Positions 1-53,824 of a stretch of 53,824 nt of DNA are shown here, piece by piece (within the stretch, counting starts at the first letter, position 1; every line of letters begins with the position of its first letter). The stretch covers positions 1-53,824 of the forward strand of contig JAFTVW010000025.1 in assembly GCA_017465605.1 (NCBI GenBank), read 5' to 3'. Origin of the DNA: Alistipes sp. (GTDB taxonomy: Bacteria > Bacteroidota > Bacteroidia > Bacteroidales > Rikenellaceae). The position numbers and the translations under genes were made by a program. The notes beneath the pieces were generated by a model, which worked only from the letters and a program-made list of their open reading frames with translations, searched no databases and had not been told where the DNA came from.

Positions 1-2
1 CT

Positions 3-116
3 GAATACTCTCCGCAGGAGGAAGATTCAGTCCGAAACGGCTTGCCGCCCCGACCTTTCAACTTTCAAGGGCTGATGTACTACCTTCGCAGACGAGCAAA
101 GGAAAGGGGCGAATGA
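3..116 (+). CDS. C-terminal end of an unidentified protein (cut by window edge)
   Basis: An open frame enters from the left edge and stops at TGA 114-116. It gives 37 residues ending in a basic stretch, FQGLMYYLRRRAKERGE. No start is visible, so this is at most the tail of a larger gene. The other two forward frames stop within the same region, and the basic, aromatic-rich end looks protein-like, but the evidence is thin. I do not recognise the family. Confidence 0.35.
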   Translation, partial: EYSPQEEDSVRNGLPPRPFNFQGLMYYLRRRAKERGE

Positions 117-482
117 CGGAATCGGGAAACTCCTAATATCGCAGATTGATGATAGACCAAATTCAAATATTACCCCGTAATAATGAAAAATGCACCGTCC
201 TTTTGCTCGTTTATAAAAAAGTTGTACCTTTGTTCCAAGATGAGTTGTACATCAATGCAAATCATGCAAGTATGTAGAAATCAGAACAGTTGCCAACTCA
301 TTACCTCGTTCTTGAACTTTCCGCATAAACTTTTTATTCTTAGCGGATTATGAGATTATTCCAAATATAATAAATATATTTGACAATGCCACCTGCCCAC
401 GCTCTAAAAAAGAGGCGTATTTGTATAAAAAATCTCAAAATAAACATTTTTCACACCTCGCGGTTTATTTGTAAATTCAAAT
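117..482. other. Non-coding spacer, AT-rich, with one orphan promoter
   Basis: No convincing gene is present. The only clear signal is the promoter-like sequence at 203-232. A 37-codon frame from ATG 240 to TGA 353 lies just after it, but it resembles no protein family and would leave almost no leader, so it is not called. Confidence 0.6.
203..232 (+). promoter_or_regulatory. Bacteroidetes-type promoter with no evident gene
   Basis: TTG at 203-205, a 19-base spacer, then TACCTTTG at 225-232: an exact match to the TTG-N19-TAnnTTTG housekeeping consensus of Bacteroidetes. No gene with a normal leader follows before 557, and that gene has its own promoter. It may drive a short RNA or be a remnant. 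Confidence 0.55.
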
Positions 483-513
483 TTGTGGCTTGGGATATTT
501 TTCATTACTTTTG
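483..513 (+). promoter_or_regulatory. Promoter of the small lipoprotein gene
   Basis: TTG at 483-485, 20 bases, TACTTTTG at 506-513. Transcription would begin near 520, about 37 bases before the ATG at 557. Confidence 0.7.
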
Positions 514-556
514 CAATAAACGTACAACACACAAAATAACACCCTCAATATAATAT

Positions 557-943
557 ATGAAAAGAACATTTTTATTGGTTACAATATTATATATAATAAC
601 AGTGCCAATATCTTGCAGCAAAAGCCCACAAGTTCCCGCAGGCGCATACAAGGTAGGAGGTATCACCTCATCGGAGTGGGTGTTAAACAACAAAATCGAC
701 CTATACGCCACTCAGCCAACATTTCATTTCGAGGAGGGGTACAGATTGCGAATCGAATCGGATTTTCCGTTTGATTTATTCAAAGATTCTCTTTATAGTT
801 ACCGCATCAATGGAGAGTTTCTAAACTTGCAAGGAGCATCGGAACAAAAGAGATACAAAATTCAGGAACGAGAGGCAGGACAATCGTATAGTCTATTCCT
901 CGGAGAGATGCATATTCAAGAGATTATTATACGACGAAAATAA
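557..943 (+). CDS. Small lipoprotein of unknown function
   Basis: 128 residues. The N-terminus has a basic start (MKRT), a hydrophobic stretch and a lipobox-like end VPISC with Cys20, so it is predicted to be exported and lipid-anchored. Residues after Cys20 are rich in alternating hydrophobic and charged segments suggesting a small beta-sheet domain; the chain ends in a run of basic residues (IIIRRK). It has its own promoter at 483-513 and sits 160 bases ahead of a glycerophosphodiesterase gene that also has its own promoter, so shared function is not implied. I do not recognise the family. The coding call is supported by promoter, signal peptide and position. Confidence 0.75.
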   Translation: MKRTFLLVTILYIITVPISCSKSPQVPAGAYKVGGITSSEWVLNNKIDLYATQPTFHFEEGYRLRIESDFPFDLFKDSLYSYRINGEFLNLQGASEQKRYKIQEREAGQSYSLFLGEMHIQEIIIRRK

Positions 944-980
944 CTTTCAGCAAAGAGCAAGACAACTTATTGGCACACAT

Positions 981-1013
981 TTATTCAAATTAGGGAAAAT
1001 ATTATTATATTTG
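981..1013 (+). promoter_or_regulatory. Likely promoter of the glycerophosphodiesterase gene
   Basis: TATATTTG at 1006-1013 matches the -7 consensus exactly. The -33 position offers only TTA (981-983) or TTC (984-986) instead of TTG. Confidence 0.5.
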
Positions 1014-1103
1014 CTAACGTTAAATATGCGACCTGCGTAAAACAAATTAGCAAATTGCAATTGAATAAATTTTGGCTGAATTTTAATTTAATTAACAAAT
1101 AAT

Positions 1104-1865
1104 ATGAAAAGACTTATCTCATTGGCAGTGTGCTTGTTCACAGTATCAACACTCTGCGCTCAGACTCAGGTGATTGCACACCGAGGCTTCCACGCGACAA
1201 AAAACTCTCGCAACAACACAATCTCAGCATTGATTCACGCTCAGGATTTGGGCGTATATGGTTCGGAGTGCGACATCAACGAGACCAAAGATGGCAAGCT
1301 AATCGTTATTCACGGCCCAAAGCACGGCCCATACAAGAATGTACAGGAGGAGAATTATGCTGTATTGCGTGCGACTAAACTCGACAATGGCGAGAATGTC
1401 CCAACACTTGATGAGTATTTGGTACAGGCCAAGAAGAACACCAAAACAAAGCTTATCATCGAGATTAAGAGCCACGCAACACCAGAGCGCGAGACACGCG
1501 TTGTGAAGAATATTTTGGCAGCCGTCAAGCAGCACAAAATGAGAAAGCACGTTGAGTATATCGCATTCAGCAAGCACGTTTGCGACGAGTTGGTTAAGTA
1601 CGCTCCCAAAGGTACAAAGATTGCGTATTTGAGTGGTAACCTCACTCCTCAGCAGTGTAAAGACGCTGGATACACCGGTATCGACTACAACATCGGTGTA
1701 ATGCAAAAAAATCCCGACTGGATTAAGCAGTGCCACGACTTGGGCTTGACAGTTAACATCTGGACAGTAAACGACACTCAGCGTATCCAGTGGTGCATCG
1801 ACAATAAGGCCGACTACATCACAACCGACAACCCTATCGAGACTAATCGCTTGCTCGGTAAATAA
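1104..1865 (+). CDS. Secreted glycerophosphodiester phosphodiesterase (GDPD family)
   Basis: 253 residues, with a cleavable signal peptide ending near the Ala-Gln at 19-20. The GDPD catalytic signature is present: His26-Arg27 in IAHRGFH, Glu55 and Asp57 in SECDIN, His70 in VIHG, and Glu120/Lys122 in IIEIKSH. The C-terminal part carries the family's VNIWTVND segment. Known family members hydrolyse glycerophosphodiesters to sn-glycerol 3-phosphate and an alcohol, using a metal ion on a TIM barrel. The signal peptide places it in the periplasm or outside the cell. The gene is followed by a strong terminator at 1886-1930, so it is a single-gene unit. The exact substrate cannot be told; some homologues act on other phosphodiesters. 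Confidence 0.9.
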   Translation: MKRLISLAVCLFTVSTLCAQTQVIAHRGFHATKNSRNNTISALIHAQDLGVYGSECDINETKDGKLIVIHGPKHGPYKNVQEENYAVLRATKLDNGENVPTLDEYLVQAKKNTKTKLIIEIKSHATPERETRVVKNILAAVKQHKMRKHVEYIAFSKHVCDELVKYAPKGTKIAYLSGNLTPQQCKDAGYTGIDYNIGVMQKNPDWIKQCHDLGLTVNIWTVNDTQRIQWCIDNKADYITTDNPIETNRLLGK

Positions 1866-1885
1866 TTAACGACATTACCAAGATA

Positions 1886-1930
1886 GAAGAGTTTGCAATA
1901 TTTGAATTCAAAATTGCAAACTCTTTTATT
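1886..1930 (+). terminator. Intrinsic terminator after the glycerophosphodiesterase gene
   Basis: Perfect 12-base stem (AGAGTTTGCAAT at 1888-1899 with ATTGCAAACTCT at 1913-1924) followed by TTTTATTTG. It also separates this gene from the permease. Confidence 0.85.
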
Positions 1931-1960
1931 TGTAGCTACCACACAAAACCACTATCTTTG
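1930..1960 (+). promoter_or_regulatory. Promoter of the nucleobase permease gene
   Basis: TTG at 1930-1932, 20 bases, TATCTTTG at 1953-1960. The start codon at 1995 is about 28 bases downstream of the predicted start of transcription. Confidence 0.7.
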
Positions 1961-1994
1961 CAGAAAATAAAATTCAAAAGCAGACCCTACGATT

Positions 1995-3263
1995 ATGAAA
2001 CTTAAATATGGATTGAACGACCGCCCCGCAACAGGGCAACTCTTGCTATACAGCCTGCAATGGTTTGTACTTGCGGTTGCAGTGGTGGTAACATCGTTAT
2101 TTATTTCGACAGGAACACCCGCCGAGAAGATACTATACGCACAAAAAGTATTTGCGCTGATGGGTGTAGCCACTATCGTACAAGTGTTTTGGGGACACCG
2201 ACTCCCTATTGTTGTTGGCCCTGCGGCCGTACTACTCGTGGGTATCATCACTGCCCTATCATCGCAAGGTGGAGAGCCAAACACCAACAAGATTTACACT
2301 GCCGTTGCAATCGGAGGCGTAGCGGTAACTCTACTCTCGGCAGGACGCACATTGGAGCGGATTCAGAAAATTTTCACACCCCGTATCGTGGTAGTTATCT
2401 TGATGTTAATAGCATTCACACTATCACCCACAATCAAGAATCTGATTTTCCCTCCGCAAGAGGCAGCGCGTCACACATTCGGATTGTGGTTCACCATCAT
2501 AGGAGTTCCCGCAATGGCATTTGCAGCAAGCAGATTGCAAGGGGTTGCAAAATCGCTCCTCGTTCCAATATCACTCATAGTGGGTTGCGTAGCATACTAC
2601 TCTATTTATGGAGGTTTTGGCGATATTATCAGCTCTCCAAGCCAAAGCGATGGTGCAATACTGATTCCAGCTATTGAGTTTGACGCAAGTATGATTCTGG
2701 CCTTTATCTTTTGTTACATCGCCTTACTAATTAACGATATAGGTTCGATTCAAGCTCTTGGAGCTATGCTCAGTACCGACGATACCAACCACCGTTGCCG
2801 TCGTGGCGTTGGGGTTACGGGCGTATTCAACGTCATAGCGGGTGCAATAGGTGTGATAGGCCCTGTGAATTATTCGATGTCACCGGGAGTTATCGCTTCT
2901 TCTTCGTGCGCATCACGCTATGCACTCGTACCAGCTGGCGCAGGTCTTATAATATGTGCAATATTCCCCAAACTGATTGCTATTCTGACAGCCATTCCCA
3001 ATTCGATAATCGGTGTGGTATTACTCTATCTGATGGGAACACAATTGGCGGCGGCATTCAGTATGCTTGTTGCGGACAAATCAACCGACACATTCAACAA
3101 TGCTCTAATTGTTGGAATTCCCGTTATGGTTGCCCTGCTTTTCTGTATGATTCCAATGGAGGTTATCCCTGCGATTATAAAGCCGCTAATGGGCAATGGA
3201 TTTGTGATGGGTGTTATTACGGTTATCCTCCTCGAACACGTCATTTTAAGAAAGAAAAACTGA
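1995..3263 (+). CDS. NCS2-family uracil/xanthine-type permease
   Basis: 422 residues and almost entirely membrane-embedded, with about a dozen hydrophobic segments. Family features include LPIVVGPAAVLLVGIITAL near the third helix, the LLINDIGSIQALGAML stretch (around 240-256) that corresponds to the substrate-site helix of UraA-like carriers, and GPVNYSMSPGVIASS (around 290-305). NCS2 proteins import uracil, xanthine, uric acid or other nucleobases with protons or sodium. Which base is carried here cannot be read from sequence. The gene stands alone between its own promoter and a terminator, with no purine or pyrimidine gene beside it. Length fits the family. Confidence 0.85.
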   Translation: MKLKYGLNDRPATGQLLLYSLQWFVLAVAVVVTSLFISTGTPAEKILYAQKVFALMGVATIVQVFWGHRLPIVVGPAAVLLVGIITALSSQGGEPNTNKIYTAVAIGGVAVTLLSAGRTLERIQKIFTPRIVVVILMLIAFTLSPTIKNLIFPPQEAARHTFGLWFTIIGVPAMAFAASRLQGVAKSLLVPISLIVGCVAYYSIYGGFGDIISSPSQSDGAILIPAIEFDASMILAFIFCYIALLINDIGSIQALGAMLSTDDTNHRCRRGVGVTGVFNVIAGAIGVIGPVNYSMSPGVIASSSCASRYALVPAGAGLIICAIFPKLIAILTAIPNSIIGVVLLYLMGTQLAAAFSMLVADKSTDTFNNALIVGIPVMVALLFCMIPMEVIPAIIKPLMGNGFVMGVITVILLEHVILRKKN

Positions 3264-3285
3264 TAGACCTTTCAGATTTCCCAAA

Positions 3286-3330
3286 AGCGACCAATCGGCT
3301 GAATTTTCGCAGAAGATTGGTCGTTTTCCG
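3286..3330 (+). terminator. Intrinsic terminator after the permease gene
   Basis: CGACCAATC (3288-3296) pairs with GATTGGTCG (3315-3323), followed by TTTT. Confidence 0.8.
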
Positions 3331-3673
3331 TTATACCTATATTATATATAATATGGAAAATCGACTAAATCAGTCGTAACAAATCGAAAGGTGAAAATAT
3401 TGCATAAGGTTATAAATATAGACCAAAATAGCCAAAATCACTTACCACACAAGGGTAATTTAGAATATTGAAATTACAAATCATTAGCAAAATACCTACA
3501 AAAGTAACATTGCATAACCGCATAAATATTCGTGTCACTACTATCTGATTAGATGATGCAAAATAACCAATTACATATCGTAAGAAAAACACGCTATTAT
3601 ACTTACAAAGTATAAGAATTTAACATTAAATTAACAAATACTATCACAAGATGCAAAATATTTTTAAATAATT
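3331..3673. other. AT-rich spacer upstream of the SusC/SusD operon
   Basis: No convincing gene. A 60-codon reverse frame at 3410-3592 has no promoter of normal form and no family features. The stretch contains a small inverted repeat at 3597-3615 that could be a regulator site for the uptake operon. No regulator gene is present, although SusC/SusD systems often have an adjacent one. Confidence 0.6.
3597..3615. repeat. 8-base inverted repeat upstream of the SusC promoter
   Basis: TTATACTT-aca-AAGTATAA, centred about 70 bases before the -33 box of the SusC promoter. Position suits an operator, but short AT-rich palindromes arise by chance. Confidence 0.3.
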
Positions 3674-3704
3674 TTGAAAATTATTGAATTAATCCGTAAC
3701 TTTG
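3674..3704 (+). promoter_or_regulatory. Promoter of the SusC/SusD operon
   Basis: TTG at 3674-3676, 20 bases, TAACTTTG at 3697-3704. This rules out an upstream in-frame TTG at 3702 as the SusC start, because it lies within the promoter. Confidence 0.75.
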
Positions 3705-3761
3705 CAGTTGTATCAATTTGAAAATTCAGGTACACTAGTAACACAAACGTACAAAAAATTA

Positions 3762-6700
3762 ATGCTTATGGTTAGGAAAATTGTACTTTCTATCGTTGCT
3801 ATTCTGTCGCTCAGCTTCGTGGCTGTTGCACAGAACAAGCAGGTGACAGGTACGGTAAAAGACAACGGCGGTAACCCTATCGCCGGTGCGTTGATTTTGG
3901 TTGACGGAACAACCAATCTCGGTACCGTATCTGAGGCTACCGGTGAGTTTAAGCTTATGGCTCCCACTAACGGCGTTTTGAACGTATCGTTTATGGGTTT
4001 CAAGTCTATGCAGGTTCCCATCGCCGGTAAGACTAAAATCGACATCGTTATGGAGGTTGACTCTAAGGCGATGGACGAGGTTGTGGTAACGGCGTTCGGT
4101 CAGACCACAAAGGAGGCCTTTACAGGTTCTGCTGCTGTGGTTAAGTCTGACGACATCGCCAAAGTTCAGTCATCAAACGTAGCTCAGTCGCTCGTTGGTC
4201 GCGTGGCCGGTGTGCAGACTTCAAGCTCTTCTGGTGATTTGACAGGTAAGCCATCAATCCGTATTCGTGGTTTCTCTTCAATCAGCGCGAGCCAGAGTCC
4301 GTTGTGGGTTGTTGACGGTGTTCCCTATGAGGGCGACCTTAACAACATCAACCCTGCGGATATCGAGTCGATGACAGTATTGAAGGACGCTGCTTCAAAC
4401 GCACTTTACGGTGCGCGTGGTGCAAATGGTGTAATTATGGTTACTACCAAGAAGGCTAAGCGCGGTGAGGCTAAGGTTTCATTCGACGCTAAGTGGGGTG
4501 TTAACTCAAAGGCTCTTCGCGAGTATGAGGTGATTAAGTCGCCTGAGCTCTACTACGAGACACACTACAAGGCTCTCTACAACTACCACGCACAGAACAG
4601 TGGTACTGCTATGGCTTATAACTTGGCTGCTTCATCACTTACAGGTGATGCAACAGGTGGTTTGGGTTACAACGTTTACTCAGTGCCCGAGGGTCAGTAC
4701 CTCATCGGTCGCAACGGTAAGTTGAACCCCAACGCAACACTTGGTAACAAGGTTTCTTACAATGGTGAGGAGTACTTGCTCTTGCCTGACGATTGGATGG
4801 ACGAGGCTTATGACAACGCATTCCGTCAGGAGTATAACGTTAACATCGCTGGTGCTAACGAGCGTTCAAACTTCTATGCTTCACTTGGTTACTTGGATAA
4901 CACAGGTATTATCAAGAGCTCAGAGTTGCAACGTTACACAGCCCGTTTGAAGGCTGACTATCAGGCAAAGAAGTGGTTGAAGGTAGGTGCTAATATGTCT
5001 TACGCTCACTTCGAGGCAAACAATGGTAACTCAAATGAGGGTTCTTCATCTTCAATAGGTAACATCTTCGCATTTGCATCGCAGATTGCTCCTATCTATC
5101 CTTTGTATATCCGTAATGCTGATGGCTCAAAGAAGATTGACAAGTATGGAATGGAGATGTATGACTACGGTAATAAGGGTAATGCAGGTTTGGTACGTCC
5201 TTACTTGGCAGATGCCAATGCTATGCAGGTTAGCTGGCTAGACAAGGAGAAAACGGAAGGTAATGCATTCTCTGCATCAGGTTTTGCTGACTTCGACATC
5301 TATGATGGCTTGAGACTTACTATCAATGGTACTACAACTATCGACGAAACTCGCGGTCTTTCAATGTCTAACCCTTACTACGGTCAGTTCGTAGAGCAAG
5401 GTGGTTCACTTTACCGCACACATTCTCGCGCCTGGACATACAACTTCCAACAGTTGCTCTCTTACAACAAGACATTCAACGAGAAGCACAATATGGATCT
5501 CTTGCTCGGTCACGAATACTACCGTACACAGTACTACTACTTGCAGGCAGGTAAGTCTATGCTCTACTCTTATGATTCAGAGGAGTTGGCTGGTGCTGTA
5601 GTAGACGCTGCTGCCGCAAGTTCATTCACAGGTGACTATAACAACGAGGGTTACTTCTTCCGTGGTCAGTATAACTACGATGAGCGTTACTTCTTCTCTG
5701 CTTCATTCCGTCGCGATGCATCTTCTAGATTCCACCCAGATAACCGTTGGGGTAATTTCTGGTCAGTTGGTGCTTCTTGGATTATCGACAAGGAGAACTG
5801 GTTCAACGCTGATTGGGTAAACCTTTTGAAGGTTAAGGCATCATTCGGTTCACAGGGTAACGACGCTATCGGTGATTATAATTATAATCGTTATAATCTT
5901 TATACAGATAATTACTCAGTAGAAAATAATAATGGTCAGGTTGCAGTACTATTCAACACTAAGGGAAACAAGGATATCACTTGGGAGACTAACACCAACC
6001 TTAACATTGGTGCTGAGTTCGGTTTCTGGGACAACCGCTTAGCTGGTAGCTTCGAGTTCTTCAACCGTAATACTACCGATATGTTGTTCTACTTCACAGT
6101 TCCCGCATCTTTGGGTTACGCCGGTTACTACGCTAACGTAGGTGATATGTACAACCGTGGTATCGAGTTGGAGTTGAACGGTGATATTATCCGCACAAAG
6201 AACGTAACTTGGAGCGCAAGCCTCAATATGACTCACGTAACCACAAAAGTTACTAAATTGGCAGAGCAGTTTAAGACTCAGAACATTGATGGCAAGCCAG
6301 GATATATCGATGGTAGCTACTATATTGGAGAGGACGTGCCCCTCCACTCATTCTATATGCGTGAGTACGCAGGAGTAGATCCTAAAACAGGTGAAGCTAC
6401 TTGGTGGAAGGACAAGTTGGACAGCGACGGAAATGTAACTGGTCGCGAGGCTACAACTGACTATTCTAATGCAACTAGATACCTTCAGGATTCTGCATTG
6501 CCCGATGTATATGGTGGTTTCTCTACAAGCGTATCTGCATTTGGTTTCGATGCTTCTATCGCATTTACATACCAGTTGGGTGGTTTGGTATATGACTCTG
6601 GTTATGCAAACTTTATGTCATCACCATACGGCTCAATCGGAGTAAACTACCACAAGGATATCTTGAACGCTTGGTCAGCAGACAATACAGAGTCGACAAT

Positions 6701-6989
6701 TCCTCGATTCCAGTATGGCGACCAGTATACAACAAGTACAAGTGACCGTTTCTTGACAAGCGCATCTTACCTCAATATTCAGAACATCAACGTTGGTTAC
6801 ACATTGCCAGCTGATTGGACTAAGAAGTTTGGTGTATCGTCATTGCGTGTTTACTTGGCTTGCGACAATGTAGTTTACTGGTCTAAGCGTCGTGGTCTCG
6901 ACCCACGTTACTCATTCTCGGGTTCTACGAACTTTGCAAACTACTCTCCTATCCGTACAATTTCGGGAGGTTTGAATGTCGTATTCTAA
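3762..6989 (+). CDS. SusC/RagA-family TonB-dependent outer-membrane transporter
   Basis: 1075 residues from ATG 3762 (ATG 3768 is equally possible). In order: signal peptide ending near AVAQ; a carboxypeptidase-regulatory-like domain (about 27-100) beginning VTGTVKDNGG; a TonB box-like segment DEVVVTAFG (105-113); a plug domain containing SIRIRGFSS, PLWVVDGVPYEG and ALYGARGANGVIMVTTKK, the SusC/RagA signature; then a C-terminal beta-barrel ending in an aromatic residue (LNVVF). No N-terminal STN signalling domain is seen, so it is not expected to act through an anti-sigma factor. It forms the import channel for a ligand captured by the SusD-like lipoprotein that follows 20 bases downstream. 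Substrate unknown: no glycosidase, protease or regulator is adjacent. Confidence 0.95.
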   Translation: MLMVRKIVLSIVAILSLSFVAVAQNKQVTGTVKDNGGNPIAGALILVDGTTNLGTVSEATGEFKLMAPTNGVLNVSFMGFKSMQVPIAGKTKIDIVMEVDSKAMDEVVVTAFGQTTKEAFTGSAAVVKSDDIAKVQSSNVAQSLVGRVAGVQTSSSSGDLTGKPSIRIRGFSSISASQSPLWVVDGVPYEGDLNNINPADIESMTVLKDAASNALYGARGANGVIMVTTKKAKRGEAKVSFDAKWGVNSKALREYEVIKSPELYYETHYKALYNYHAQNSGTAMAYNLAASSLTGDATGGLGYNVYSVPEGQYLIGRNGKLNPNATLGNKVSYNGEEYLLLPDDWMDEAYDNAFRQEYNVNIAGANERSNFYASLGYLDNTGIIKSSELQRYTARLKADYQAKKWLKVGANMSYAHFEANNGNSNEGSSSSIGNIFAFASQIAPIYPLYIRNADGSKKIDKYGMEMYDYGNKGNAGLVRPYLADANAMQVSWLDKEKTEGNAFSASGFADFDIYDGLRLTINGTTTIDETRGLSMSNPYYGQFVEQGGSLYRTHSRAWTYNFQQLLSYNKTFNEKHNMDLLLGHEYYRTQYYYLQAGKSMLYSYDSEELAGAVVDAAAASSFTGDYNNEGYFFRGQYNYDERYFFSASFRRDASSRFHPDNRWGNFWSVGASWIIDKENWFNADWVNLLKVKASFGSQGNDAIGDYNYNRYNLYTDNYSVENNNGQVAVLFNTKGNKDITWETNTNLNIGAEFGFWDNRLAGSFEFFNRNTTDMLFYFTVPASLGYAGYYANVGDMYNRGIELELNGDIIRTKNVTWSASLNMTHVTTKVTKLAEQFKTQNIDGKPGYIDGSYYIGEDVPLHSFYMREYAGVDPKTGEATWWKDKLDSDGNVTGREATTDYSNATRYLQDSALPDVYGGFSTSVSAFGFDASIAFTYQLGGLVYDSGYANFMSSPYGSIGVNYHKDILNAWSADNTESTIPRFQYGDQYTTSTSDRFLTSASYLNIQNINVGYTLPADWTKKFGVSSLRVYLACDNVVYWSKRRGLDPRYSFSGSTNFANYSPIRTISGGLNVVF

Positions 6990-7009
6990 TCCACTAAAAG
7001 ACTTTGATT

Positions 7010-8650
7010 ATGAACAAGATATTGAAAATTTCGACTTTGGCCCTCTTTGCCGCTGTGGCAATGACAGGCTGTATAAAGGAGACCGAGCCTAACTATATGG
7101 TTACGGCTGAATCTGTGGCTTCGAATACATCAGCTATTGAGGCTATGGTAAACGCAATTCCAGTTGCGGAGGCACTTCCCTACTCAGTACACGGTTCAAG
7201 CGCAAATCGTGGATACGATTTCGGTCTTCCTGGTATTATGTGTGCCACCGACTCAGCAATTGGTGAGGTAGTAGGTACAACTGGTGATGCTAACTCTGGA
7301 TATAACTGGTTCTGGTATTGGGACGTAGGTACAGCTCACTTGAACTATACAGGTGCTGTTACTCCATTTACTTGGTACTGCTACTGGAACTTTATTAAGT
7401 CTTGTAATGATATTATCGGCCTTATCAATGAAGAGGATGCTTCAGACGAGTTGAAGGCTTACTTGGCTTACGCTAAGGCTAACCGTGCTGCTTTGTACTT
7501 GGATATGGCTCGTTCATTCGATCCATTGGAGAACAACTACACTGATGTATCTAAGGTTAAGGGCTTGACAATTCCTAAGATTACTGAGACTACAACTGAG
7601 ACTGAGGCTCGTAACAACCCACGTTTGCCTCGTGAGGAGATGTTCGAGTTTATCTTCCAGGATTTGAACGATGCTGAGGCATTGCTTAAAGATAACTCTT
7701 ACAAAGGCGGCAAGGACGTTCCTTCATTGGCTGTGGTTTATGGTTTGAAGGCTCGTGCATACCTTTGGTTGGGTGGCTTCGACAAGTCAAACTACACTCA
7801 GGCTGCATCATATGCTCGCAAGGCTATTGATGAGTCTGGTGCAACAATTTTGACAGAGGCTCAGTGGTTGGATCCTAAGACTGGTTTCAACACTCCTAAC
7901 AACTCTTGGATGTGGTACTTGCCACAGTCTGCTGAGGGTGTAACAAACTTGGTTAACTTCGTTGCTTGGCGTGGTTCTGAGTCATCTTGGGGTTATGCTT
8001 CACTCGTACAGCAGGGTGTTCACGTAAACTTCTACAACCGTATCGCTGACACCGACTGGCGTAAGCGTGCATTCTTGGGTCCCGATCCAGAGGCTTGGTG
8101 GGCAGAGAACAAGGATATTTGTAACATCAACATCGAGGACGAGGATTGGGAAGGTTACTTCGCACCTTATGCAAGTGTTAAGTTCCGTCCTGCCGCTGGT
8201 GAGATCTTGAACTATATGGTTGGTAATCCTACAAGCGTATGTATGATGCGTGTAGAGGAGATGTTGCTTATCGAGGCTGAGGCTACTGCTTACTCAGATC
8301 CAGCTAAGGCTGCTGATTTGATTACAGCATTTGCTACTACTCGTGATGCAGCTTTCGTTAAGCCAGCTGCTACAACTGAGGCTGTTGTTGATGCTACAAT
8401 GTGGCAGAAGCGTGTTGAGTTGTGGGGCGAGGGCGTCCTCTTCTATGATTTCAAGCGTTTGAACTATGGTATTGAAACTGGTTACAAGGGTACAAACGTT
8501 GCTACTAATAGTCGTATGAAGACTGAAGGTCGTGCACCCTGGTGGAACTTTGTGATTCCTGAGGCTGAGGCTATTCAGAACCCAGTTTTGCAGGAAACAA
8601 ATAATCCTAATCCAGGTGGTGTAGTAGACCTATGGGTGGATAGCGAGTAA
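7010..8650 (+). CDS. SusD/RagB-family surface lipoprotein
   Basis: 546 residues from ATG 7010. An in-frame TTG at 7004 is less likely. The signal peptide ends in a lipobox with Cys21 (AVAMTGC) followed by an acidic stretch (IKETEP) typical of surface-exported lipoproteins. The body has SusD traits: helical TPR-like segments (LAYAKANRAALYLDMARSFD, LKARAYLWLGGF) and the C-terminal region RVEEMLLIEAEA followed by a WQKRVELWGEG stretch. SusD proteins cap the SusC barrel and bind the ligand. The gene lies directly after SusC in the same operon. Length is normal for the family. Confidence 0.93.
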   Translation: MNKILKISTLALFAAVAMTGCIKETEPNYMVTAESVASNTSAIEAMVNAIPVAEALPYSVHGSSANRGYDFGLPGIMCATDSAIGEVVGTTGDANSGYNWFWYWDVGTAHLNYTGAVTPFTWYCYWNFIKSCNDIIGLINEEDASDELKAYLAYAKANRAALYLDMARSFDPLENNYTDVSKVKGLTIPKITETTTETEARNNPRLPREEMFEFIFQDLNDAEALLKDNSYKGGKDVPSLAVVYGLKARAYLWLGGFDKSNYTQAASYARKAIDESGATILTEAQWLDPKTGFNTPNNSWMWYLPQSAEGVTNLVNFVAWRGSESSWGYASLVQQGVHVNFYNRIADTDWRKRAFLGPDPEAWWAENKDICNINIEDEDWEGYFAPYASVKFRPAAGEILNYMVGNPTSVCMMRVEEMLLIEAEATAYSDPAKAADLITAFATTRDAAFVKPAATTEAVVDATMWQKRVELWGEGVLFYDFKRLNYGIETGYKGTNVATNSRMKTEGRAPWWNFVIPEAEAIQNPVLQETNNPNPGGVVDLWVDSE

Positions 8651-8682
8651 TAATCATTTAATGTACAAAAACTGGAAAGATT

Positions 8683-9450
8683 ATGAAACAATTTTTTAGA
8701 ATATTTGCAGTAGCAGCATTGGCTTGCGCTACATTCGTAGCCTGCGAGAATGATTTCGATGATTATACTCCTGGTGATCCCGAAATTGCAGGTAACTACG
8801 AGGTATATTTCCCTTCAAAGGGTGGTGGCACGCTTGAATTTGACCCCGCAGATCCTACAGAATTTACAGTTCAAATTGCTCGTACTAATGCGTCAGGAGC
8901 AATTACAGTTCCGCTCGTAGTTACATCTGGCAATGAAATCTTTGAGGTAGAGCCTGTAAAATTTGAGGCAAATCAAAAAGAGACTACATTCAAAGTGAAA
9001 TTCCCAAAAGCAGAAGTTGGAGTTACATATAAATTTTCTGTTATGATTGATGATTATAACTATGCGTCAATCTATGGAAACAAACAAACGGGATATTCAT
9101 GCAACGTTGCACGTATTAAGTGGAATGTAATTGGAACTGGAACCTATATTTATAACTTCTGGTGGGCAGGCTACCAGCCAGGTATGGTTCTTGAGCAGCG
9201 TGATGGAACAAATATATATAGACTTCAAGACTGGGGTGGTGGAGTAACATTGTTCTTCGAGATGATTGATGGTGTTCCTACAATTGCTCGACAAAAAATC
9301 GGTTACGTTCACCCATCATATGGAGATGTATATATTAGCGCTGAAGAAGGTGAGTATGTAGAAGAAGAAAAGACATACTACTTTATGACAGAATATACAG
9401 TTTCTGCTGGTTCATTCGGAGGTGATGTTGAAGCATTTGTCCTTGACTAA
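8683..9450 (+). CDS. SusE/F-position surface lipoprotein
   Basis: 255 residues with a lipoprotein signal (Cys21 in TFVACEND). Residues about 40-130 look like an Ig-like or Calx-beta-like beta-sandwich (FTVQIARTNASGAITVPLVV, FKVKFPKAEVGVTYKFSVMI). The second half is rich in Trp, Tyr and Gly (YNFWWAGYQPGM, RLQDWGGGV), as in many surface glycan-binding modules. It is third in the SusC-SusD operon and is followed by a terminator, so an accessory ligand-binding role is the natural inference. I cannot assign a named family. Codon use is more AT-rich than in the two preceding genes. Confidence 0.8.
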   Translation: MKQFFRIFAVAALACATFVACENDFDDYTPGDPEIAGNYEVYFPSKGGGTLEFDPADPTEFTVQIARTNASGAITVPLVVTSGNEIFEVEPVKFEANQKETTFKVKFPKAEVGVTYKFSVMIDDYNYASIYGNKQTGYSCNVARIKWNVIGTGTYIYNFWWAGYQPGMVLEQRDGTNIYRLQDWGGGVTLFFEMIDGVPTIARQKIGYVHPSYGDVYISAEEGEYVEEEKTYYFMTEYTVSAGSFGGDVEAFVLD

Positions 9451-9524
9451 CCTCATTTCATCGTACAATTCAAATTGTATAAATGGTTTGGAATAAATAA
9501 ACTACCAACCATAAGTTTATAGCG

Positions 9525-9564
9525 AGGACCCCTCGCCCACTTGCTGGGCGGGGGTCTTCTTTTT
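9525..9564 (+). terminator. Strong terminator ending the SusC/SusD operon
   Basis: GACCCCTCGCCCA (9527-9539) pairs with TGGGCGGGGGTC (9545-9556) apart from one unpaired base, followed by TTCTTTTT. Confidence 0.9.
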
Positions 9565-9971
9565 GTATATAGGGCAAAGGGAGATGCGGGAGAAGAATTC
9601 AAAATTCAAAATTCAAGATTCAAAATTGCCTGACGGGCGGGAATATAAAATAAACACGTCATTCTGACATTTGTGTATTGGAGAGGGCCTGTGATGCCAC
9701 TATCTTCTATACAAAATGTAAGAAGGTTGCAATTAAGGTGAGAGCAGAGTGTGTTTACACACCTTGCAGAACCGTAGCAACCAAAAGCCGCAAAGCGGAT
9801 TAATCTACCTTATAGAAAACAACATTACCAAGAATAACCTTTGCGGCAAAGGCACACTCCCTCCCCTTCGGGTACTCCCTCTAACTTCGAGGGAGAGTTT
9901 TTGTTGTCGCGCAGCAAAGCGGTAAATAAAAGGCAGATATTAAAGAGCATATAAGCCACAAATAAAGGCAA
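9565..9971. other. Repeat-rich spacer between convergent genes
   Basis: No gene. It contains AATTTTG-type heptamers in reverse orientation (9597-9628), a GCCTGACGGGCGGG block (9628-9641) that recurs near 34803, one copy of the palindromic repeat family (9657-9730), and small hairpins, for example CTCCCTC/GAGGGAG around 9876-9896. Confidence 0.7.
9657..9730 (+). repeat. Palindromic intergenic repeat, copy 1
   Basis: Begins CGTCATTCT. Left arm ACATTTGTGTAT, about 30-base loop starting TGGAGAG, right arm ATACAAAATGT, then AAGAAGG. Boundary sequences match five other copies in the window, while the stem sequence differs. The right flank is more degenerate than in other copies. Confidence 0.6.
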
Positions 9972-10006
9972 AAAAAGTCCCGACCAGCGTGAGGTCGGGA
10001 CTTTAT
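9972..10006 (-). terminator. Terminator of the TPR-protein gene
   Basis: AAAGTCCCGACC (9974-9985) pairs with GGTCGGGACTTT (9993-10004). Read leftward it is followed by a run of T, as expected for the minus-strand gene. Confidence 0.88.
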
Positions 10007-10042
10007 TGTCAAGCCCAGCAGAGGGCCTATTTCGTGGCTAAA

Positions 10043-11011
10043 TTACTTAGAAAGCTCAGCTACGGCAGCCTTTGCAGGAGTTGCATAAGGCTCAGCAGTA
10101 ACCTTCTTCAAAGCCTCGATAGCCTTGTCGCGCATCTCCTTAGCGTTGTAAGCAGAACCCAAGTTGAAGTAAACTGCGCTCTTGCTCTCGTCGTCAGTCT
10201 GCAAAGCAGCAGCTGCCTCACCAATCTCGATAACCTTAGCGTAGTCCTTCTTCAAGAAGTAAGCCTGAACTGCAACCTTCTGTGCAAGAGCCTTGTCGGC
10301 GATAGTCTCAGACATCTTGATAATGCCGTCGAAATCGTTTGCCTGCTGCATAGCTGCAATCTTATTGTTAGTGTACTGGCTCATAGTGGCCTTTGCCTTC
10401 GCGATAGCTGCATCGTACTTAGGGCTAGGAAGAGCAGCAACCTCAGAGCAAACCTTTACACCCTCGTTGTACTTGTCTGACTTGAAGTAGCTCTCAGCAA
10501 GCATCATAGCGATATCGGTGTTGCGCTTGTCGGCAGCATAACCCTTTGAGAATACCTCGATAGCCTTTGCATAGTTACCAGCGTTGTAGTAACCACCACC
10601 CTGTGCCTGATAAACCTTACCAGCAGCAGCTGTTGCAGTAGCCAATGCGCGTGCCTGATTAAAAGCCTTTGCCTTTGCCTTTGCCTTATCCAAATATGAA
10701 AGAGCCTCAGCGAACTTAGCGTCCTTCTCCTCGGGCTTCTGTGCCTTCATAGCAGCACCAGCCGCACGAAGACCCATACCCTGATATGCAGCGGGAAGAT
10801 TCTTCTTTGCGTTCTCTACGCAACCCATAATAGCCTCGTCCTCCTCGCCATCGCCATCTGCGATAACTGCTTCGAGCAACTCAGCAGCCTTTGCGTAATC
10901 CTTTGCTCCAAGAGCCTGAACACTCTGATTGTAAGTGTCAACCACGTTTGTCTGCGCTGATGCGAAAGTAAATCCCATCAAAGCGGCAACCATAAAAATA
11001 ATCTTTTTCAT
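10043..11011 (-). CDS. Secreted TPR-repeat protein
   Basis: 322 residues with a cleavable signal peptide (MKKIIFMVAALMGFTFASAQ). The mature part is Ala/Lys-rich and helical, with several TPR-like units: YNQSVQALGAKDYAKAAELLE, YNAGNYAKAIEVFSKGYAAD, MMLAESYFKSDKYNEGVKV, VYFNLGSAYNAKEMRDKAIEAL. TPR proteins usually act as scaffolds. The signal peptide puts this one in the periplasm or on the outer-membrane inner face, and no lipobox is seen. It is a single-gene unit with its own promoter (11102-11132) and terminator. Codon use is strongly biased toward a few codons (GCA, AAG, GAG), hinting at high expression. Function cannot be inferred further. Confidence 0.85.
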   Translation of the reverse strand: MKKIIFMVAALMGFTFASAQTNVVDTYNQSVQALGAKDYAKAAELLEAVIADGDGEEDEAIMGCVENAKKNLPAAYQGMGLRAAGAAMKAQKPEEKDAKFAEALSYLDKAKAKAKAFNQARALATATAAAGKVYQAQGGGYYNAGNYAKAIEVFSKGYAADKRNTDIAMMLAESYFKSDKYNEGVKVCSEVAALPSPKYDAAIAKAKATMSQYTNNKIAAMQQANDFDGIIKMSETIADKALAQKVAVQAYFLKKDYAKVIEIGEAAAALQTDDESKSAVYFNLGSAYNAKEMRDKAIEALKKVTAEPYATPAKAAVAELSK

Positions 11012-11101
11012 CGTTAAAAAGTTTGTTTATTAAGGTGTTATTCAAAAATTTCTTCGCCTAATAATTGTTTCTCGCGCGATTTTAGCGCACGAAATGACCC
11101 A

Positions 11102-11132
11102 CAAAGTTATAATTTTTTTTCTCTCAGTGCAA
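11102..11132 (-). promoter_or_regulatory. Promoter of the TPR-protein gene
   Basis: On the minus strand TTG (11132-11130), 20 bases, TAACTTTG (11109-11102). The leader would be about 85 bases. Confidence 0.7.
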
Positions 11133-11190
11133 ATTTTAGGGCATTAACATAGTTTTTGTCAGCACAATATGAGAGATAACGGGCCTGCGA

Positions 11191-11709
11191 CTACCTCAAT
11201 TTGCTGAAAAAATCTTTCATCAACTGCTCGCACTCCTCGGCCAAAACTCCTCCAACAACCTCAGTCTTGGGGTGGAAAATTTGACCTTGAAGGCGAGAAT
11301 ATCCACGCTTCGGGTCGGCTGCGCCATACACTACCCTATCAATTTGGCTCCACGCAAGCGCACCCGCGCACATCACGCAAGGCTCAACTGTGACGTACAA
11401 CGTGCAGCCTTTCAAATACTTGCCTCCGAGCGTTGTGGCGGCCGCAGTGATACTCTGCATCTCAGCGTGAGCCGTAGCATCACACAAGGTCTCAACCAGA
11501 TTGTGGCCTCGGCCAATGATTTTACCAGCACATACGACAACAGCTCCGATAGGGACCTCCTGTAACTTTAACGCGCGATGTGCCTCATTTATTGCCATAA
11601 GCATAAATTTCTTATCACAATCTGCCTGAGATTCCTCTCCACAAGCCTGCGAATCGGTTGTTGCAAATGCGGAAGATGGCTCGTAAAAGTATTTTGATTT
11701 TTCGCTCAT
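11191..11709 (-). CDS. tadA: tRNA-specific adenosine deaminase TadA
   Basis: 172 residues. Zinc and catalytic motifs of the tRNA adenosine deaminase family are intact: His81-Ala-Glu83 (HAEM) and Pro110-Cys111-X-X-Cys114 (PCVMC), with VPIGAVVV ahead of them. TadA converts A34 to inosine in tRNA-Arg(ACG) so that it can read several codons. Residues 1-34 before the family core are unusual: polar and Cys-containing. The first ATG may be too far upstream; a start at Met36 (11604) or Met38 would give a length closer to usual. No clear promoter was found, and the gene is divergent from aspS. Confidence 0.92.
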   Translation of the reverse strand: MSEKSKYFYEPSSAFATTDSQACGEESQADCDKKFMLMAINEAHRALKLQEVPIGAVVVCAGKIIGRGHNLVETLCDATAHAEMQSITAAATTLGGKYLKGCTLYVTVEPCVMCAGALAWSQIDRVVYGAADPKRGYSRLQGQIFHPKTEVVGGVLAEECEQLMKDFFSKLR

Positions 11710-11828
11710 AATCTGAAATCAAATCATAATTACATCTTGCGAATTTAATAAATGACAACAAATTATGCAAATCCACAGGCTCAGATAACGATTTAGCAGC
11801 CCGCAAAGAGTAAAAAAGAGATAAGAGA

Positions 11829-11859
11829 TTGTATATAATTGGCATTTTTATTATTTTTG
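11829..11859 (+). promoter_or_regulatory. Promoter of aspS
   Basis: TTG at 11829-11831, 20 bases, TATTTTTG at 11852-11859; leader about 45 bases. Confidence 0.65.
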
Positions 11860-11909
11860 TATGTTTTTAACCACGTTAAGAGAATTAATTAAATTAAACA
11901 CGATAATTT

Positions 11910-13664
11910 ATGTATAGAAGTCATACTTGCGGTGAGTTGCGTATCGAGAATGTCGGTCAGACCGTTACACTCGCCGGTTGGGTGCAGAAAGTGCGTAATC
12001 TCGGTGCGATGACATTCATCGACCTGCGCGACCGTTATGGCATTTCACAAATCGTTGTGGAGGAGAACTCTCCCGAACAGACTCGCGAAGTGGCAGCACG
12101 ATTGGGTCGCGAATTTGTGTTGCAGGTTACGGGTAAAGTCATCGAGCGTTCTTCAAAGAACCCTAAAATGCCTACGGGAGATATTGAGGTAGCAGCCGAG
12201 ACCCTTAAAATATTGAATGAGGCTCAGACCCCGCCATTCACTATCGAGGAGAACTCAGACGGTGGCGATGATTTGAGAATGAAATACCGTTATTTGGACT
12301 TGCGTCGTCCACCATTGCAGCGCAATATGGAGTTGCGTCACCGTATGGCCCACGCAATCCGCACTTTCCTCGACAAAGAGGGATTCTTGGAGATTGAGAC
12401 TCCATATTTGGTGGGCTCGACCCCAGAGGGCGCTCGCGACTTTGTAGTTCCAAGCCGAATGAACCCCAATCAGTTCTATGCACTTCCACAATCGCCTCAG
12501 ACATTGAAGCAGCTCCTGATGGTGGCAGGTTATGACCGCTATTTCCAGATTGTGCGTTGCTTCCGTGATGAGGATTTGCGTGCTGACCGCCAGCCTGAGT
12601 TTACACAGATTGACTGCGAGATGTCATTTGTGGAGCAGGAGGATATTTTGGAGGTATTTGAGCGTTGGGCAAAATATATGTTCAAAGATGTGATGAACAT
12701 CGACTTCACAGAGCCATTCCAGCGTATGCCTTGGATTGAGGCAATGGAGAAGTATGGTTCGGATAAGCCCGACTTGCGTTTCGGAATGGAGTTCCACGAT
12801 ATTACAGATTTGGCTCACGGCCACTCATTCTCGGTATTTGACGATGCAGATTATGTGGTAGGCTTTGCAGCTACTGGTTGCGCAGGTTATACTCGCAAGC
12901 AGATTGATGCTTTGACCGATTATGTGAAACGTCCACAGGTAGGTGCAAAGGGATTGGTATGGATTCGTCTCGACGAGCAGGGCAATGTGAAATCTTCAAT
13001 CGACAAGTTCTTCTCGGCAGAGGATTTGAAGGCTATTGCCGAGCGTATGGAGGCAAAGCCCGGAGATTTGATGCTGGTATTGTGTGGCAAGAAGTTCAAG
13101 GCTCTCACTCAGCTTTGTGCTTTGCGCCTGCACGTTGCTGAGTTGTTGGGACTTCGTGATCCCAAGAAGTTTGCTCCACTTTGGGTTGTGGATTTCCCAA
13201 TGTTCGAGTGGGACGATGAGACTGAGCGTTACTACGCAATGCACCACCCATTCACCTCGCCAAAGCCAGAAGATGTGCAATATATGGAGAGCGATCCGGG
13301 TCGAGTACGCGCCAATGCTTATGACTTTGTATGTAACGGTACAGAGATTGGTGGTGGCTCAATTCGTATCCACGATGCTCAGTTGCAGGCTCTCATATTC
13401 AAGATTTTGGGCTTCACACCCGAGAAGGCTCAGGAGCAGTTTGGTTTCTTGATGAATGCATTTAAGTTTGGTGCGCCTCCTCACGGTGGTTTGGCATTTG
13501 GTTTCGACCGCTTGTGTTCGTTGTTTGGCGGATCGGAGTCAATTCGTGACTTCATTGCATTCCCGAAGAACAATGCAGGTCGCGATGTGATGCTCGATGC
13601 TCCTTCGGTAATCGACCAAGCACAGCTCGACGAGTTGTATCTCTCGTTGGTGAAACCAGAGTAA
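11910..13664 (+). CDS. aspS: Aspartyl-tRNA synthetase
   Basis: 584 residues, the usual length for the bacterial-type enzyme. Domains in order: N-terminal OB-fold anticodon-binding domain (about 1-110, with [20 protein letters not shown]), class II catalytic core with motif 2 ([20 protein letters not shown], about 210-229), the bacterial GAD-type insertion (about 280-410), and motif 3 near the C-terminus ([13 protein letters not shown]). It charges tRNA-Asp. Whether it also charges tRNA-Asn depends on whether the cell has AsnS and GatCAB, which this window does not show. Own promoter and terminator. Confidence 0.97.
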
Positions 13665-13684
13665 AGAAAATAATTCTTATACAA

Positions 13685-13716
13685 AAAAATAGGCGACCTC
13701 TGCGGGTCGCCTATTT
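13685..13716 (+). terminator. Terminator of aspS
   Basis: AATAGGCGACC (13688-13698) with GGTCGCCTATT (13704-13714), preceded by A7 and followed by TCATT. It could also serve the convergent rubredoxin gene, since leftward it runs into a T-run. Confidence 0.8.
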
Positions 13717-13774
13717 CATTAAAAGTATTTATTAACCTAACCAATTCACCTTAATTACATATCAGAAGAGTATC

Positions 13775-13933
13775 TTACTCAGCCTCGAAGGAATCCTTAC
13801 CAGCTCCACAAAGTGGGCAAGTCCAATCATCGGGTAAATCCTCGAATGAAGTTCCTGGCTCAATACCATTATCGGGGTCTCCTACTGCGGGATCATACTC
13901 CCAACCACAAGGGATACAAGTGTATTTTTTCAT
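13775..13933 (-). CDS. Rubredoxin
   Basis: 52 residues starting [16 protein letters not shown]. The iron is bound by two CxxC pairs: Cys6-Ile-Pro-Cys9 and Cys39-Pro-Leu-Cys42 ([10 protein letters not shown]). Gly, Pro and aromatic positions typical of rubredoxins are present ([15 protein letters not shown]). It is a one-electron carrier, in strict anaerobes often feeding rubredoxin-dependent peroxidases or superoxide reductases; no such partner is adjacent. Standard length, complete gene. A TACTTTTG -7 box lies at 13986-13979, about 45 bases upstream of the start. Confidence 0.95.
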
Positions 13934-13978
13934 AGCTTTAATGTTTATTTGTTTGTTAATATTTATCTTTCTCTATTG

Positions 13979-13986
13979 CAAAAGTA
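13979..13986 (-). promoter_or_regulatory. -7 box of the rubredoxin gene
   Basis: TACTTTTG on the minus strand. No TTG is found at the normal -33 distance, so the promoter is incomplete by consensus. Confidence 0.45.
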
Positions 13987-14052
13987 ATACACTTTTTCCA
14001 CAAAAAACCATAAATGCAATCAAAAGAATTTACTGTGGTATAAGCCATTCTT

Positions 14053-14090
14053 ATATAAAAAGAGCGACAGCATAAGCCATCGCTCTTAAT
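14053..14090 (-). terminator. Terminator of the rnf operon
   Basis: AAGAGCGA (14060-14067) pairs with TCGCTCTT (14080-14087). Read leftward the stem is followed by TTTTTATATAAG. Confidence 0.85.
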
Positions 14091-14112
14091 CATATATACT
14101 TTGATTGGGATA

Positions 14113-14691
14113 TTACACCAATCCTGAGAATCCCATAAAGGCCATTGCAAGGATTGCGGCTGTAATCAAGGCAATAGGAATACCCTTTAACGCAGCTGGG
14201 ACACCATCTAACTCCAAACGCTCGCGAATACCAGCAAAGATGACCATAGCGATAGCGAAACCAATAGCAGTAGCCACAGAGTAAGTAAAACTCTGCAAGA
14301 GGTTAAACTCCTTCTGAATCATCAAAATCGCTACTCCCAATACTGCACAGTTTGTGGTAATAAGTGGAAGGAAGATACCCAAAGCCTGATAGAGCGAGGG
14401 TGATACCTTCTTCAACACAATCTCAACCATCTGCACCAAAGCGGCAATAACCAAGATAAAGACAATTGTCTGCATATACTCAATACCGAGTGGCACGAGG
14501 ATAAACTCTTGAATCGACCACGCCACAATGGCTGTAAGGGCCATCACAAATGTTACGGCAGCACCCATACCCATAGATGTCTCAACCTTAGACGATACAC
14601 CCAAGAAGGGGCAAATACCCAAGAATTGTGCGAGAACAACATTGTTGACGAATATCGCACCAATGATAATTGCAAAATATGAAAGCTCCAT
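14113..14691 (-). CDS. rnfA: Rnf electron transport complex subunit A
   Basis: 192 residues with six predicted membrane helices. Family motifs: IFVNNVVLAQFLGICPFLGVS near the N-terminus, where the Cys corresponds to one of the conserved membrane cysteines of the RnfA/NqrE family, and LPLITTNCAVLGVA (about 109-122), which holds its counterpart. RnfA and RnfE form a pseudo-symmetric pair in the membrane core that passes electrons and couples them to ion movement. Last gene of the operon; the start is 2 bases after the rnfE stop. Confidence 0.95.
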   Translation of the reverse strand: MELSYFAIIIGAIFVNNVVLAQFLGICPFLGVSSKVETSMGMGAAVTFVMALTAIVAWSIQEFILVPLGIEYMQTIVFILVIAALVQMVEIVLKKVSPSLYQALGIFLPLITTNCAVLGVAILMIQKEFNLLQSFTYSVATAIGFAIAMVIFAGIRERLELDGVPAALKGIPIALITAAILAMAFMGFSGLV

Positions 14692-14693
14692 AA

Positions 14694-15278
14694 CTACTTC
14701 TTGACAAATTTGTTAAACAATACCATCAAATAACCCAATACAAAGAACGCACCCGGAGCCAACACAAATACCAATGGCATATAATCGGCAATACCCAACG
14801 AGTAACCAAAGATTGCACCGCTACCCAATATCTCGCGAACTGAACCTATTGCGGTAAGAGCCAAAGTAAAGCCCAAACCGATACCTACACCATCGAGCAT
14901 AGAATCGATAGCTCCGTTCTTCGATGCAAAAGCCTCGGCACGACCCAAGATAATACAGTTAACCACGATAAGGGGGATAAACACGCCCAAACTTGCATAC
15001 AACGAAGGAACATAGGCCTGCATCAACATTTGAATAATGGTCACAAACGATGCAATAACCACAATAAATGCAGGGATACGAACCTTGTCGGGGATAAGAT
15101 TCTTGATAAGCGATATTACCAAGTTAGACATAATGAGTACCGCCATTGTGGCTACACCCATACCCATACCATTGATTGCCGATGTGGTTGTACCCAATGT
15201 AGGACACATACCCAACACCAATACGAAGGTGGGGTTATTTTTGATAATTCCGCCCGTAATAATCTGTAACTTATTCAT
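14694..15278 (-). CDS. rnfE: Rnf electron transport complex subunit E
   Basis: 194 residues from ATG 15278. The longer in-frame extension to 15368 is rejected because it lies inside rnfG and lacks family features. The chosen ATG has a good Shine-Dalgarno, AGGAGGTAAG, just upstream, which is rare in this genome. Features: NPTFVLVLGMCPTLGTTTSA and LIVVNCIILGRAEAFA, the pair of Cys-containing half-helices shared with RnfA. It is a six-helix membrane protein forming the core with RnfA. The start overlaps the rnfG stop by 8 bases, indicating translational coupling. Confidence 0.94.
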   Translation of the reverse strand: MNKLQIITGGIIKNNPTFVLVLGMCPTLGTTTSAINGMGMGVATMAVLIMSNLVISLIKNLIPDKVRIPAFIVVIASFVTIIQMLMQAYVPSLYASLGVFIPLIVVNCIILGRAEAFASKNGAIDSMLDGVGIGLGFTLALTAIGSVREILGSGAIFGYSLGIADYMPLVFVLAPGAFFVLGYLMVLFNKFVKK

Positions 15279-15921
15279 TCTTACCTCCTTCCTGAGCAGT
15301 ATTGCCCTCCTTTGAAGCTGATTTCGCAGCAGTTGCTCCCGACACACCATCGGCCTTATCCTTTGCACCCGAAGCTACCAAAAATGCTTGGTAAGCACGA
15401 GCCACAGCTTCGTAGTATGCGCGTGATGAGATAGTAGCCGCAGTAAGAGCGTCTAACTCTCCGCCATCTTTCTTTACCTTAAACTCTACCTCCCAAGAGT
15501 TCTTGCCTTGAATGCTCGACAACAACGCGTTGCCCTCGTCGCACATCTTTGTACCAAGACCCGGAGTTTCAGCCTGCTCCAATACGTTTACATTATTAAT
15601 CTTGCCATCAGTAGTAAATCCGACCATCATACGGATTACGCCTCCAAAACCATTCTTGGTCATTGACTCTACGGCGTAACCTACGGTCTTATCACCCTTC
15701 TTTGCGGTATATACTACAATAGGCATATCATCGATTGTCTGCTCGCTCTGCTCGTTTGTGTCGAACTCAGGCAGTACGTTTGCCACAGCCTGCTTGGTAG
15801 CAGCTGCCTTAGTCTCGGCAATGGCATCGGCTGTAATCATATTTACAGCTCCCACACCAGCCGAAGCTATGAGCGTAATGCTAAACAGAACAGCAACCAT
15901 ATTAAAAAGTGTACTCTTCAT
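15271..15921 (-). CDS. rnfG: Rnf electron transport complex subunit G (flavoprotein)
   Basis: 216 residues: N-terminal membrane anchor (about 7-27), then an extracytoplasmic FMN-binding domain. The family's covalent FMN site is the Thr of the motif DALTAATISS (Thr163). Upstream QAETPGLGTKM matches the family's ETPGLG segment. RnfG passes electrons between RnfD and other parts of the complex. A polar tail follows the domain (about 185-216), and it contains DGVSGATAAKS, whose Thr197 also fits the flavinylation motif SGAT (see findings). Overlaps rnfE by 8 bases. Confidence 0.93.
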   Translation of the reverse strand: MKSTLFNMVAVLFSITLIASAGVGAVNMITADAIAETKAAATKQAVANVLPEFDTNEQSEQTIDDMPIVVYTAKKGDKTVGYAVESMTKNGFGGVIRMMVGFTTDGKINNVNVLEQAETPGLGTKMCDEGNALLSSIQGKNSWEVEFKVKKDGGELDALTAATISSRAYYEAVARAYQAFLVASGAKDKADGVSGATAAKSASKEGNTAQEGGKNE

Positions 15922-15935
15922 ATCTTGCCCTCCTT

Positions 15936-16913
15936 CTATTTAGTTGTCATTATACCGAAGCGTTTAGGCTTCACATATTTATTAATAAGAGGTGTAACCG
16001 AGTTCATAAGCAGGATTGCAAACGACATACCCTCGGGGTAAGCTCCCCACTGACGGATAATCATTGTAATCACACCGATTCCAACTCCATAGATTAGCAT
16101 ACCCTTCGCAGTCATTGGCGAGGTCACATAGTCGGTAGCCATAAAGATTGCACCCAACATAGCACCTCCGGCCAACAAATGGAATGCAGGAAGCTCATAC
16201 ATCAATGCTCCGCCGCCCTGAGTCAATGCCACGATGAACGCAAACACTGCCATAGAGCCCAACACAGCAACGGGGATATGCCAAGTGATAACTCTACGCC
16301 ACAACATATACAATCCGCCGCACAACAACGCCAATGCGCCAATCTCACCAAACGAGCCGGGCATCACACCCTGCAACATAGCCAAAAGGTTCACGTCGCC
16401 CACCTCAACAGCCTGAGCCTTCACAGCGGCCAAAGGTGTAGCACCTGCAAACGCATCAACATACTCTGGCGAGATAGGCTTAGGGAACGAAGTCATCTGC
16501 ACAGGATAGGCGATAAGCAAGAACACACGACCAACCAACGCAGGGTTGAATGGGTTGCGACCCAAACCACCAAAGGTCATCTTCGCCACGCCGATAGCCA
16601 CCACAGCGCCGATGACAATAATCCACCAAGGAATATCCGACGGAAGGTTAAAGGCGAGCAGCACACCCGTAAGCACAGCCGACAGGTTCTTCACCGTATT
16701 GGCTCCCTTAAACAAGAATCGCTGAATAAGATACTCTACAAGAACGCAGCTCACAACTGCAATAGCAGTAACACGCAGCACATCAAGACCGTATATCAGA
16801 AGTGATAAAGAAAATGCTGGTACCAACGCAATCAGCACATCGCGCATCAACGACTGGGTCGATTGCGGACTATGAATGTGCGGCGATGCTGCAACAAAAA
16901 ATTTATTTGCCAT
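15936..16913 (-). CDS. rnfD: Rnf electron transport complex subunit D
   Basis: 325 residues with about nine to ten membrane helices. The FMN attachment motif DAFAGATPLAAVK (about 153-165) matches the RnfD/NqrB site, with Ala in place of the common Ser before GAT. GGLGRNPFNPALVGRVFLL is the family's characteristic cytoplasmic segment. RnfD carries covalent FMN and is part of the ion-translocating core. Gap to rnfG 14 bases, to rnfC 24 bases, so one transcript. Confidence 0.95.
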   Translation of the reverse strand: MANKFFVAASPHIHSPQSTQSLMRDVLIALVPAFSLSLLIYGLDVLRVTAIAVVSCVLVEYLIQRFLFKGANTVKNLSAVLTGVLLAFNLPSDIPWWIIVIGAVVAIGVAKMTFGGLGRNPFNPALVGRVFLLIAYPVQMTSFPKPISPEYVDAFAGATPLAAVKAQAVEVGDVNLLAMLQGVMPGSFGEIGALALLCGGLYMLWRRVITWHIPVAVLGSMAVFAFIVALTQGGGALMYELPAFHLLAGGAMLGAIFMATDYVTSPMTAKGMLIYGVGIGVITMIIRQWGAYPEGMSFAILLMNSVTPLINKYVKPKRFGIMTTK

Positions 16914-16937
16914 ATCTTTACTCTTTTATTTTCATTA

Positions 16938-18290
16938 TTATTTAGCTGCATTGGCGGCTGCACGAGCTCGAATGATACCCATCACAGTTGACTTACCCAA
17001 ACGCACATAATCCAACAACGACAAGCCAGCAGGACAAGAGTATTGGCAGCAACCACACTCAATACAGTTGGTGATATACTCTGCCTCCAACTGCTCCCAC
17101 ATCTGCTTCTGTGTAAGACGAATGATAAGGTAAGGCTCCAAGCCCATCGGGCAAGCCGACACACACTTTGCACACTTGATACAACTCTCAACCTCAACTC
17201 GGTGAGCCTCCTTGCCGCTATATACGGTAACACCTGAGCAGCCCTTCGTGACGGGTGAGTCGATGTTAATCATCGGGCGACCCATCATAGGACCTCCGTT
17301 GACAACCTTCACATCGCCCTCGGGAAGACCACCTGCCATCTCAACCAACTTTGAGATAGGAGTACCCATACGAGTAAGCAGGTTACGAGGCTGCTTTAAC
17401 TCCTTACCTGTGATGGTTACGACACGCTCGATAAGAGGCTTATTCTTCTGCACCGCATCATAAACTGCAACAGTTGTTGAAGCATTGCAAACTACTGCTC
17501 CGACGTGGATAGGCAATCCGGGAGGAGGTGGTACCTCGCGGCCAGTGATAGCTGCGATGAGCTGCTTCTCACCACCCTGCGGATACTGCACCTTCAAAGG
17601 CTCAACAGTTACAGCATATTTACCCTGCTTGATGAGCTTATTAAGGTGAGCAATAGCATCAGGTTTATTATTCTCAACACCAATTACTGCCTTCTCTACA
17701 CCCAAAGCCTTCTTCAAAATCTCAACGCCAACGAGTAGCTCCTCGCCACGCTCCAACATTGTACGGTGGTCGGAAGTCAAATATGGCTCACACTCCACAC
17801 CGTTGATAATCAGATACTCGGCCTTGCAACCATTGGGAATTGACAACTTAACGTGGGTTGGGAATGTAGCACCACCCATACCTACGATACCGGCTTCTTT
17901 GATTTTCGCGATGATTGCCGCTGAATCCAAATTGCACTCGCGTTTAATCTCGGTTGTACGGTCAATCTCGGGTAACCACTCATCACCCTCACGCTTGATG
18001 GTAATCATCATCTGACGCATACCCTGACCGTTAACCTGCATATCGACAGCAGTAACAGTACCAGAGATTGGTGAATGGATATTGGCCGACATAAAGCCTG
18101 TTGCCTCGGCGATAAGCTGACCAGTAAGTACCTTGTCGCCCTTCGCAACCTTAGCCGTTGCAGGAGCTCCGATATGTTGTCCGAGCGGAATATTGACTAC
18201 GTCGGGAAGTTCCAACACCTCGATAGGCTTGGTGTTGCTCCATTGCTTATTGTCTGACGGGTGAACTCCGCCAATAGGAAATGTCTTCAT
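16938..18290 (-). CDS. rnfC: Rnf electron transport complex subunit C
   Basis: 450 residues, cytoplasmic. The N-terminal barrel-sandwich part starts near GGVHPSDNKQWSN. The central NADH/FMN-binding region has GIVGMGGATFPTHVK and NGVECEPYLTSDHR, as in NuoF/RnfC proteins. The C-terminus has two 4Fe-4S motifs, CIKCAKCVSACPMG and CIECGCCQYSCPAG. RnfC is the NAD(H)-oxidising/reducing subunit, exchanging electrons with RnfB. Length is typical of the short RnfC of Bacteroidetes, with none of the long Ala-rich tail of gammaproteobacterial RnfC; here the Ala/Pro/Lys tail is on RnfB instead. Confidence 0.96.
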   Translation of the reverse strand: MKTFPIGGVHPSDNKQWSNTKPIEVLELPDVVNIPLGQHIGAPATAKVAKGDKVLTGQLIAEATGFMSANIHSPISGTVTAVDMQVNGQGMRQMMITIKREGDEWLPEIDRTTEIKRECNLDSAAIIAKIKEAGIVGMGGATFPTHVKLSIPNGCKAEYLIINGVECEPYLTSDHRTMLERGEELLVGVEILKKALGVEKAVIGVENNKPDAIAHLNKLIKQGKYAVTVEPLKVQYPQGGEKQLIAAITGREVPPPPGLPIHVGAVVCNASTTVAVYDAVQKNKPLIERVVTITGKELKQPRNLLTRMGTPISKLVEMAGGLPEGDVKVVNGGPMMGRPMINIDSPVTKGCSGVTVYSGKEAHRVEVESCIKCAKCVSACPMGLEPYLIIRLTQKQMWEQLEAEYITNCIECGCCQYSCPAGLSLLDYVRLGKSTVMGIIRARAAANAAK

Positions 18291-18301
18291 AATCTTGAAC
18301 G

Positions 18302-19252
18302 TTATTTCTGCTCGTTAACACTCTCTTTCTTCTCTGCCACGGCGGGTTTTGCAGGCTCGGCTGCTTTTGCAGTTTCGGCTGGCTTTGCGGCGGGAGCTGC
18401 TGGCTTTGCGGCTGGGGCTTTGGGCTCCTTTGGAAGTGGCTCCATATTCTTCAACACGATAGCACCCGTAGGACACTCATTTACACACTTGCGGCACAAC
18501 TTACACTTCTGTGGGTCGATATATGCCAAACCATTCTCAACTGTGATAGCTCCAAAAGCACACACCTTTGCACACTTACCACAACCGATACAACCTGCCT
18601 TACAAGCCTTCATAGTCACGGCACCCTTATCTTTCGATACGCAGCTAACATAGATGGCTCTGTTCTTTGGCCACTTCTTGCGAAGCTCGATGATTCCCTT
18701 TGGACAAGCCTTTACGCAAGCTCCACAAGCTGTACACTTGTCGGCATCAACCTCGGCAATACCTGTCTCGGGATTGACGTGAATAGCATCGAAGGCACAA
18801 GCATCAACACAATCACCATAACCAAGACAACCATAGGCACAAGCTGTCTCGCCAACATAGACTGTTGATGCAACTGCACAGCTCTTTGCACCGTTGTAGG
18901 TGTTGTTGCGGGGACGCTTTGCGCAAGTACCACCACAACGTACAGTTGCCACAGTAGGCTCCTTCTCGGGAGCTACCTTACCCAGATACGATGCCATACT
19001 CTTCATACATTCAGCACCGCCCACAGGGCAATACAATGCAGAAATGTCGTCGCGCAGAACCATAGCTTCGGCCATAGCTCGACAACCGGCAAATCCACAT
19101 CCACCACAGTTTGCACCTGGCAACATCTTCTCCACCTCATCGATACGAGGATCTTCCTCTACCTTGAACTTCTGAGCCACAAAATAGAGAATGACAGCCG
19201 CCAAGATACCCAGCAAACTGAGTGTCAAAATCGTAGATAATAATACCGTCAT
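18302..19252 (-). CDS. rnfB: Rnf electron transport complex subunit B (ferredoxin-binding)
   Basis: 316 residues. Order: N-terminal membrane helix (about 4-24); the four-Cys cluster domain PGANCGGCGFAGC with a Cys further on (YCPVGG); CAYGCLGYGDCVDACAF; then ferredoxin-like motifs CTACGACVKACPKG, CKAGCIGCGKCAKVCAF and CKLCRKCVNECPTG. RnfB accepts electrons from reduced ferredoxin and passes them to RnfC. The last ~45 residues are a low-complexity Ala/Pro/Lys/Glu tail, probably disordered. The start overlaps the rseC stop by 4 bases. Confidence 0.96.
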   Translation of the reverse strand: MTVLLSTILTLSLLGILAAVILYFVAQKFKVEEDPRIDEVEKMLPGANCGGCGFAGCRAMAEAMVLRDDISALYCPVGGAECMKSMASYLGKVAPEKEPTVATVRCGGTCAKRPRNNTYNGAKSCAVASTVYVGETACAYGCLGYGDCVDACAFDAIHVNPETGIAEVDADKCTACGACVKACPKGIIELRKKWPKNRAIYVSCVSKDKGAVTMKACKAGCIGCGKCAKVCAFGAITVENGLAYIDPQKCKLCRKCVNECPTGAIVLKNMEPLPKEPKAPAAKPAAPAAKPAETAKAAEPAKPAVAEKKESVNEQK

Positions 19253-19677
19253 TTTGTTTGTTTTGTTATTATAAATTCTATTGTATTCTTAACTTTACCT
19301 TGCAACAGCCACAATACAACATAATAGATTGCGACTCCTGCCAATGCCATTGCAGCTGCTACTGCCTCGCTTGTCCCAACAGCGACGGCCACTACAAGCA
19401 ATATTGTCAAAATAAAAAATGGGGCCACATAGGCCAATAAGACCGATATAGCACCCATAGATTTTTGTTGCAATGCGACCTCTACATTATCACCCACCTG
19501 ATAATGATGAGCCATAGGGGTAGCAACCTCAACGATCTTATCTTTTGACTCGTCAACTCCACACGCCATTCGAGCGTGACACCCACTGCACGCACTATCT
19601 ACGCTCATACGAACATAGACTATATCTTTCTCTACACGAATCACCTCGCCCGAGTGTTTTATCGGAGTTGCAGCCAT
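19249..19677 (-). CDS. rseC: RseC-family protein associated with Rnf
   Basis: 142 residues. The N-terminal domain has a Cys cluster in SACSGCHARMACG, as in RseC/SoxR-reducing-system proteins, followed by two membrane helices (about 73-96 and 101-121) and a short basic tail. RseC members occur with rnf genes and with sigma-E regulation in proteobacteria; here the gene overlaps rnfB by 4 bases, so a role in Rnf assembly or regulation is likely. It lies 33 bases after nadE, so the two are probably on one transcript. Confidence 0.88.
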   Translation of the reverse strand: MAATPIKHSGEVIRVEKDIVYVRMSVDSACSGCHARMACGVDESKDKIVEVATPMAHHYQVGDNVEVALQQKSMGAISVLLAYVAPFFILTILLVVAVAVGTSEAVAAAMALAGVAIYYVVLWLLQGKVKNTIEFIITKQTK

Positions 19678-19710
19678 AAGTATAAATCGGATTCAATTTA
19701 GACAAACAGT

Positions 19711-21294
19711 CTAATAACCGTATTTATTCACAAGTGGGAACAAGCACTCGTGACGGAACGAGCTGGTTGACAGGCGTAATACGGGAGGATACTGGTAACG
19801 CTTCTTTACGTTGCGCATAACCATAGTATGAATCTTCTCGACAACCTCCGAATCAAATCCAGCATTGATAATCTCCTCGCGATGCTCACCATTCTCAATC
19901 ATACGATACAATATGGCATCTACAACCTCATAGGGTGGCAAGATATCGCTATCCTTTTGGTTGGGGTAGAGCTCCGATGTAGGCTCTTTTTTGAGAATAA
20001 CCTCTGGAATTGGATTATCGAAATTCATATTGATATATCGTGCCAAATCGTAAATCTCGCTCTTATAGAGGTCACCCGTTACACTGAATGCACCAGCGGT
20101 ATCGCCATAAAGAGTACACCAGCCAACGGCATTCTCGCTCTTATTTGAGCAGTTGAGCAATATATATCCCTCTTTGTTTTGCAACGCCATCAAAAGTACA
20201 GTTCGGATACGCGATTGGATATTCTCCTCGGTGGCATCAAACTCTGTACCACCAATCACTGGTTTCAATGTTCCGACGATAGAGTCGTAAACGGCCTTGA
20301 TAGGCAGAACGCTATACTCAATGCCCAAATTGTTGGCCAAGACCTTTGCATCTTCCACAGAGTCGTCAGAAGAGAACTGCGAAGGCATCATCAAAGCCTT
20401 GACATTCTCTGCTCCCAATGCACCTACTGCCAAACAAGCCACGACCGATGAATCGATACCGCCCGACAAACCGATACAAGCTTTTGTATAACCGTTCTTG
20501 TGGAAATAGTCACGCAAACCAAGACAAGCTGCTCGATAGACCATACGAGTACGGTGGTTGTATGATGTAAAGGGAGACTCCTGAGCCTCGTGCTCAGCCA
20601 AAGTATCGTAAATCTGGAAATCCTCCTCGAAATCCTTCATCAACAATTCGAGCTTACCCTCACAATTCATAACGCCCGACATACCATCGTAAACCAAATC
20701 GCCTGAACCTCCCACTTGATTAACGATAATAACCTTGCGACCCTCGGTATAGGTCAGTCGGCGTATTGTCTCGTAGCGGTATGAGAGCAGGCCCTTTCCA
20801 TAACGACGTGCATTGACACTAAGGACAAAATCGGCGTGCTGCGGCAAATCCTGCAAACGCGACAAATCGTCACCTACAATTACAGCCACCTGACAACCGT
20901 TGATGTCGATGATTTGATAACCTTCGCCAGCAACGATGAAACCCATCTCGCGGCGGGCTGTGATATGTTGTTTCTCGATTGTTTCGCAGATACGGCCATT
21001 ACGCATTACCACTGCGGCACTCACTGCGCCTCGCTCGGTAAGCATAGGCGAGCCCACAATCGCAGTTACCTTGCGACACTCCTTAGCGATGCGTTCCAAA
21101 GCCTCCTCACACAATGTAAGGAATGTAGTTTTACGCAACAAGTCATAAGCTGGATTACCACTTACGGCATACTCGGCAAATACAACCAAATCAGCACCCT
21201 CCATCTCCGCCTTGCGGATAGACTCAATGATGCGATTGGCATTAGCATCAATATCACCAATAGTGTAGTTTAATTGAGCAAGAGCTATTTTCAT
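19711..21294 (-). CDS. nadE: NAD+ synthase of the glutamine-dependent type, glutaminase Cys missing
   Basis: 527 residues from ATG 21294. A longer frame to 21333 is rejected because the -7 box lies at 21331-21338. N-terminal nitrilase-like domain (1-250), then the ATP-pyrophosphatase synthetase domain with SGGIDSS (277-283) and NKSENAVGWCTLYGDTAG. In the nitrilase domain the base Glu41 (FAEYAVSG) and Lys108 (EKQHI) are kept, but where the nucleophile Cys is expected (ICED-type motif) the protein has IVGDD with Gly141 (codon at 20872-20874). It should therefore still make NAD+ from deamido-NAD+ and ATP, but probably with ammonia. It precedes the rnf operon, whose product uses NAD. Confidence 0.93.
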   Translation of the reverse strand: MKIALAQLNYTIGDIDANANRIIESIRKAEMEGADLVVFAEYAVSGNPAYDLLRKTTFLTLCEEALERIAKECRKVTAIVGSPMLTERGAVSAAVVMRNGRICETIEKQHITARREMGFIVAGEGYQIIDINGCQVAVIVGDDLSRLQDLPQHADFVLSVNARRYGKGLLSYRYETIRRLTYTEGRKVIIVNQVGGSGDLVYDGMSGVMNCEGKLELLMKDFEEDFQIYDTLAEHEAQESPFTSYNHRTRMVYRAACLGLRDYFHKNGYTKACIGLSGGIDSSVVACLAVGALGAENVKALMMPSQFSSDDSVEDAKVLANNLGIEYSVLPIKAVYDSIVGTLKPVIGGTEFDATEENIQSRIRTVLLMALQNKEGYILLNCSNKSENAVGWCTLYGDTAGAFSVTGDLYKSEIYDLARYINMNFDNPIPEVILKKEPTSELYPNQKDSDILPPYEVVDAILYRMIENGEHREEIINAGFDSEVVEKIHTMVMRNVKKRYQYPPVLRLSTSSFRHECLFPLVNKYGY

Positions 21295-21330
21295 TTTCCT
21301 ATTCGATTTAGAAAAAATTATAACACACGG

Positions 21331-21338
21331 CAAAGGTA
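21331..21338 (-). promoter_or_regulatory. -7 box of the nadE-rseC-rnf transcript
   Basis: TACCTTTG on the minus strand; predicted transcription start near 21325, about 30 bases before the nadE ATG. No TTG at the usual -33 distance. Confidence 0.5.
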
Positions 21339-21470
21339 ACGATTATTTCACAAACAAAATTAAAAATACGCCCTTATTTTACAAAAAATAAGGGGCGGAA
21401 AGTTTTTTAACCGTCCGCCACCAAAAATTTATTTACATATAGGCTAATACACCTACCTTTTAGAAGAAAA

Positions 21471-22160
21471 TCAGTTTGATTTCTTTACCAAAACGAAGAA
21501 TGCACTAATCTCTTGTTGGTCAAGAGCCTGACGCACATTAAATCGCTTTACCTGAGTTTCATAACCATCTTTTACTATCTTAAATTCGATTTGAACATCT
21601 CTTGAATTTTCATAGGTAAGTCCAAGAATATTAAATGGCCGAGTCTCCTCATAAGGGGTTGTTTGTAAATATGTTTCATTCGTATTTTTCACAACGGCAG
21701 GTATGCTTGAAATAACACGATAGAATATTCTCGCTCCTTGTGGATCTGAATCAACAGCCCATCTTATAATAGCTTGTTCGAGCGTGGTTTTACCCGGATT
21801 ATCTCGACTTACCATTTCACTCGCTGCTCCCGAAGGAATGGTTGGGTCCTGTGCATATACATTACGAACTAATCTTTGTGTAATCTCTGCTGGATATTCC
21901 TTCTTACCCGAAAACTGTTTTTGTTTAACAACCAACACTTTTCCTTCGTCATAGCCATTCTTTTTAAGTCCCAAAGTAAACGACTTTCCTCCTGGATTTT
22001 TAATCATTGTAGGAGTTTTCAAATTAGTTGGGACACCATTGATAAACACTTCTGCGTCAGATGGCTCTGAATTAATCACGATTCTTTTTTGCGCACTAAC
22101 TGTATTTAGCATCAATCCGCTAAATGCAATAGCCAAAGATAATAAAAATAACCTTTTCAT
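21471..22160 (-). CDS. Secreted PEGA-like domain protein
   Basis: 229 residues with a signal peptide ending near VSAQ. Two segments resemble PEGA-type beta-sandwich domains: residues about 25-70 (RIVINSEPSDAEVFINGVP with LKTPTMIK) and about 132-215 (WAVDSDPQGARIFYRVI, TTPYEETRPFNI, FKIVKDGYETQVKRFNV). PEGA domains are found on cell-surface and signalling proteins; the function here is unknown. The N-terminal unit keeps the pattern S-x-P-x-x-A-x-V-x-I-x-G. The structured RNA candidate at 22244-22357 ends 84 bases before the start codon on the same strand, so it could be a leader of this gene. The nearest -7 box is at 22468-22475. Confidence 0.75.
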   Translation of the reverse strand: MKRLFLLSLAIAFSGLMLNTVSAQKRIVINSEPSDAEVFINGVPTNLKTPTMIKNPGGKSFTLGLKKNGYDEGKVLVVKQKQFSGKKEYPAEITQRLVRNVYAQDPTIPSGAASEMVSRDNPGKTTLEQAIIRWAVDSDPQGARIFYRVISSIPAVVKNTNETYLQTTPYEETRPFNILGLTYENSRDVQIEFKIVKDGYETQVKRFNVRQALDQQEISAFFVLVKKSN

Positions 22161-22243
22161 ATCAATAAAAAAATTAAACTACCTGTCCCTCGGCAATATT
22201 AACAAATAACGAACATAAAAAACGTGGGACAATATTTTAATTC

Positions 22244-22357
22244 GTCTCTAAGGTCTTCCACAACCTATACCCCGAAAATAGAATAAAGCCCACGCAAAAA
22301 GCGTGAGCGTCATACTTTATCCTTCGGGGTCTTGAAAAAAGTGGAAGTTTTAGAGAC
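22244..22357 (-). ncRNA. Structured RNA candidate, 6S-like architecture
   Basis: Nested perfect helices: GTCTCTAA (22244-22251) with TTAGAGAC (22350-22357); CTTCCAC (22255-22261) with GTGGAAG (22341-22347); ACCCCGAA (22269-22276) with TTCGGGGT (22323-22330); ATAAAG (22283-22288) with CTTTAT (22315-22320); CACGC (22291-22295) with GCGTG (22301-22305). A central asymmetric bubble separates the second and third helices. The minus strand is preferred because TATTTTTA, one base off the -7 consensus, sits 5 bases before the outer helix there, and a T6 run follows about 25 bases after its other end. A long rod with a central bubble is the shape of 6S RNA, and a 6S-Flavo family is known in Bacteroidetes. 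Assignment to it is inference. Alternative: a leader of the PEGA-like gene. Confidence 0.55.
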
Positions 22358-22495
22358 CAGAATAAAAATAACGCTTAGTATGTATTTACCTCTAATAGAG
22401 GAGAAAAATTTAATCTAAATATTATTTATCCATAGGCAAAATTTTATGTTATAATTCTTATGTATCGCAAATATAGCATTTTTTTCTAACAAAGT
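22358..22495. other. Upstream part of the 22.2-22.5 kb spacer
   Basis: No gene. Contains a 6+6 palindrome CCTCTAATAGAGG (22389-22401) and, on the minus strand, TATATTTG at 22475-22468 just after the zinc-ribbon gene's terminator; no TTG at the normal distance. Confidence 0.5.
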
Positions 22496-22537
22496 AAAGG
22501 CCTCATAGGATTTTAATAACCCTATGAGGCCTTTTTA
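22496..22537 (-). terminator. Terminator of the nif3/zinc-ribbon operon
   Basis: AAAGGCCTCATAGG (22496-22509) pairs with CCTATGAGGCCTTT (22521-22534). Confidence 0.85.
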
Positions 22538-22565
22538 CCAACTTTGAACTATCACAATTTGTTCC

Positions 22566-23312
22566 TTATTCCTTCTCGGCTACCAAGATACGACCGCAAT
22601 ACTCACAAACGATGAGTTTTTTGCCCTGTCGAACATCAGCCTGACGCTGGGGAGGGATACGGTTGAAGCAACCACCGCAAGCATCGCGCTTTACGGTCAC
22701 AACCGCCAAACCATTGCGAACACTGCCACGAATTCGTGCATAAGCCGTAAGCAGACGCTCATCAATCTTAACCTTAGCCTTTGCAGCCTTATTCTCCAAA
22801 GAAGCAATCTGGTCAGCAGTCTCTGCCTCGATGCTCTCCAACTCACTCTTCTTAGCTGTCAAGTCCACATTGCGCTCGGCCAAAACTGCCTCGGCCTCCT
22901 CCAAATGAGTCTTCTTGCCCTTGATAGCTGATGAATACTCGCGAAGACGCTTCTCTGCAAGCTCAATCTCCAACTCCTGATACTCAATCTCCTTGGTGAT
23001 AGCATCGTACTCACGATTGTTTCGCACGTTGTTCTGCTGCTCCTTGTAGTGAGAAATTTGAATCTTGGCCTGATCAACCTCACGCTTACGCTGCTTGGTG
23101 AGAGAATTAAACTCCTCTATCTCAGCGTTGATGTTGTCGATTCGAGTCTTCAAGCCCTCGATTTCGTCCTCCAAATCTTGCACCTCCAAAGGCAACTCGC
23201 CCTTGACTTTGTTGATTTCATCAATCTGAGAATCAATCTTCTGCAACTCATAGAGAGCCATAATCTTCTCCTGCATCGAATAATCGATTTCAGATGTTTT
23301 CTTTTGTGCCAT
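22566..23312 (-). CDS. Coiled-coil protein with C-terminal C4 zinc ribbon
   Basis: 248 residues. Residues about 12-185 are an almost continuous charged coiled coil (LQKIDSQIDEINKVKGELPL, ENKAAKAKVKIDE). The C-terminus has the zinc ribbon CGGCFNRIPPQ followed by VCEYCGRILVAEKE, the signature of the family found next to Nif3 genes in many bacteria. Its biochemical role is not firmly established; homologues are thought to bind RNA or protein through the hairpin-plus-ribbon fold. The nif3 gene lies 94 bases upstream on the same strand and the terminator follows, so this is the last gene of the unit. Length and layout are normal. Confidence 0.9.
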   Translation of the reverse strand: MAQKKTSEIDYSMQEKIMALYELQKIDSQIDEINKVKGELPLEVQDLEDEIEGLKTRIDNINAEIEEFNSLTKQRKREVDQAKIQISHYKEQQNNVRNNREYDAITKEIEYQELEIELAEKRLREYSSAIKGKKTHLEEAEAVLAERNVDLTAKKSELESIEAETADQIASLENKAAKAKVKIDERLLTAYARIRGSVRNGLAVVTVKRDACGGCFNRIPPQRQADVRQGKKLIVCEYCGRILVAEKE

Positions 23313-23406
23313 ATATCTTAAATTTGTTTATGCTCTACAAACCTAACTCTAACTGTCTGAATTCTACCCGCGTAACCTTTACCAATAGTCGCCCTTACGG
23401 CTACGA

Positions 23407-24189
23407 TTAAAACAAATAGTTCACGGGGTTACAAGAACGCACACTCTTGCGAACTGCAAAGATACATAAATTTTTTGATAAAATATCAAATAAAAGCTGA
23501 ATTGCGCAATATTCACTCTCAAAATGACCCATATCGGCCAAAATAATTGAATTTTCGTGGCGCATAAAGTCGTTATACTTCAAATCGGCAGTCAAGTAGA
23601 TGTCGGCACCCGATGCACGGGCCGTATCGATAAGCGACCCGCCAGAGCCTGTACAGATTGCCACCTTTGAGACCACAGGTTTCACAATATCGCTATGGCG
23701 CATTGCCTTAACATCGAAAAGCTCCATCACTCGACGCATAAATTGGGTAGATTCAACCGCCTCGCCAAGTTCACCCACGACACCAAATCCAGCCCCCTCA
23801 GCCGAAGTAGGTTGCATAACTTCAATATTTTGCAACCCCAAAATTTGAGCCACACGCCAACTCATACCCTGCGGAGTAGAGTCGAGATTGGTGTGTGCGG
23901 CATAAAGCACTATTCCTCGACGAATTGCCTCCTCGACACATCTTTCGGTTTGGCTTGCCGAGTTGAATCGTTTCATCGGGTGAAAGACTATGGGGTGATG
24001 CGTGATAATCATATCACACCCCTCCTCAACTGCCTCGGCAATCACATCTTCGGTAACATCAACCGCCAACAATGCTTTACTGACCTCATCGTCGGCACGA
24101 CCCACAATAAGACCTGCATTATCGTAGGACTCCTGCAACGACAACGGAGCAAATGCCTCAATAACAGATGTTATATCTCTGACTTTCAT
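23407..24189 (-). CDS. Nif3-like dinuclear metal centre protein
   Basis: 260 residues. Conserved metal-binding residues are in place: His64-His65 (THHPIVFH), His99 and Asp103 (AHTNLDS), and GHFESE near the C-terminus. The N-terminus begins with the typical LSLQESYDNAGLIVG. This is the short form without the inserted PII-like domain of the YqfO type. The family (Nif3, YbgI) forms hexameric rings with two metals per subunit; suggested roles include GTP cyclohydrolase-like activity and cell-wall repair, none settled. It starts 3 bases after the MerR-type gene ends and is followed by the zinc-ribbon protein, a common pairing. Confidence 0.92.
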   Translation of the reverse strand: MKVRDITSVIEAFAPLSLQESYDNAGLIVGRADDEVSKALLAVDVTEDVIAEAVEEGCDMIITHHPIVFHPMKRFNSASQTERCVEEAIRRGIVLYAAHTNLDSTPQGMSWRVAQILGLQNIEVMQPTSAEGAGFGVVGELGEAVESTQFMRRVMELFDVKAMRHSDIVKPVVSKVAICTGSGGSLIDTARASGADIYLTADLKYNDFMRHENSIILADMGHFESEYCAIQLLFDILSKNLCIFAVRKSVRSCNPVNYLF

Positions 24190-24192
24190 ACT

Positions 24193-24807
24193 CTAAAACA
24201 ATGATTGCTCATAGAATGGGAATAGCTCCTTATTATCGTCATCGCTCTTTTTCTTGCGACGCACAACACGCTTTTTGGGTTGCTCAGACTTCGGCTCAGA
24301 ATCTTGCTCGGCCTCGGTCGCAGCCTGCGGTTCGGTGGCTGGCTCGGCGGCAAGCTCAGTGACTGGCTCAACTTTCGGCTCGTTGATAGGCTCTGCGACG
24401 GGCTGTACTGTTGTTTTCTGTTCAACTTCCACAGGAGAGTCCTCAACACCAGAACTTACAATCTGCTCACCCACACCAAGTTTCAACTCCTCACGCACCT
24501 CAACCAATGCAGCACGAATACGTTGCAAACGTTCCAGCATCTCGGTATCGCGCGACAAATCGGCTGTTTTAGCTGATGCCCTCATCACCTTATTAGCTCC
24601 TTCAAGGGTCATACCACGCTCCTTGACAAGGTGGTAGATTTGTTTCAATCGCTCGATATCCTCTGGCGAGAATAGACGATTTCCCTTTTTGTTCTTATGC
24701 GGACGAAGACAACTAAATTTTGACTCCCAATGGCGAATAAGCGACGCGTTGACATCGAACATCTCGGCAACCTCGCCCATTGTGTAATAGAGTTTTTTTG
24801 CAACCAT
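24193..24807 (-). CDS. MerR-type DNA-binding regulator with long acidic/basic tail
   Basis: 204 residues. The first ~75 form a MerR winged helix-turn-helix (YTMGEVAEMFDVNASLIRHW, NKKGNRLFSPEDIERLKQIY). A short helical segment follows (about 95-115). Residues about 120-190 are a low-complexity tail rich in Glu-Pro repeats (EPINEPKVEPVTELAAEPAT), then a basic KKRVVRRKKK block. There is no cysteine pattern for metal sensing. This MerR/tail arrangement is seen in Bacteroidetes; no target is known to me. The gene ends 3 bases before nif3 and starts 47 bases after rsmF. Confidence 0.88.
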   Translation of the reverse strand: MVAKKLYYTMGEVAEMFDVNASLIRHWESKFSCLRPHKNKKGNRLFSPEDIERLKQIYHLVKERGMTLEGANKVMRASAKTADLSRDTEMLERLQRIRAALVEVREELKLGVGEQIVSSGVEDSPVEVEQKTTVQPVAEPINEPKVEPVTELAAEPATEPQAATEAEQDSEPKSEQPKKRVVRRKKKSDDDNKELFPFYEQSLF

Positions 24808-24854
24808 AATATATTGTTTTATTATTTTTCAATCAATGTTCAATCTGCATCACG

Positions 24855-26231
24855 CTATTTCAATATACGCAACGAATTGGAATACATATTATTGACTCTT
24901 GCCCCCACACGCTTTACAAAGCCCAACGGAAGCCCATTGCACAAAACCATATTGATACCCTCATTAAACCACTCGGCCGATAGTTCCTGCTTACGCAAAA
25001 ATTGCAATGCCTGTTCCTCATCGAGTTCACGACACTCAACCTGCGCTCGTCTTAGGCCGACATACATAGCCAACGCGCCATCGGGTTTCAGACTACCTTT
25101 GAAAATCTGCCCCATAGCCACACCCGAATAGATAACGGCCAACACCCCCGACAGGGCCTCAATATCGGCATAATGCTCCTTACGACAACCATACAACATC
25201 TCTCCTGCCGCAAAATAGCGCATCTCGGCAGAAGGCTCAACCCACTGTGATAGTATCTCGCAACTCTTCTTATCAAGAGCCGTAATGGCTTGACGTTTAG
25301 GTTTTGGAGTACGACGACGCAGAGGTCGTTCACCTGCCTTCATCGCAACTGCCATAAACATTCCCTCACCATTTAATTTATGAGGAAAGAAACGAAACGT
25401 CTGAAACACTCCTACGCGTCCCACAACCACTCCCCACTGAGGGTTTACTTCAATCTCAGGAGCCTCAACTATTTCATCACCAGCCTCCTCCATAAGACGG
25501 CTTACGATATCTTCGTCCTCTGTACGATTAAACGTACAAGTGCTATATATCAACGCCCCACCAGCACATAAAGCCTTAAAAGCATTCTGCAAAATCTCCC
25601 ACTGACGCTCGGCACACATAGCCACATTGGCCTCACTCCATTGCTCGCACGCATCATCGGACTTACGGAACATTCCTTCGCCCGAACAAGGGGCATCAAC
25701 AGCCACCACATCGAACCACTCCTCAAAAGCTGCTACTCGCGAAGAATCATTGCAAGTCACCACCATATTGCCCAAACCCCACTTACGGGCATTATCGGCC
25801 AACACTGCTGCACGGGAGCGGTTGATTTCGTTGGCTACAACCAAACCCTCCAAGCCAACAAGCGAGGCATAGTGTGTACTTTTTCCACCCGGAGCAGCAC
25901 ACATATCAAGCACGCGCACTCCTCGGCAATTCTGCTCCCCACCAAAAACCTGCGACAAAATATATCCTGCAAATTGCGAACTTGCCTCCTGCACATAGTA
26001 TGCCCCAGCGTGAAAAGCAGTATCGAGCGTAAAACTCGGACGTTCATCAAGCATATATCCGTATCTGCTCCACTCGATTGGTCGCGCACTCCACTTCCCA
26101 GAAAATTTCTTAAAAGGGTTAAGGCGCACCGAGGTAGAGGGCTCACTACCCAATGCTCCGCATAGTGCCTCGGCCTCGCTCGACCCAAGCTCACGCGACA
26201 TACGCTCGACAAATTTTACAGGCAACCCCAT
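24855..26231 (-). CDS. rsmF: rRNA (cytosine-C5-)-methyltransferase, NOL1/NOP2/Sun family (RsmF-like)
   Basis: 458 residues. Motifs for S-adenosylmethionine binding and catalysis: VLDMCAAPGGKSTH (motif I), VDAPCSGEGMFRK (motif IV with the release Cys), YSTCTFNRTEDED (motif VI with the catalytic Cys). After the methyltransferase core come about 160 residues corresponding to the C-terminal PUA-like region of RsmF-type proteins (LKPDGALAMYVGLRR, GLPLGFVKRVGARVNNMYS). Substrate in E. coli RsmF is C1407 of 16S rRNA; specificity here is inferred. Overlaps nothing; 14 bases after the deoxynucleoside kinase gene. Confidence 0.92.
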   Translation of the reverse strand: MGLPVKFVERMSRELGSSEAEALCGALGSEPSTSVRLNPFKKFSGKWSARPIEWSRYGYMLDERPSFTLDTAFHAGAYYVQEASSQFAGYILSQVFGGEQNCRGVRVLDMCAAPGGKSTHYASLVGLEGLVVANEINRSRAAVLADNARKWGLGNMVVTCNDSSRVAAFEEWFDVVAVDAPCSGEGMFRKSDDACEQWSEANVAMCAERQWEILQNAFKALCAGGALIYSTCTFNRTEDEDIVSRLMEEAGDEIVEAPEIEVNPQWGVVVGRVGVFQTFRFFPHKLNGEGMFMAVAMKAGERPLRRRTPKPKRQAITALDKKSCEILSQWVEPSAEMRYFAAGEMLYGCRKEHYADIEALSGVLAVIYSGVAMGQIFKGSLKPDGALAMYVGLRRAQVECRELDEEQALQFLRKQELSAEWFNEGINMVLCNGLPLGFVKRVGARVNNMYSNSLRILK

Positions 26232-26245
26232 ACTTACCTATCGCA

Positions 26246-26857
26246 TTATTGACGTGACAACATCTCCTCTATACGGGCACAGATGGAATCCACCACACTC
26301 TCATTATCGACGAAATCCTCAACATCTTTATCAATAATCAACACTCGACCTTGATAGATGTTATTAATCCAATTCTCATATCGCTCGTTGAGCAGCGTAA
26401 GATACGACTCGTCGATATTCATCTCGTATGCACGACCACGACGCTTGATTTGCGACACCAACGTTGGAATGCTTGCACGCAAATATATCAGCAAATCGGG
26501 CTGAGGGATAAGATTCGTCGTAAGCTCAAAAATCTTCATATACGTAGCAAAATCTCGCGATGCGATAAGTCCCATAGAGTGAAGATTCTCGGCAAAGATG
26601 TGGGCATCTTCATAGATTGTGCGGTCTTGAATAATGGTCTTTTCGCCACTTGACATCATATCGAGGGTTTGCTCGATACGACTGCCCAAAAACGATACTT
26701 GAAGTTGGAAAGCCCATCGGCTCATATCGTTATAGAAATCGTCAATATAGGGATTATCGGTCTGCTCGTAATAGGCCTTTGCACCATATCGCTTGGTTAA
26801 AATCTCGGTAAGAGTGGTCTTACCGCTACCGATATTTCCAGCTATTGCTACATACAT
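26246..26857 (-). CDS. Deoxynucleoside kinase (dGK/dCK type)
   Basis: 203 residues. P-loop GNIGSGKTT (7-15), the DRT motif (78-80, QDRTIYEDAHIFAENL) typical of deoxynucleoside kinases, and an Arg-rich lid segment (IKRRGRAYE). It phosphorylates deoxyadenosine, deoxyguanosine or deoxycytidine for nucleotide salvage; which one cannot be read. No promoter was found in the 140 bases up to trkA, so it may be read from the trkA promoter. That gap contains only a small hairpin (GGCA/TGCC) and no open frame of note. Confidence 0.9.
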   Translation of the reverse strand: MYVAIAGNIGSGKTTLTEILTKRYGAKAYYEQTDNPYIDDFYNDMSRWAFQLQVSFLGSRIEQTLDMMSSGEKTIIQDRTIYEDAHIFAENLHSMGLIASRDFATYMKIFELTTNLIPQPDLLIYLRASIPTLVSQIKRRGRAYEMNIDESYLTLLNERYENWINNIYQGRVLIIDKDVEDFVDNESVVDSICARIEEMLSRQ

Positions 26858-26997
26858 ATCTCTTCGCTTTATAGTTTGGTTATGGTTGGTGCGACTATCG
26901 CCGCTCGGTTTTATGTTTATCTATCGCAACAATCGCAATCGGCAAAAGCCAAATTGCCGTTGGGTATTACATTGTGAGCCGTTGATAAAACGATTTA

Positions 26998-28338
26998 TTA
27001 ATTAAAGTACTCTCCCACCTTGCCTATCGAGCCCGGCATCGAGAATACAACCACTCTATCGTAGGCTTGGATTGTGGTATCACCCACCGCAATAAATACT
27101 TTATCGCCACGAACTATACCGCCAATAATCACATCTTGCGGCAAACGCAAATCCTTAATCATCGCTTTGGTTGCGGGCGAGTTGGGCTTAACGATAAACT
27201 CCAAAACTTCGGCCTCGCTACCTGTCAAGCAACGTATGGCCTGCACATCGGTTGACATCGTAAAACGGAAAATATTCGATGCGGTAACACGTTTCTTGTT
27301 GATGATGGTATCGATTCCCACGCTCTCGGCCAGCGAGATATAGTTGAGATTTTCCACCTCGGCAATAACCTTCTTCACGCCCATACGCTTGGCCTGCATA
27401 GCCGCCAAAATATTGGTCTCGCTTCGGCCCGTAACGGCAAGGAATGCGTCCATACTCGAAAGACCCTCTTCGAGCATTGCGTCGAGTTTACGGCCGTCCT
27501 CGTGAATTATCAAGGTCTTATCCAGACGCTCTGCAAGGCGATATGCCTTTTCGGCATTGTAATCGACCATCTTGATATTCATCTCGTCCTGCAACTCCGT
27601 AGCCACACTGACACCGATTCGCGAGCCGCCCAAAATCATCAAGTTCTTAACCTCGACACTCTTCTGACCCGACAGCTCTGATACACTCTTCGCTACATCT
27701 TTTCGGGCTATGATATAGACCACATCGCCCTCGAAAAACTCATCTTGTCCACGAGGGATAATGGTTTGCGAGCCACGCGAAATGGCCACAGCTCTAAACT
27801 CGGTGATTGAGCCATCGGCTGCCAAATCCATCAACTTACGGCCAATGAGCGGGGAGGTAGGCTCCAAACGAAACACAACAAGCGAGAGCAATCCACCCGA
27901 AAAATCAACATAGTCGGTGGTCGTGGTGTGGCCCAGCAGATGGGTCACCTCCTTTGCAGCTACACGCTCAGGATAGAAGAGGTAGTCGATACCCATATCG
28001 ATAAACATCTCCTTATTGTTAGGCTCCAAATATTCGTTATTGTCGATACGAGCGATTGATTTCTTCGCGCCCAACTGCTTTGCCATAATGGCAGCAAGGA
28101 TATTCTGATTCTCGTCGTGATTAACGGCAATAAAGAGGTCGCAACGACGCACACCAGCACGGCGCAACACTGCAAAAGCCGTAGTATCGCCCTCGATGGT
28201 GATAAGGTCGGCTAAATTATCCACCTCACTGAGCAACTTTGGGTCGCTGTCGATAACGGTAATCTCGTGACCGCTACCGCTCAACATACGAGCCAAATGG
28301 CTACCCATCTCACCTACTCCCGAAATAACTATCTTCAT
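26998..28338 (-). CDS. trkA: Trk potassium uptake regulator TrkA
   Basis: 446 residues with two tandem RCK (KTN-TrkA_C) halves. The first nucleotide-binding motif is SGVGEMGSHLA (6-16), with acid VIDSDP after strand 2; the second is LGGSRIGVSVA (around 235). Each half has a TrkA_C domain (about 140-220 and 365-446). TrkA forms a cytoplasmic ring that gates the TrkH/TrkG channel in response to NAD(H) or ATP. The channel gene itself is not in this window. It has a minus-strand promoter at 28454-28484 that overlaps a promoter for the divergent small protein gene. Confidence 0.95.
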   Translation of the reverse strand: MKIVISGVGEMGSHLARMLSGSGHEITVIDSDPKLLSEVDNLADLITIEGDTTAFAVLRRAGVRRCDLFIAVNHDENQNILAAIMAKQLGAKKSIARIDNNEYLEPNNKEMFIDMGIDYLFYPERVAAKEVTHLLGHTTTTDYVDFSGGLLSLVVFRLEPTSPLIGRKLMDLAADGSITEFRAVAISRGSQTIIPRGQDEFFEGDVVYIIARKDVAKSVSELSGQKSVEVKNLMILGGSRIGVSVATELQDEMNIKMVDYNAEKAYRLAERLDKTLIIHEDGRKLDAMLEEGLSSMDAFLAVTGRSETNILAAMQAKRMGVKKVIAEVENLNYISLAESVGIDTIINKKRVTASNIFRFTMSTDVQAIRCLTGSEAEVLEFIVKPNSPATKAMIKDLRLPQDVIIGGIVRGDKVFIAVGDTTIQAYDRVVVFSMPGSIGKVGEYFN

Positions 28339-28438
28339 AGCTTAATATCTAACTGCACAATCTGCGGCGAGTCTCCGACGTTATGTAACTGTATGTTGAC
28401 CATCACGCCCTCAAAACGTGAGCAAAAAGTACACATTT

Positions 28439-28469
28439 TTGCAAATTAACATACAAATATATAAATTTG
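28439..28469 (+). promoter_or_regulatory. Promoter of the small Cys-rich membrane protein gene
   Basis: TTG 28439-28441, 20 bases, TAAATTTG 28462-28469. Overlaps the opposing trkA promoter. Confidence 0.65.
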
Positions 28470-28484
28470 TTGGCGGAAATTCAA
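28454..28484 (-). promoter_or_regulatory. Promoter of trkA
   Basis: On the minus strand TTG (28484-28482), 20 bases, TATATTTG (28461-28454). The two -7 boxes of this divergent pair abut at 28461/28462. Confidence 0.65.
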
Positions 28485-28515
28485 CAATTCGCAACTTTTT
28501 AACACATAACTTGCT

Positions 28516-28782
28516 ATGGGAGCAACTTTTTCTACAATATTAATCGTAATCGGAGTATCAATTCTGTTGGTCGGATTTTTCTTTTTGGGTATGTCGCTCA
28601 CACAGATTTTCAAGGGACACGATATTGATTCGGAGATTGCAACCAACAAGAATATGCAACGACTTGGCATTAAGTGTGCCGTACAGGAGTCACGCGAGGA
28701 TACGGGAACAGATTGTGCCGATATAGGTTGTCACGGCAACTGCTCATCGTGCGATATCGACCACGAGGCCGAAAAGAAGTAA
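28516..28782 (+). CDS. Small single-helix membrane protein with C-terminal Cys cluster
   Basis: 88 residues. One membrane helix at about 6-30 (TILIVIGVSILLVGFFFLGMSL). The soluble part holds IATNKNMQRLGIKCAVQES and then a Cys cluster DCADIGCHGNCSSCD (five cysteines including the GIKC one). The GIKC-containing segment resembles a short membrane protein common in Bacteroidetes that I recall near NQR/ApbE genes, and the general plan (one helix plus Cys motif) recalls NqrM; this is a comparison from memory, not an assignment. Own promoter and terminator. Metal or Fe-S handling is a possibility only. Confidence 0.82.
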   Translation: MGATFSTILIVIGVSILLVGFFFLGMSLTQIFKGHDIDSEIATNKNMQRLGIKCAVQESREDTGTDCADIGCHGNCSSCDIDHEAEKK

Positions 28783-28784
28783 CA

Positions 28785-28816
28785 AGCAAAAAGACCGCAA
28801 ATGCGGTCTTTTTGCT
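28785..28816. terminator. Bidirectional terminator between convergent genes
   Basis: AGCAAAAAGACCGCA (28785-28799) with TGCGGTCTTTTTGCT (28802-28816). T-runs on both strands let it serve both the Cys-rich protein gene and the fimbrillin-like gene. Confidence 0.9.
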
Positions 28817-28832
28817 TAGGTAATTTGAACAA

Positions 28833-29693
28833 CTATTCTACTGGTGGAAGCGCAATAGGAGTTGCCTTTTTGTGAATTTTACCTCTTTCAACTGTCAGAG
28901 ATAGGTCTGAAAGGGTAATAGTCCCCCCAGCTCCATCAACAAGGTATCCAATAGTGACGGTTGAATATGTACGTGGAGGGAAGGGGAATAAATAAGTATT
29001 AGCAGGAATATTACTAATACCACTTGTAAGCGGTCTAAAATTACCGGTACTTTGTTGATTTAAACAAACTATATCTGCGTTTTCAACCAAGCCATCTGCA
29101 TCAAATGTCAACTGCATATAAGGGTTACCCATTATTTCTGAACTCCTTACACTTCTCAGTGATGCAGTCTTACCCTCTGCTACCGTTACAGGAATTTCCA
29201 ACATTCCATAAACATGATGCATAGTAACAAGTGTTCCATTGGCATCGGCCGTAAACACATCACTAAAAAGTGGTAAATCTGCTATACGACCATATTGTTG
29301 AGTATAATACCATGCTACCGTAAGTTTACCATCTACAATTTTTGGGGTACCATTCGCAGAATTACAGTTGAAAGTGAGAAAATATTTTTCACCTTCCACC
29401 ATTGCAGGTTGTGAATTAGCTAATTTAAATTTACCAGTAGCAGAGTTGTATTGATAAGAAGTATGCCTTACAGCGGTTGTCGCATTCCACACATGAACGA
29501 GATCAGTATTGTCAAACATAACGTCCAAACCGCTACCAGTAACATATGAGGCATTTACACGAGTTGAGTTTTCAAAATCTACAGTAAATTCTGTAACATA
29601 CTTTACTCCGTTGTCACTTGCAACATTGTCCTTGCTACAAGATGTTACTACCAAAGCGGCAATAGCAGCCACAAAAAATATAATCTTCTTCAT
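28833..29693 (-). CDS. Fimbrillin-like surface lipoprotein
   Basis: 286 residues from ATG 29693; upstream in-frame ATGs at 29699 and 29708 are possible. Lipoprotein signal ending LVVTSC-SKD. The mature protein is beta-rich, with ATTAVRHTSYQYNSATGKFKL, PLFSDVFTADANGTLVTMHHVYGMLEIPV (H and YG around 150) and the C-terminal IPANTYLFPFPPRTYSTVTI segment, features of the FimA/Mfa1 and fimbrillin-like lipoproteins of Bacteroidales. Such proteins form fimbriae or sit on the surface; no usher, anchor or tip genes lie nearby, so it may be a solitary surface protein. It follows the 38-residue peptide gene by 33 bases on one transcript. Confidence 0.75.
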   Translation of the reverse strand: MKKIIFFVAAIAALVVTSCSKDNVASDNGVKYVTEFTVDFENSTRVNASYVTGSGLDVMFDNTDLVHVWNATTAVRHTSYQYNSATGKFKLANSQPAMVEGEKYFLTFNCNSANGTPKIVDGKLTVAWYYTQQYGRIADLPLFSDVFTADANGTLVTMHHVYGMLEIPVTVAEGKTASLRSVRSSEIMGNPYMQLTFDADGLVENADIVCLNQQSTGNFRPLTSGISNIPANTYLFPFPPRTYSTVTIGYLVDGAGGTITLSDLSLTVERGKIHKKATPIALPPVE

Positions 29694-29726
29694 AATCATT
29701 TCAATCATAATTTTACAAACACTATA

Positions 29727-29843
29727 CTACCAGCTGTTGCCATAACCCATTCCATCAATAGGCTCCGACTGGGCGAATCCTTTTTCTATTGCCACCTCAA
29801 TTACCTCAATTTCGGGAGCTACATAACACGTCTTTCTCTCCAT
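29727..29843 (-). CDS. Short peptide of the APE(I/V)E(V/I)IEV type
   Basis: 38 residues: start MERKTCYVAPEIEV, core IEVAIEKGFAQS, and end PIDGMGYGNSW. The core matches the second short gene at 34601-34687 (APEVEIIEVAVEKGFAGS) in at least 14 of 18 positions, which supports both as real. No signal peptide, lipobox or membrane helix. Chains starting K-x-Y-x-x-P-x-I-E-V-I-E and ending in Gly/Asn/Trp-rich tails are common as unannotated small proteins in Bacteroidales; their function is unknown to me. Located between a leader with an intrinsic terminator (29875-29922) and the fimbrillin-like gene, so probably the first gene of a two-gene unit. Confidence 0.7.
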   Translation of the reverse strand: MERKTCYVAPEIEVIEVAIEKGFAQSEPIDGMGYGNSW

Positions 29844-29874
29844 AATATCTATTTTATTGGTTAATATAATCGAC

Positions 29875-29922
29875 AAAAAAAAACGCTTACGGCAGGGCAC
29901 AACAATACCCACGCTGTAAGCG
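29875..29922 (-). terminator. Intrinsic terminator in the leader of the peptide/fimbrillin unit
   Basis: On the minus strand CGCTTACAGC (29922-29913) and GCCGTAAGCG (29893-29884) form a 10-base stem with one G-T pair, followed directly by nine T (29883-29875). It stands between the promoter at 30125-30154 and the peptide start at 29843, with no other promoter in between, so it looks like an attenuator. Confidence 0.75.
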
Positions 29923-30124
29923 CGTTATTACTATCAAACACAACAAACTAACTATCTGATTGTTAAATATATAAGGGGGGGGGTACGCTACGACATTGGC
30001 CGTACGCCAATGCGTACACATCGAATTGTCGAGCATTTCCACACGCAACTCTCCGCAAGATATTTACTTTACAGCGCAACATATTTTTGATTTTGCGATG
30101 ATTAACCACGACTCTGTTGTTCTA

Positions 30125-30154
30125 CAAAAGTAATGAAATAATCCAAAATATCAA
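30125..30154 (-). promoter_or_regulatory. Promoter of the peptide/fimbrillin unit
   Basis: Minus strand TTG (30154-30152), 19 bases, TACTTTTG (30132-30125). Leader of about 275 bases to the peptide start. Confidence 0.65.
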
Positions 30155-30190
30155 AAAAAAAAAAGATTTTGAAATTCAAAATTAAATATG

Positions 30191-30271
30191 CGTCATTCTA
30201 TATTTTCGCACCAACGACCAGCGGTGATAATACAATGTCCTATGCGAAAATGTAAGAATCAACCGCTTATT
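30191..30271 (+). repeat. Palindromic intergenic repeat, copy 2
   Basis: CGTCATTCT, arm ATATTTTCGCA, loop with CGGTGATA, arm ATGCGAAAATGT, then AAGAATCAACCGCTTATT. Faces copy 3 across about 64 bases. Confidence 0.7.
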
Positions 30272-30334
30272 AAAAAGCTTACTGTGAACGATTCCTTGTC
30301 TCAAATTCTGCTCTTTGCGAGGTACTTTTCCCAA

Positions 30335-30410
30335 AGGTAGATTCCTACATTTTTATATACTTGCTTAGTCGTTCTAATTACCCAAACCAATATAAAAATG
30401 AGGAATGACT
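30335..30410 (-). repeat. Palindromic intergenic repeat, copy 3 (inverted)
   Basis: Read on the minus strand: GTCATTCC, arm CATTTTTATAT, loop, arm ATATAAAAATG, then TAGGAATCTACC. With copy 2 it makes a composite of about 220 bases bounded by GTCATTC...GGAATGAC. Confidence 0.7.
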
Positions 30411-30469
30411 AATATATTTTCATCTCTCATCTCTGAACTGAGTGGGCAAGGCAGATGTATTTATAAACA

Positions 30470-30499
30470 AAAAAGCGGGACCCCAAAAGGAATCCCGCT
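30470..30499 (-). terminator. Terminator of rplU-rpmA
   Basis: AGCGGGA (30474-30480) with TCCCGCT (30493-30499); leftward it continues TTTTTTG. Confidence 0.85.
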
Positions 30500-30520
30500 G
30501 TGTGCTTTACGATGCAAAAA

Positions 30521-30781
30521 CTACTCTGCAAGAGGAGTTACGCTAACGTATGACTTGCCAGACGACTTCTTGCAGAACTCAACTGTACCGTCAACCAATG
30601 CAAAAAGAGTGTGGTCCTTACCCATACCCACGTTGTTACCGGGGTTGTGTACTGTACCTCTCTGACGAACGATGATGTTGCCAGCCTTAGCGAACTGACC
30701 ACCGAAAAGCTTTACTCCGAGTCGCTTGCTCTCTGACTCACGGCCGTTCTTTGAACTACCTACTCCTTTTTTGTGTGCCAT
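30521..30781 (-). CDS. rpmA: 50S ribosomal protein L27
   Basis: 86 residues starting [20 protein letters not shown], with the family core [23 protein letters not shown] and [18 protein letters not shown]27's N-terminus reaches the peptidyl-transferase centre. It begins directly AHKKG, without the cleaved N-terminal extension found in Firmicutes. Second gene after rplU, 18 bases apart, ending at the terminator. Confidence 0.98.
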
Positions 30782-30799
30782 TTTCTACTAATTTTTAGG

Positions 30800-31111
30800 T
30801 TATGCAACAATATCCTCTACGAGAACCTGAGTAAGGTACTGGCGGTGGCCATTACACTTCTGGTAACCGGTTCTACGCTTCTTCTTGAACACCAAGACCT
30901 TGTCGTCTTTGAGGTGCTTCAAGATTTTACACTTAACTGAGGCGCCTTCTACTGCAGGTGCACCTACCTTAACCTGACCGTCGTTGTCTACAAGCAGGAC
31001 TTTGTCGAAGCTCACTGACGACTCTACGTCGCCTTGAAGACGGTGAACATAGAGCTTACGACCCTTCTCAGCCTTAAACTGCTGGCCTGCGATTTCTACT
31101 ATAACGTACAT
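30800..31111 (-). CDS. rplU: 50S ribosomal protein L21
   Basis: 103 residues from ATG 31111 ([20 protein letters not shown]), with [21 protein letters not shown] and the C-terminal [14 protein letters not shown]. An in-frame extension to 31345 is rejected because the -7 box (31151-31158) falls inside it and 103 residues is the family length. Binds 23S rRNA. First gene of rplU-rpmA. Confidence 0.98.
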
Positions 31112-31150
31112 TTCTTTAATAAAATATAAGTTTTGCCGTAATTCGGCCTG

Positions 31151-31179
31151 CAAATATACAAAAATTTTTCCGCTCGCAA
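31151..31179 (-). promoter_or_regulatory. Promoter of rplU-rpmA
   Basis: Minus strand TTG (31179-31177), 18 bases, TATATTTG (31158-31151). Leader about 33 bases. Confidence 0.7.
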
Positions 31180-31265
31180 CACCTTTGGCCATATTTTTTT
31201 CACAATCACTCATTTGGCACACTATTGGATTGGGTAAGCAACATCTTTTTCGCAATATAAAGAGT

Positions 31266-31673
31266 ATGAAAAGTGTAATTATATACTCAACACAAAATGC
31301 TATTGGGGTGCTGGTAGAGGCTATGATTTCGGGGAGTGATGCCAATTTCGAGACCTTTCAGGCGGGCTCGACAAGGGAGCTGCTCTCGATGGCAAGAGTG
31401 CTACGACCACGATTGATAATACTGCTCGACATAGTGCCACTCTTAGATGGTTGCGATATTGTGGCTCGCCTGCACGAGATTGAGAGCAATGGACGAGGGC
31501 GATTATCACGCTCACGCGCCACGATATATGTTATAACTTGGCAGCAGAGCGAACACACCGTACTCTCGCTTCTGGAATCGGGCATCGACCAATATCTCAC
31601 ATTCCCGATTTGCATTGAGCGTCTGCGCCACAAGGTCAGCCAGCAGATGACAAGCAATACCCTCCGACAATAA
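31266..31673 (+). CDS. Receiver-like (pseudo-response-regulator) protein
   Basis: 135 residues from ATG 31266; an upstream TTG start (31185) lies in the rplU promoter region and is rejected. The pattern of strands and helices fits a CheY-like receiver: [23 protein letters not shown] matches the phospho-acceptor region with Asp55, and YVITW-x(14)[19 protein letters not shown] matches the end. However the N-terminal acidic pair is absent (VIIYSTQ) and the conserved Lys is Phe113 (LTFP instead of LTKP). Phosphorylation by the normal route is therefore doubtful. No output domain. First of three closely packed genes (11-base gap to the next). Confidence 0.78.
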
Positions 31674-31684
31674 ATTTGCAGACG

Positions 31685-32629
31685 ATGAATATCTCGGGTA
31701 TAATATACATATATATAATAGTATCGTTGCTGATTGCTGCGGCCTACTCTATTGCTACGATTTTGGCTCTACACGCCCGCCGCAAGAAGCAACACAGCAA
31801 ACAACTCTCGAACTCGTATCTGCAACAAATAATTGCAATGCAGGGAAGAGAAGGAGAAGTCAATGCACGCTCCACATCGGAGCGTATGGCTCTTGCGCAG
31901 GCCTTACACTCAATTATGAGTTACACCTACTCCACCCCAACCGAAAACACAAAGACTATTGCTCGCAACAACAGATTAGAAGAGTTGATACTAAACAAGT
32001 TGCGCCACGCCAACAACGAGGAGAAGGCACGACTGCTCAACATTTTGAGCTCTATTCCAATCAGCGCACACGCCACCGACATAATATCAAAATACCTACA
32101 CTCCGCCAATCGTCACATTCGCATAGCCGCCATAATCGCGACGATCGCGGCATCGCCGACAAAAGCCATACGGACAATCGCCGATTTGCCATTCTCGTTG
32201 AAGCCTTACGACACTTCGCGGATAATTGCATTGCTGCGTCGTGGGTTGCTACCGATAGCCTACGAGCCGCTCTTAATGAGCGACAACCACAATTTGCTAA
32301 TGCTCGGGATTGCCATCACTCACAATTTCGGCATCGACATTGCCGACAAACACCTTCACAACATAATCCTGCGGCAACCAAATCGGCAAATTGTAAGAGA
32401 GGCCATATACACGCTTGCCACACTTGGCCGACCATTGGGGCGCCACCACATAAGGGAACAACTTGCAGCAATGTCACCCAACATTCGCAGAGAACTTTGC
32501 CATCATCTAAGTTGCGAGGGTTATTCACTTTCGGCTCTGAGTGTGATATTCTCCGAGAGCGAAATTATACACGCGGAGCCTCTGATAAACTCATATAAAC
32601 GTAGTCTGATATGTACGCAATCGAACTGA
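31685..32629 (+). CDS. Membrane-anchored HEAT-like helical repeat protein
   Basis: 314 residues from ATG 31685. One N-terminal membrane helix (about 4-27, IIYIYIIVSLLIAAAYSIATILA), a basic polar stretch (HARRKKQHSKQ), then helix pairs of HEAT type: KARLLNILSSIPISAHATDI, HIRIAAIIATIAA, SRIIALLRRGLLPIAYEPLL, QIVREAIYTLATLGRPLGRHHI, NIRRELCHHLS. HEAT repeats are protein-protein scaffolds, so this protein likely holds its partners at the inner membrane. It overlaps the next gene by 19 bases. I know of gene sets with a receiver, a HEAT protein and a glycosyltransferase in Bacteroidetes exopolysaccharide loci; the match is by layout only. Confidence 0.75.
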   Translation: MNISGIIYIYIIVSLLIAAAYSIATILALHARRKKQHSKQLSNSYLQQIIAMQGREGEVNARSTSERMALAQALHSIMSYTYSTPTENTKTIARNNRLEELILNKLRHANNEEKARLLNILSSIPISAHATDIISKYLHSANRHIRIAAIIATIAASPTKAIRTIADLPFSLKPYDTSRIIALLRRGLLPIAYEPLLMSDNHNLLMLGIAITHNFGIDIADKHLHNIILRQPNRQIVREAIYTLATLGRPLGRHHIREQLAAMSPNIRRELCHHLSCEGYSLSALSVIFSESEIIHAEPLINSYKRSLICTQSN

Positions 32630-33657
32630 TAATGACAGTATTGCTGGCGGCGGCAGCAACAATAATCTTGTTGGAGGTAATCTACACCTCACGCATTATC
32701 GCAGCAGAGCGTCGGCAGCAACTACTTGCCGACCGAAGTATTGGTTGCCACTCTTCGCTGGGGTGGGTGGGGTGTTCTGTGATATGCCATAGAGCAACCG
32801 ATGTAGCCCAAATCGAAAATCTGCTTCGCACAGAATACGACAGATATGAGGTGATAGCGATAATAGATGCAGAGGTTTATGGTGAACTTTTTTCGGAAAT
32901 TGTGTCACGATATCGACTTCTTGAATTGGATAGGCCAAAGCATCAATCCGAAACCGATGCAAAGATTCGGAGGCTTTATCGCTCGGGGCAACGACGTTAC
33001 CGGCATCTTGTGTTGCTCGACATTCAGCAGAATGTGGAAATGTACGATGCTATGAACTGCGCATTGGAGGTTACATCGTATAATTATGTGATACCGATAA
33101 AAGGCGGTTATTATCTGCGACAACACGCAATCGAGAGCATAGCAATTCTACTCTCCGATGACTCGGAGCAGAATATCGAGCTGCTGGAATCGCTCGGCAA
33201 TCCTTCGTGTCAGATTTTTCGTTATGATACGGTGATAGCAAGAGGGGGATTTTCCCCAAATTTGCCAGATAAGATTACACCTCGCAACACGATATACACC
33301 TACGAGACATATATTTGCAAATCTCGCGAGAGGCAATCACCCAAACCAAGCATAATAAAAGTCTCGGTGCAATTAGGCTTGATTGTCGCGATAGGACTTG
33401 CGGCAACTCTCATTGCACGCGAAGGAGATATTTTCGGCATAGGAATTTCATCAGGGAGTGAGCCTGCAATCAATACAGAAGCGGCCAAATATATTTTGAT
33501 AATATGTGCCATCGCCACCATAGCTATCACCTTGCGGGCCATTGCAACATATCAAATCGTGGCAAGTGGAACAGCAAAATGTGCCGTTAGGTCTATGTTA
33601 TGTTATTTTCGTCGCTTGACAGCATTTTTTTTGCGTCGAAAATTTATTGTTTCATAA
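32611..33657 (+). CDS. GT2-like membrane protein lacking the usual catalytic acids
   Basis: 348 residues from ATG 32611; a second ATG at 32632, two bases after the HEAT gene stop, is equally plausible. Layout: N-terminal membrane helix (about 8-27), a soluble domain (about 50-240), two C-terminal helices (about 248-268 and 288-310), the plan of membrane GT2 synthases. The domain reads GCSVICHR...IENLLRTEYDRYEVIAIID (like SVIIP...YEVIVVDD) and YNYVIPIKGGYYLRQHAIESI (like the DAD strand). The acids expected for nucleotide-sugar binding are replaced (IDAEV for VDDGS; IKGG for a DxD motif), so it may be inactive or act differently. Last gene of the cassette; 44 bases before cysQ. Confidence 0.65.
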   Translation: MYAIELIMTVLLAAAATIILLEVIYTSRIIAAERRQQLLADRSIGCHSSLGWVGCSVICHRATDVAQIENLLRTEYDRYEVIAIIDAEVYGELFSEIVSRYRLLELDRPKHQSETDAKIRRLYRSGQRRYRHLVLLDIQQNVEMYDAMNCALEVTSYNYVIPIKGGYYLRQHAIESIAILLSDDSEQNIELLESLGNPSCQIFRYDTVIARGGFSPNLPDKITPRNTIYTYETYICKSRERQSPKPSIIKVSVQLGLIVAIGLAATLIAREGDIFGIGISSGSEPAINTEAAKYILIICAIATIAITLRAIATYQIVASGTAKCAVRSMLCYFRRLTAFFLRRKFIVS

Positions 33658-33701
33658 ATTATGACTAACTTTACGAAAGTAATACAAAAAACCACAACCT
33701 G

Positions 33702-34559
33702 ATGATGGCAGATACTCAAATAAAGCAACACATATTGGAGCATATACTACCACAATGTTTCAATGCCGCAGTAAAAGCTGGTGCGGCAATAATGAAGATT
33801 TACAAAAACCAAGACGACTATGATATCTCGCTCAAAAGCGATATGACCCCAATCACAGTGGCCGACCGCGTGGCACACAATACAATCAAAGAGCATCTCG
33901 GTACGACCCGTATCCCTGTGCTTAGCGAGGAAGGTCGTGAGATGCGTTATGACGAGCGTCGCAATTGGGAGCTATTTCTATTGGTTGACCCTCTGGACGG
34001 CACAAAGGAGTTTATCAAGGGTAACAACGAGTTTACGGTAAATATCGCACTGCTCTACAATAATGAGTGTGTGGCATCGGTGTTGTATGTACCCTACCAC
34101 TGCAAGATGTATGTGGCGGTGAAAGAATTTGGAGCATTCCTGATTCGTGATATTGTACCACAGGAGAGCCCCAACTATCAAGGCGAACAAATCTCTCAAA
34201 TGATGGAGCGATTGCCTTTGGAGTCGGCTCGTCACGAGGGTTTCCGCGTAGCGGTGTCGCGTTCACATCAAACTCCCGAAACCCACCAACGCATTGAGCA
34301 GATGCGCCAGCAACACCCCGACTTGGAGATTGTCGAGCAAGGCAGTTCATACAAGTTCTGTTTGTTGGCCGAGGGTAGCATTGACTATTATGTGCGTACG
34401 ACCAATACCTACGAGTGGGACACTGCCGCTGGCGAGTTAATTTTGGCCGAGGCAGGAGGCTCAACACTCTCATACCCCGAAGGCGAGCCATTGCGATACA
34501 ATAAATCAGATTTGAAGAATCCTTGGTTTGAGGCCCGAAGCCACAATTGCAAAGAGTAA
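33702..34559 (+). CDS. cysQ: 3'(2'),5'-bisphosphate nucleotidase CysQ
   Basis: 285 residues of the inositol-monophosphatase superfamily. Metal site: Glu76-Glu77 (SEEG), the DPLDGT motif (96-101, in VDPLDGTKEFIKGN) and the C-terminal WDTAAGELILAEAGG. The TKEFI extension after the motif is characteristic of CysQ. It removes phosphate from 3'-phosphoadenosine 5'-phosphate left by sulfate assimilation or sulfotransfer. No sulfate genes are adjacent. Starts MMAD; either Met could be first. A -7-like TAACTTTA at 33666-33673 is one base off consensus. Followed 41 bases later by a short peptide gene. Confidence 0.93.
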   Translation: MMADTQIKQHILEHILPQCFNAAVKAGAAIMKIYKNQDDYDISLKSDMTPITVADRVAHNTIKEHLGTTRIPVLSEEGREMRYDERRNWELFLLVDPLDGTKEFIKGNNEFTVNIALLYNNECVASVLYVPYHCKMYVAVKEFGAFLIRDIVPQESPNYQGEQISQMMERLPLESARHEGFRVAVSRSHQTPETHQRIEQMRQQHPDLEIVEQGSSYKFCLLAEGSIDYYVRTTNTYEWDTAAGELILAEAGGSTLSYPEGEPLRYNKSDLKNPWFEARSHNCKE

Positions 34560-34600
34560 AAGGAAAAGATACATTTACTAACAATAAATACATTACTACT

Positions 34601-34687
34601 ATGAAACGCGAGGAAAGAAAGATTTATTCTGCACCCGAAGTCGAGATAATCGAGGTAGCAGTAGAGAAAGGTTTTGCGGGCTCTTAA
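34601..34687 (+). CDS. Second short peptide of the APE(I/V)E(V/I)IEV type
   Basis: 28 residues: MKREERKIYSAPEVE followed by IIEVAVEKGFAGS and TAA. Closely related to the 38-residue product at 29727-29843 but ends right after GFAGS, without the Gly/Asn/Trp tail. An adenine-rich stretch precedes the ATG. A terminator follows at 34717-34755, and cysQ ends 41 bases upstream, so the two may share a transcript. Either a naturally short form or a truncated copy. Function unknown. Confidence 0.6.
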   Translation: MKREERKIYSAPEVEIIEVAVEKGFAGS

Positions 34688-34716
34688 TTTACAAAAAAAG
34701 ACGAGTACTACAAATT

Positions 34717-34755
34717 AGGGGTGTTTACAGTGTTGTAACACCCCTTATTATTTGC
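34717..34755 (+). terminator. Terminator after the short peptide gene
   Basis: AGGGGTGTT (34717-34725) with AACACCCCT (34737-34745), then TATTATTT. Confidence 0.8.
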
Positions 34756-34901
34756 ACTAGATTGCAAAAAAATTCTTTATTGAGAGAGAAATTCAAAATT
34801 GGCCTGACGGGCGGGTATAAAAAATATAAACCGCCATTCTAATAGTATGCCTCGCCCCAAAGAATGACTTTGTAGCAAAGACTGTTCTTTGGAAGGCAGT
34901 A
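34756..34901. other. Left part of the 34.8-35.3 kb repeat cluster
   Basis: No gene. ATTCAAAATTG followed by GCCTGACGGGCGGG (about 34790-34815) repeats the block at 9618-9641. Then CGCCATTCT (34831-34839), a degenerate form of the CGTCATTC end, and a hairpin CCAAAGAA/TTCTTTGG (34857-34891). Confidence 0.6.
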
Positions 34902-34983
34902 AATAAGCGGTAGATTTCAACATTTTCGCATAGATGCTTATGCTATCACCGAGCGTCGGCTGATGCGAAAATATGAAATGACG
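34902..34983 (-). repeat. Palindromic intergenic repeat, copy 4
   Basis: Minus-strand reading: CGTCATTTC, arm ATATTTTCGCAT, loop with CGGTGATA, arm ATGCGAAAATG, then TTGAAATCTACCGCTTATT. Closest to copy 2. Confidence 0.7.
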
Positions 34984-35007
34984 TATATATAAATAATAAA
35001 ATAAAAA

Positions 35008-35082
35008 CGTCATTCCACATTTCTTCATTGGAGAGAGTCGGAGAAGATAATTAGTAGCTATGAAGAAATGTAGGAATCTACC
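35008..35082 (+). repeat. Palindromic intergenic repeat, copy 5
   Basis: CGTCATTCC, arm ACATTTCTTCAT, loop starting TGGAGAG (as in copy 1), arm ATGAAGAAATGT, then AGGAATCTACC. The stem is a perfect 12 bases. Confidence 0.7.
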
Positions 35083-35145
35083 TTATAATACACCACGTCC
35101 CAAAGAATGACTTGGCAGCAAGAGGTTGCTCTTTGGAAGGTCTAT

Positions 35146-35227
35146 AACAAGCGGTTGATTCCTATATTTTTACATATGCCCTAATATTTTCACCGAAGGT
35201 TGATTGATGTAAAAATAAGGAATGACG
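35146..35227 (-). repeat. Palindromic intergenic repeat, copy 6 (inverted)
   Basis: Minus-strand reading: CGTCATTCC, arm TATTTTTACAT, loop with CGGTGA, arm ATGTAAAAATA, then TAGGAATCAACCGCTTGTT. Faces copy 5 across a 63-base segment that holds the hairpin CCAAAGA/TCTTTGG (35099-35135). Confidence 0.7.
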
Positions 35228-35239
35228 GACGTACATAAG

Positions 35240-35270
35240 TATCCTGTCTAACTCAATGTTAGACAGGATA
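35240..35270. terminator. Perfect 13-base inverted repeat, terminator-like
   Basis: TATCCTGTCTAAC (35240-35252) with GTTAGACAGGATA (35258-35270). No gene runs into it from the left on the plus strand after 34687. The T-run is weak, so a role other than termination is possible. Confidence 0.5.
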
Positions 35271-35277
35271 TTTAGTT

Positions 35278-35305
35278 AATTTTGAATTTTGAATTTTGAA
35301 TTTTG
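35278..35305 (+). repeat. Four tandem copies of AATTTTG
   Basis: Perfect heptamer repeats. The third copy supplies the -33 TTG of the promoter for the dipeptidyl peptidase gene. The reverse form occurs at 9597-9628 and once at 34789. Confidence 0.8.
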
Positions 35306-35325
35306 GATTTCAATAAGTAACTTTG
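35296..35325 (+). promoter_or_regulatory. Promoter of the dipeptidyl peptidase III gene
   Basis: TTG 35296-35298, 19 bases, TAACTTTG 35318-35325; fixes the start codon at 35359 rather than the in-frame TTG at 35323. Confidence 0.75.
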
Positions 35326-35358
35326 GCACAAAATATTCAAACTCAGAACGAAGAAACT

Positions 35359-37398
35359 ATGAAAAAGAGTATCACAATCTTAACTGCGACAATTATGACA
35401 CTATCGCTTTCTATGCTCTCGTCGTGCCAGCAAAAGGCCACCGTTGAAGAGCCTCAAACACAGCCACAGGGTTGGATTATCGACCGATTTGACGATATAA
35501 AGGTGCTTCGATATGAAGTACCGGGTTTTGAGAATCTGCCTTTGCAGCAAAAGATGCTCATCTACTATTTGAGTGAGGCTACAAAGTGCGGTCGAGACAT
35601 CTTGTTTGACCAGAATTTCAAATACAACCTTACTGTACGTCGTGCTTTGGAGACAATCTACTCAAAATACGATGGCGACCGCTCGGCTAAGGAGTTTGTG
35701 GCAATGGAGAAGTATTTGAAGAAGGTGTGGTTTGCAAATGGTATTCACCACCACTACTCAAACGACAAATTCCGCGCTGAATTCCCTCGCGAGTGGTTTG
35801 AGAAAATGCTCGACAAGTGGGTTGACACAAAGGAGTTGCCAATCGAGAAGAGCGAATTATGCAACATTATCTTCGACGAGAAGCTTTACGCATCACGCCT
35901 TAATCAGACCGATGGTGTGGATATGGTCACCGAGTCGGCCTGCAACTACTACGAGGGTGTAACGATGAAAGAAGTGGAGGATTTCTACGCAGCAATGGTT
36001 GACGAGAAAGACCCAAAGCCCATATCTTATGGTTTGAACTCAAAGCTCACAAAGGACGAGAAGGGCAATATCGTTGAGCGCACTTGGAAATTAGGGGGCA
36101 TGTACTCTGACGCTATCCAGCAGATTATTTTCTGGTTGGAGAAGGCACAGCAGGTAGCCGAAGAGCCTCAAAAGAGTATTATTGGAGCTTTGATTAACTA
36201 CTATCGTACGGGTGATTTGCGCGAATTCGACCGCTACAATATTTTGTGGGTGAGCGACAACACTTCAAACGTCGATTTTGTGAATGGCTTTATCGAGGAC
36301 TACGGTGACCCTTTGGGCCGCAAAGCATCGTGGGAGGGTACTGTGAATTTTATGGACAGCACCGCTTGCCGACGTACTCAAATCATCTCGGCCAACGCTC
36401 AGTGGTTCGAGGATAATGCCCCTATTAACCCTGCATTCCGCAAGAAGGAGGTGAAGGGCGTATCGGCTAAGGTTATCACCGTTGCTATGTTGGGTGGAGA
36501 TTGCTACCCCGCAACACCTATCGGAATCAATCTTCCAAATGCCGATTGGATTCGTAAAGAGTACGGCTCAAAATCGGTAACCATAGACAACATCACCTAC
36601 GCATACGACAAAGCTGCTCAGGGCAACGGCTTCAACGAGGAGTTTATGCTCCGCGAGGAGGACCGCGCACGTATCAAGGAGTTTGGCAAGTTGGGAGATG
36701 ACCTGCACACAGATTTGCACGAGTGCTTGGGTCACGGCTCAGGACAGTTGGCACCAGGTGTAAAGGGTGGCGAATTAAAAAGCTACACCTCAACATTGGA
36801 GGAGACCCGCGCCGACCTATTTGGACTCTACTATTTGGGCGACCCAAAGATGGTGGAGATTGGTTTGATTCCTTCGCTCGATGTTGCAAAGGCTCAATAT
36901 GCCGACTACATTATGAACGGTATGATGACCCAGTTCTCACGAATCGAACTTGGCAAGAACGTGGAAGAGTCGCATATGCGTAACCGCAAGCTCATCGCAG
37001 AGTGGTGCTACGAGAAGGGTAAGAAGCAGAATGTAATTGAGTGGGTGAAGAAAGATGGCAAATCATATATCGTAGTGAACGATTTCGATGCTCTGCGTAA
37101 ACTCTTTGGTGAACTTCTTTTCGAGGTACAGCGAATCAAGTCAACAGGCGACTACGAGGCTGGCCGTAAATTGGTGGAGGATTATGCCGTTAAGATTGAT
37201 TACGACCTTCACAAAGAGGTATTGGAGCGTTATGGCAAATTGGGCATTGAGCCTTATAGCGGATTTGTGAATCCCGACTATGAACTTGTTGAGAAGGACG
37301 GCAAGGTGGTTGATGTAAAACTTGTTTACAAATACAACTACACGGAGCAGATGATGGAGTACTCAACAAAATATTCGTTCCTTCCATCAATTAATTAA
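35359..37398 (+). CDS. Dipeptidyl peptidase III (M49) lipoprotein
   Basis: 679 residues from ATG 35359. Lipoprotein signal (SLSMLSSC with QQK after it), so it is exported and anchored. The M49 zinc motif HECLGH (454-459) and the downstream EETRAD (481-486, supplying the third ligand Glu482) are both intact. M49 enzymes release dipeptides from the N-terminus of short peptides. Family length is normal. Bacteroidetes members are sometimes mislabelled as dihydrofolate reductase. Single-gene unit with own promoter and terminator. Confidence 0.93.
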   Translation: MKKSITILTATIMTLSLSMLSSCQQKATVEEPQTQPQGWIIDRFDDIKVLRYEVPGFENLPLQQKMLIYYLSEATKCGRDILFDQNFKYNLTVRRALETIYSKYDGDRSAKEFVAMEKYLKKVWFANGIHHHYSNDKFRAEFPREWFEKMLDKWVDTKELPIEKSELCNIIFDEKLYASRLNQTDGVDMVTESACNYYEGVTMKEVEDFYAAMVDEKDPKPISYGLNSKLTKDEKGNIVERTWKLGGMYSDAIQQIIFWLEKAQQVAEEPQKSIIGALINYYRTGDLREFDRYNILWVSDNTSNVDFVNGFIEDYGDPLGRKASWEGTVNFMDSTACRRTQIISANAQWFEDNAPINPAFRKKEVKGVSAKVITVAMLGGDCYPATPIGINLPNADWIRKEYGSKSVTIDNITYAYDKAAQGNGFNEEFMLREEDRARIKEFGKLGDDLHTDLHECLGHGSGQLAPGVKGGELKSYTSTLEETRADLFGLYYLGDPKMVEIGLIPSLDVAKAQYADYIMNGMMTQFSRIELGKNVEESHMRNRKLIAEWCYEKGKKQNVIEWVKKDGKSYIVVNDFDALRKLFGELLFEVQRIKSTGDYEAGRKLVEDYAVKIDYDLHKEVLERYGKLGIEPYSGFVNPDYELVEKDGKVVDVKLVYKYNYTEQMMEYSTKYSFLPSIN

Positions 37399-37405
37399 TC
37401 GCAAC

Positions 37406-37445
37406 AAGTGCCGCTGCCACAAGGAAGGTGTGCGGCACTTTTTTA
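37406..37445 (+). terminator. Terminator of the dipeptidyl peptidase III gene
   Basis: AAGTGCCGC (37406-37414) with GCGGCACTT (37432-37440) and TTTT after it. Confidence 0.85.
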
Positions 37446-37555
37446 TTCCCACGACACTACTTTATTGCTTCAATACACCCTTTTCTCCCCCGCACACAAA
37501 ATTTGCCACCAAACTAAGGGCATAGTCATAACCTAAGAACATAAAAAAGAATACT

Positions 37556-38161
37556 ATGATTAAAAAATTATCACTTTGGGTTTTCTCGGCCGACTCATTC
37601 GCAAGCGAGCGCAGAAGCCTCACGCTTTTGGCTCTGAGAATATTTGCAGGCCTACTGATGATTCCATACGGAGTAAGTAAAATCGAGCGTTACGACGAAC
37701 TTGCAGTAGAGTTCTTCGGTGACCCGATAGGATTGGGTATGGAGCCCTCGCTAATACTCACTATTGCAGCGCAGATAGGATTCAGTATCTTCCTAATCTT
37801 AGGTTTGCAAACCCGAATTATGGCAATTCTGCTGGCATTCCATATGGCCGTTGCCACCAAATATCACTTCTTCGACCCATTTTTCACTAAGGCTCTGCCA
37901 TTGCTATTCTTGGGTATTTATATCTTCATTGTTGCACTTGGTGCAGGAAAATACTCGGTAGATGCTTTGTGTCTAAATGGACATATCAAAACTGCAACGT
38001 GGCGAAGCAGAGAGTGGTGTTATCTGCTGATAGTTGGGTTGTCGTTTGTGGCTATGTGGTTTACGTTTGCAAACACATTCTCAGGGGTTGTATCGTATAT
38101 CGTACTTGCACTCTGCGCGGTTGCAATGACGTGGGCATATATTGACTCAAAGGATAAATAG
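37556..38161 (+). CDS. DoxX-like membrane protein
   Basis: 201 residues with about five membrane helices. The N-terminal LALRIFAGLLMIPYGVSKIERY and the later FLILGLQTRIMAILLAFHMAVATKYHF follow the DoxX/SURF4-like pattern (helix with G-x-x-K, then a His in the third helix). Members are poorly characterised; some take part in quinone or thiosulfate metabolism or redox stress. No partner gene adjacent. The 150 bases upstream hold no consensus promoter. Confidence 0.75.
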   Translation: MIKKLSLWVFSADSFASERRSLTLLALRIFAGLLMIPYGVSKIERYDELAVEFFGDPIGLGMEPSLILTIAAQIGFSIFLILGLQTRIMAILLAFHMAVATKYHFFDPFFTKALPLLFLGIYIFIVALGAGKYSVDALCLNGHIKTATWRSREWCYLLIVGLSFVAMWFTFANTFSGVVSYIVLALCAVAMTWAYIDSKDK

Positions 38162-38317
38162 TTTTTCGGCCATACCCCAACGCAGAACAAATAGTCTTGG
38201 CAAAAAACAAAACAAATCGCCTCGACAGGAGGGCTGAAATTCATCACAAAACACGAAAAGTTCGCTATATAAAGTGGACTTTTTATGTTATAGGTCGTTT
38301 TTATTGGGAGGTGAAAT

Positions 38318-38346
38318 TTGTTTATCAAAATAATTATATAACTTTG
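38318..38346 (+). promoter_or_regulatory. Promoter of panCD
   Basis: TTG 38318-38320, 18 bases, TAACTTTG 38339-38346; leader about 42 bases. Confidence 0.7.
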
Positions 38347-38394
38347 CGCTGTAATGAGTGCGCACACAAACTGCGGCTCTTATTTGACTGATAA

Positions 38395-39231
38395 ATGAAG
38401 ACATTTACAAAAGTAAGCGAGTTGAGAGAGGCTCTCTCGGCTGTAAATCGCGAAGATATTGGATTTGTACCCACAATGGGTGCTTTGCACGCTGGCCACC
38501 GTTCATTGGTCGAGAAGGCCCGCAAGGAGTGCAAGGTGGTAGTGGTTAGTGTATTTGTAAACCCCACTCAATTTAACGATAAAACAGATTTAAGAAACTA
38601 CCCCCGTACCCCCGAGGCCGACACCGCTCTTTTGGAGGCAGCTGGTGCTGATTATGTGTTGATGCCATCGGTCGAGGAGGTATATCCAGAGCCCGACACC
38701 AGAGTATTTGATTTTGGTCAGATTGACAAGGTGATGGAGGGTGCAACTCGCCCCGGCCACTTCAACGGTGTGGCTCAGGTTGTGAGCCGCCTGTTCGATA
38801 TGGTAAATCCTGCGAAGGCTTATTTCGGAGAGAAGGACTTTCAGCAGATTGCCGTCATTAAGGCTATGGTTGAGCAGTTGGGTTTGGAGGTTGAGATTGT
38901 GGAGTGCCCAATTATCCGCGACACCGATGGATTAGCACTCTCATCACGCAACACTCTGCTTGACAAGGCTCACCGCATTGCTGCCCCTCACATTTACGAG
39001 GTTTTGAAACAATGCGCCGCAAAATCGGCCGAGATGACTCCTTCACAGCTTACCGAGTGGGTTGTAAGCGAAGTGGAGCAGAATCCACTTCTGAAAGTTA
39101 TATATTTTCAGGCTGTTGATGCCTTGTCGATGCAACAGGTATCAACGTGGGAGCAGAGCCCCCGCGTGCAGGGTTGCATAGCCGTACAAGCAGGAGATAT
39201 CAGACTCATCGATAACGTAAAAATAAAGTAA
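38395..39231 (+). CDS. panC: Pantoate--beta-alanine ligase
   Basis: 278 residues. ATP-binding and substrate motifs: [19 protein letters not shown] (HxGH type, about 23-41), [38 protein letters not shown] and LALSSRN. Joins pantoate and beta-alanine to make pantothenate. Followed after 4 bases by panD, which makes the beta-alanine, so the pair form one functional unit. panB is not in the window. Confidence 0.97.
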
Positions 39232-39235
39232 AGTT

Positions 39236-39589
39236 ATGCTTATTGAGGTATTAAAGTCGAAGATTCATCGCGTCAGAGTTACTCAGGCGAATCTTAACTA
39301 TGTGGGCAGTATCACCATTGACGAGGATTTGATGGACGCCGCAGGTATGATTGAAGGCGAGAAAGTTCAGATACTCGACATCAATAACGGTGAGCGCTTG
39401 GAGACCTACATTATCAAGGGCGAGCGTGGAACAGGTTGCATCTGCCTTAATGGAGCTGCTGCTCGCAAAGTACAGGTTGACGATTTGGTTATCATCGTGT
39501 CGTATGCCTTGATGGATTTCGAGGAGGCCAAGCAATTTAAGCCCTCGGTGATTTTCCCCGACTCTGCAACAAACCGACTTGTAAAATAA
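39236..39589 (+). CDS. panD: Aspartate 1-decarboxylase
   Basis: 117 residues. Pyruvoyl enzyme made by self-cleavage at Gly24-Ser25 (NYVGSITID). Other family features: [15 protein letters not shown] at the start and the [18 protein letters not shown] segment (about 62-79), corresponding to the [15 protein letters not shown] motif. Converts aspartate to beta-alanine for PanC. Confidence 0.97.
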
Positions 39590-39693
39590 CCACACGACCA
39601 AAAGTCGTGAATGATTATTATAGTCCCTAAAATTATCCACACAATAAGTGTGGTAGGGTAAGAATATTGCAACTACCATCGTAAATTAGGTTT

Positions 39694-40170
39694 ATGGAGA
39701 TACTTATTGCAATATGTGCCATATTGTGCGGCATCATAGGAGTTTTGGGAGCTGTACTCCCCGTACTACCGGGTCCTGCATTGTCGTTTATCGGAATGGT
39801 GTTGGCCTATTTCAACGGAGGAGATACCATAACCGAGCGAATGCTTTGGATTTGGGGTGTTATCACAATTGTCATTTCGATTCTTGATTACATCTTACCC
39901 GGATATTTCAGCAAAGTATTTGGAGGTACAAAGGCTGGTATCACAGGAGCTACGATAGGAGTATTTGCAGGGTTGTTTTTAGGCCCACTCGGTATTATCA
40001 TCGGCCCATTTGCGGGTGCAGTCATTGGAGAACTGCTTCACGAAAAACAAAATCTCGAAAAGGCTATCGCTGTTGGCTTCGGCTCGCTTATATCGTTTTT
40101 GGTTGGCTCAGGATTGAAACTTATCGTAACGGGATTTATGCTATACTACATCATTGCAGATGTATTTTAA
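39694..40170 (+). CDS. DUF456-family membrane protein
   Basis: 158 residues with four to five hydrophobic segments and Gly-rich turns: GVLGAVLPVLPGPALSFIGM near the start, and GGTKAGITGATIGVFAGLF followed by GPFAGAVIGEL. This pattern fits DUF456 proteins, which have no known function. The 104 bases between panD and this gene hold two small hairpins, CACGAC/GTCGTG at 39592-39608 and CCACAC/GTGTGG at 39640-39657. Terminator-like hairpin downstream at 40218-40264. Confidence 0.85.
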   Translation: MEILIAICAILCGIIGVLGAVLPVLPGPALSFIGMVLAYFNGGDTITERMLWIWGVITIVISILDYILPGYFSKVFGGTKAGITGATIGVFAGLFLGPLGIIIGPFAGAVIGELLHEKQNLEKAIAVGFGSLISFLVGSGLKLIVTGFMLYYIIADVF

Positions 40171-40217
40171 TGCAGATTGCGATATTGCAGAGAAAGAAAG
40201 TAATGATGCAAAAATAG

Positions 40218-40264
40218 ATATTGCCCAGAAGGTTATCAAAGAAACCCTCTGGGCAATATTTTTG
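40218..40264. terminator. Bidirectional terminator between convergent genes
   Basis: ATATTGCCCAGA (40218-40229) with TCTGGGCAATAT (40248-40259), then TTTTTG. Confidence 0.85.
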
Positions 40265-40281
40265 TATGGTGATACGTATTC

Positions 40282-40890
40282 TTAAAACTCCAAAGCGTAA
40301 ACCTCACGAAGCACTCGCTCCAACTCCTGCGCCCCCACGAACTGTACCGCCTCCATACCAACAGCCTTAGCTCCCGCCACATTGTCGGCATTATCGTCGA
40401 TAAACAACGACTCCTCGGCTTGCAACGAATAGCGTTGAAGTAAACAGCGATAAATAGCAGAATCGGGTTTTAACAGATGCTCATCAGCCGAAACCACCAT
40501 ACCATCAAACTCGCTGAAAACAGGATACGAATCACGAATCATATAAAAGGTCTCGGCCGACCAATTGGTAAGACCATAGATTTTATATCCAGCAGATTTT
40601 AGGCGACGCAGAATATCGACACTACCCTCAATCTGCCCATTCATCATCTCAATCCATCGCGAGTGATAAATCTCAATAGCCTCACTCCACTCTGGAAATT
40701 CGCTTTGAAGCTCGGCTATACCCTCGGCAAAAGGTTTTCCTGCGTCCATCTGGATATTCCAAGAGTAGCGACAGACATTCTCCAAAAACCAATCTGCTTT
40801 TTCGCGACTACCAAAGTATTTGTCGTAAAGGTAATGTGGATTCCAATCCACCAACACCCCTCCAAAGTCGAAAACTACATTCTTTATCAT
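40282..40890 (-). CDS. HAD-superfamily (subfamily IA) phosphatase
   Basis: 202 residues. The four HAD motifs are visible: DFGGVLVDW (motif I with the nucleophile Asp), LTNWS (motif II), LKPD (motif III Lys) and FIDDNADN (motif IV). A helical cap lies between motifs I and II, as in subfamily IA and the YihX type. Probably a small-molecule phosphatase; substrate unknown. The start is 24 bases before the end of the ClC gene on the same strand, so likely co-transcribed. Confidence 0.9.
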   Translation of the reverse strand: MIKNVVFDFGGVLVDWNPHYLYDKYFGSREKADWFLENVCRYSWNIQMDAGKPFAEGIAELQSEFPEWSEAIEIYHSRWIEMMNGQIEGSVDILRRLKSAGYKIYGLTNWSAETFYMIRDSYPVFSEFDGMVVSADEHLLKPDSAIYRCLLQRYSLQAEESLFIDDNADNVAGAKAVGMEAVQFVGAQELERVLREVYALEF

Positions 40891-40914
40891 ATGGTTATTG
40901 AGTTATAGTAGTCA

Positions 40915-42708
40915 TTAATGCGAAATCTTCATCAACGCCTCGCGATATGCATTCAGCACTCTTGACTTTGAGATAAATCCCAAATAACGATTCTCCTTAT
41001 CCACTACGGGCAACATCCAAGTATGACTCTCCTCAAAACGTGGTAAAACACTCTGAATCATCTCGTGTTGAAGAATTTTATAGGGAGGCTGAATCATATA
41101 ATAGGTAATCGAGCGGCCCCACTTATCACGATTGAACATATCCTCGCGCAAATCATCTAATTGCACAACGCCCAATAAACGGCCGAAATTATCGATTACG
41201 GGGAAAATATTACGGCGGGCCTTCGAGATAATCTGCACCACATCACCCAACGTGAAATGCTCCTTGATACGCACGAAATCGGTCTCCATCAACTCGTCCA
41301 GACGCATAAATACAAATGCCGACTGATCCTTATCGTGGGTGAGCAACTCACCTCGCATACGCAACTGCTTGGTATAGATTGAATCACGGTCAAGACCATA
41401 ATCCACCGCAAACGAGATAGCAGCCACAATCATCAACGGGATAAACAGTCCGTAACCATTCGACAGCTCGGCAATAAGGAAGATTGAGGTAAGCGGAGCT
41501 TTCATCACACCCGCCATCACACCCGCCATACCTACAAGCGAGAACGACACAACCGACACACTCCAATCGAAACAAGCGTTACATATCAAGGCTACGATAG
41601 CACCCATAAATGCACCCACGAAAAGCGATGGAGCGAATGTTCCTCCCACACCACCTGAGGCGTTGGTTGTGGCCATAGCAATAACCTTGAAGAACATAAT
41701 GGCCGTAACATAGATAATGGCAACCCACTCTACTCCGCTGAATTTGAAGAATAGTGAATTATCGAACAAGTCGGCCACCTGACCGCGCATCAGAGCCGTC
41801 ATACCCTCATAACCCTCACCGTACAGAGGCGGGAAGATAAATATCAGCAGACCCAAAACAACGCCTGCAAATGCCCAACGCTTATATTGTGATGAGATGT
41901 TTTTAACGTACTTACCGACGATAGAGTTTATCGAAGTGAAGTAATAAGACATCAAGCCACAACACACTCCGAGCAGGATATACAACGGGATTTGCCTAAT
42001 CAGAAAAACATCTTCGGCACTAAGCGTGATGGCCATTATAGGGTCGAAACCTCGAAAAACCAAAGCGATTGTAGTGGCGGTAACCGAAGCCAATATCAAC
42101 GGGAAAACCGATGCTGCCGTAATATCCAGCATCAGAATCTCCAACACAAAGACCACGCCCGTAATCGGAGCTTTGAAGATTGCCGCGACGGCTGCACCTG
42201 CTCCGCAACACAGCATCAGCGTCAGCTCCTTATAATTGAGCTTAGCCAATTTTCCCACATTCGAGCCAATAGCTGCACCTGTAAGCACAATGGGGGCCTC
42301 AGGTCCTACCGAACCACCGAAACCGATAGTTGTTGCACCACCGATGATTGATGACCAACAATTGTGTCGGGCAATACGCGAATCCCTACGCGACATAGCA
42401 TACAGCACTCGGGTCACACCTTCGGAAATCTCATCTTTGACAATGTATTTCACGAACAACGTAGCGAGTATGATTCCAATGGCGGGATAAATCAGGAACA
42501 ACACCTGAGCCCTATCCACAGGAAACCAAGTGACCAAAGCTGCACGCACACCGTGTAACAACATCTCGAAGAAGCAAGTTCCCAAGCCAGCAAACAAACC
42601 AACAACAACAGCCAACAAGGCCAACATCTGACGATTGGTCAGACGATGGGTCAGAATTTGAATCTTGCTTAGGCACCAGCCAAATATTTTCTCTCTCAGT
42701 TCACGCAT
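40915..42708 (-). CDS. ClC-family chloride channel/transporter with CBS domains
   Basis: 597 residues. Membrane core (about 25-450) with GGSVGPEAPIV (131-141, Glu137 is the gating glutamate) and FKAPITGVVFVLEILM (178-193); then two CBS domains (about 465-590, LMETDFVRIKEHFTLGDVVQII and MIQPPYKILQHEMIQSVLPRF). In E. coli-type Cl-/H+ exchangers a second Glu is needed for proton transfer; by alignment it falls on Ile191 here, right after Glu190, so coupling to protons is uncertain. CBS domains usually sense adenine nucleotides. Confidence 0.93.
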   Translation of the reverse strand: MRELREKIFGWCLSKIQILTHRLTNRQMLALLAVVVGLFAGLGTCFFEMLLHGVRAALVTWFPVDRAQVLFLIYPAIGIILATLFVKYIVKDEISEGVTRVLYAMSRRDSRIARHNCWSSIIGGATTIGFGGSVGPEAPIVLTGAAIGSNVGKLAKLNYKELTLMLCCGAGAAVAAIFKAPITGVVFVLEILMLDITAASVFPLILASVTATTIALVFRGFDPIMAITLSAEDVFLIRQIPLYILLGVCCGLMSYYFTSINSIVGKYVKNISSQYKRWAFAGVVLGLLIFIFPPLYGEGYEGMTALMRGQVADLFDNSLFFKFSGVEWVAIIYVTAIMFFKVIAMATTNASGGVGGTFAPSLFVGAFMGAIVALICNACFDWSVSVVSFSLVGMAGVMAGVMKAPLTSIFLIAELSNGYGLFIPLMIVAAISFAVDYGLDRDSIYTKQLRMRGELLTHDKDQSAFVFMRLDELMETDFVRIKEHFTLGDVVQIISKARRNIFPVIDNFGRLLGVVQLDDLREDMFNRDKWGRSITYYMIQPPYKILQHEMIQSVLPRFEESHTWMLPVVDKENRYLGFISKSRVLNAYREALMKISH

Positions 42709-42770
42709 CGCTCATCAGGCAAAAGCCTAAAATTGTTTTCTTCTATTTGTCTATTTATTTAGCGTTCAGC

Positions 42771-43862
42771 CTATTTTGCAGACTTATACATCTGCGACTG
42801 CTGACGAATAAGCTCGGCGTCCTCGAAATAATTGATTTTCATTGAGCGGCGCACCATATTGAGTGTCTCGGCAGCCTCCTCGCGTGCAACCTCGCAACCC
42901 TTCTTCAACATCTCGTAAACGCCCTCGATATCCTGCTCATACTCCTTACGACGCGCACGAATAGGCTCCAACATCTGCTGCAACACAGCATAGAGGAATT
43001 TCTTAACCTTCACATCACCCAAACCGCCACGCTGATAGTGAGCCTTCAACTCATCAAGGCAAGCGTAATCGGGCAAAAACTCTGCAAAATGGTCACAGCA
43101 AGAGAATGCATCGAGATATGTGAATACGCAGTTACCATCGATTGAACCCGGATCCTCGATACGGATATGATTGGGGTCGGTGTACATACTCATCACCTTC
43201 TTACGCAAATCCTCGGCCGAGTCCGACAAGTAGATGCAGTTACCCAACGATTTCGACATCTTGGCCTTGCCATCTGTTCCCGGCAAACGCAAGCACGCAG
43301 CATTCGATGGCAACAAAATTTCGGGTTCAACCAAAGTCTCGCCATAAACAGAATTGAACTTATGAACAATCTCACGAGTCTGCTCAATCATAGGCTCCTG
43401 ATCGACACCCGCAGGAACGGTTGTAGCACGGAAGGCTGTGATATCAGATGCCTGCGAGATGGGGTAAGTATAGAAACCAACAGGAATTGATTTTCCGAAC
43501 TCGCGCATCACAATCTCGCTCTTAACGGTTGGGTTACGCTCCAAACGCGCTACTGTCACAAGATTCATATAGTAGAATGCAAGCTCGGTAAGCTCGGGAA
43601 TCATACTCTGGATAAAAATTGTCGATTTGGTGGGATCGATACCGCAAGAGAGGTAATCGAGTGCCACCTCGATAATATTCTGACGCACTTTTTCAGGATT
43701 ATCTGCATTATCGGTAAGTGCCTGAGCATCGGCTATCATAATAAATACCTTATCGTAAAGGCCAGAGTTCTGTAATTCAACACGCTGGCGCAACGAGCCT
43801 ACATAGTGGCCCAAATGAAGTTTTCCTGTGGGGCGATCGCCCGTAAGAATAATTTTTCCCAT
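42771..43862 (-). CDS. trpS: Tryptophanyl-tRNA synthetase
   Basis: 363 residues from ATG 43862; an in-frame TTG at 43907 would add 15 residues but is less likely. Class I motifs: HLGH (16-19, in [12 protein letters not shown]) and KMSKS near the middle ([11 protein letters not shown]). Charges tRNA-Trp. The promoter at 43969-43999 leaves a leader of about 100 bases. Confidence 0.97.
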
Positions 43863-43968
43863 ATCTTTTAATGTTTCTAATTTTTCAACAATCACTTTAT
43901 CAGTCAATTAACGTCGTTTTATGCTAAATCACCAGCCTTAACAACAACATTAACCTATAAAATAGGTA

Positions 43969-43999
43969 CAAATGTAACAATTTATCCTCGACGAGCCAA
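43969..43999 (-). promoter_or_regulatory. Promoter of trpS
   Basis: Minus strand TTG (43999-43997), 20 bases, TACATTTG (43976-43969). Confidence 0.68.
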
Positions 44000-44005
44000 A
44001 AAACT

Positions 44006-44035
44006 TTGTTGCTATAATTTTTTTTTATACTTTTG
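44006..44035 (+). promoter_or_regulatory. Promoter of the ThuA-like lipoprotein operon
   Basis: TTG 44006-44008, 19 bases, TACTTTTG 44028-44035. Lies next to the divergent trpS promoter. Confidence 0.7.
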
Positions 44036-44066
44036 TAAATAAGAATAATCCCAAAAAGTATCAACC

Positions 44067-44993
44067 GTGAAAACTATTTGCAAAGTCTTACTTGCAGCAC
44101 TAATTTTTATAGGCTGCTCACCCGCTATCAATCAAATATCGGCGAAAAACAAGCGCATCAAGACGTTGATTGTAACAGGACAAAACAATCACAATTGGCA
44201 AGTGAGTCACATTGCCCTGCAACTAATTCTACAACAATCTGATATGTTTGATTGTGACATTGCCAAGACACCACCCAAAGGAGGTGATATGCAAAAGTTC
44301 AATCCCCGCTTTGAGGATTACGACTTGGTGGTTCTCGACTATAACGGAGATAGATGGTCAAAGGCAACCGATGAGGCATTTTTGCAATACGTTCAGGCGG
44401 GCGGAGGAGTAGTGATATATCACGCTGCCGACAACGCTTTTGCCGACTGGGAGGAGTTTAATCGCATAATTGCACTTGGAGGTTGGGAAGGTCGCAACGA
44501 AAAATCGGGTCCATACTACTATCTGCGAGATGGAAAAGTTGTTATCGACAACTCGGCTGGCGCGGGTGGCTCGCACGGCTCACAGAGAGAATATCCGATG
44601 AATTGCCGCAACCCTAAACACCCAATAACCAAAGGATTGCCCGATGGCTGGATTCACTCACAAGATGAAATGTATGACCGTATGCGAGGCCCTGCAAACA
44701 TCAAAGACCTACTCTATACGGGTTATGCCGACCCCACAAAGGGAGGTTCTGGCCGTGAGGAACCGCTTGTCTTTACGGTTGACTACGGCAAGGCTCGCAT
44801 CTTCCATATTATGCTTGGCCACTGCGGCCCATCGCTCGAAAACAACCCTGCTATGCAGTGTGCAGGATTCCAAACGCTTCTACTAAGAGGTGCTGAATGG
44901 GCTGCAACAGGCAAGGTAAAACAACCCGTACCCGCAGATTTTCCGACTGCAAAAAAGCCCTCATTCAGAAAGGATTACAAAGCGGCTAAATAA
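44067..44993 (+). CDS. ThuA-domain lipoprotein
   Basis: 308 residues from a GTG start at 44067; no ATG fits. Lipobox LIFIGC (Cys17). The ThuA-like domain (about 30-285) has LIVTGQNNHNW, DYDLVVLDYNGD, GGGVVIYHAADNAFADWEEFN (with the family's YHAAD) and YGKARIFHIMLGHCGPS. ThuA proteins resemble class I glutamine amidotransferases in fold and are linked to sugar use or sugar-hydroxyl oxidation, though their chemistry is not settled. Leads a run of three lipoprotein genes; the next starts 12 bases on. Confidence 0.88.
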   Translation: MKTICKVLLAALIFIGCSPAINQISAKNKRIKTLIVTGQNNHNWQVSHIALQLILQQSDMFDCDIAKTPPKGGDMQKFNPRFEDYDLVVLDYNGDRWSKATDEAFLQYVQAGGGVVIYHAADNAFADWEEFNRIIALGGWEGRNEKSGPYYYLRDGKVVIDNSAGAGGSHGSQREYPMNCRNPKHPITKGLPDGWIHSQDEMYDRMRGPANIKDLLYTGYADPTKGGSGREEPLVFTVDYGKARIFHIMLGHCGPSLENNPAMQCAGFQTLLLRGAEWAATGKVKQPVPADFPTAKKPSFRKDYKAAK

Positions 44994-45005
44994 TTGTGCC
45001 ACATT

Positions 45006-46121
45006 ATGAAAAAGCTATTTTTACTGATTGTATCTCTTTTCACATTGGCCTGCAACAATGTAGGGCATAAAGACCTTTTGCGGGTGAGTATGCCGTTAGA
45101 TAGGCAGGATACTTTTGTCGGCGTAGAGGAGATTATCTCCGACATCGAGATACTGCCACTCACCTATCCCGAGAGCGTACTTTTGAGCGACGATAATATG
45201 GTGAAGTTCAACAACAATGTAATCCTAATTATCGACCGTCTGCACAGTAGTAGCATACACATTTTCAACAAAGATGGCTCTTACCGCGCAACAATTGCAG
45301 CAAAAGGGCGAGGCCCAGGAGAGTATCTCGATATGGCAAGCATACAACTTTTGGACAATGAGATTATGGTCTATTCACATCTGCGACAGAGTGTGTTTTT
45401 CTACGACTACGACGGAGAATTCGTTACCCAAAAGGAATTATCGCACACACCATACAACATCTACAAAACGGCCGATGGCTGGTGGGGGTATATGGGTTAC
45501 GGCAACGGACAGATGAAAGAGCGGGTTGTAAGAATGAATCACGATGGAGAAATCACAGAGAAGTTGCACCCTACTGACGCCAATATTCTCTCGATGACGG
45601 AGATTGAAGATGTGTTTGTACCGAGCGAGAATGGGCTACTATTGAGAGAAACATTCTCAAACGGAATCTATGCGTTCACACATTCAGGAACAAAGCAAAT
45701 TGCGAAGTTTGACTTTGGAAAATACTCCATACCAACAAATTACTATACCCAAAGCTCACCAATGGAGGCAGCAGAGGCCCTGCTCGAATCAGACTTTGCC
45801 ACAATAAACCAACTATTTGCAAACAAAAGCACAATAGCAATATACATCGAATGTAACACAAACAGCAACCCCGATAACAAGTTCGATTCTTTTGCGTACG
45901 GTCACGAAAACAGATGGAAAAACATCAAGATAAGTAGAAACGACAACTTGTTCTACAAGACAATAAAAAATTTGACCGAAGATGATGAATTAGTCTTGCT
46001 GGTGGAAGAAGGTCACATCAACGAATTTGCCGAGAAATTCCCACAACTCACGAATTTCAACAAATCAAAACTTAGTAATAGAGACAAACATCACATCGTA
46101 TTATGCAAATTAAAACACTAA
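45006..46121 (+). CDS. 6-bladed beta-propeller lipoprotein
   Basis: 371 residues from ATG 45006. Lipobox TLACNN (Cys16). Repeated propeller-blade pattern: IHIFNKDGSYRATIAAKGRGPGEYLDM (the GRGPGEY signature of this Bacteroidetes family), IMVYSHLRQSVFFYDYDGEFV, GLLLRETFSNGIYAFTHSG. The family is surface-exposed or periplasmic with unknown function and often precedes small lipoproteins or thioredoxin-like proteins. Overlaps the next gene by 19 bases. Confidence 0.85.
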   Translation: MKKLFLLIVSLFTLACNNVGHKDLLRVSMPLDRQDTFVGVEEIISDIEILPLTYPESVLLSDDNMVKFNNNVILIIDRLHSSSIHIFNKDGSYRATIAAKGRGPGEYLDMASIQLLDNEIMVYSHLRQSVFFYDYDGEFVTQKELSHTPYNIYKTADGWWGYMGYGNGQMKERVVRMNHDGEITEKLHPTDANILSMTEIEDVFVPSENGLLLRETFSNGIYAFTHSGTKQIAKFDFGKYSIPTNYYTQSSPMEAAEALLESDFATINQLFANKSTIAIYIECNTNSNPDNKFDSFAYGHENRWKNIKISRNDNLFYKTIKNLTEDDELVLLVEEGHINEFAEKFPQLTNFNKSKLSNRDKHHIVLCKLKH

Positions 46122-46624
46122 TATTAAGCATATTAACCGCGACAGCAGCATTTGCAGGTTGCAGTAACCTAAACCAACGCATAGCTCTGCCCGAATGCGA
46201 AATTGCCTATAACGCATATAATGAACCGTTTGAACAGATTATATCAAACGGACGGCCAAAAGTGGTTATATCCAAAATAATCTCGCCTAAGATTGGTAAA
46301 AACGTCTTGTTCACCAATGTAGAGTTATTGAAACAGCAGATAGAGAGATATAGTAATTTTGATTTTATCTTCTACTTTGCGACCACCTCCGAAAACTTAC
46401 CTGCCGTAAGAAAAGTTGCTGAATCCACAGGGCTGAAAATCATCGCAATCGTTGATGCACAAGATAGTTTACGCAAATCGAACAAGATGGACGAACGCAC
46501 AATTTTTTCAGCAATCGTTGTTGACAACGAGTTGAGGGGATACCCATCAGCTCTACCAGGATTCGAACTTTCACCATTCGACGAAACGATGCAGGATTAT
46601 ATCCGACACCACAAAAGCAAATAG
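46103..46624 (+). CDS. Small lipoprotein, possible thioredoxin-like fold
   Basis: 173 residues. Lipobox AAFAGC (Cys20). The middle (FDFIFYFATTSENLPAVRKVAESTGLKIIAIVD) and a later FSAIVVDNELRGY segment follow a beta-alpha-beta order that could be thioredoxin-like, but no CxxC is present. Function unknown. Its start lies inside the propeller gene (19-base overlap), indicating coupled translation. It is followed by oxyR after 28 bases. Confidence 0.7.
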   Translation: MQIKTLILSILTATAAFAGCSNLNQRIALPECEIAYNAYNEPFEQIISNGRPKVVISKIISPKIGKNVLFTNVELLKQQIERYSNFDFIFYFATTSENLPAVRKVAESTGLKIIAIVDAQDSLRKSNKMDERTIFSAIVVDNELRGYPSALPGFELSPFDETMQDYIRHHKSK

Positions 46625-46652
46625 AATATTAATCCATAATAACTACAAACAT

Positions 46653-47561
46653 ATGACTATCATTCAATTACAATATCTTATCGAGGTGGCTAACTGCGGT
46701 AGTTTTTCGGCTGCTTCTGAGCACTGTTTCGTTACTCAGCCATCTCTCTCGATGCAGATTAAGGCTCTCGAAGAGGAGCTTGGTGTGGTACTGCTTGACC
46801 GCTCAAAGAAGCCCGTCATACCTACTGAGGCGGGAGCTGTGGTGATTGCCCAAGCGCAAGAGACATTGAAGGCATACAATATGATTCGAGAGTCGGTTGC
46901 AGAACTAAAAGGCGAAACGGCAGGAAAACTCCGACTCGGAGTAATCCCCACAATCGCACCATATCTACTTCACAAGTTCATTCCAGATTTCGTAAAGACC
47001 TATCCCCGCATCGAACTTGAAATCAGAGAGATGGTTACGGCCGACATTGTTGACTCCCTACATCGCGATAAGATTGATGCTGCGCTTGTTGCAAGCGGCA
47101 CTTGTGGCGAAGGAATCATCGAAAGAGACCTTTTCAGCGACCGTTTCTACGCTTACGTTTCACCCTCGAATCCGCTCTACGAGCGTTCCAACATCAGAAT
47201 TGAAGATATAGACCTGAAAGATTTGATTCTGTTGAGCCGAGGTAACTGTATGCGTGACCAGATTATCGAGCTTTGCCAAGCACGACGCGATATTCCCACT
47301 CACTACTATTTTGAGTCGGGCTCGCTGGATACATTGATGCGAATCGTAAATTGCACGTCGTGTATGACCATCATTCCAGAGATGGCTTTGGAGTACGTTC
47401 CCAACGACCGCAAATCGCAAATCAAGACTTTGGCCAAAGGTGCTACTTCTCGTCGAATAGCGATTGCTGTACGCCGCACATATGTCAAAAACTCAATCAT
47501 CAATGCATTGGAGAACACCATACTCGACAAGGTGGGCAATGTACAGAAATTTATGCATTAG
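46653..47561 (+). CDS. oxyR: Hydrogen-peroxide regulator OxyR (LysR family)
   Basis: 302 residues. N-terminal winged helix-turn-helix (about 1-60, NCGSFSAASEHCFVTQPSLSMQIKALE), then the substrate-binding-type effector domain. The redox pair is at Cys199 and Cys208 (GNCMRDQIIELC), the same numbers and spacing as in E. coli OxyR, so peroxide sensing by disulfide formation is well supported. No catalase or peroxidase gene lies beside it. It is 28 bases after the lipoprotein run and may be read from the same transcript. Terminator at 47593-47628. Confidence 0.95.
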   Translation: MTIIQLQYLIEVANCGSFSAASEHCFVTQPSLSMQIKALEEELGVVLLDRSKKPVIPTEAGAVVIAQAQETLKAYNMIRESVAELKGETAGKLRLGVIPTIAPYLLHKFIPDFVKTYPRIELEIREMVTADIVDSLHRDKIDAALVASGTCGEGIIERDLFSDRFYAYVSPSNPLYERSNIRIEDIDLKDLILLSRGNCMRDQIIELCQARRDIPTHYYFESGSLDTLMRIVNCTSCMTIIPEMALEYVPNDRKSQIKTLAKGATSRRIAIAVRRTYVKNSIINALENTILDKVGNVQKFMH

Positions 47562-47592
47562 CATAAAACAAGCACATTTTAGACTAAAAATG

Positions 47593-47628
47593 AAACGGAA
47601 CCCGCAAAATAAGGTTCCGTTTTTTTGC
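47593..47628 (+). terminator. Terminator after oxyR
   Basis: AAACGGAACC (47593-47602) with GGTTCCGTTT (47613-47622) and TTTT after it. Confidence 0.88.
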
Positions 47629-47765
47629 GTTATATCCTATGATGTAAATTAAGAAATCCACCCAAAAACAGAATCATCACGACATAAAACTCCATTTTGT
47701 AGAATAAGTTGAGAAAGAATGGCAATCTATGTGCATTTTTATTTCATAATATCGTAAAATTATGG

Positions 47766-47773
47766 TATCTTTG
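47766..47773 (+). promoter_or_regulatory. -7 box of rsfS
   Basis: TATCTTTG; -33 position shows TTC/TTT instead of TTG. Transcription would begin near 47780, about 10 bases before the ATG at 47791, so the second ATG (47797) or a short leader must be considered. Confidence 0.5.
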
Positions 47774-47790
47774 CAAAGTTATATGTATAT

Positions 47791-48147
47791 ATGAATATGG
47801 AAAAATTAATTGAAACAATAGTTACAGCAATTCAAGACAAAAAAGGACAGAATATTGTATCACTCGACCTTAGCGGTTTCGACGGGGCTATATGCTCACA
47901 TTTCGTCGTTTGTAATGCCGACTCAACAGCTCAGGTAAGCGCAATTGCCGACGGCATCGAGCAGGAGGTATTAGAGAAGCTGGGCGAAAAGGTTTGGCGC
48001 ATTGAGGGTCAGCAGAACTCATTCTGGATAGCAATGGATTACCTCGATGTGATGGTACACATTTTCCAGACTGAGCTTCGCGACTTCTACAAATTGGAGG
48101 AGTTATGGGCCGATGCTCCAATGAAGAAATACGAATACGAGCTTTAA
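47791..48147 (+). CDS. rsfS: Ribosomal silencing factor RsfS
   Basis: 118 residues. Family features: LDLSGFDGAICSHFVVCNADSTAQVSAIADGI (about 25-56), KVWRIEGQQNSFWIAMDYLDVMVHIFQTELRDFYKLEELW (about 67-106). It binds L14 on the 50S subunit and blocks subunit joining when nutrients are short. First gene of rsfS-ftsH-cdsA-psd, an order common in Bacteroidetes. ATG 47791 or ATG 47797 may be the start. Confidence 0.96.
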   Translation: MNMEKLIETIVTAIQDKKGQNIVSLDLSGFDGAICSHFVVCNADSTAQVSAIADGIEQEVLEKLGEKVWRIEGQQNSFWIAMDYLDVMVHIFQTELRDFYKLEELWADAPMKKYEYEL

Positions 48148-48229
48148 TTTTCATTTTTATAGCCGCCAAGCAATCTGCGGCACAAATTTAGATTTCAACC
48201 CAATGTCGCCCACAAGCGACTAAACAGAT

Positions 48230-50362
48230 ATGGCAAAAAAAAGAAATAATCATATAAAAGTTATCAAAATCAACCCTATGTGGCTTTGGGGTGTGGTGAT
48301 TCTCATAATCATCGGCTACTCCTTCTTCGCAGGCACTCCTTCGGCCCCCGTTAAGAGCGAATGGAACACGGTTGAGAAGATGATTCAAGATGGCGAGATA
48401 GAACGAATCACCGTTACGAGCGACAACTCGGCATTAGTTTATCTTACAGACGAAGCCATCGAAAAATATCGCAACGGTGCAGATAGCGACCGTTTTAAGA
48501 ATATCCCTCAGAATGGTGAGCAGCTCACTCTCTCGTTTGGCTCGGTAGAGATACTCGACCAAGATGTAAAAAACGCTGTGGCAAAATCGAATGTAGAGGA
48601 CAACCCCATCAGCATTACATATGAATACGAGGATTACAGTTGGAGCAATATCCTGCTCAACATTTTGCCCTGGGTATTCTTCATCGGAATTTGGATTTTC
48701 CTTATGCGCGGAATGCGCGGTGGAGGTGCTGGCGGAGGTGGCATAATGAACGTAGGCAAGGCTCGCGCACAAGTATTCGACAAAGACGACGACACCAAAA
48801 AGCGCATCACATTCAAAGATGTGGCAGGTTTGGAGGAGGCCAAAGTCGAGATTATGGAGATTGTGGATTTTCTGCGTAAAGCCGATAAATATCGTGAACT
48901 CGGAGCGAAGATTCCTAAGGGAGCATTGCTTGTAGGCCCTCCGGGAACAGGTAAGACCCTGCTTGCCAAGGCTGTGGCTGGCGAAGCTAACGTACCATTC
49001 CTATCAATTTCGGGTTCGGATTTCGTGGAGATGTTTGTTGGAGTAGGTGCTTCGCGAGTGCGTGACCTCTTTGAGCAGGCCAAGCAAAAATCACCTTGCA
49101 TCGTGTTTATCGACGAGATTGACGCCATTGGCCGTGCTCGTGGCAAGAACGCAGGATTTTCGGGTAACGATGAGCGTGAGAATACGCTAAATCAGCTACT
49201 TACCGAGATGGACGGTTTCCAGACCAACGCAGGAGTAATCGTATTGGCTGCAACAAACCGTGTAGATATTTTGGATAAGGCTCTTATGCGTGCAGGTCGC
49301 TTCGACCGCCAAATCGATGTTGGCCTACCTGATGTCAAGGAGAGAGAGGCCATATTCAATGTTCATATGCGCAATTTGAAACTCGACAAGAGTATTGAAC
49401 GCACATTCTTGGCAAAGCAGACTCCGGGATTCTCGGGTGCAGATATAGCGAATGTTTGCAACGAGGCTGCCCTTATCGCTGCCCGCAACGATAAAAAGGA
49501 GATTACTCGCGAGGACTTCATCGCTGCTATCGACCGTATAGTAGGGGGGTTGGAGAAACGCAACAAGTCGATGTCGAAGGCCGAGCGTAGAGCTACGGCA
49601 ATACACGAAGCGGGTCACGCAACGGTGATGTGGCTCTTGCCCGAATGTGACCCCGTGTTGAAGGTTACGGTTATACCTCGCGGCAATAGTTTGGGAGCAA
49701 CGTGGTCGGTACCCGACGAGGAGCGTGTACACGTCACAAACACTACCCTCGCGCAGCAGTTGGCTGGAATGTTGGGTGGCCGCATAGCCGAAGAGGTAAA
49801 TTATGGAACACTCGGTGCAGGCGCACTCAGCGATTTGGAGCGTTCTACGAAGATGACCTATGCTATGGTTGCATACTATGGTATGAGCAAAAAGATTGGC
49901 CCGATAAGTTACTACGATTCTACGGGTACGCGAGACACATTCACAAAGCCTTTCAGCGAGGAGACAGCCCGCTCGATTGATGACGAGGTACGTCGAATCT
50001 TGGAAGAGGCCTATGCCTGCGCCCGCGAGATTATCGAGACAAACAACGACAAGATTAATGCAATGGCCGATTTGTTGTTGGAGAAGGAGACAATCTATGC
50101 CGAAGATATTGAGCCAATTTTAGGCCCATCGGCTCAAAGCCAAAAGGCCAAAGCCGAGAAGGCAGAGGAGATGGCAAAGGGGACAGAGAAGGCAGCTGAG
50201 GAGACGGCAAAGAAGCAAGGTACACAACAAGAGCAAAAAGGAGAGAAGCAGAGCGAGCAAGCTGAGTTATCTCAGGCTAAGACTACTGCGGAGTATAAAG
50301 CCGAACCGAGCACAGAGTCAAGCGAGGGTGTAACCATCTCTCCCGAAGAGCCTTTGGCGTAA
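48230..50362 (+). CDS. ftsH: ATP-dependent zinc metalloprotease FtsH
   Basis: 710 residues. Two membrane helices (about 17-36 and 139-160) bracket a periplasmic domain. AAA+ module with Walker A GPPGTGKT (236-243), Walker [10 protein letters not shown] (293-301) and second region of homology [20 protein letters not shown] (341-360). Zinc protease motif HEAGH (459-463). A low-complexity Glu/Lys/Gln tail fills the last ~75 residues ([20 protein letters not shown]). Degrades membrane and some soluble proteins. Confidence 0.98.
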
Positions 50363-50438
50363 AAAAAACTATTGTCATAGGCAAAAACGACAAAAAAGTA
50401 GCAATTAGAATAAACCACAAACCCAAAGAAGAGTTGAT

Positions 50439-51305
50439 ATGAGCGATAAAATGAGAAACCTCCTGATTAGAGCGGCCAGCGGTGTGGTATTGTTTGGCAT
50501 TGTTCTCGGAGCAATTCTATGGTCGAAATGGAGCTTTGCAGCTCTGATTATGGCCATAATCGTAGGAGGTCAGATTGAGTTCTACCGAATGGCACAAAAG
50601 GCAGGTTACTACCCCCAGCAGATAATGGGAGTAGCATCAGGAACACTGATTTTCATCGTGGCCTTCGTTTTGATGTGGCTCTTGGATAAGAATAGTGAAC
50701 TCGATTCAAGATATTTGGCGATTACCGTTGGTCTTGTACTCTACATTATCCTGCTCTTGCCAATGATGTTCATCAGAGAGCTTTTCCGCAAGAGTGCAAC
50801 TCCAATCGCAAATATCGCGACATCGCTTATGGGTGTGATTTATGTAGCGATGCCTCTATCGCTTCTACTTTTTATACCGCTACTGCTTGGTAACGGAGTG
50901 TGGAAGCCTTGGACACTGCTATTCTACATATTTATCATATGGGCCAACGATGTATTTGCCTACTTGTTTGGTATATCGTTTGGCAAGCACCGCCTCTTTG
51001 AGCGTATCTCACCCAAAAAGTCGTGGGAGGGATTCGTAGGCGGATTGCTCGGAGCTATGGCTATGGGATATGTAGCAGCTACAATTATGGGTGGCGACTA
51101 TATTAAATGGATTGGAATGGCCCTTATTGCTGCTATAACAGGAGTATTTGGCGACTTGGTTGAGTCGTTGTTCAAACGCTCGGTTGATGTGAAGGATTCG
51201 GGACAGGTACTACCCGGTCACGGAGGTTGGCTCGACCGCTTTGATGCCCTACTACTATCGGTACCATTCGCATTCATATATCTTGTAATTTGCGCAGCAA
51301 GATAG
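50439..51305 (+). CDS. cdsA: Phosphatidate cytidylyltransferase
   Basis: 288 residues with about eight membrane helices. The C-terminal family signature is intact: SLFKRSVDVKDSGQVLPGHGG followed by WLDRFDA (about 241-268). Makes CDP-diacylglycerol from phosphatidate and CTP, the precursor of phosphatidylserine and cardiolipin. The next gene, psd, acts two steps later in the phosphatidylethanolamine branch. Confidence 0.97.
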   Translation: MSDKMRNLLIRAASGVVLFGIVLGAILWSKWSFAALIMAIIVGGQIEFYRMAQKAGYYPQQIMGVASGTLIFIVAFVLMWLLDKNSELDSRYLAITVGLVLYIILLLPMMFIRELFRKSATPIANIATSLMGVIYVAMPLSLLLFIPLLLGNGVWKPWTLLFYIFIIWANDVFAYLFGISFGKHRLFERISPKKSWEGFVGGLLGAMAMGYVAATIMGGDYIKWIGMALIAAITGVFGDLVESLFKRSVDVKDSGQVLPGHGGWLDRFDALLLSVPFAFIYLVICAAR

Positions 51306-51386
51306 TTGCGGCCCAGAGGGCAGTTAATTAAGTGAGAAAGAAAAGTAACAATAGAATATTAACGCACAAACCTAAACTACAACAAT

Positions 51387-52055
51387 ATGAAAATCAATAA
51401 GGAAGGTTATAAAATAATCGCCACATCAGGCCTTATATGCCTCGTAATTTGGGCATTGATTTACTACTTCCAGAGCCACGATTCAGGCACAGGGTTGCTC
51501 ATCACAAGCACCATTACCTTACTTGCATTCTGGTTCTTTATCGTGGCATTCTTCCGAGAGCCTCGCCGCGTGAAGATTCACGACCCGGAACTTGTATTCT
51601 CGCCTTGCGACGGACGAGTGGTGGTTACCGAGGTGGTTTACGAGGACGAGTACATCAAAGAGGAGATGTTGCAAATCTCAATCTTTATGTCGATTACCAA
51701 TATCCATATGAACTGGTTGCCCGTAGCAGGAGAGGTTGAATATTACAAATATCACCCAGGCCGTTTCCTTATCGCTTGGCACCCAAAGTCATCAACCGAG
51801 AACGAGCGCACAACTTCGGTCGTAAGATTGGATAATGGCAAGCGAGTATTGTTCCGTCAGGTTGCAGGCTTGATTGCACGACGCATTGTATCGTATATCA
51901 AAGTGGGAGATAAAGTTAATCAGAATGATGTATTCGGATTTATCAAGTTTGGCTCACGCATTGATGTACTTGTTCCAAAGAACAGCGAACTATTGGTGGA
52001 GATTGGTGACCCAGTAATCGGTTCACAAACCCCCATTGTAAGACTTCGCAAATAG
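51387..52055 (+). CDS. psd: Phosphatidylserine decarboxylase (short form)
   Basis: 222 residues, the short, archaetidylserine-type form. Two N-terminal membrane helices (about 11-28 and 32-53). VFSPCDGRVVV and SIFMSITNIHMNWLPVAGEV (the family's H-x-N-W segment), and the self-cleavage site FIKFGSRIDVLVP at Gly189-Ser190, which becomes the pyruvoyl group. Makes phosphatidylethanolamine. Fits beside cdsA; pssA is not in the window. Confidence 0.95.
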   Translation: MKINKEGYKIIATSGLICLVIWALIYYFQSHDSGTGLLITSTITLLAFWFFIVAFFREPRRVKIHDPELVFSPCDGRVVVTEVVYEDEYIKEEMLQISIFMSITNIHMNWLPVAGEVEYYKYHPGRFLIAWHPKSSTENERTTSVVRLDNGKRVLFRQVAGLIARRIVSYIKVGDKVNQNDVFGFIKFGSRIDVLVPKNSELLVEIGDPVIGSQTPIVRLRK

Positions 52056-52140
52056 AAATCTAAGTGAAACAAATTAAGTCACGCGATTGAGTCGGATTAG
52101 GTGATGACTCAACGTGAATATCGGCTGAAAACATAAAAAT

Positions 52141-53247
52141 ATGGCAGTAACAATACAAAGTGTGATAAAGTTTATGGTCGGATTGGCCATAACTGCCGCC
52201 ATACTATTTTTGATATGGTATTTCAGTTCGGTCGTGATATATATTTTGGTGTCGGCCGTATTGGCCATTATGGGACGACCTCTTGTTAGTTGGCTACTCA
52301 AACTGCAAATCGCGGGCAAATCAATGCCCCGTTGGAGTGCAGCATCAATCACACTAGTTGTGATTATGAGTGTAATGATGGCTGTCTTCTCGCTGTTTAT
52401 CCCGCTTATTTTTAACAAAATCAACGAGTTTGCACATCTCGATTTCCCATCGGTACTTGCATCGGTAGAGGAGCCTATCGCCCACGCTCAGGCATATATG
52501 CAACACACCTTTGCTATGCCCGAGACAAATTTCTCACTCACCGACACGCTTGCCACAACCATCAAGAGTTTCATCAACTACGATACGATAAACAACACCT
52601 TCACGTCGATAATCAACATCGCTCTATCGACCCTGATTACCATCTTCTCAATATCGTTCATTACATTCTTCTTCCTCAAAGAGGACGGATTGTTTTACTC
52701 AATGGTAACAGCAATGTTTCCAGAGCGTCTGCAACAAAACGTAACAAGAGCATTAGACTCTATTACCGTTTTGCTATCGCGCTACTTTACGGGCCTTCTG
52801 ACCGAGAGCCTGATTTTGATGGTGGTCATATCGACGGTGATGATTCTCTTCGGTATGAAGACCGACAACGCCCTGATGATAGGTCTTATAATGGGCGTTA
52901 TGAATGTGATTCCTTACGCAGGCCCGCTCATCGGTGGTGTAATTTCGGCATTCATCGGCATCGTAACTCCAATCGAAGGCTACACGGCAATTGCTTCAGT
53001 GGTGATTATATGTTGCACGCTATTCTGCATCAAAGGTTTTGACGACTTCGTATTGCAGCCAACAATCTACTCGGAGCGAGTAAAGGCGCATCCGTTGGAG
53101 ATTTTCTTGGTGATTTTGATGGCAGGTTATATGGCGGGTATAGTCGGAATGTTATTGGCGATACCATCATACACCGTACTGCGAGTTCTGGCCAAAGAGT
53201 TCTTCTCGGAGTTCTCACTCGTGAAGAAATTAACGCAGAATATATAA
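52141..53247 (+). CDS. AI-2E-family (PerM-like) membrane protein
   Basis: 368 residues with seven to eight membrane helices. Family features: FSISFITFFFLKEDG (middle), GLLTESLILMVV, and the Gly/Pro-rich MNVIPYAGPLIGGVISAFIG (about 258-277). Members transport varied substrates (autoinducer-2, sodium, or act as permeases), so the name should not be read as evidence of quorum sensing. It starts 85 bases after psd and is followed 48 bases later by the flavokinase gene. No promoter of consensus form was found between psd and here. Confidence 0.9.
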   Translation: MAVTIQSVIKFMVGLAITAAILFLIWYFSSVVIYILVSAVLAIMGRPLVSWLLKLQIAGKSMPRWSAASITLVVIMSVMMAVFSLFIPLIFNKINEFAHLDFPSVLASVEEPIAHAQAYMQHTFAMPETNFSLTDTLATTIKSFINYDTINNTFTSIINIALSTLITIFSISFITFFFLKEDGLFYSMVTAMFPERLQQNVTRALDSITVLLSRYFTGLLTESLILMVVISTVMILFGMKTDNALMIGLIMGVMNVIPYAGPLIGGVISAFIGIVTPIEGYTAIASVVIICCTLFCIKGFDDFVLQPTIYSERVKAHPLEIFLVILMAGYMAGIVGMLLAIPSYTVLRVLAKEFFSEFSLVKKLTQNI

Positions 53248-53295
53248 CATCGGGAATCATACCCCCACTCTCACCCCAACTTGTAACATAGGACA

Positions 53296-53652
53296 ATGAT
53301 AATAAAAGGAGTAGTAATTCACGGAGCGCAGTTAGGCCGCAAAATGGGATTCCCGACGGCCAACATTGATGCACGCAACATTAGAGTTGACAACGGTGTA
53401 TACTACTCTATCGTTACAATTGACGGGCAGACATACAACGCAATGAGCAACATCGGTACACGCCCATCGGTTGACGGTAATACACGTCTTTTAGAGACTC
53501 ATCTATTCAATTTCACAGGTGACCTTTACGGCCGAGAGATAGAGGTCAAGTTGATTCATAAAATCCGCGATGAACGCCGTTTCGAGAGCATCGACCAATT
53601 GAAAGGTCAACTTAAAAAAGATGCCTCAAAATGCAATTTAGAGCCAAAGTAA
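53296..53652 (+). CDS. Stand-alone riboflavin kinase domain
   Basis: 118 residues covering only the flavokinase half of RibF. It starts MIIKGVVIHGAQLG and contains GFPTANI (18-24), GVYY (34-37), SNIGTRPS (51-58) and ETHLFNFTGDLYG (67-79, with catalytic Glu67). The FAD synthetase (nucleotidyltransferase) half that precedes this domain in bacterial RibF is absent, and the 48 bases upstream cannot encode it. It should convert riboflavin to FMN, with no adenylyltransferase activity expected. A second, bifunctional RibF elsewhere in the genome would be expected. Confidence 0.9.
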   Translation: MIIKGVVIHGAQLGRKMGFPTANIDARNIRVDNGVYYSIVTIDGQTYNAMSNIGTRPSVDGNTRLLETHLFNFTGDLYGREIEVKLIHKIRDERRFESIDQLKGQLKKDASKCNLEPK

Positions 53653-53681
53653 ATAGGCACAAACAATACTATGCAAATTAA

Positions 53682-53717
53682 ATGTGGTTGTCCAACAAGT
53701 TTGTCGGACAACCACAT
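53682..53717. terminator. Perfect 12-base inverted repeat after the flavokinase gene
   Basis: ATGTGGTTGTCC (53682-53693) with GGACAACCACAT (53706-53717). No T-run follows on the plus strand; leftward, TTTAATTTG follows. Confidence 0.6.
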
Positions 53718-53751
53718 CTATCTCAGAAGTTGTATAACAAGAGCTATTTTT

Positions 53752-53809
53752 AGGCCCTCGAAGCCCGAAAAACCGCAGCATACTCTGGGTATGTGAGCAT
53801 TTTGAGGGC
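53752..53809. repeat. Nested hairpin at the right edge
   Basis: GCCCTCGAA (53753-53761) pairs imperfectly with TTTTGAGGGC (53800-53809); inside, CATAC-tctg-GGTATG (53780-53794). No gene is visible in the last 170 bases. Confidence 0.45.
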
Positions 53810-53824
53810 AAGAGAAACAACAAA

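Follow-up and report, generated by a model that had tools for sequence, protein, structure and literature searches.

Six palindromic repeats lie between the genes of one window, the whole stretch of 53,824 nucleotides of Alistipes sp. DNA analysed here, and their stem arms differ from copy to copy while staying paired. What kind of element are they, and what keeps the arms matched? A first-pass annotation had suggested either a structured RNA or a mobile unit of the REP/MITE type, with pairing maintained either by selection or because one arm is copied from its partner. Taken as a whole, the repeats are probably best explained as enlarged CGTC-REP heterodimers, that is, as a non-autonomous mobile hairpin unit.

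Unlike hairpins joined as inverted dimers

All six repeat stretches named in the annotation are present in the window. A covariance model trained on 15 copies recovered each of them (with E between 7.8e-15 and 1.8e-11 for five copies and at 8e-05 for 9657-9730), of which only the copies at 34909 and 9657 are independent matches, because the other four were among the 15. An exact two-block pattern matched twice in the window and not once in 100 shuffles. The window copies proved to be parts of dimers rather than independent units, since 30191 with 30336 and 35008 with 35153 form inverted dimers of 219-220 bp, and the copy at 34909 belongs to a third dimer that has lost its left hairpin. The features are as follows:

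9657..9724, plus strand: decayed hairpin, TTGTA class
9725..9803, plus strand: 79-bp insert dividing the hairpin tail after GAA
9804..9809, plus strand: remaining tail TCTACC, then spacer
30191..30410, unstranded: complete heterodimer, an A-type hairpin joined through a spacer to an inverted B-type hairpin, with the tags outside
30191..30264, plus strand: A-type hairpin, stem class TTTTCGCA/TGCGAAAA
30265..30335, unstranded: spacer separating the A- and B-type hairpins of the first dimer
30336..30410, minus strand: B-type hairpin, stem class TTTTTATAT/ATATAAAAA, tag AGTC
34832..34983, unstranded: remnant of the third dimer (spacer and one hairpin, left hairpin lost); CGCCATTC at 34832-34839 is possibly its end remnant
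34909..34983, minus strand: A-type hairpin, stem class TTTTCGCAT/ATGCGAAAA
34984..35007, unstranded: AT-rich linker of 24 bp joining two neighbouring units, a unit-to-unit distance similar to those on C37, C38 and C61
35008..35227, unstranded: complete heterodimer, a B-type hairpin joined through a palindromic spacer to an inverted A-type hairpin
35008..35082, plus strand: B-type hairpin, stem class TTTCTTCAT/ATGAAGAAA
35083..35152, unstranded: spacer containing a palindrome (CCCAAAGA...TCTTTGG)
35153..35227, minus strand: A-type hairpin, stem class TTTTTACAT/ATGTAAAAA

Five of the six copies have good stems, with an outer block of the ATTCY/RGAAT type, 1-2 unpaired bases, an inner block of 11 bp and a loop of 30-32 nt. 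The sixth, at 9657, has decayed: CATTTGTGTAT and ATACAAAATG, the two arms, do not complement each other throughout, and the GGAATC end is missing because the 79-bp insert (9725-9803) splits the tail. The ends reported as common to all copies also fail at 30336-30410, which starts with AGTC instead of CGTC. Twelve hairpins of the genome, spanning four stem classes, carry the 79-bp insert behind GAA, and the counterpart of the 9657 hairpin in the relative SIG166 (L158_9490) is likewise decayed.

Across the 2.3-Mb genome of origin, that of a gut bacterium placed by kinship in the Rikenellaceae, a model search in which 150 of 1242 candidates were scored found no fewer than 92 hairpins, grouped into 48 clusters. 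Among the distinct long copies analysed, the stem has two blocks, 5 + 11 bp, parted by 1-2 unpaired bases, the first pair is A-T in 99 of 113 distinct copies and the second T-A in 115 of 115, and the loop measures 30-32 nt (99 distinct copies). The tag of 89 near-full hairpins of the genome of origin reads CGTC in 80, TGTC in 3, AGTC in 3, CATC in 2 and CGCC in 1. The tail is C(T/A)ACC; among 99 distinct copies it appears as TCTACC (52), TCAACC (24), TCCACC (3) or TCGACC (2), and 18 have no ACC end.

The larger repeating unit is an inverted hairpin dimer of about 220 bp, longer where inserts are present, in which the CGTC tags lie outside, a palindromic spacer lies between, and the two hairpins occupy opposite strands. 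We counted 36 such dimers out of 97 hairpins (partial ones included), nine of the 36 being near 220 bp in size; eight neighbouring hairpins within 150 bases stand in other orientations. Where both stems could be classified, all 28 dimers were heterodimers: equal stems occurred in none (4.9 expected, P 0.0045, a value that overstates independence because dimers have common ancestors), and an A type was joined to a B type in 26 (14.2 expected; maximum of 10000 shuffles, 24). The architecture of these dimers is an A hairpin, a palindromic spacer and a B hairpin, with the tags outside and the ACC tails inside.

Spread among relatives and the search for a mover

Long hairpins were also found in SIG166 (31) and RGIG1682 (3). 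Flanks orthologous to those in SIG166 were available for 12 clusters: the SIG166 site is vacant in four cases, agrees in hairpin content in four and differs in content in four; the intergenic region orthologous to the 30191..30410 heterodimer holds no hairpin in SIG166 or RGIG1682. No target duplication was found, nor any clean insertion junction with SIG166, the closest relative, whose intergenic DNA is too diverged, and altered hairpin content at shared sites would equally fit spread by recombination between copies. A broad spread of the long form was not supported: a DNA probe over 41 relatives matched the genome of origin plus one stretch of 28 bases, and model R1, run over 393 genomes of the order under stricter filters with 12 candidates scored per genome, gave one match, the genome of origin itself. 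The long form may nevertheless occur elsewhere, because the probe missed RGIG1682 despite its 3 long copies. A Thermoplasmata match (L100), unsupported by the hairpin profile, was taken as chance, and spread by phage was set aside, one strict pattern having given no match in viral contigs.

Short CGTC-tagged hairpins, 33-44 nt in total, occur in congeners and once in the genome of origin. By pattern, 26 of the 81 genomes searched within the genus had them, the genome of origin among the 26 (a backwards control gave 7 matches in total), and copy number ranged from no pattern match in 55 of the 81 to as many as 49. A looser script gave 0, 8 and 2 short hairpins in stretches of G000, SIG166 and RGIG1682 versus 0-3, 0-3 and 0-1 in shuffled sequence, five of the eight in SIG166 being one repeated form. 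One short copy combines the long-form CATTTTTG stem with an 8-nt loop. At 12 of the 14 RGIG1682 sites inspected, the short hairpins stand as inverted dimers, 101-119 bp long, of unlike partners. High copy number, orthologous sites without the element and short CGTC hairpins of similar build in the genus together support the mobile, REP/MITE-like reading.

The unlike A and B stems may serve to weaken the extended palindrome expected of a pair of identical hairpins in inverted order. A passage of Di Nocera 2013 (PMC3733652) offers the idea that unlike dimer partners may protect against clearance as long palindromes, and the A/B heterodimer rule, seen in one long-hairpin species and one short-hairpin species with unrelated stems, fits it.

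The search for a transposase covered Y1, RAYT and IS110. Y1_Tnp had no match in 11 distinct genomes; in 11 distinct genomes, all with CGTC hairpins, no RAYT match exceeded the cut-off, the single one below it, interrupted by two stops, being in the genome of origin; and none of the 7 genomes searched for IS110 DEDD, which include four known carriers, had a match. RAYT/IS200 and IS110 were accordingly rejected as movers in the carriers tested. Their apparent lack of Y1, RAYT and IS110 genes matches a puzzle stated in PMC3733652, that of CGTC-REPs without a transposase.

We infer that the unit spreads non-autonomously, most likely by means of an enzyme that acts in trans and recognises single-stranded foldbacks. 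GTAG-REPs are reportedly recognised as foldbacks by RAYT enzymes; for the present hairpins single-strand processing is an analogy, because no transposase is linked to CGTC-REPs. We propose this mobilisation mechanism only tentatively, as an idea whose prospects fall a little short of even.

A 220-bp unit with inverted ends, a recurrent size (the nine dimers noted above) and vacant sites in a relative could also be expected of a MITE of a cut-and-paste DNA transposon, in which CGTCATTCC...GGAATGACG would be terminal inverted repeats bound double-stranded by a DDE transposase, and the hairpins would be incidental. We consider this unlikely, as it predicts neither that each half is a hairpin with covarying arms, nor that the halves are unlike, nor that short hairpins with the same tag occur in the genus; moreover, no target duplication was evident by eye in the flanks of 34 dimers.

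Paired arms and their changes

The pairing itself is conserved, as had been proposed: 97.5% of cells are paired in 115 distinct copies, compared with 89.3% after shuffling. Covariation is likewise present, with 189 both-sided cells versus 50.9 after shuffling and changes on both sides at 9 of 16 pairs, these being counts of cells rather than events. It lies between old stem classes and not among close copies; class-level changes are few, because only about six such classes exist. Purifying selection on the foldback would maintain the pairing of each stem.

Strong covariation might also reflect selection in RNA, the element acting in transcripts as, for example, a 3'-end stabiliser or processing site. 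A 220-nt unit does fold very stably (z -6.4, one unit), its lowest-energy structure being one long hairpin instead of separate hairpins. Furthermore, 24 clusters are flanked by a gene on either side; 22 of them overlap no ORF of at least 100 aa, and the 24 lie in 8 convergent, 12 tandem and 4 divergent gaps, compared with 13, 34 and 17 among all gaps above 100 bases in the same stretches; clusters therefore lean slightly towards gene ends. However, no RNA-strand bias appeared, T-G departures from pairing are no commoner than C-A (11 and 15, after one pair was set aside whose T-G came mostly from one class), the hairpins of a dimer lie on opposite strands, hairpins are missing at the orthologous genes of relatives, and no Rfam family matched the window at gathering score. 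The suggestion of a structured RNA thus gained no specific support and strikes us as quite improbable, while effects of the hairpins in RNA remain conceivable.

The idea that one arm templates the other, by template switching at an imperfect palindrome and without selection, would suit the change of whole stems from class to class with some loop stretches kept, but it is very hard to credit: of 75 copy pairs whose loops agree to 90% or more, 63 share an identical stem, 12 show a difference confined to one arm and none shows differences in both (a small sample, the 12 tracing to five variant copies that include a chimera of two classes), and C-A and T-G departures persist uncorrected.

Significance and comparison with known repeats

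The enlarged CGTC-REP heterodimer remains our preferred reading, and the hairpins are very probably enlarged relatives of the CGTC-tagged REPs. One species carries at least 92 enlarged copies within a superfamily that, in the relevant passages of PMC3733652, has no known mobilising enzyme. Beyond this, the genus might run a RAYT-less REP-doublet system, with independent CGTC expansions in several species, some having a larger stem and loop, unlike A/B pairs and an enzyme new to REPs, a possibility that we would sooner doubt than assume. Since copy number varies and 11 carriers have no detected RAYT, the missing enzyme could be sought by presence and absence; if the proposal is true, species with no, few and many copies could reveal the mover and close a gap stated in 2013 (PMC3733652).

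Among known systems, GTAG-REPs and REPINs with RAYT (TnpAREP) offer a comparison of working, being inverted hairpin pairs, intergenic and in many copies; of the 99 distinct copies, 52 (those with TCTACC) show GGTAG ahead of the stem when the complementary strand is read, and 24 show GGTTG, but the carriers tested here have neither Y1_Tnp nor a RAYT match above cut-off. Integron attC sites were rejected, the hairpin tails being unlike what we take to be the R-box consensus. With Neisseria dRS3 and intergenic mosaic repeats the element shares interleaved repeat families between genes, and the block ATTCCC...GGGAAT, presumably the dRS3 consensus, occurs in three copies (C15 2569, L131 1356, L134 1162). 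Hairpins of dRS3 are about 20 nt, whereas those described here are about 75 nt and stand in A/B dimers. Searches of the literature matched the string TCATTGCGAGG to unrelated work only and returned nothing for a palindromic intergenic MITE in Rikenellaceae; searches by phrase on CGTC repeats found no main paper later than PMC3733652.

The closest likeness is to the CGTC-REPs, among which dRS3 is CGTC-1 (PMC3733652). Passages of that paper describe a widespread superfamily, with no dedicated transposase linked to it, in which a CGTC tag (or TGTC/CCTC) stands unpaired at one end of a palindrome, A-T pairs occupy the first two stem positions, a 3-nt unpaired tail is mostly CCA, and inverted dimers predominate, mostly as heterodimers in some families; clusters are rare there, though noted in Neisseriae and Wolbachia. 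Our element shares with them, as far as these passages go, the CGTC tag, the A-T/T-A first pairs, inverted dimers and heterodimers, structured conserved spacers, subclasses of stem whose changes are complementary and, seemingly, a tail left unpaired. It lies outside their published limits for the stem (8-9 bp) and loop (4-5 nt), adding a second stem block of 11 bp and a loop of 30-32 nt, and differs further in a unit of at least 220 bp, perhaps in the frequent grouping of units, and in the 79-bp insert that recurs in the tail (PMC3733652).

Hairpin copies and inverted dimers

All six palindromic stretches listed in the first-pass annotation are real, and five of them fold into a good stem, the copy at 9657 being decayed. 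The five good copies share one layout: a CGTC tag (AGTC in one copy), an outer ATTCY/RGAAT block, then one or two bases left unpaired and an inner block of 11 bp; the loop measures 30-32 nt. The dimer units in the window, each full dimer having its two hairpins on opposite strands, are as follows:

30191-30410: inverted hairpin dimer, two hairpins, spacer of about 70 bp
35008-35227: inverted hairpin dimer, two hairpins, spacer of about 70 bp containing a clear palindrome
34832-34983: dimer remnant, left hairpin lost

A covariance model run over the whole Alistipes genome gave 100 matches with E values no higher than 1; once opposite-strand matches at the same places were removed, 92 hairpins were left, grouped in 48 clusters. 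A profile search of 206,511 bases of this genome found 97 hairpins, partial ones counted, and 36 inverted dimers, 23 of which measure 255-375 bp through inserts in the spacer or tail. Because 24 of the 48 clusters are found no more than 600 bases from the end of a contig (1.6 expected), the assembly breaks at these repeats, and the number of copies counted is probably a minimum.

The tail of copy 9657 is interrupted by a 79-bp insert (9725-9803), which is placed after GAA in 12 hairpins of the genome belonging to four stem classes: TTGTA (five, including the decayed window copy), TTACAT (four), CTTCAT (two, one a variant) and TCGCA (one). The insert is palindromic (GGTTGC...GATTAA) and occupies the same tail position in four stem classes here, and also stands there in the Rikenellaceae relative SIG166 (stretches L108 and L116), as if it were a second element targeting the REP or a module handed on by recombination.

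Other arrangements were also observed. A CGAGG form, a 94-nt hairpin in six copies (e.g. contig C16, 10343-10436, and C6, 25-118), keeps both ends and has CGAGGTCTCGCGACC... in place of the inner stem and loop. On C53 (46153-46210), a 58-bp unit apparently fuses the outer half of one hairpin to that of another, unlike one and is likely an internal deletion of a dimer. Next to dimer 35008-35227 lies a nearly perfect hairpin (35236-35274, arms 94% complementary), close relatives of which adjoin copies on C1, C25, C27, C30, C33 and C43. Runs of a AATTCAAAATTC unit, at 9596-9630, 34789-34820 and 35278-35305, adjoin hairpin clusters and are followed in two cases by CCTGACGGGCGGG and an AT stretch; similar runs flank other copies. 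A further repeat, with inverted ends GCGCAATGATAAATTTTAGG...CCTAAAATTCATCGGTGCG, occurs in SIG166 (L148, about 2500-2800); one of its ends adjoins hairpins in the Alistipes genome too, and it is possibly a second miniature element.

Stem pairing and unlike partners

The stem arms do change together, as had been noted. In 15 chosen copies, 99.2% of cells are paired, with both-sided change at 7 of 16 pairs; in 115 distinct matches from the Alistipes genome, SIG166 and RGIG1682, in an alignment fitted to the covariance model itself, 97.5% are paired, with both-sided change at 9 of 16 pairs and 189 both-sided cells against 50.9 in shuffles. Further pair types in these matches did not rise above shuffles (16 versus 15.7). 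When whole arms were shuffled among 98 copies, pairing in the inner stem dropped from its observed 96.2% to 80.2%, and none of 1000 shuffles exceeded 83.0%. The changes are confined to about six classes (TTACAT, TCGCA, CTTCAT, TTGTA, TTATAT and CTTTAT), and so represent few events, each seen many times.

The suggestion that one arm is copied from the other fared less well. Among 75 copy pairs whose loops agree to 90% or more, 63 have the same stem, none differs in both arms and 12 differ in one arm, all 12 tracing to five variant copies; one variant (C25, 22908) takes its 5′ arm from one stem class and its 3′ arm from another. These one-arm differences argue against arm copying; they favour selection acting on pairing over the long term, together with recent decay and a degree of recombination among copies.

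Read on the CGTC strand, the cells that are not Watson-Crick pairs comprise 31 T-G (20 at one pair, mostly in one class) and 15 C-A, and this strand shows no wobble excess once that T-G-rich pair is left out. With this, and with the two hairpins of each dimer on opposite strands, a constraint at the DNA level fits at least as well as the structured RNA proposed earlier. By eye, 30469-30499 resembles a terminator hairpin after the L27 gene, between it and dimer 30191-30410; if it is one, this dimer would lie past the end of the L27 transcript.

The two stems of a dimer are unlike. Equal stems occur in none of the 28 dimers whose two stems could both be assigned to a class (8 of the 36 were not classifiable), against 4.9 expected under random pairing (P 0.0045), and TTACAT, TCGCA or CGAGG is joined to one of the other classes in 26 of 28 (14.2 expected), although these dimers share ancestors and are not independent trials. 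RGIG1682, whose hairpins are short with other stems, has unlike inverted dimers too, at 12 of 14 sites inspected. Having unlike partners probably makes the long palindrome weaker; since the 220-nt unit tested still folds best as a single long hairpin, any such effect would be a matter of degree.

Orthologous sites and proposed mobilisation

Scanning the genome_contigs collection with a pattern gave 12 stretches, ten from SIG166, one from RGIG1682, an Alistipes congener, and one chance-like; the covariance model found 31 hairpins in SIG166 and three in RGIG1682. The window neighbourhood is syntenic with both, and the two mid-window sites carry no hairpin in their orthologous gaps. Beside L27 our gap measures 534 bp and that of each relative about 250 bp; the second gap is 718 bp versus 120 in SIG166, and 783 versus 233 bp against RGIG1682 with slightly different flank ends. 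Twelve of the 48 clusters have orthologous flanks in SIG166 stretches, which were mostly picked around its own hairpins and so over-represent shared sites: at four the site is vacant there (C15 2293, C21 30191, C21 34909, C6 16132), at another four the content agrees (C8 3460, C33, C35, C21 9657) and at the other four it differs (C27, C42, C43, C44). Beside the L21-L27 genes (29985-30519 versus L165/L166), the intergenic sequences of SIG166 and RGIG1682 are nearly identical and that of our genome is unrelated; with SIG166 and RGIG1682 compared at this place alone, an exchange of the region is only a guess.

Most likely the unit is a non-autonomous doublet, whose hairpins would be exposed as single strands and recognised in that form by an enzyme supplied in trans. 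Of the candidate mover families looked for, Y1_Tnp was found in none of 12 genome entries (11 distinct genomes), IS110 in none of seven genomes, and RAYT above the cut-off in none of the 12 entries (11 distinct genomes), all of which carry CGTC hairpins; the single RAYT match in the Alistipes genome scored 16.5 bits (E 0.0086), where the cut-off is 80, and has two stops. Draft gaps, we infer, could hide such a gene in one genome, though hardly in all.

Relation to CGTC-tagged REPs

Of 81 genomes of the genus, 26, our own among them, contain the pattern CGTCATTCC(14-44)GGAATC, the two richest having 49 and 39 matches; the backwards pattern gave seven matches in total across the 81. Among the matches listed are 33-44-nt hairpins with many different stems, one of which, in RGIG1682, has the long-form stem CATTTTTG/CAAAAATG but an 8-nt loop. 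In SIG166, a long hairpin is also seen with a short CGTC hairpin as its partner.

In their CGTC tag, AT-first stem and unpaired tail, and in forming inverted dimers and heterodimers with structured spacers, these hairpins look like the CGTC-tagged REPs described in PMC3733652; a transposase is likewise lacking, here among the families looked for. These likenesses, the 92 hairpins and the vacant orthologous sites support the earlier proposal of a mobile REP/MITE-like unit. In contrast, the long form when tested fell outside the stem (8-9 bp) and loop (4-5 nt) lengths given in that paper, and we therefore rank it as an enlarged variant related to CGTC-tagged REPs rather than a standard member. 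Hairpins of this size would be missed by a recent REP finder, which by default accepts loops of at most 11 nt and palindromes of at most 32 nt (PMC12306157). The repeat belongs to a known kind, its form here being unusual, enlarged and well structured, and its value lies in the question of what moves CGTC-tagged REPs.
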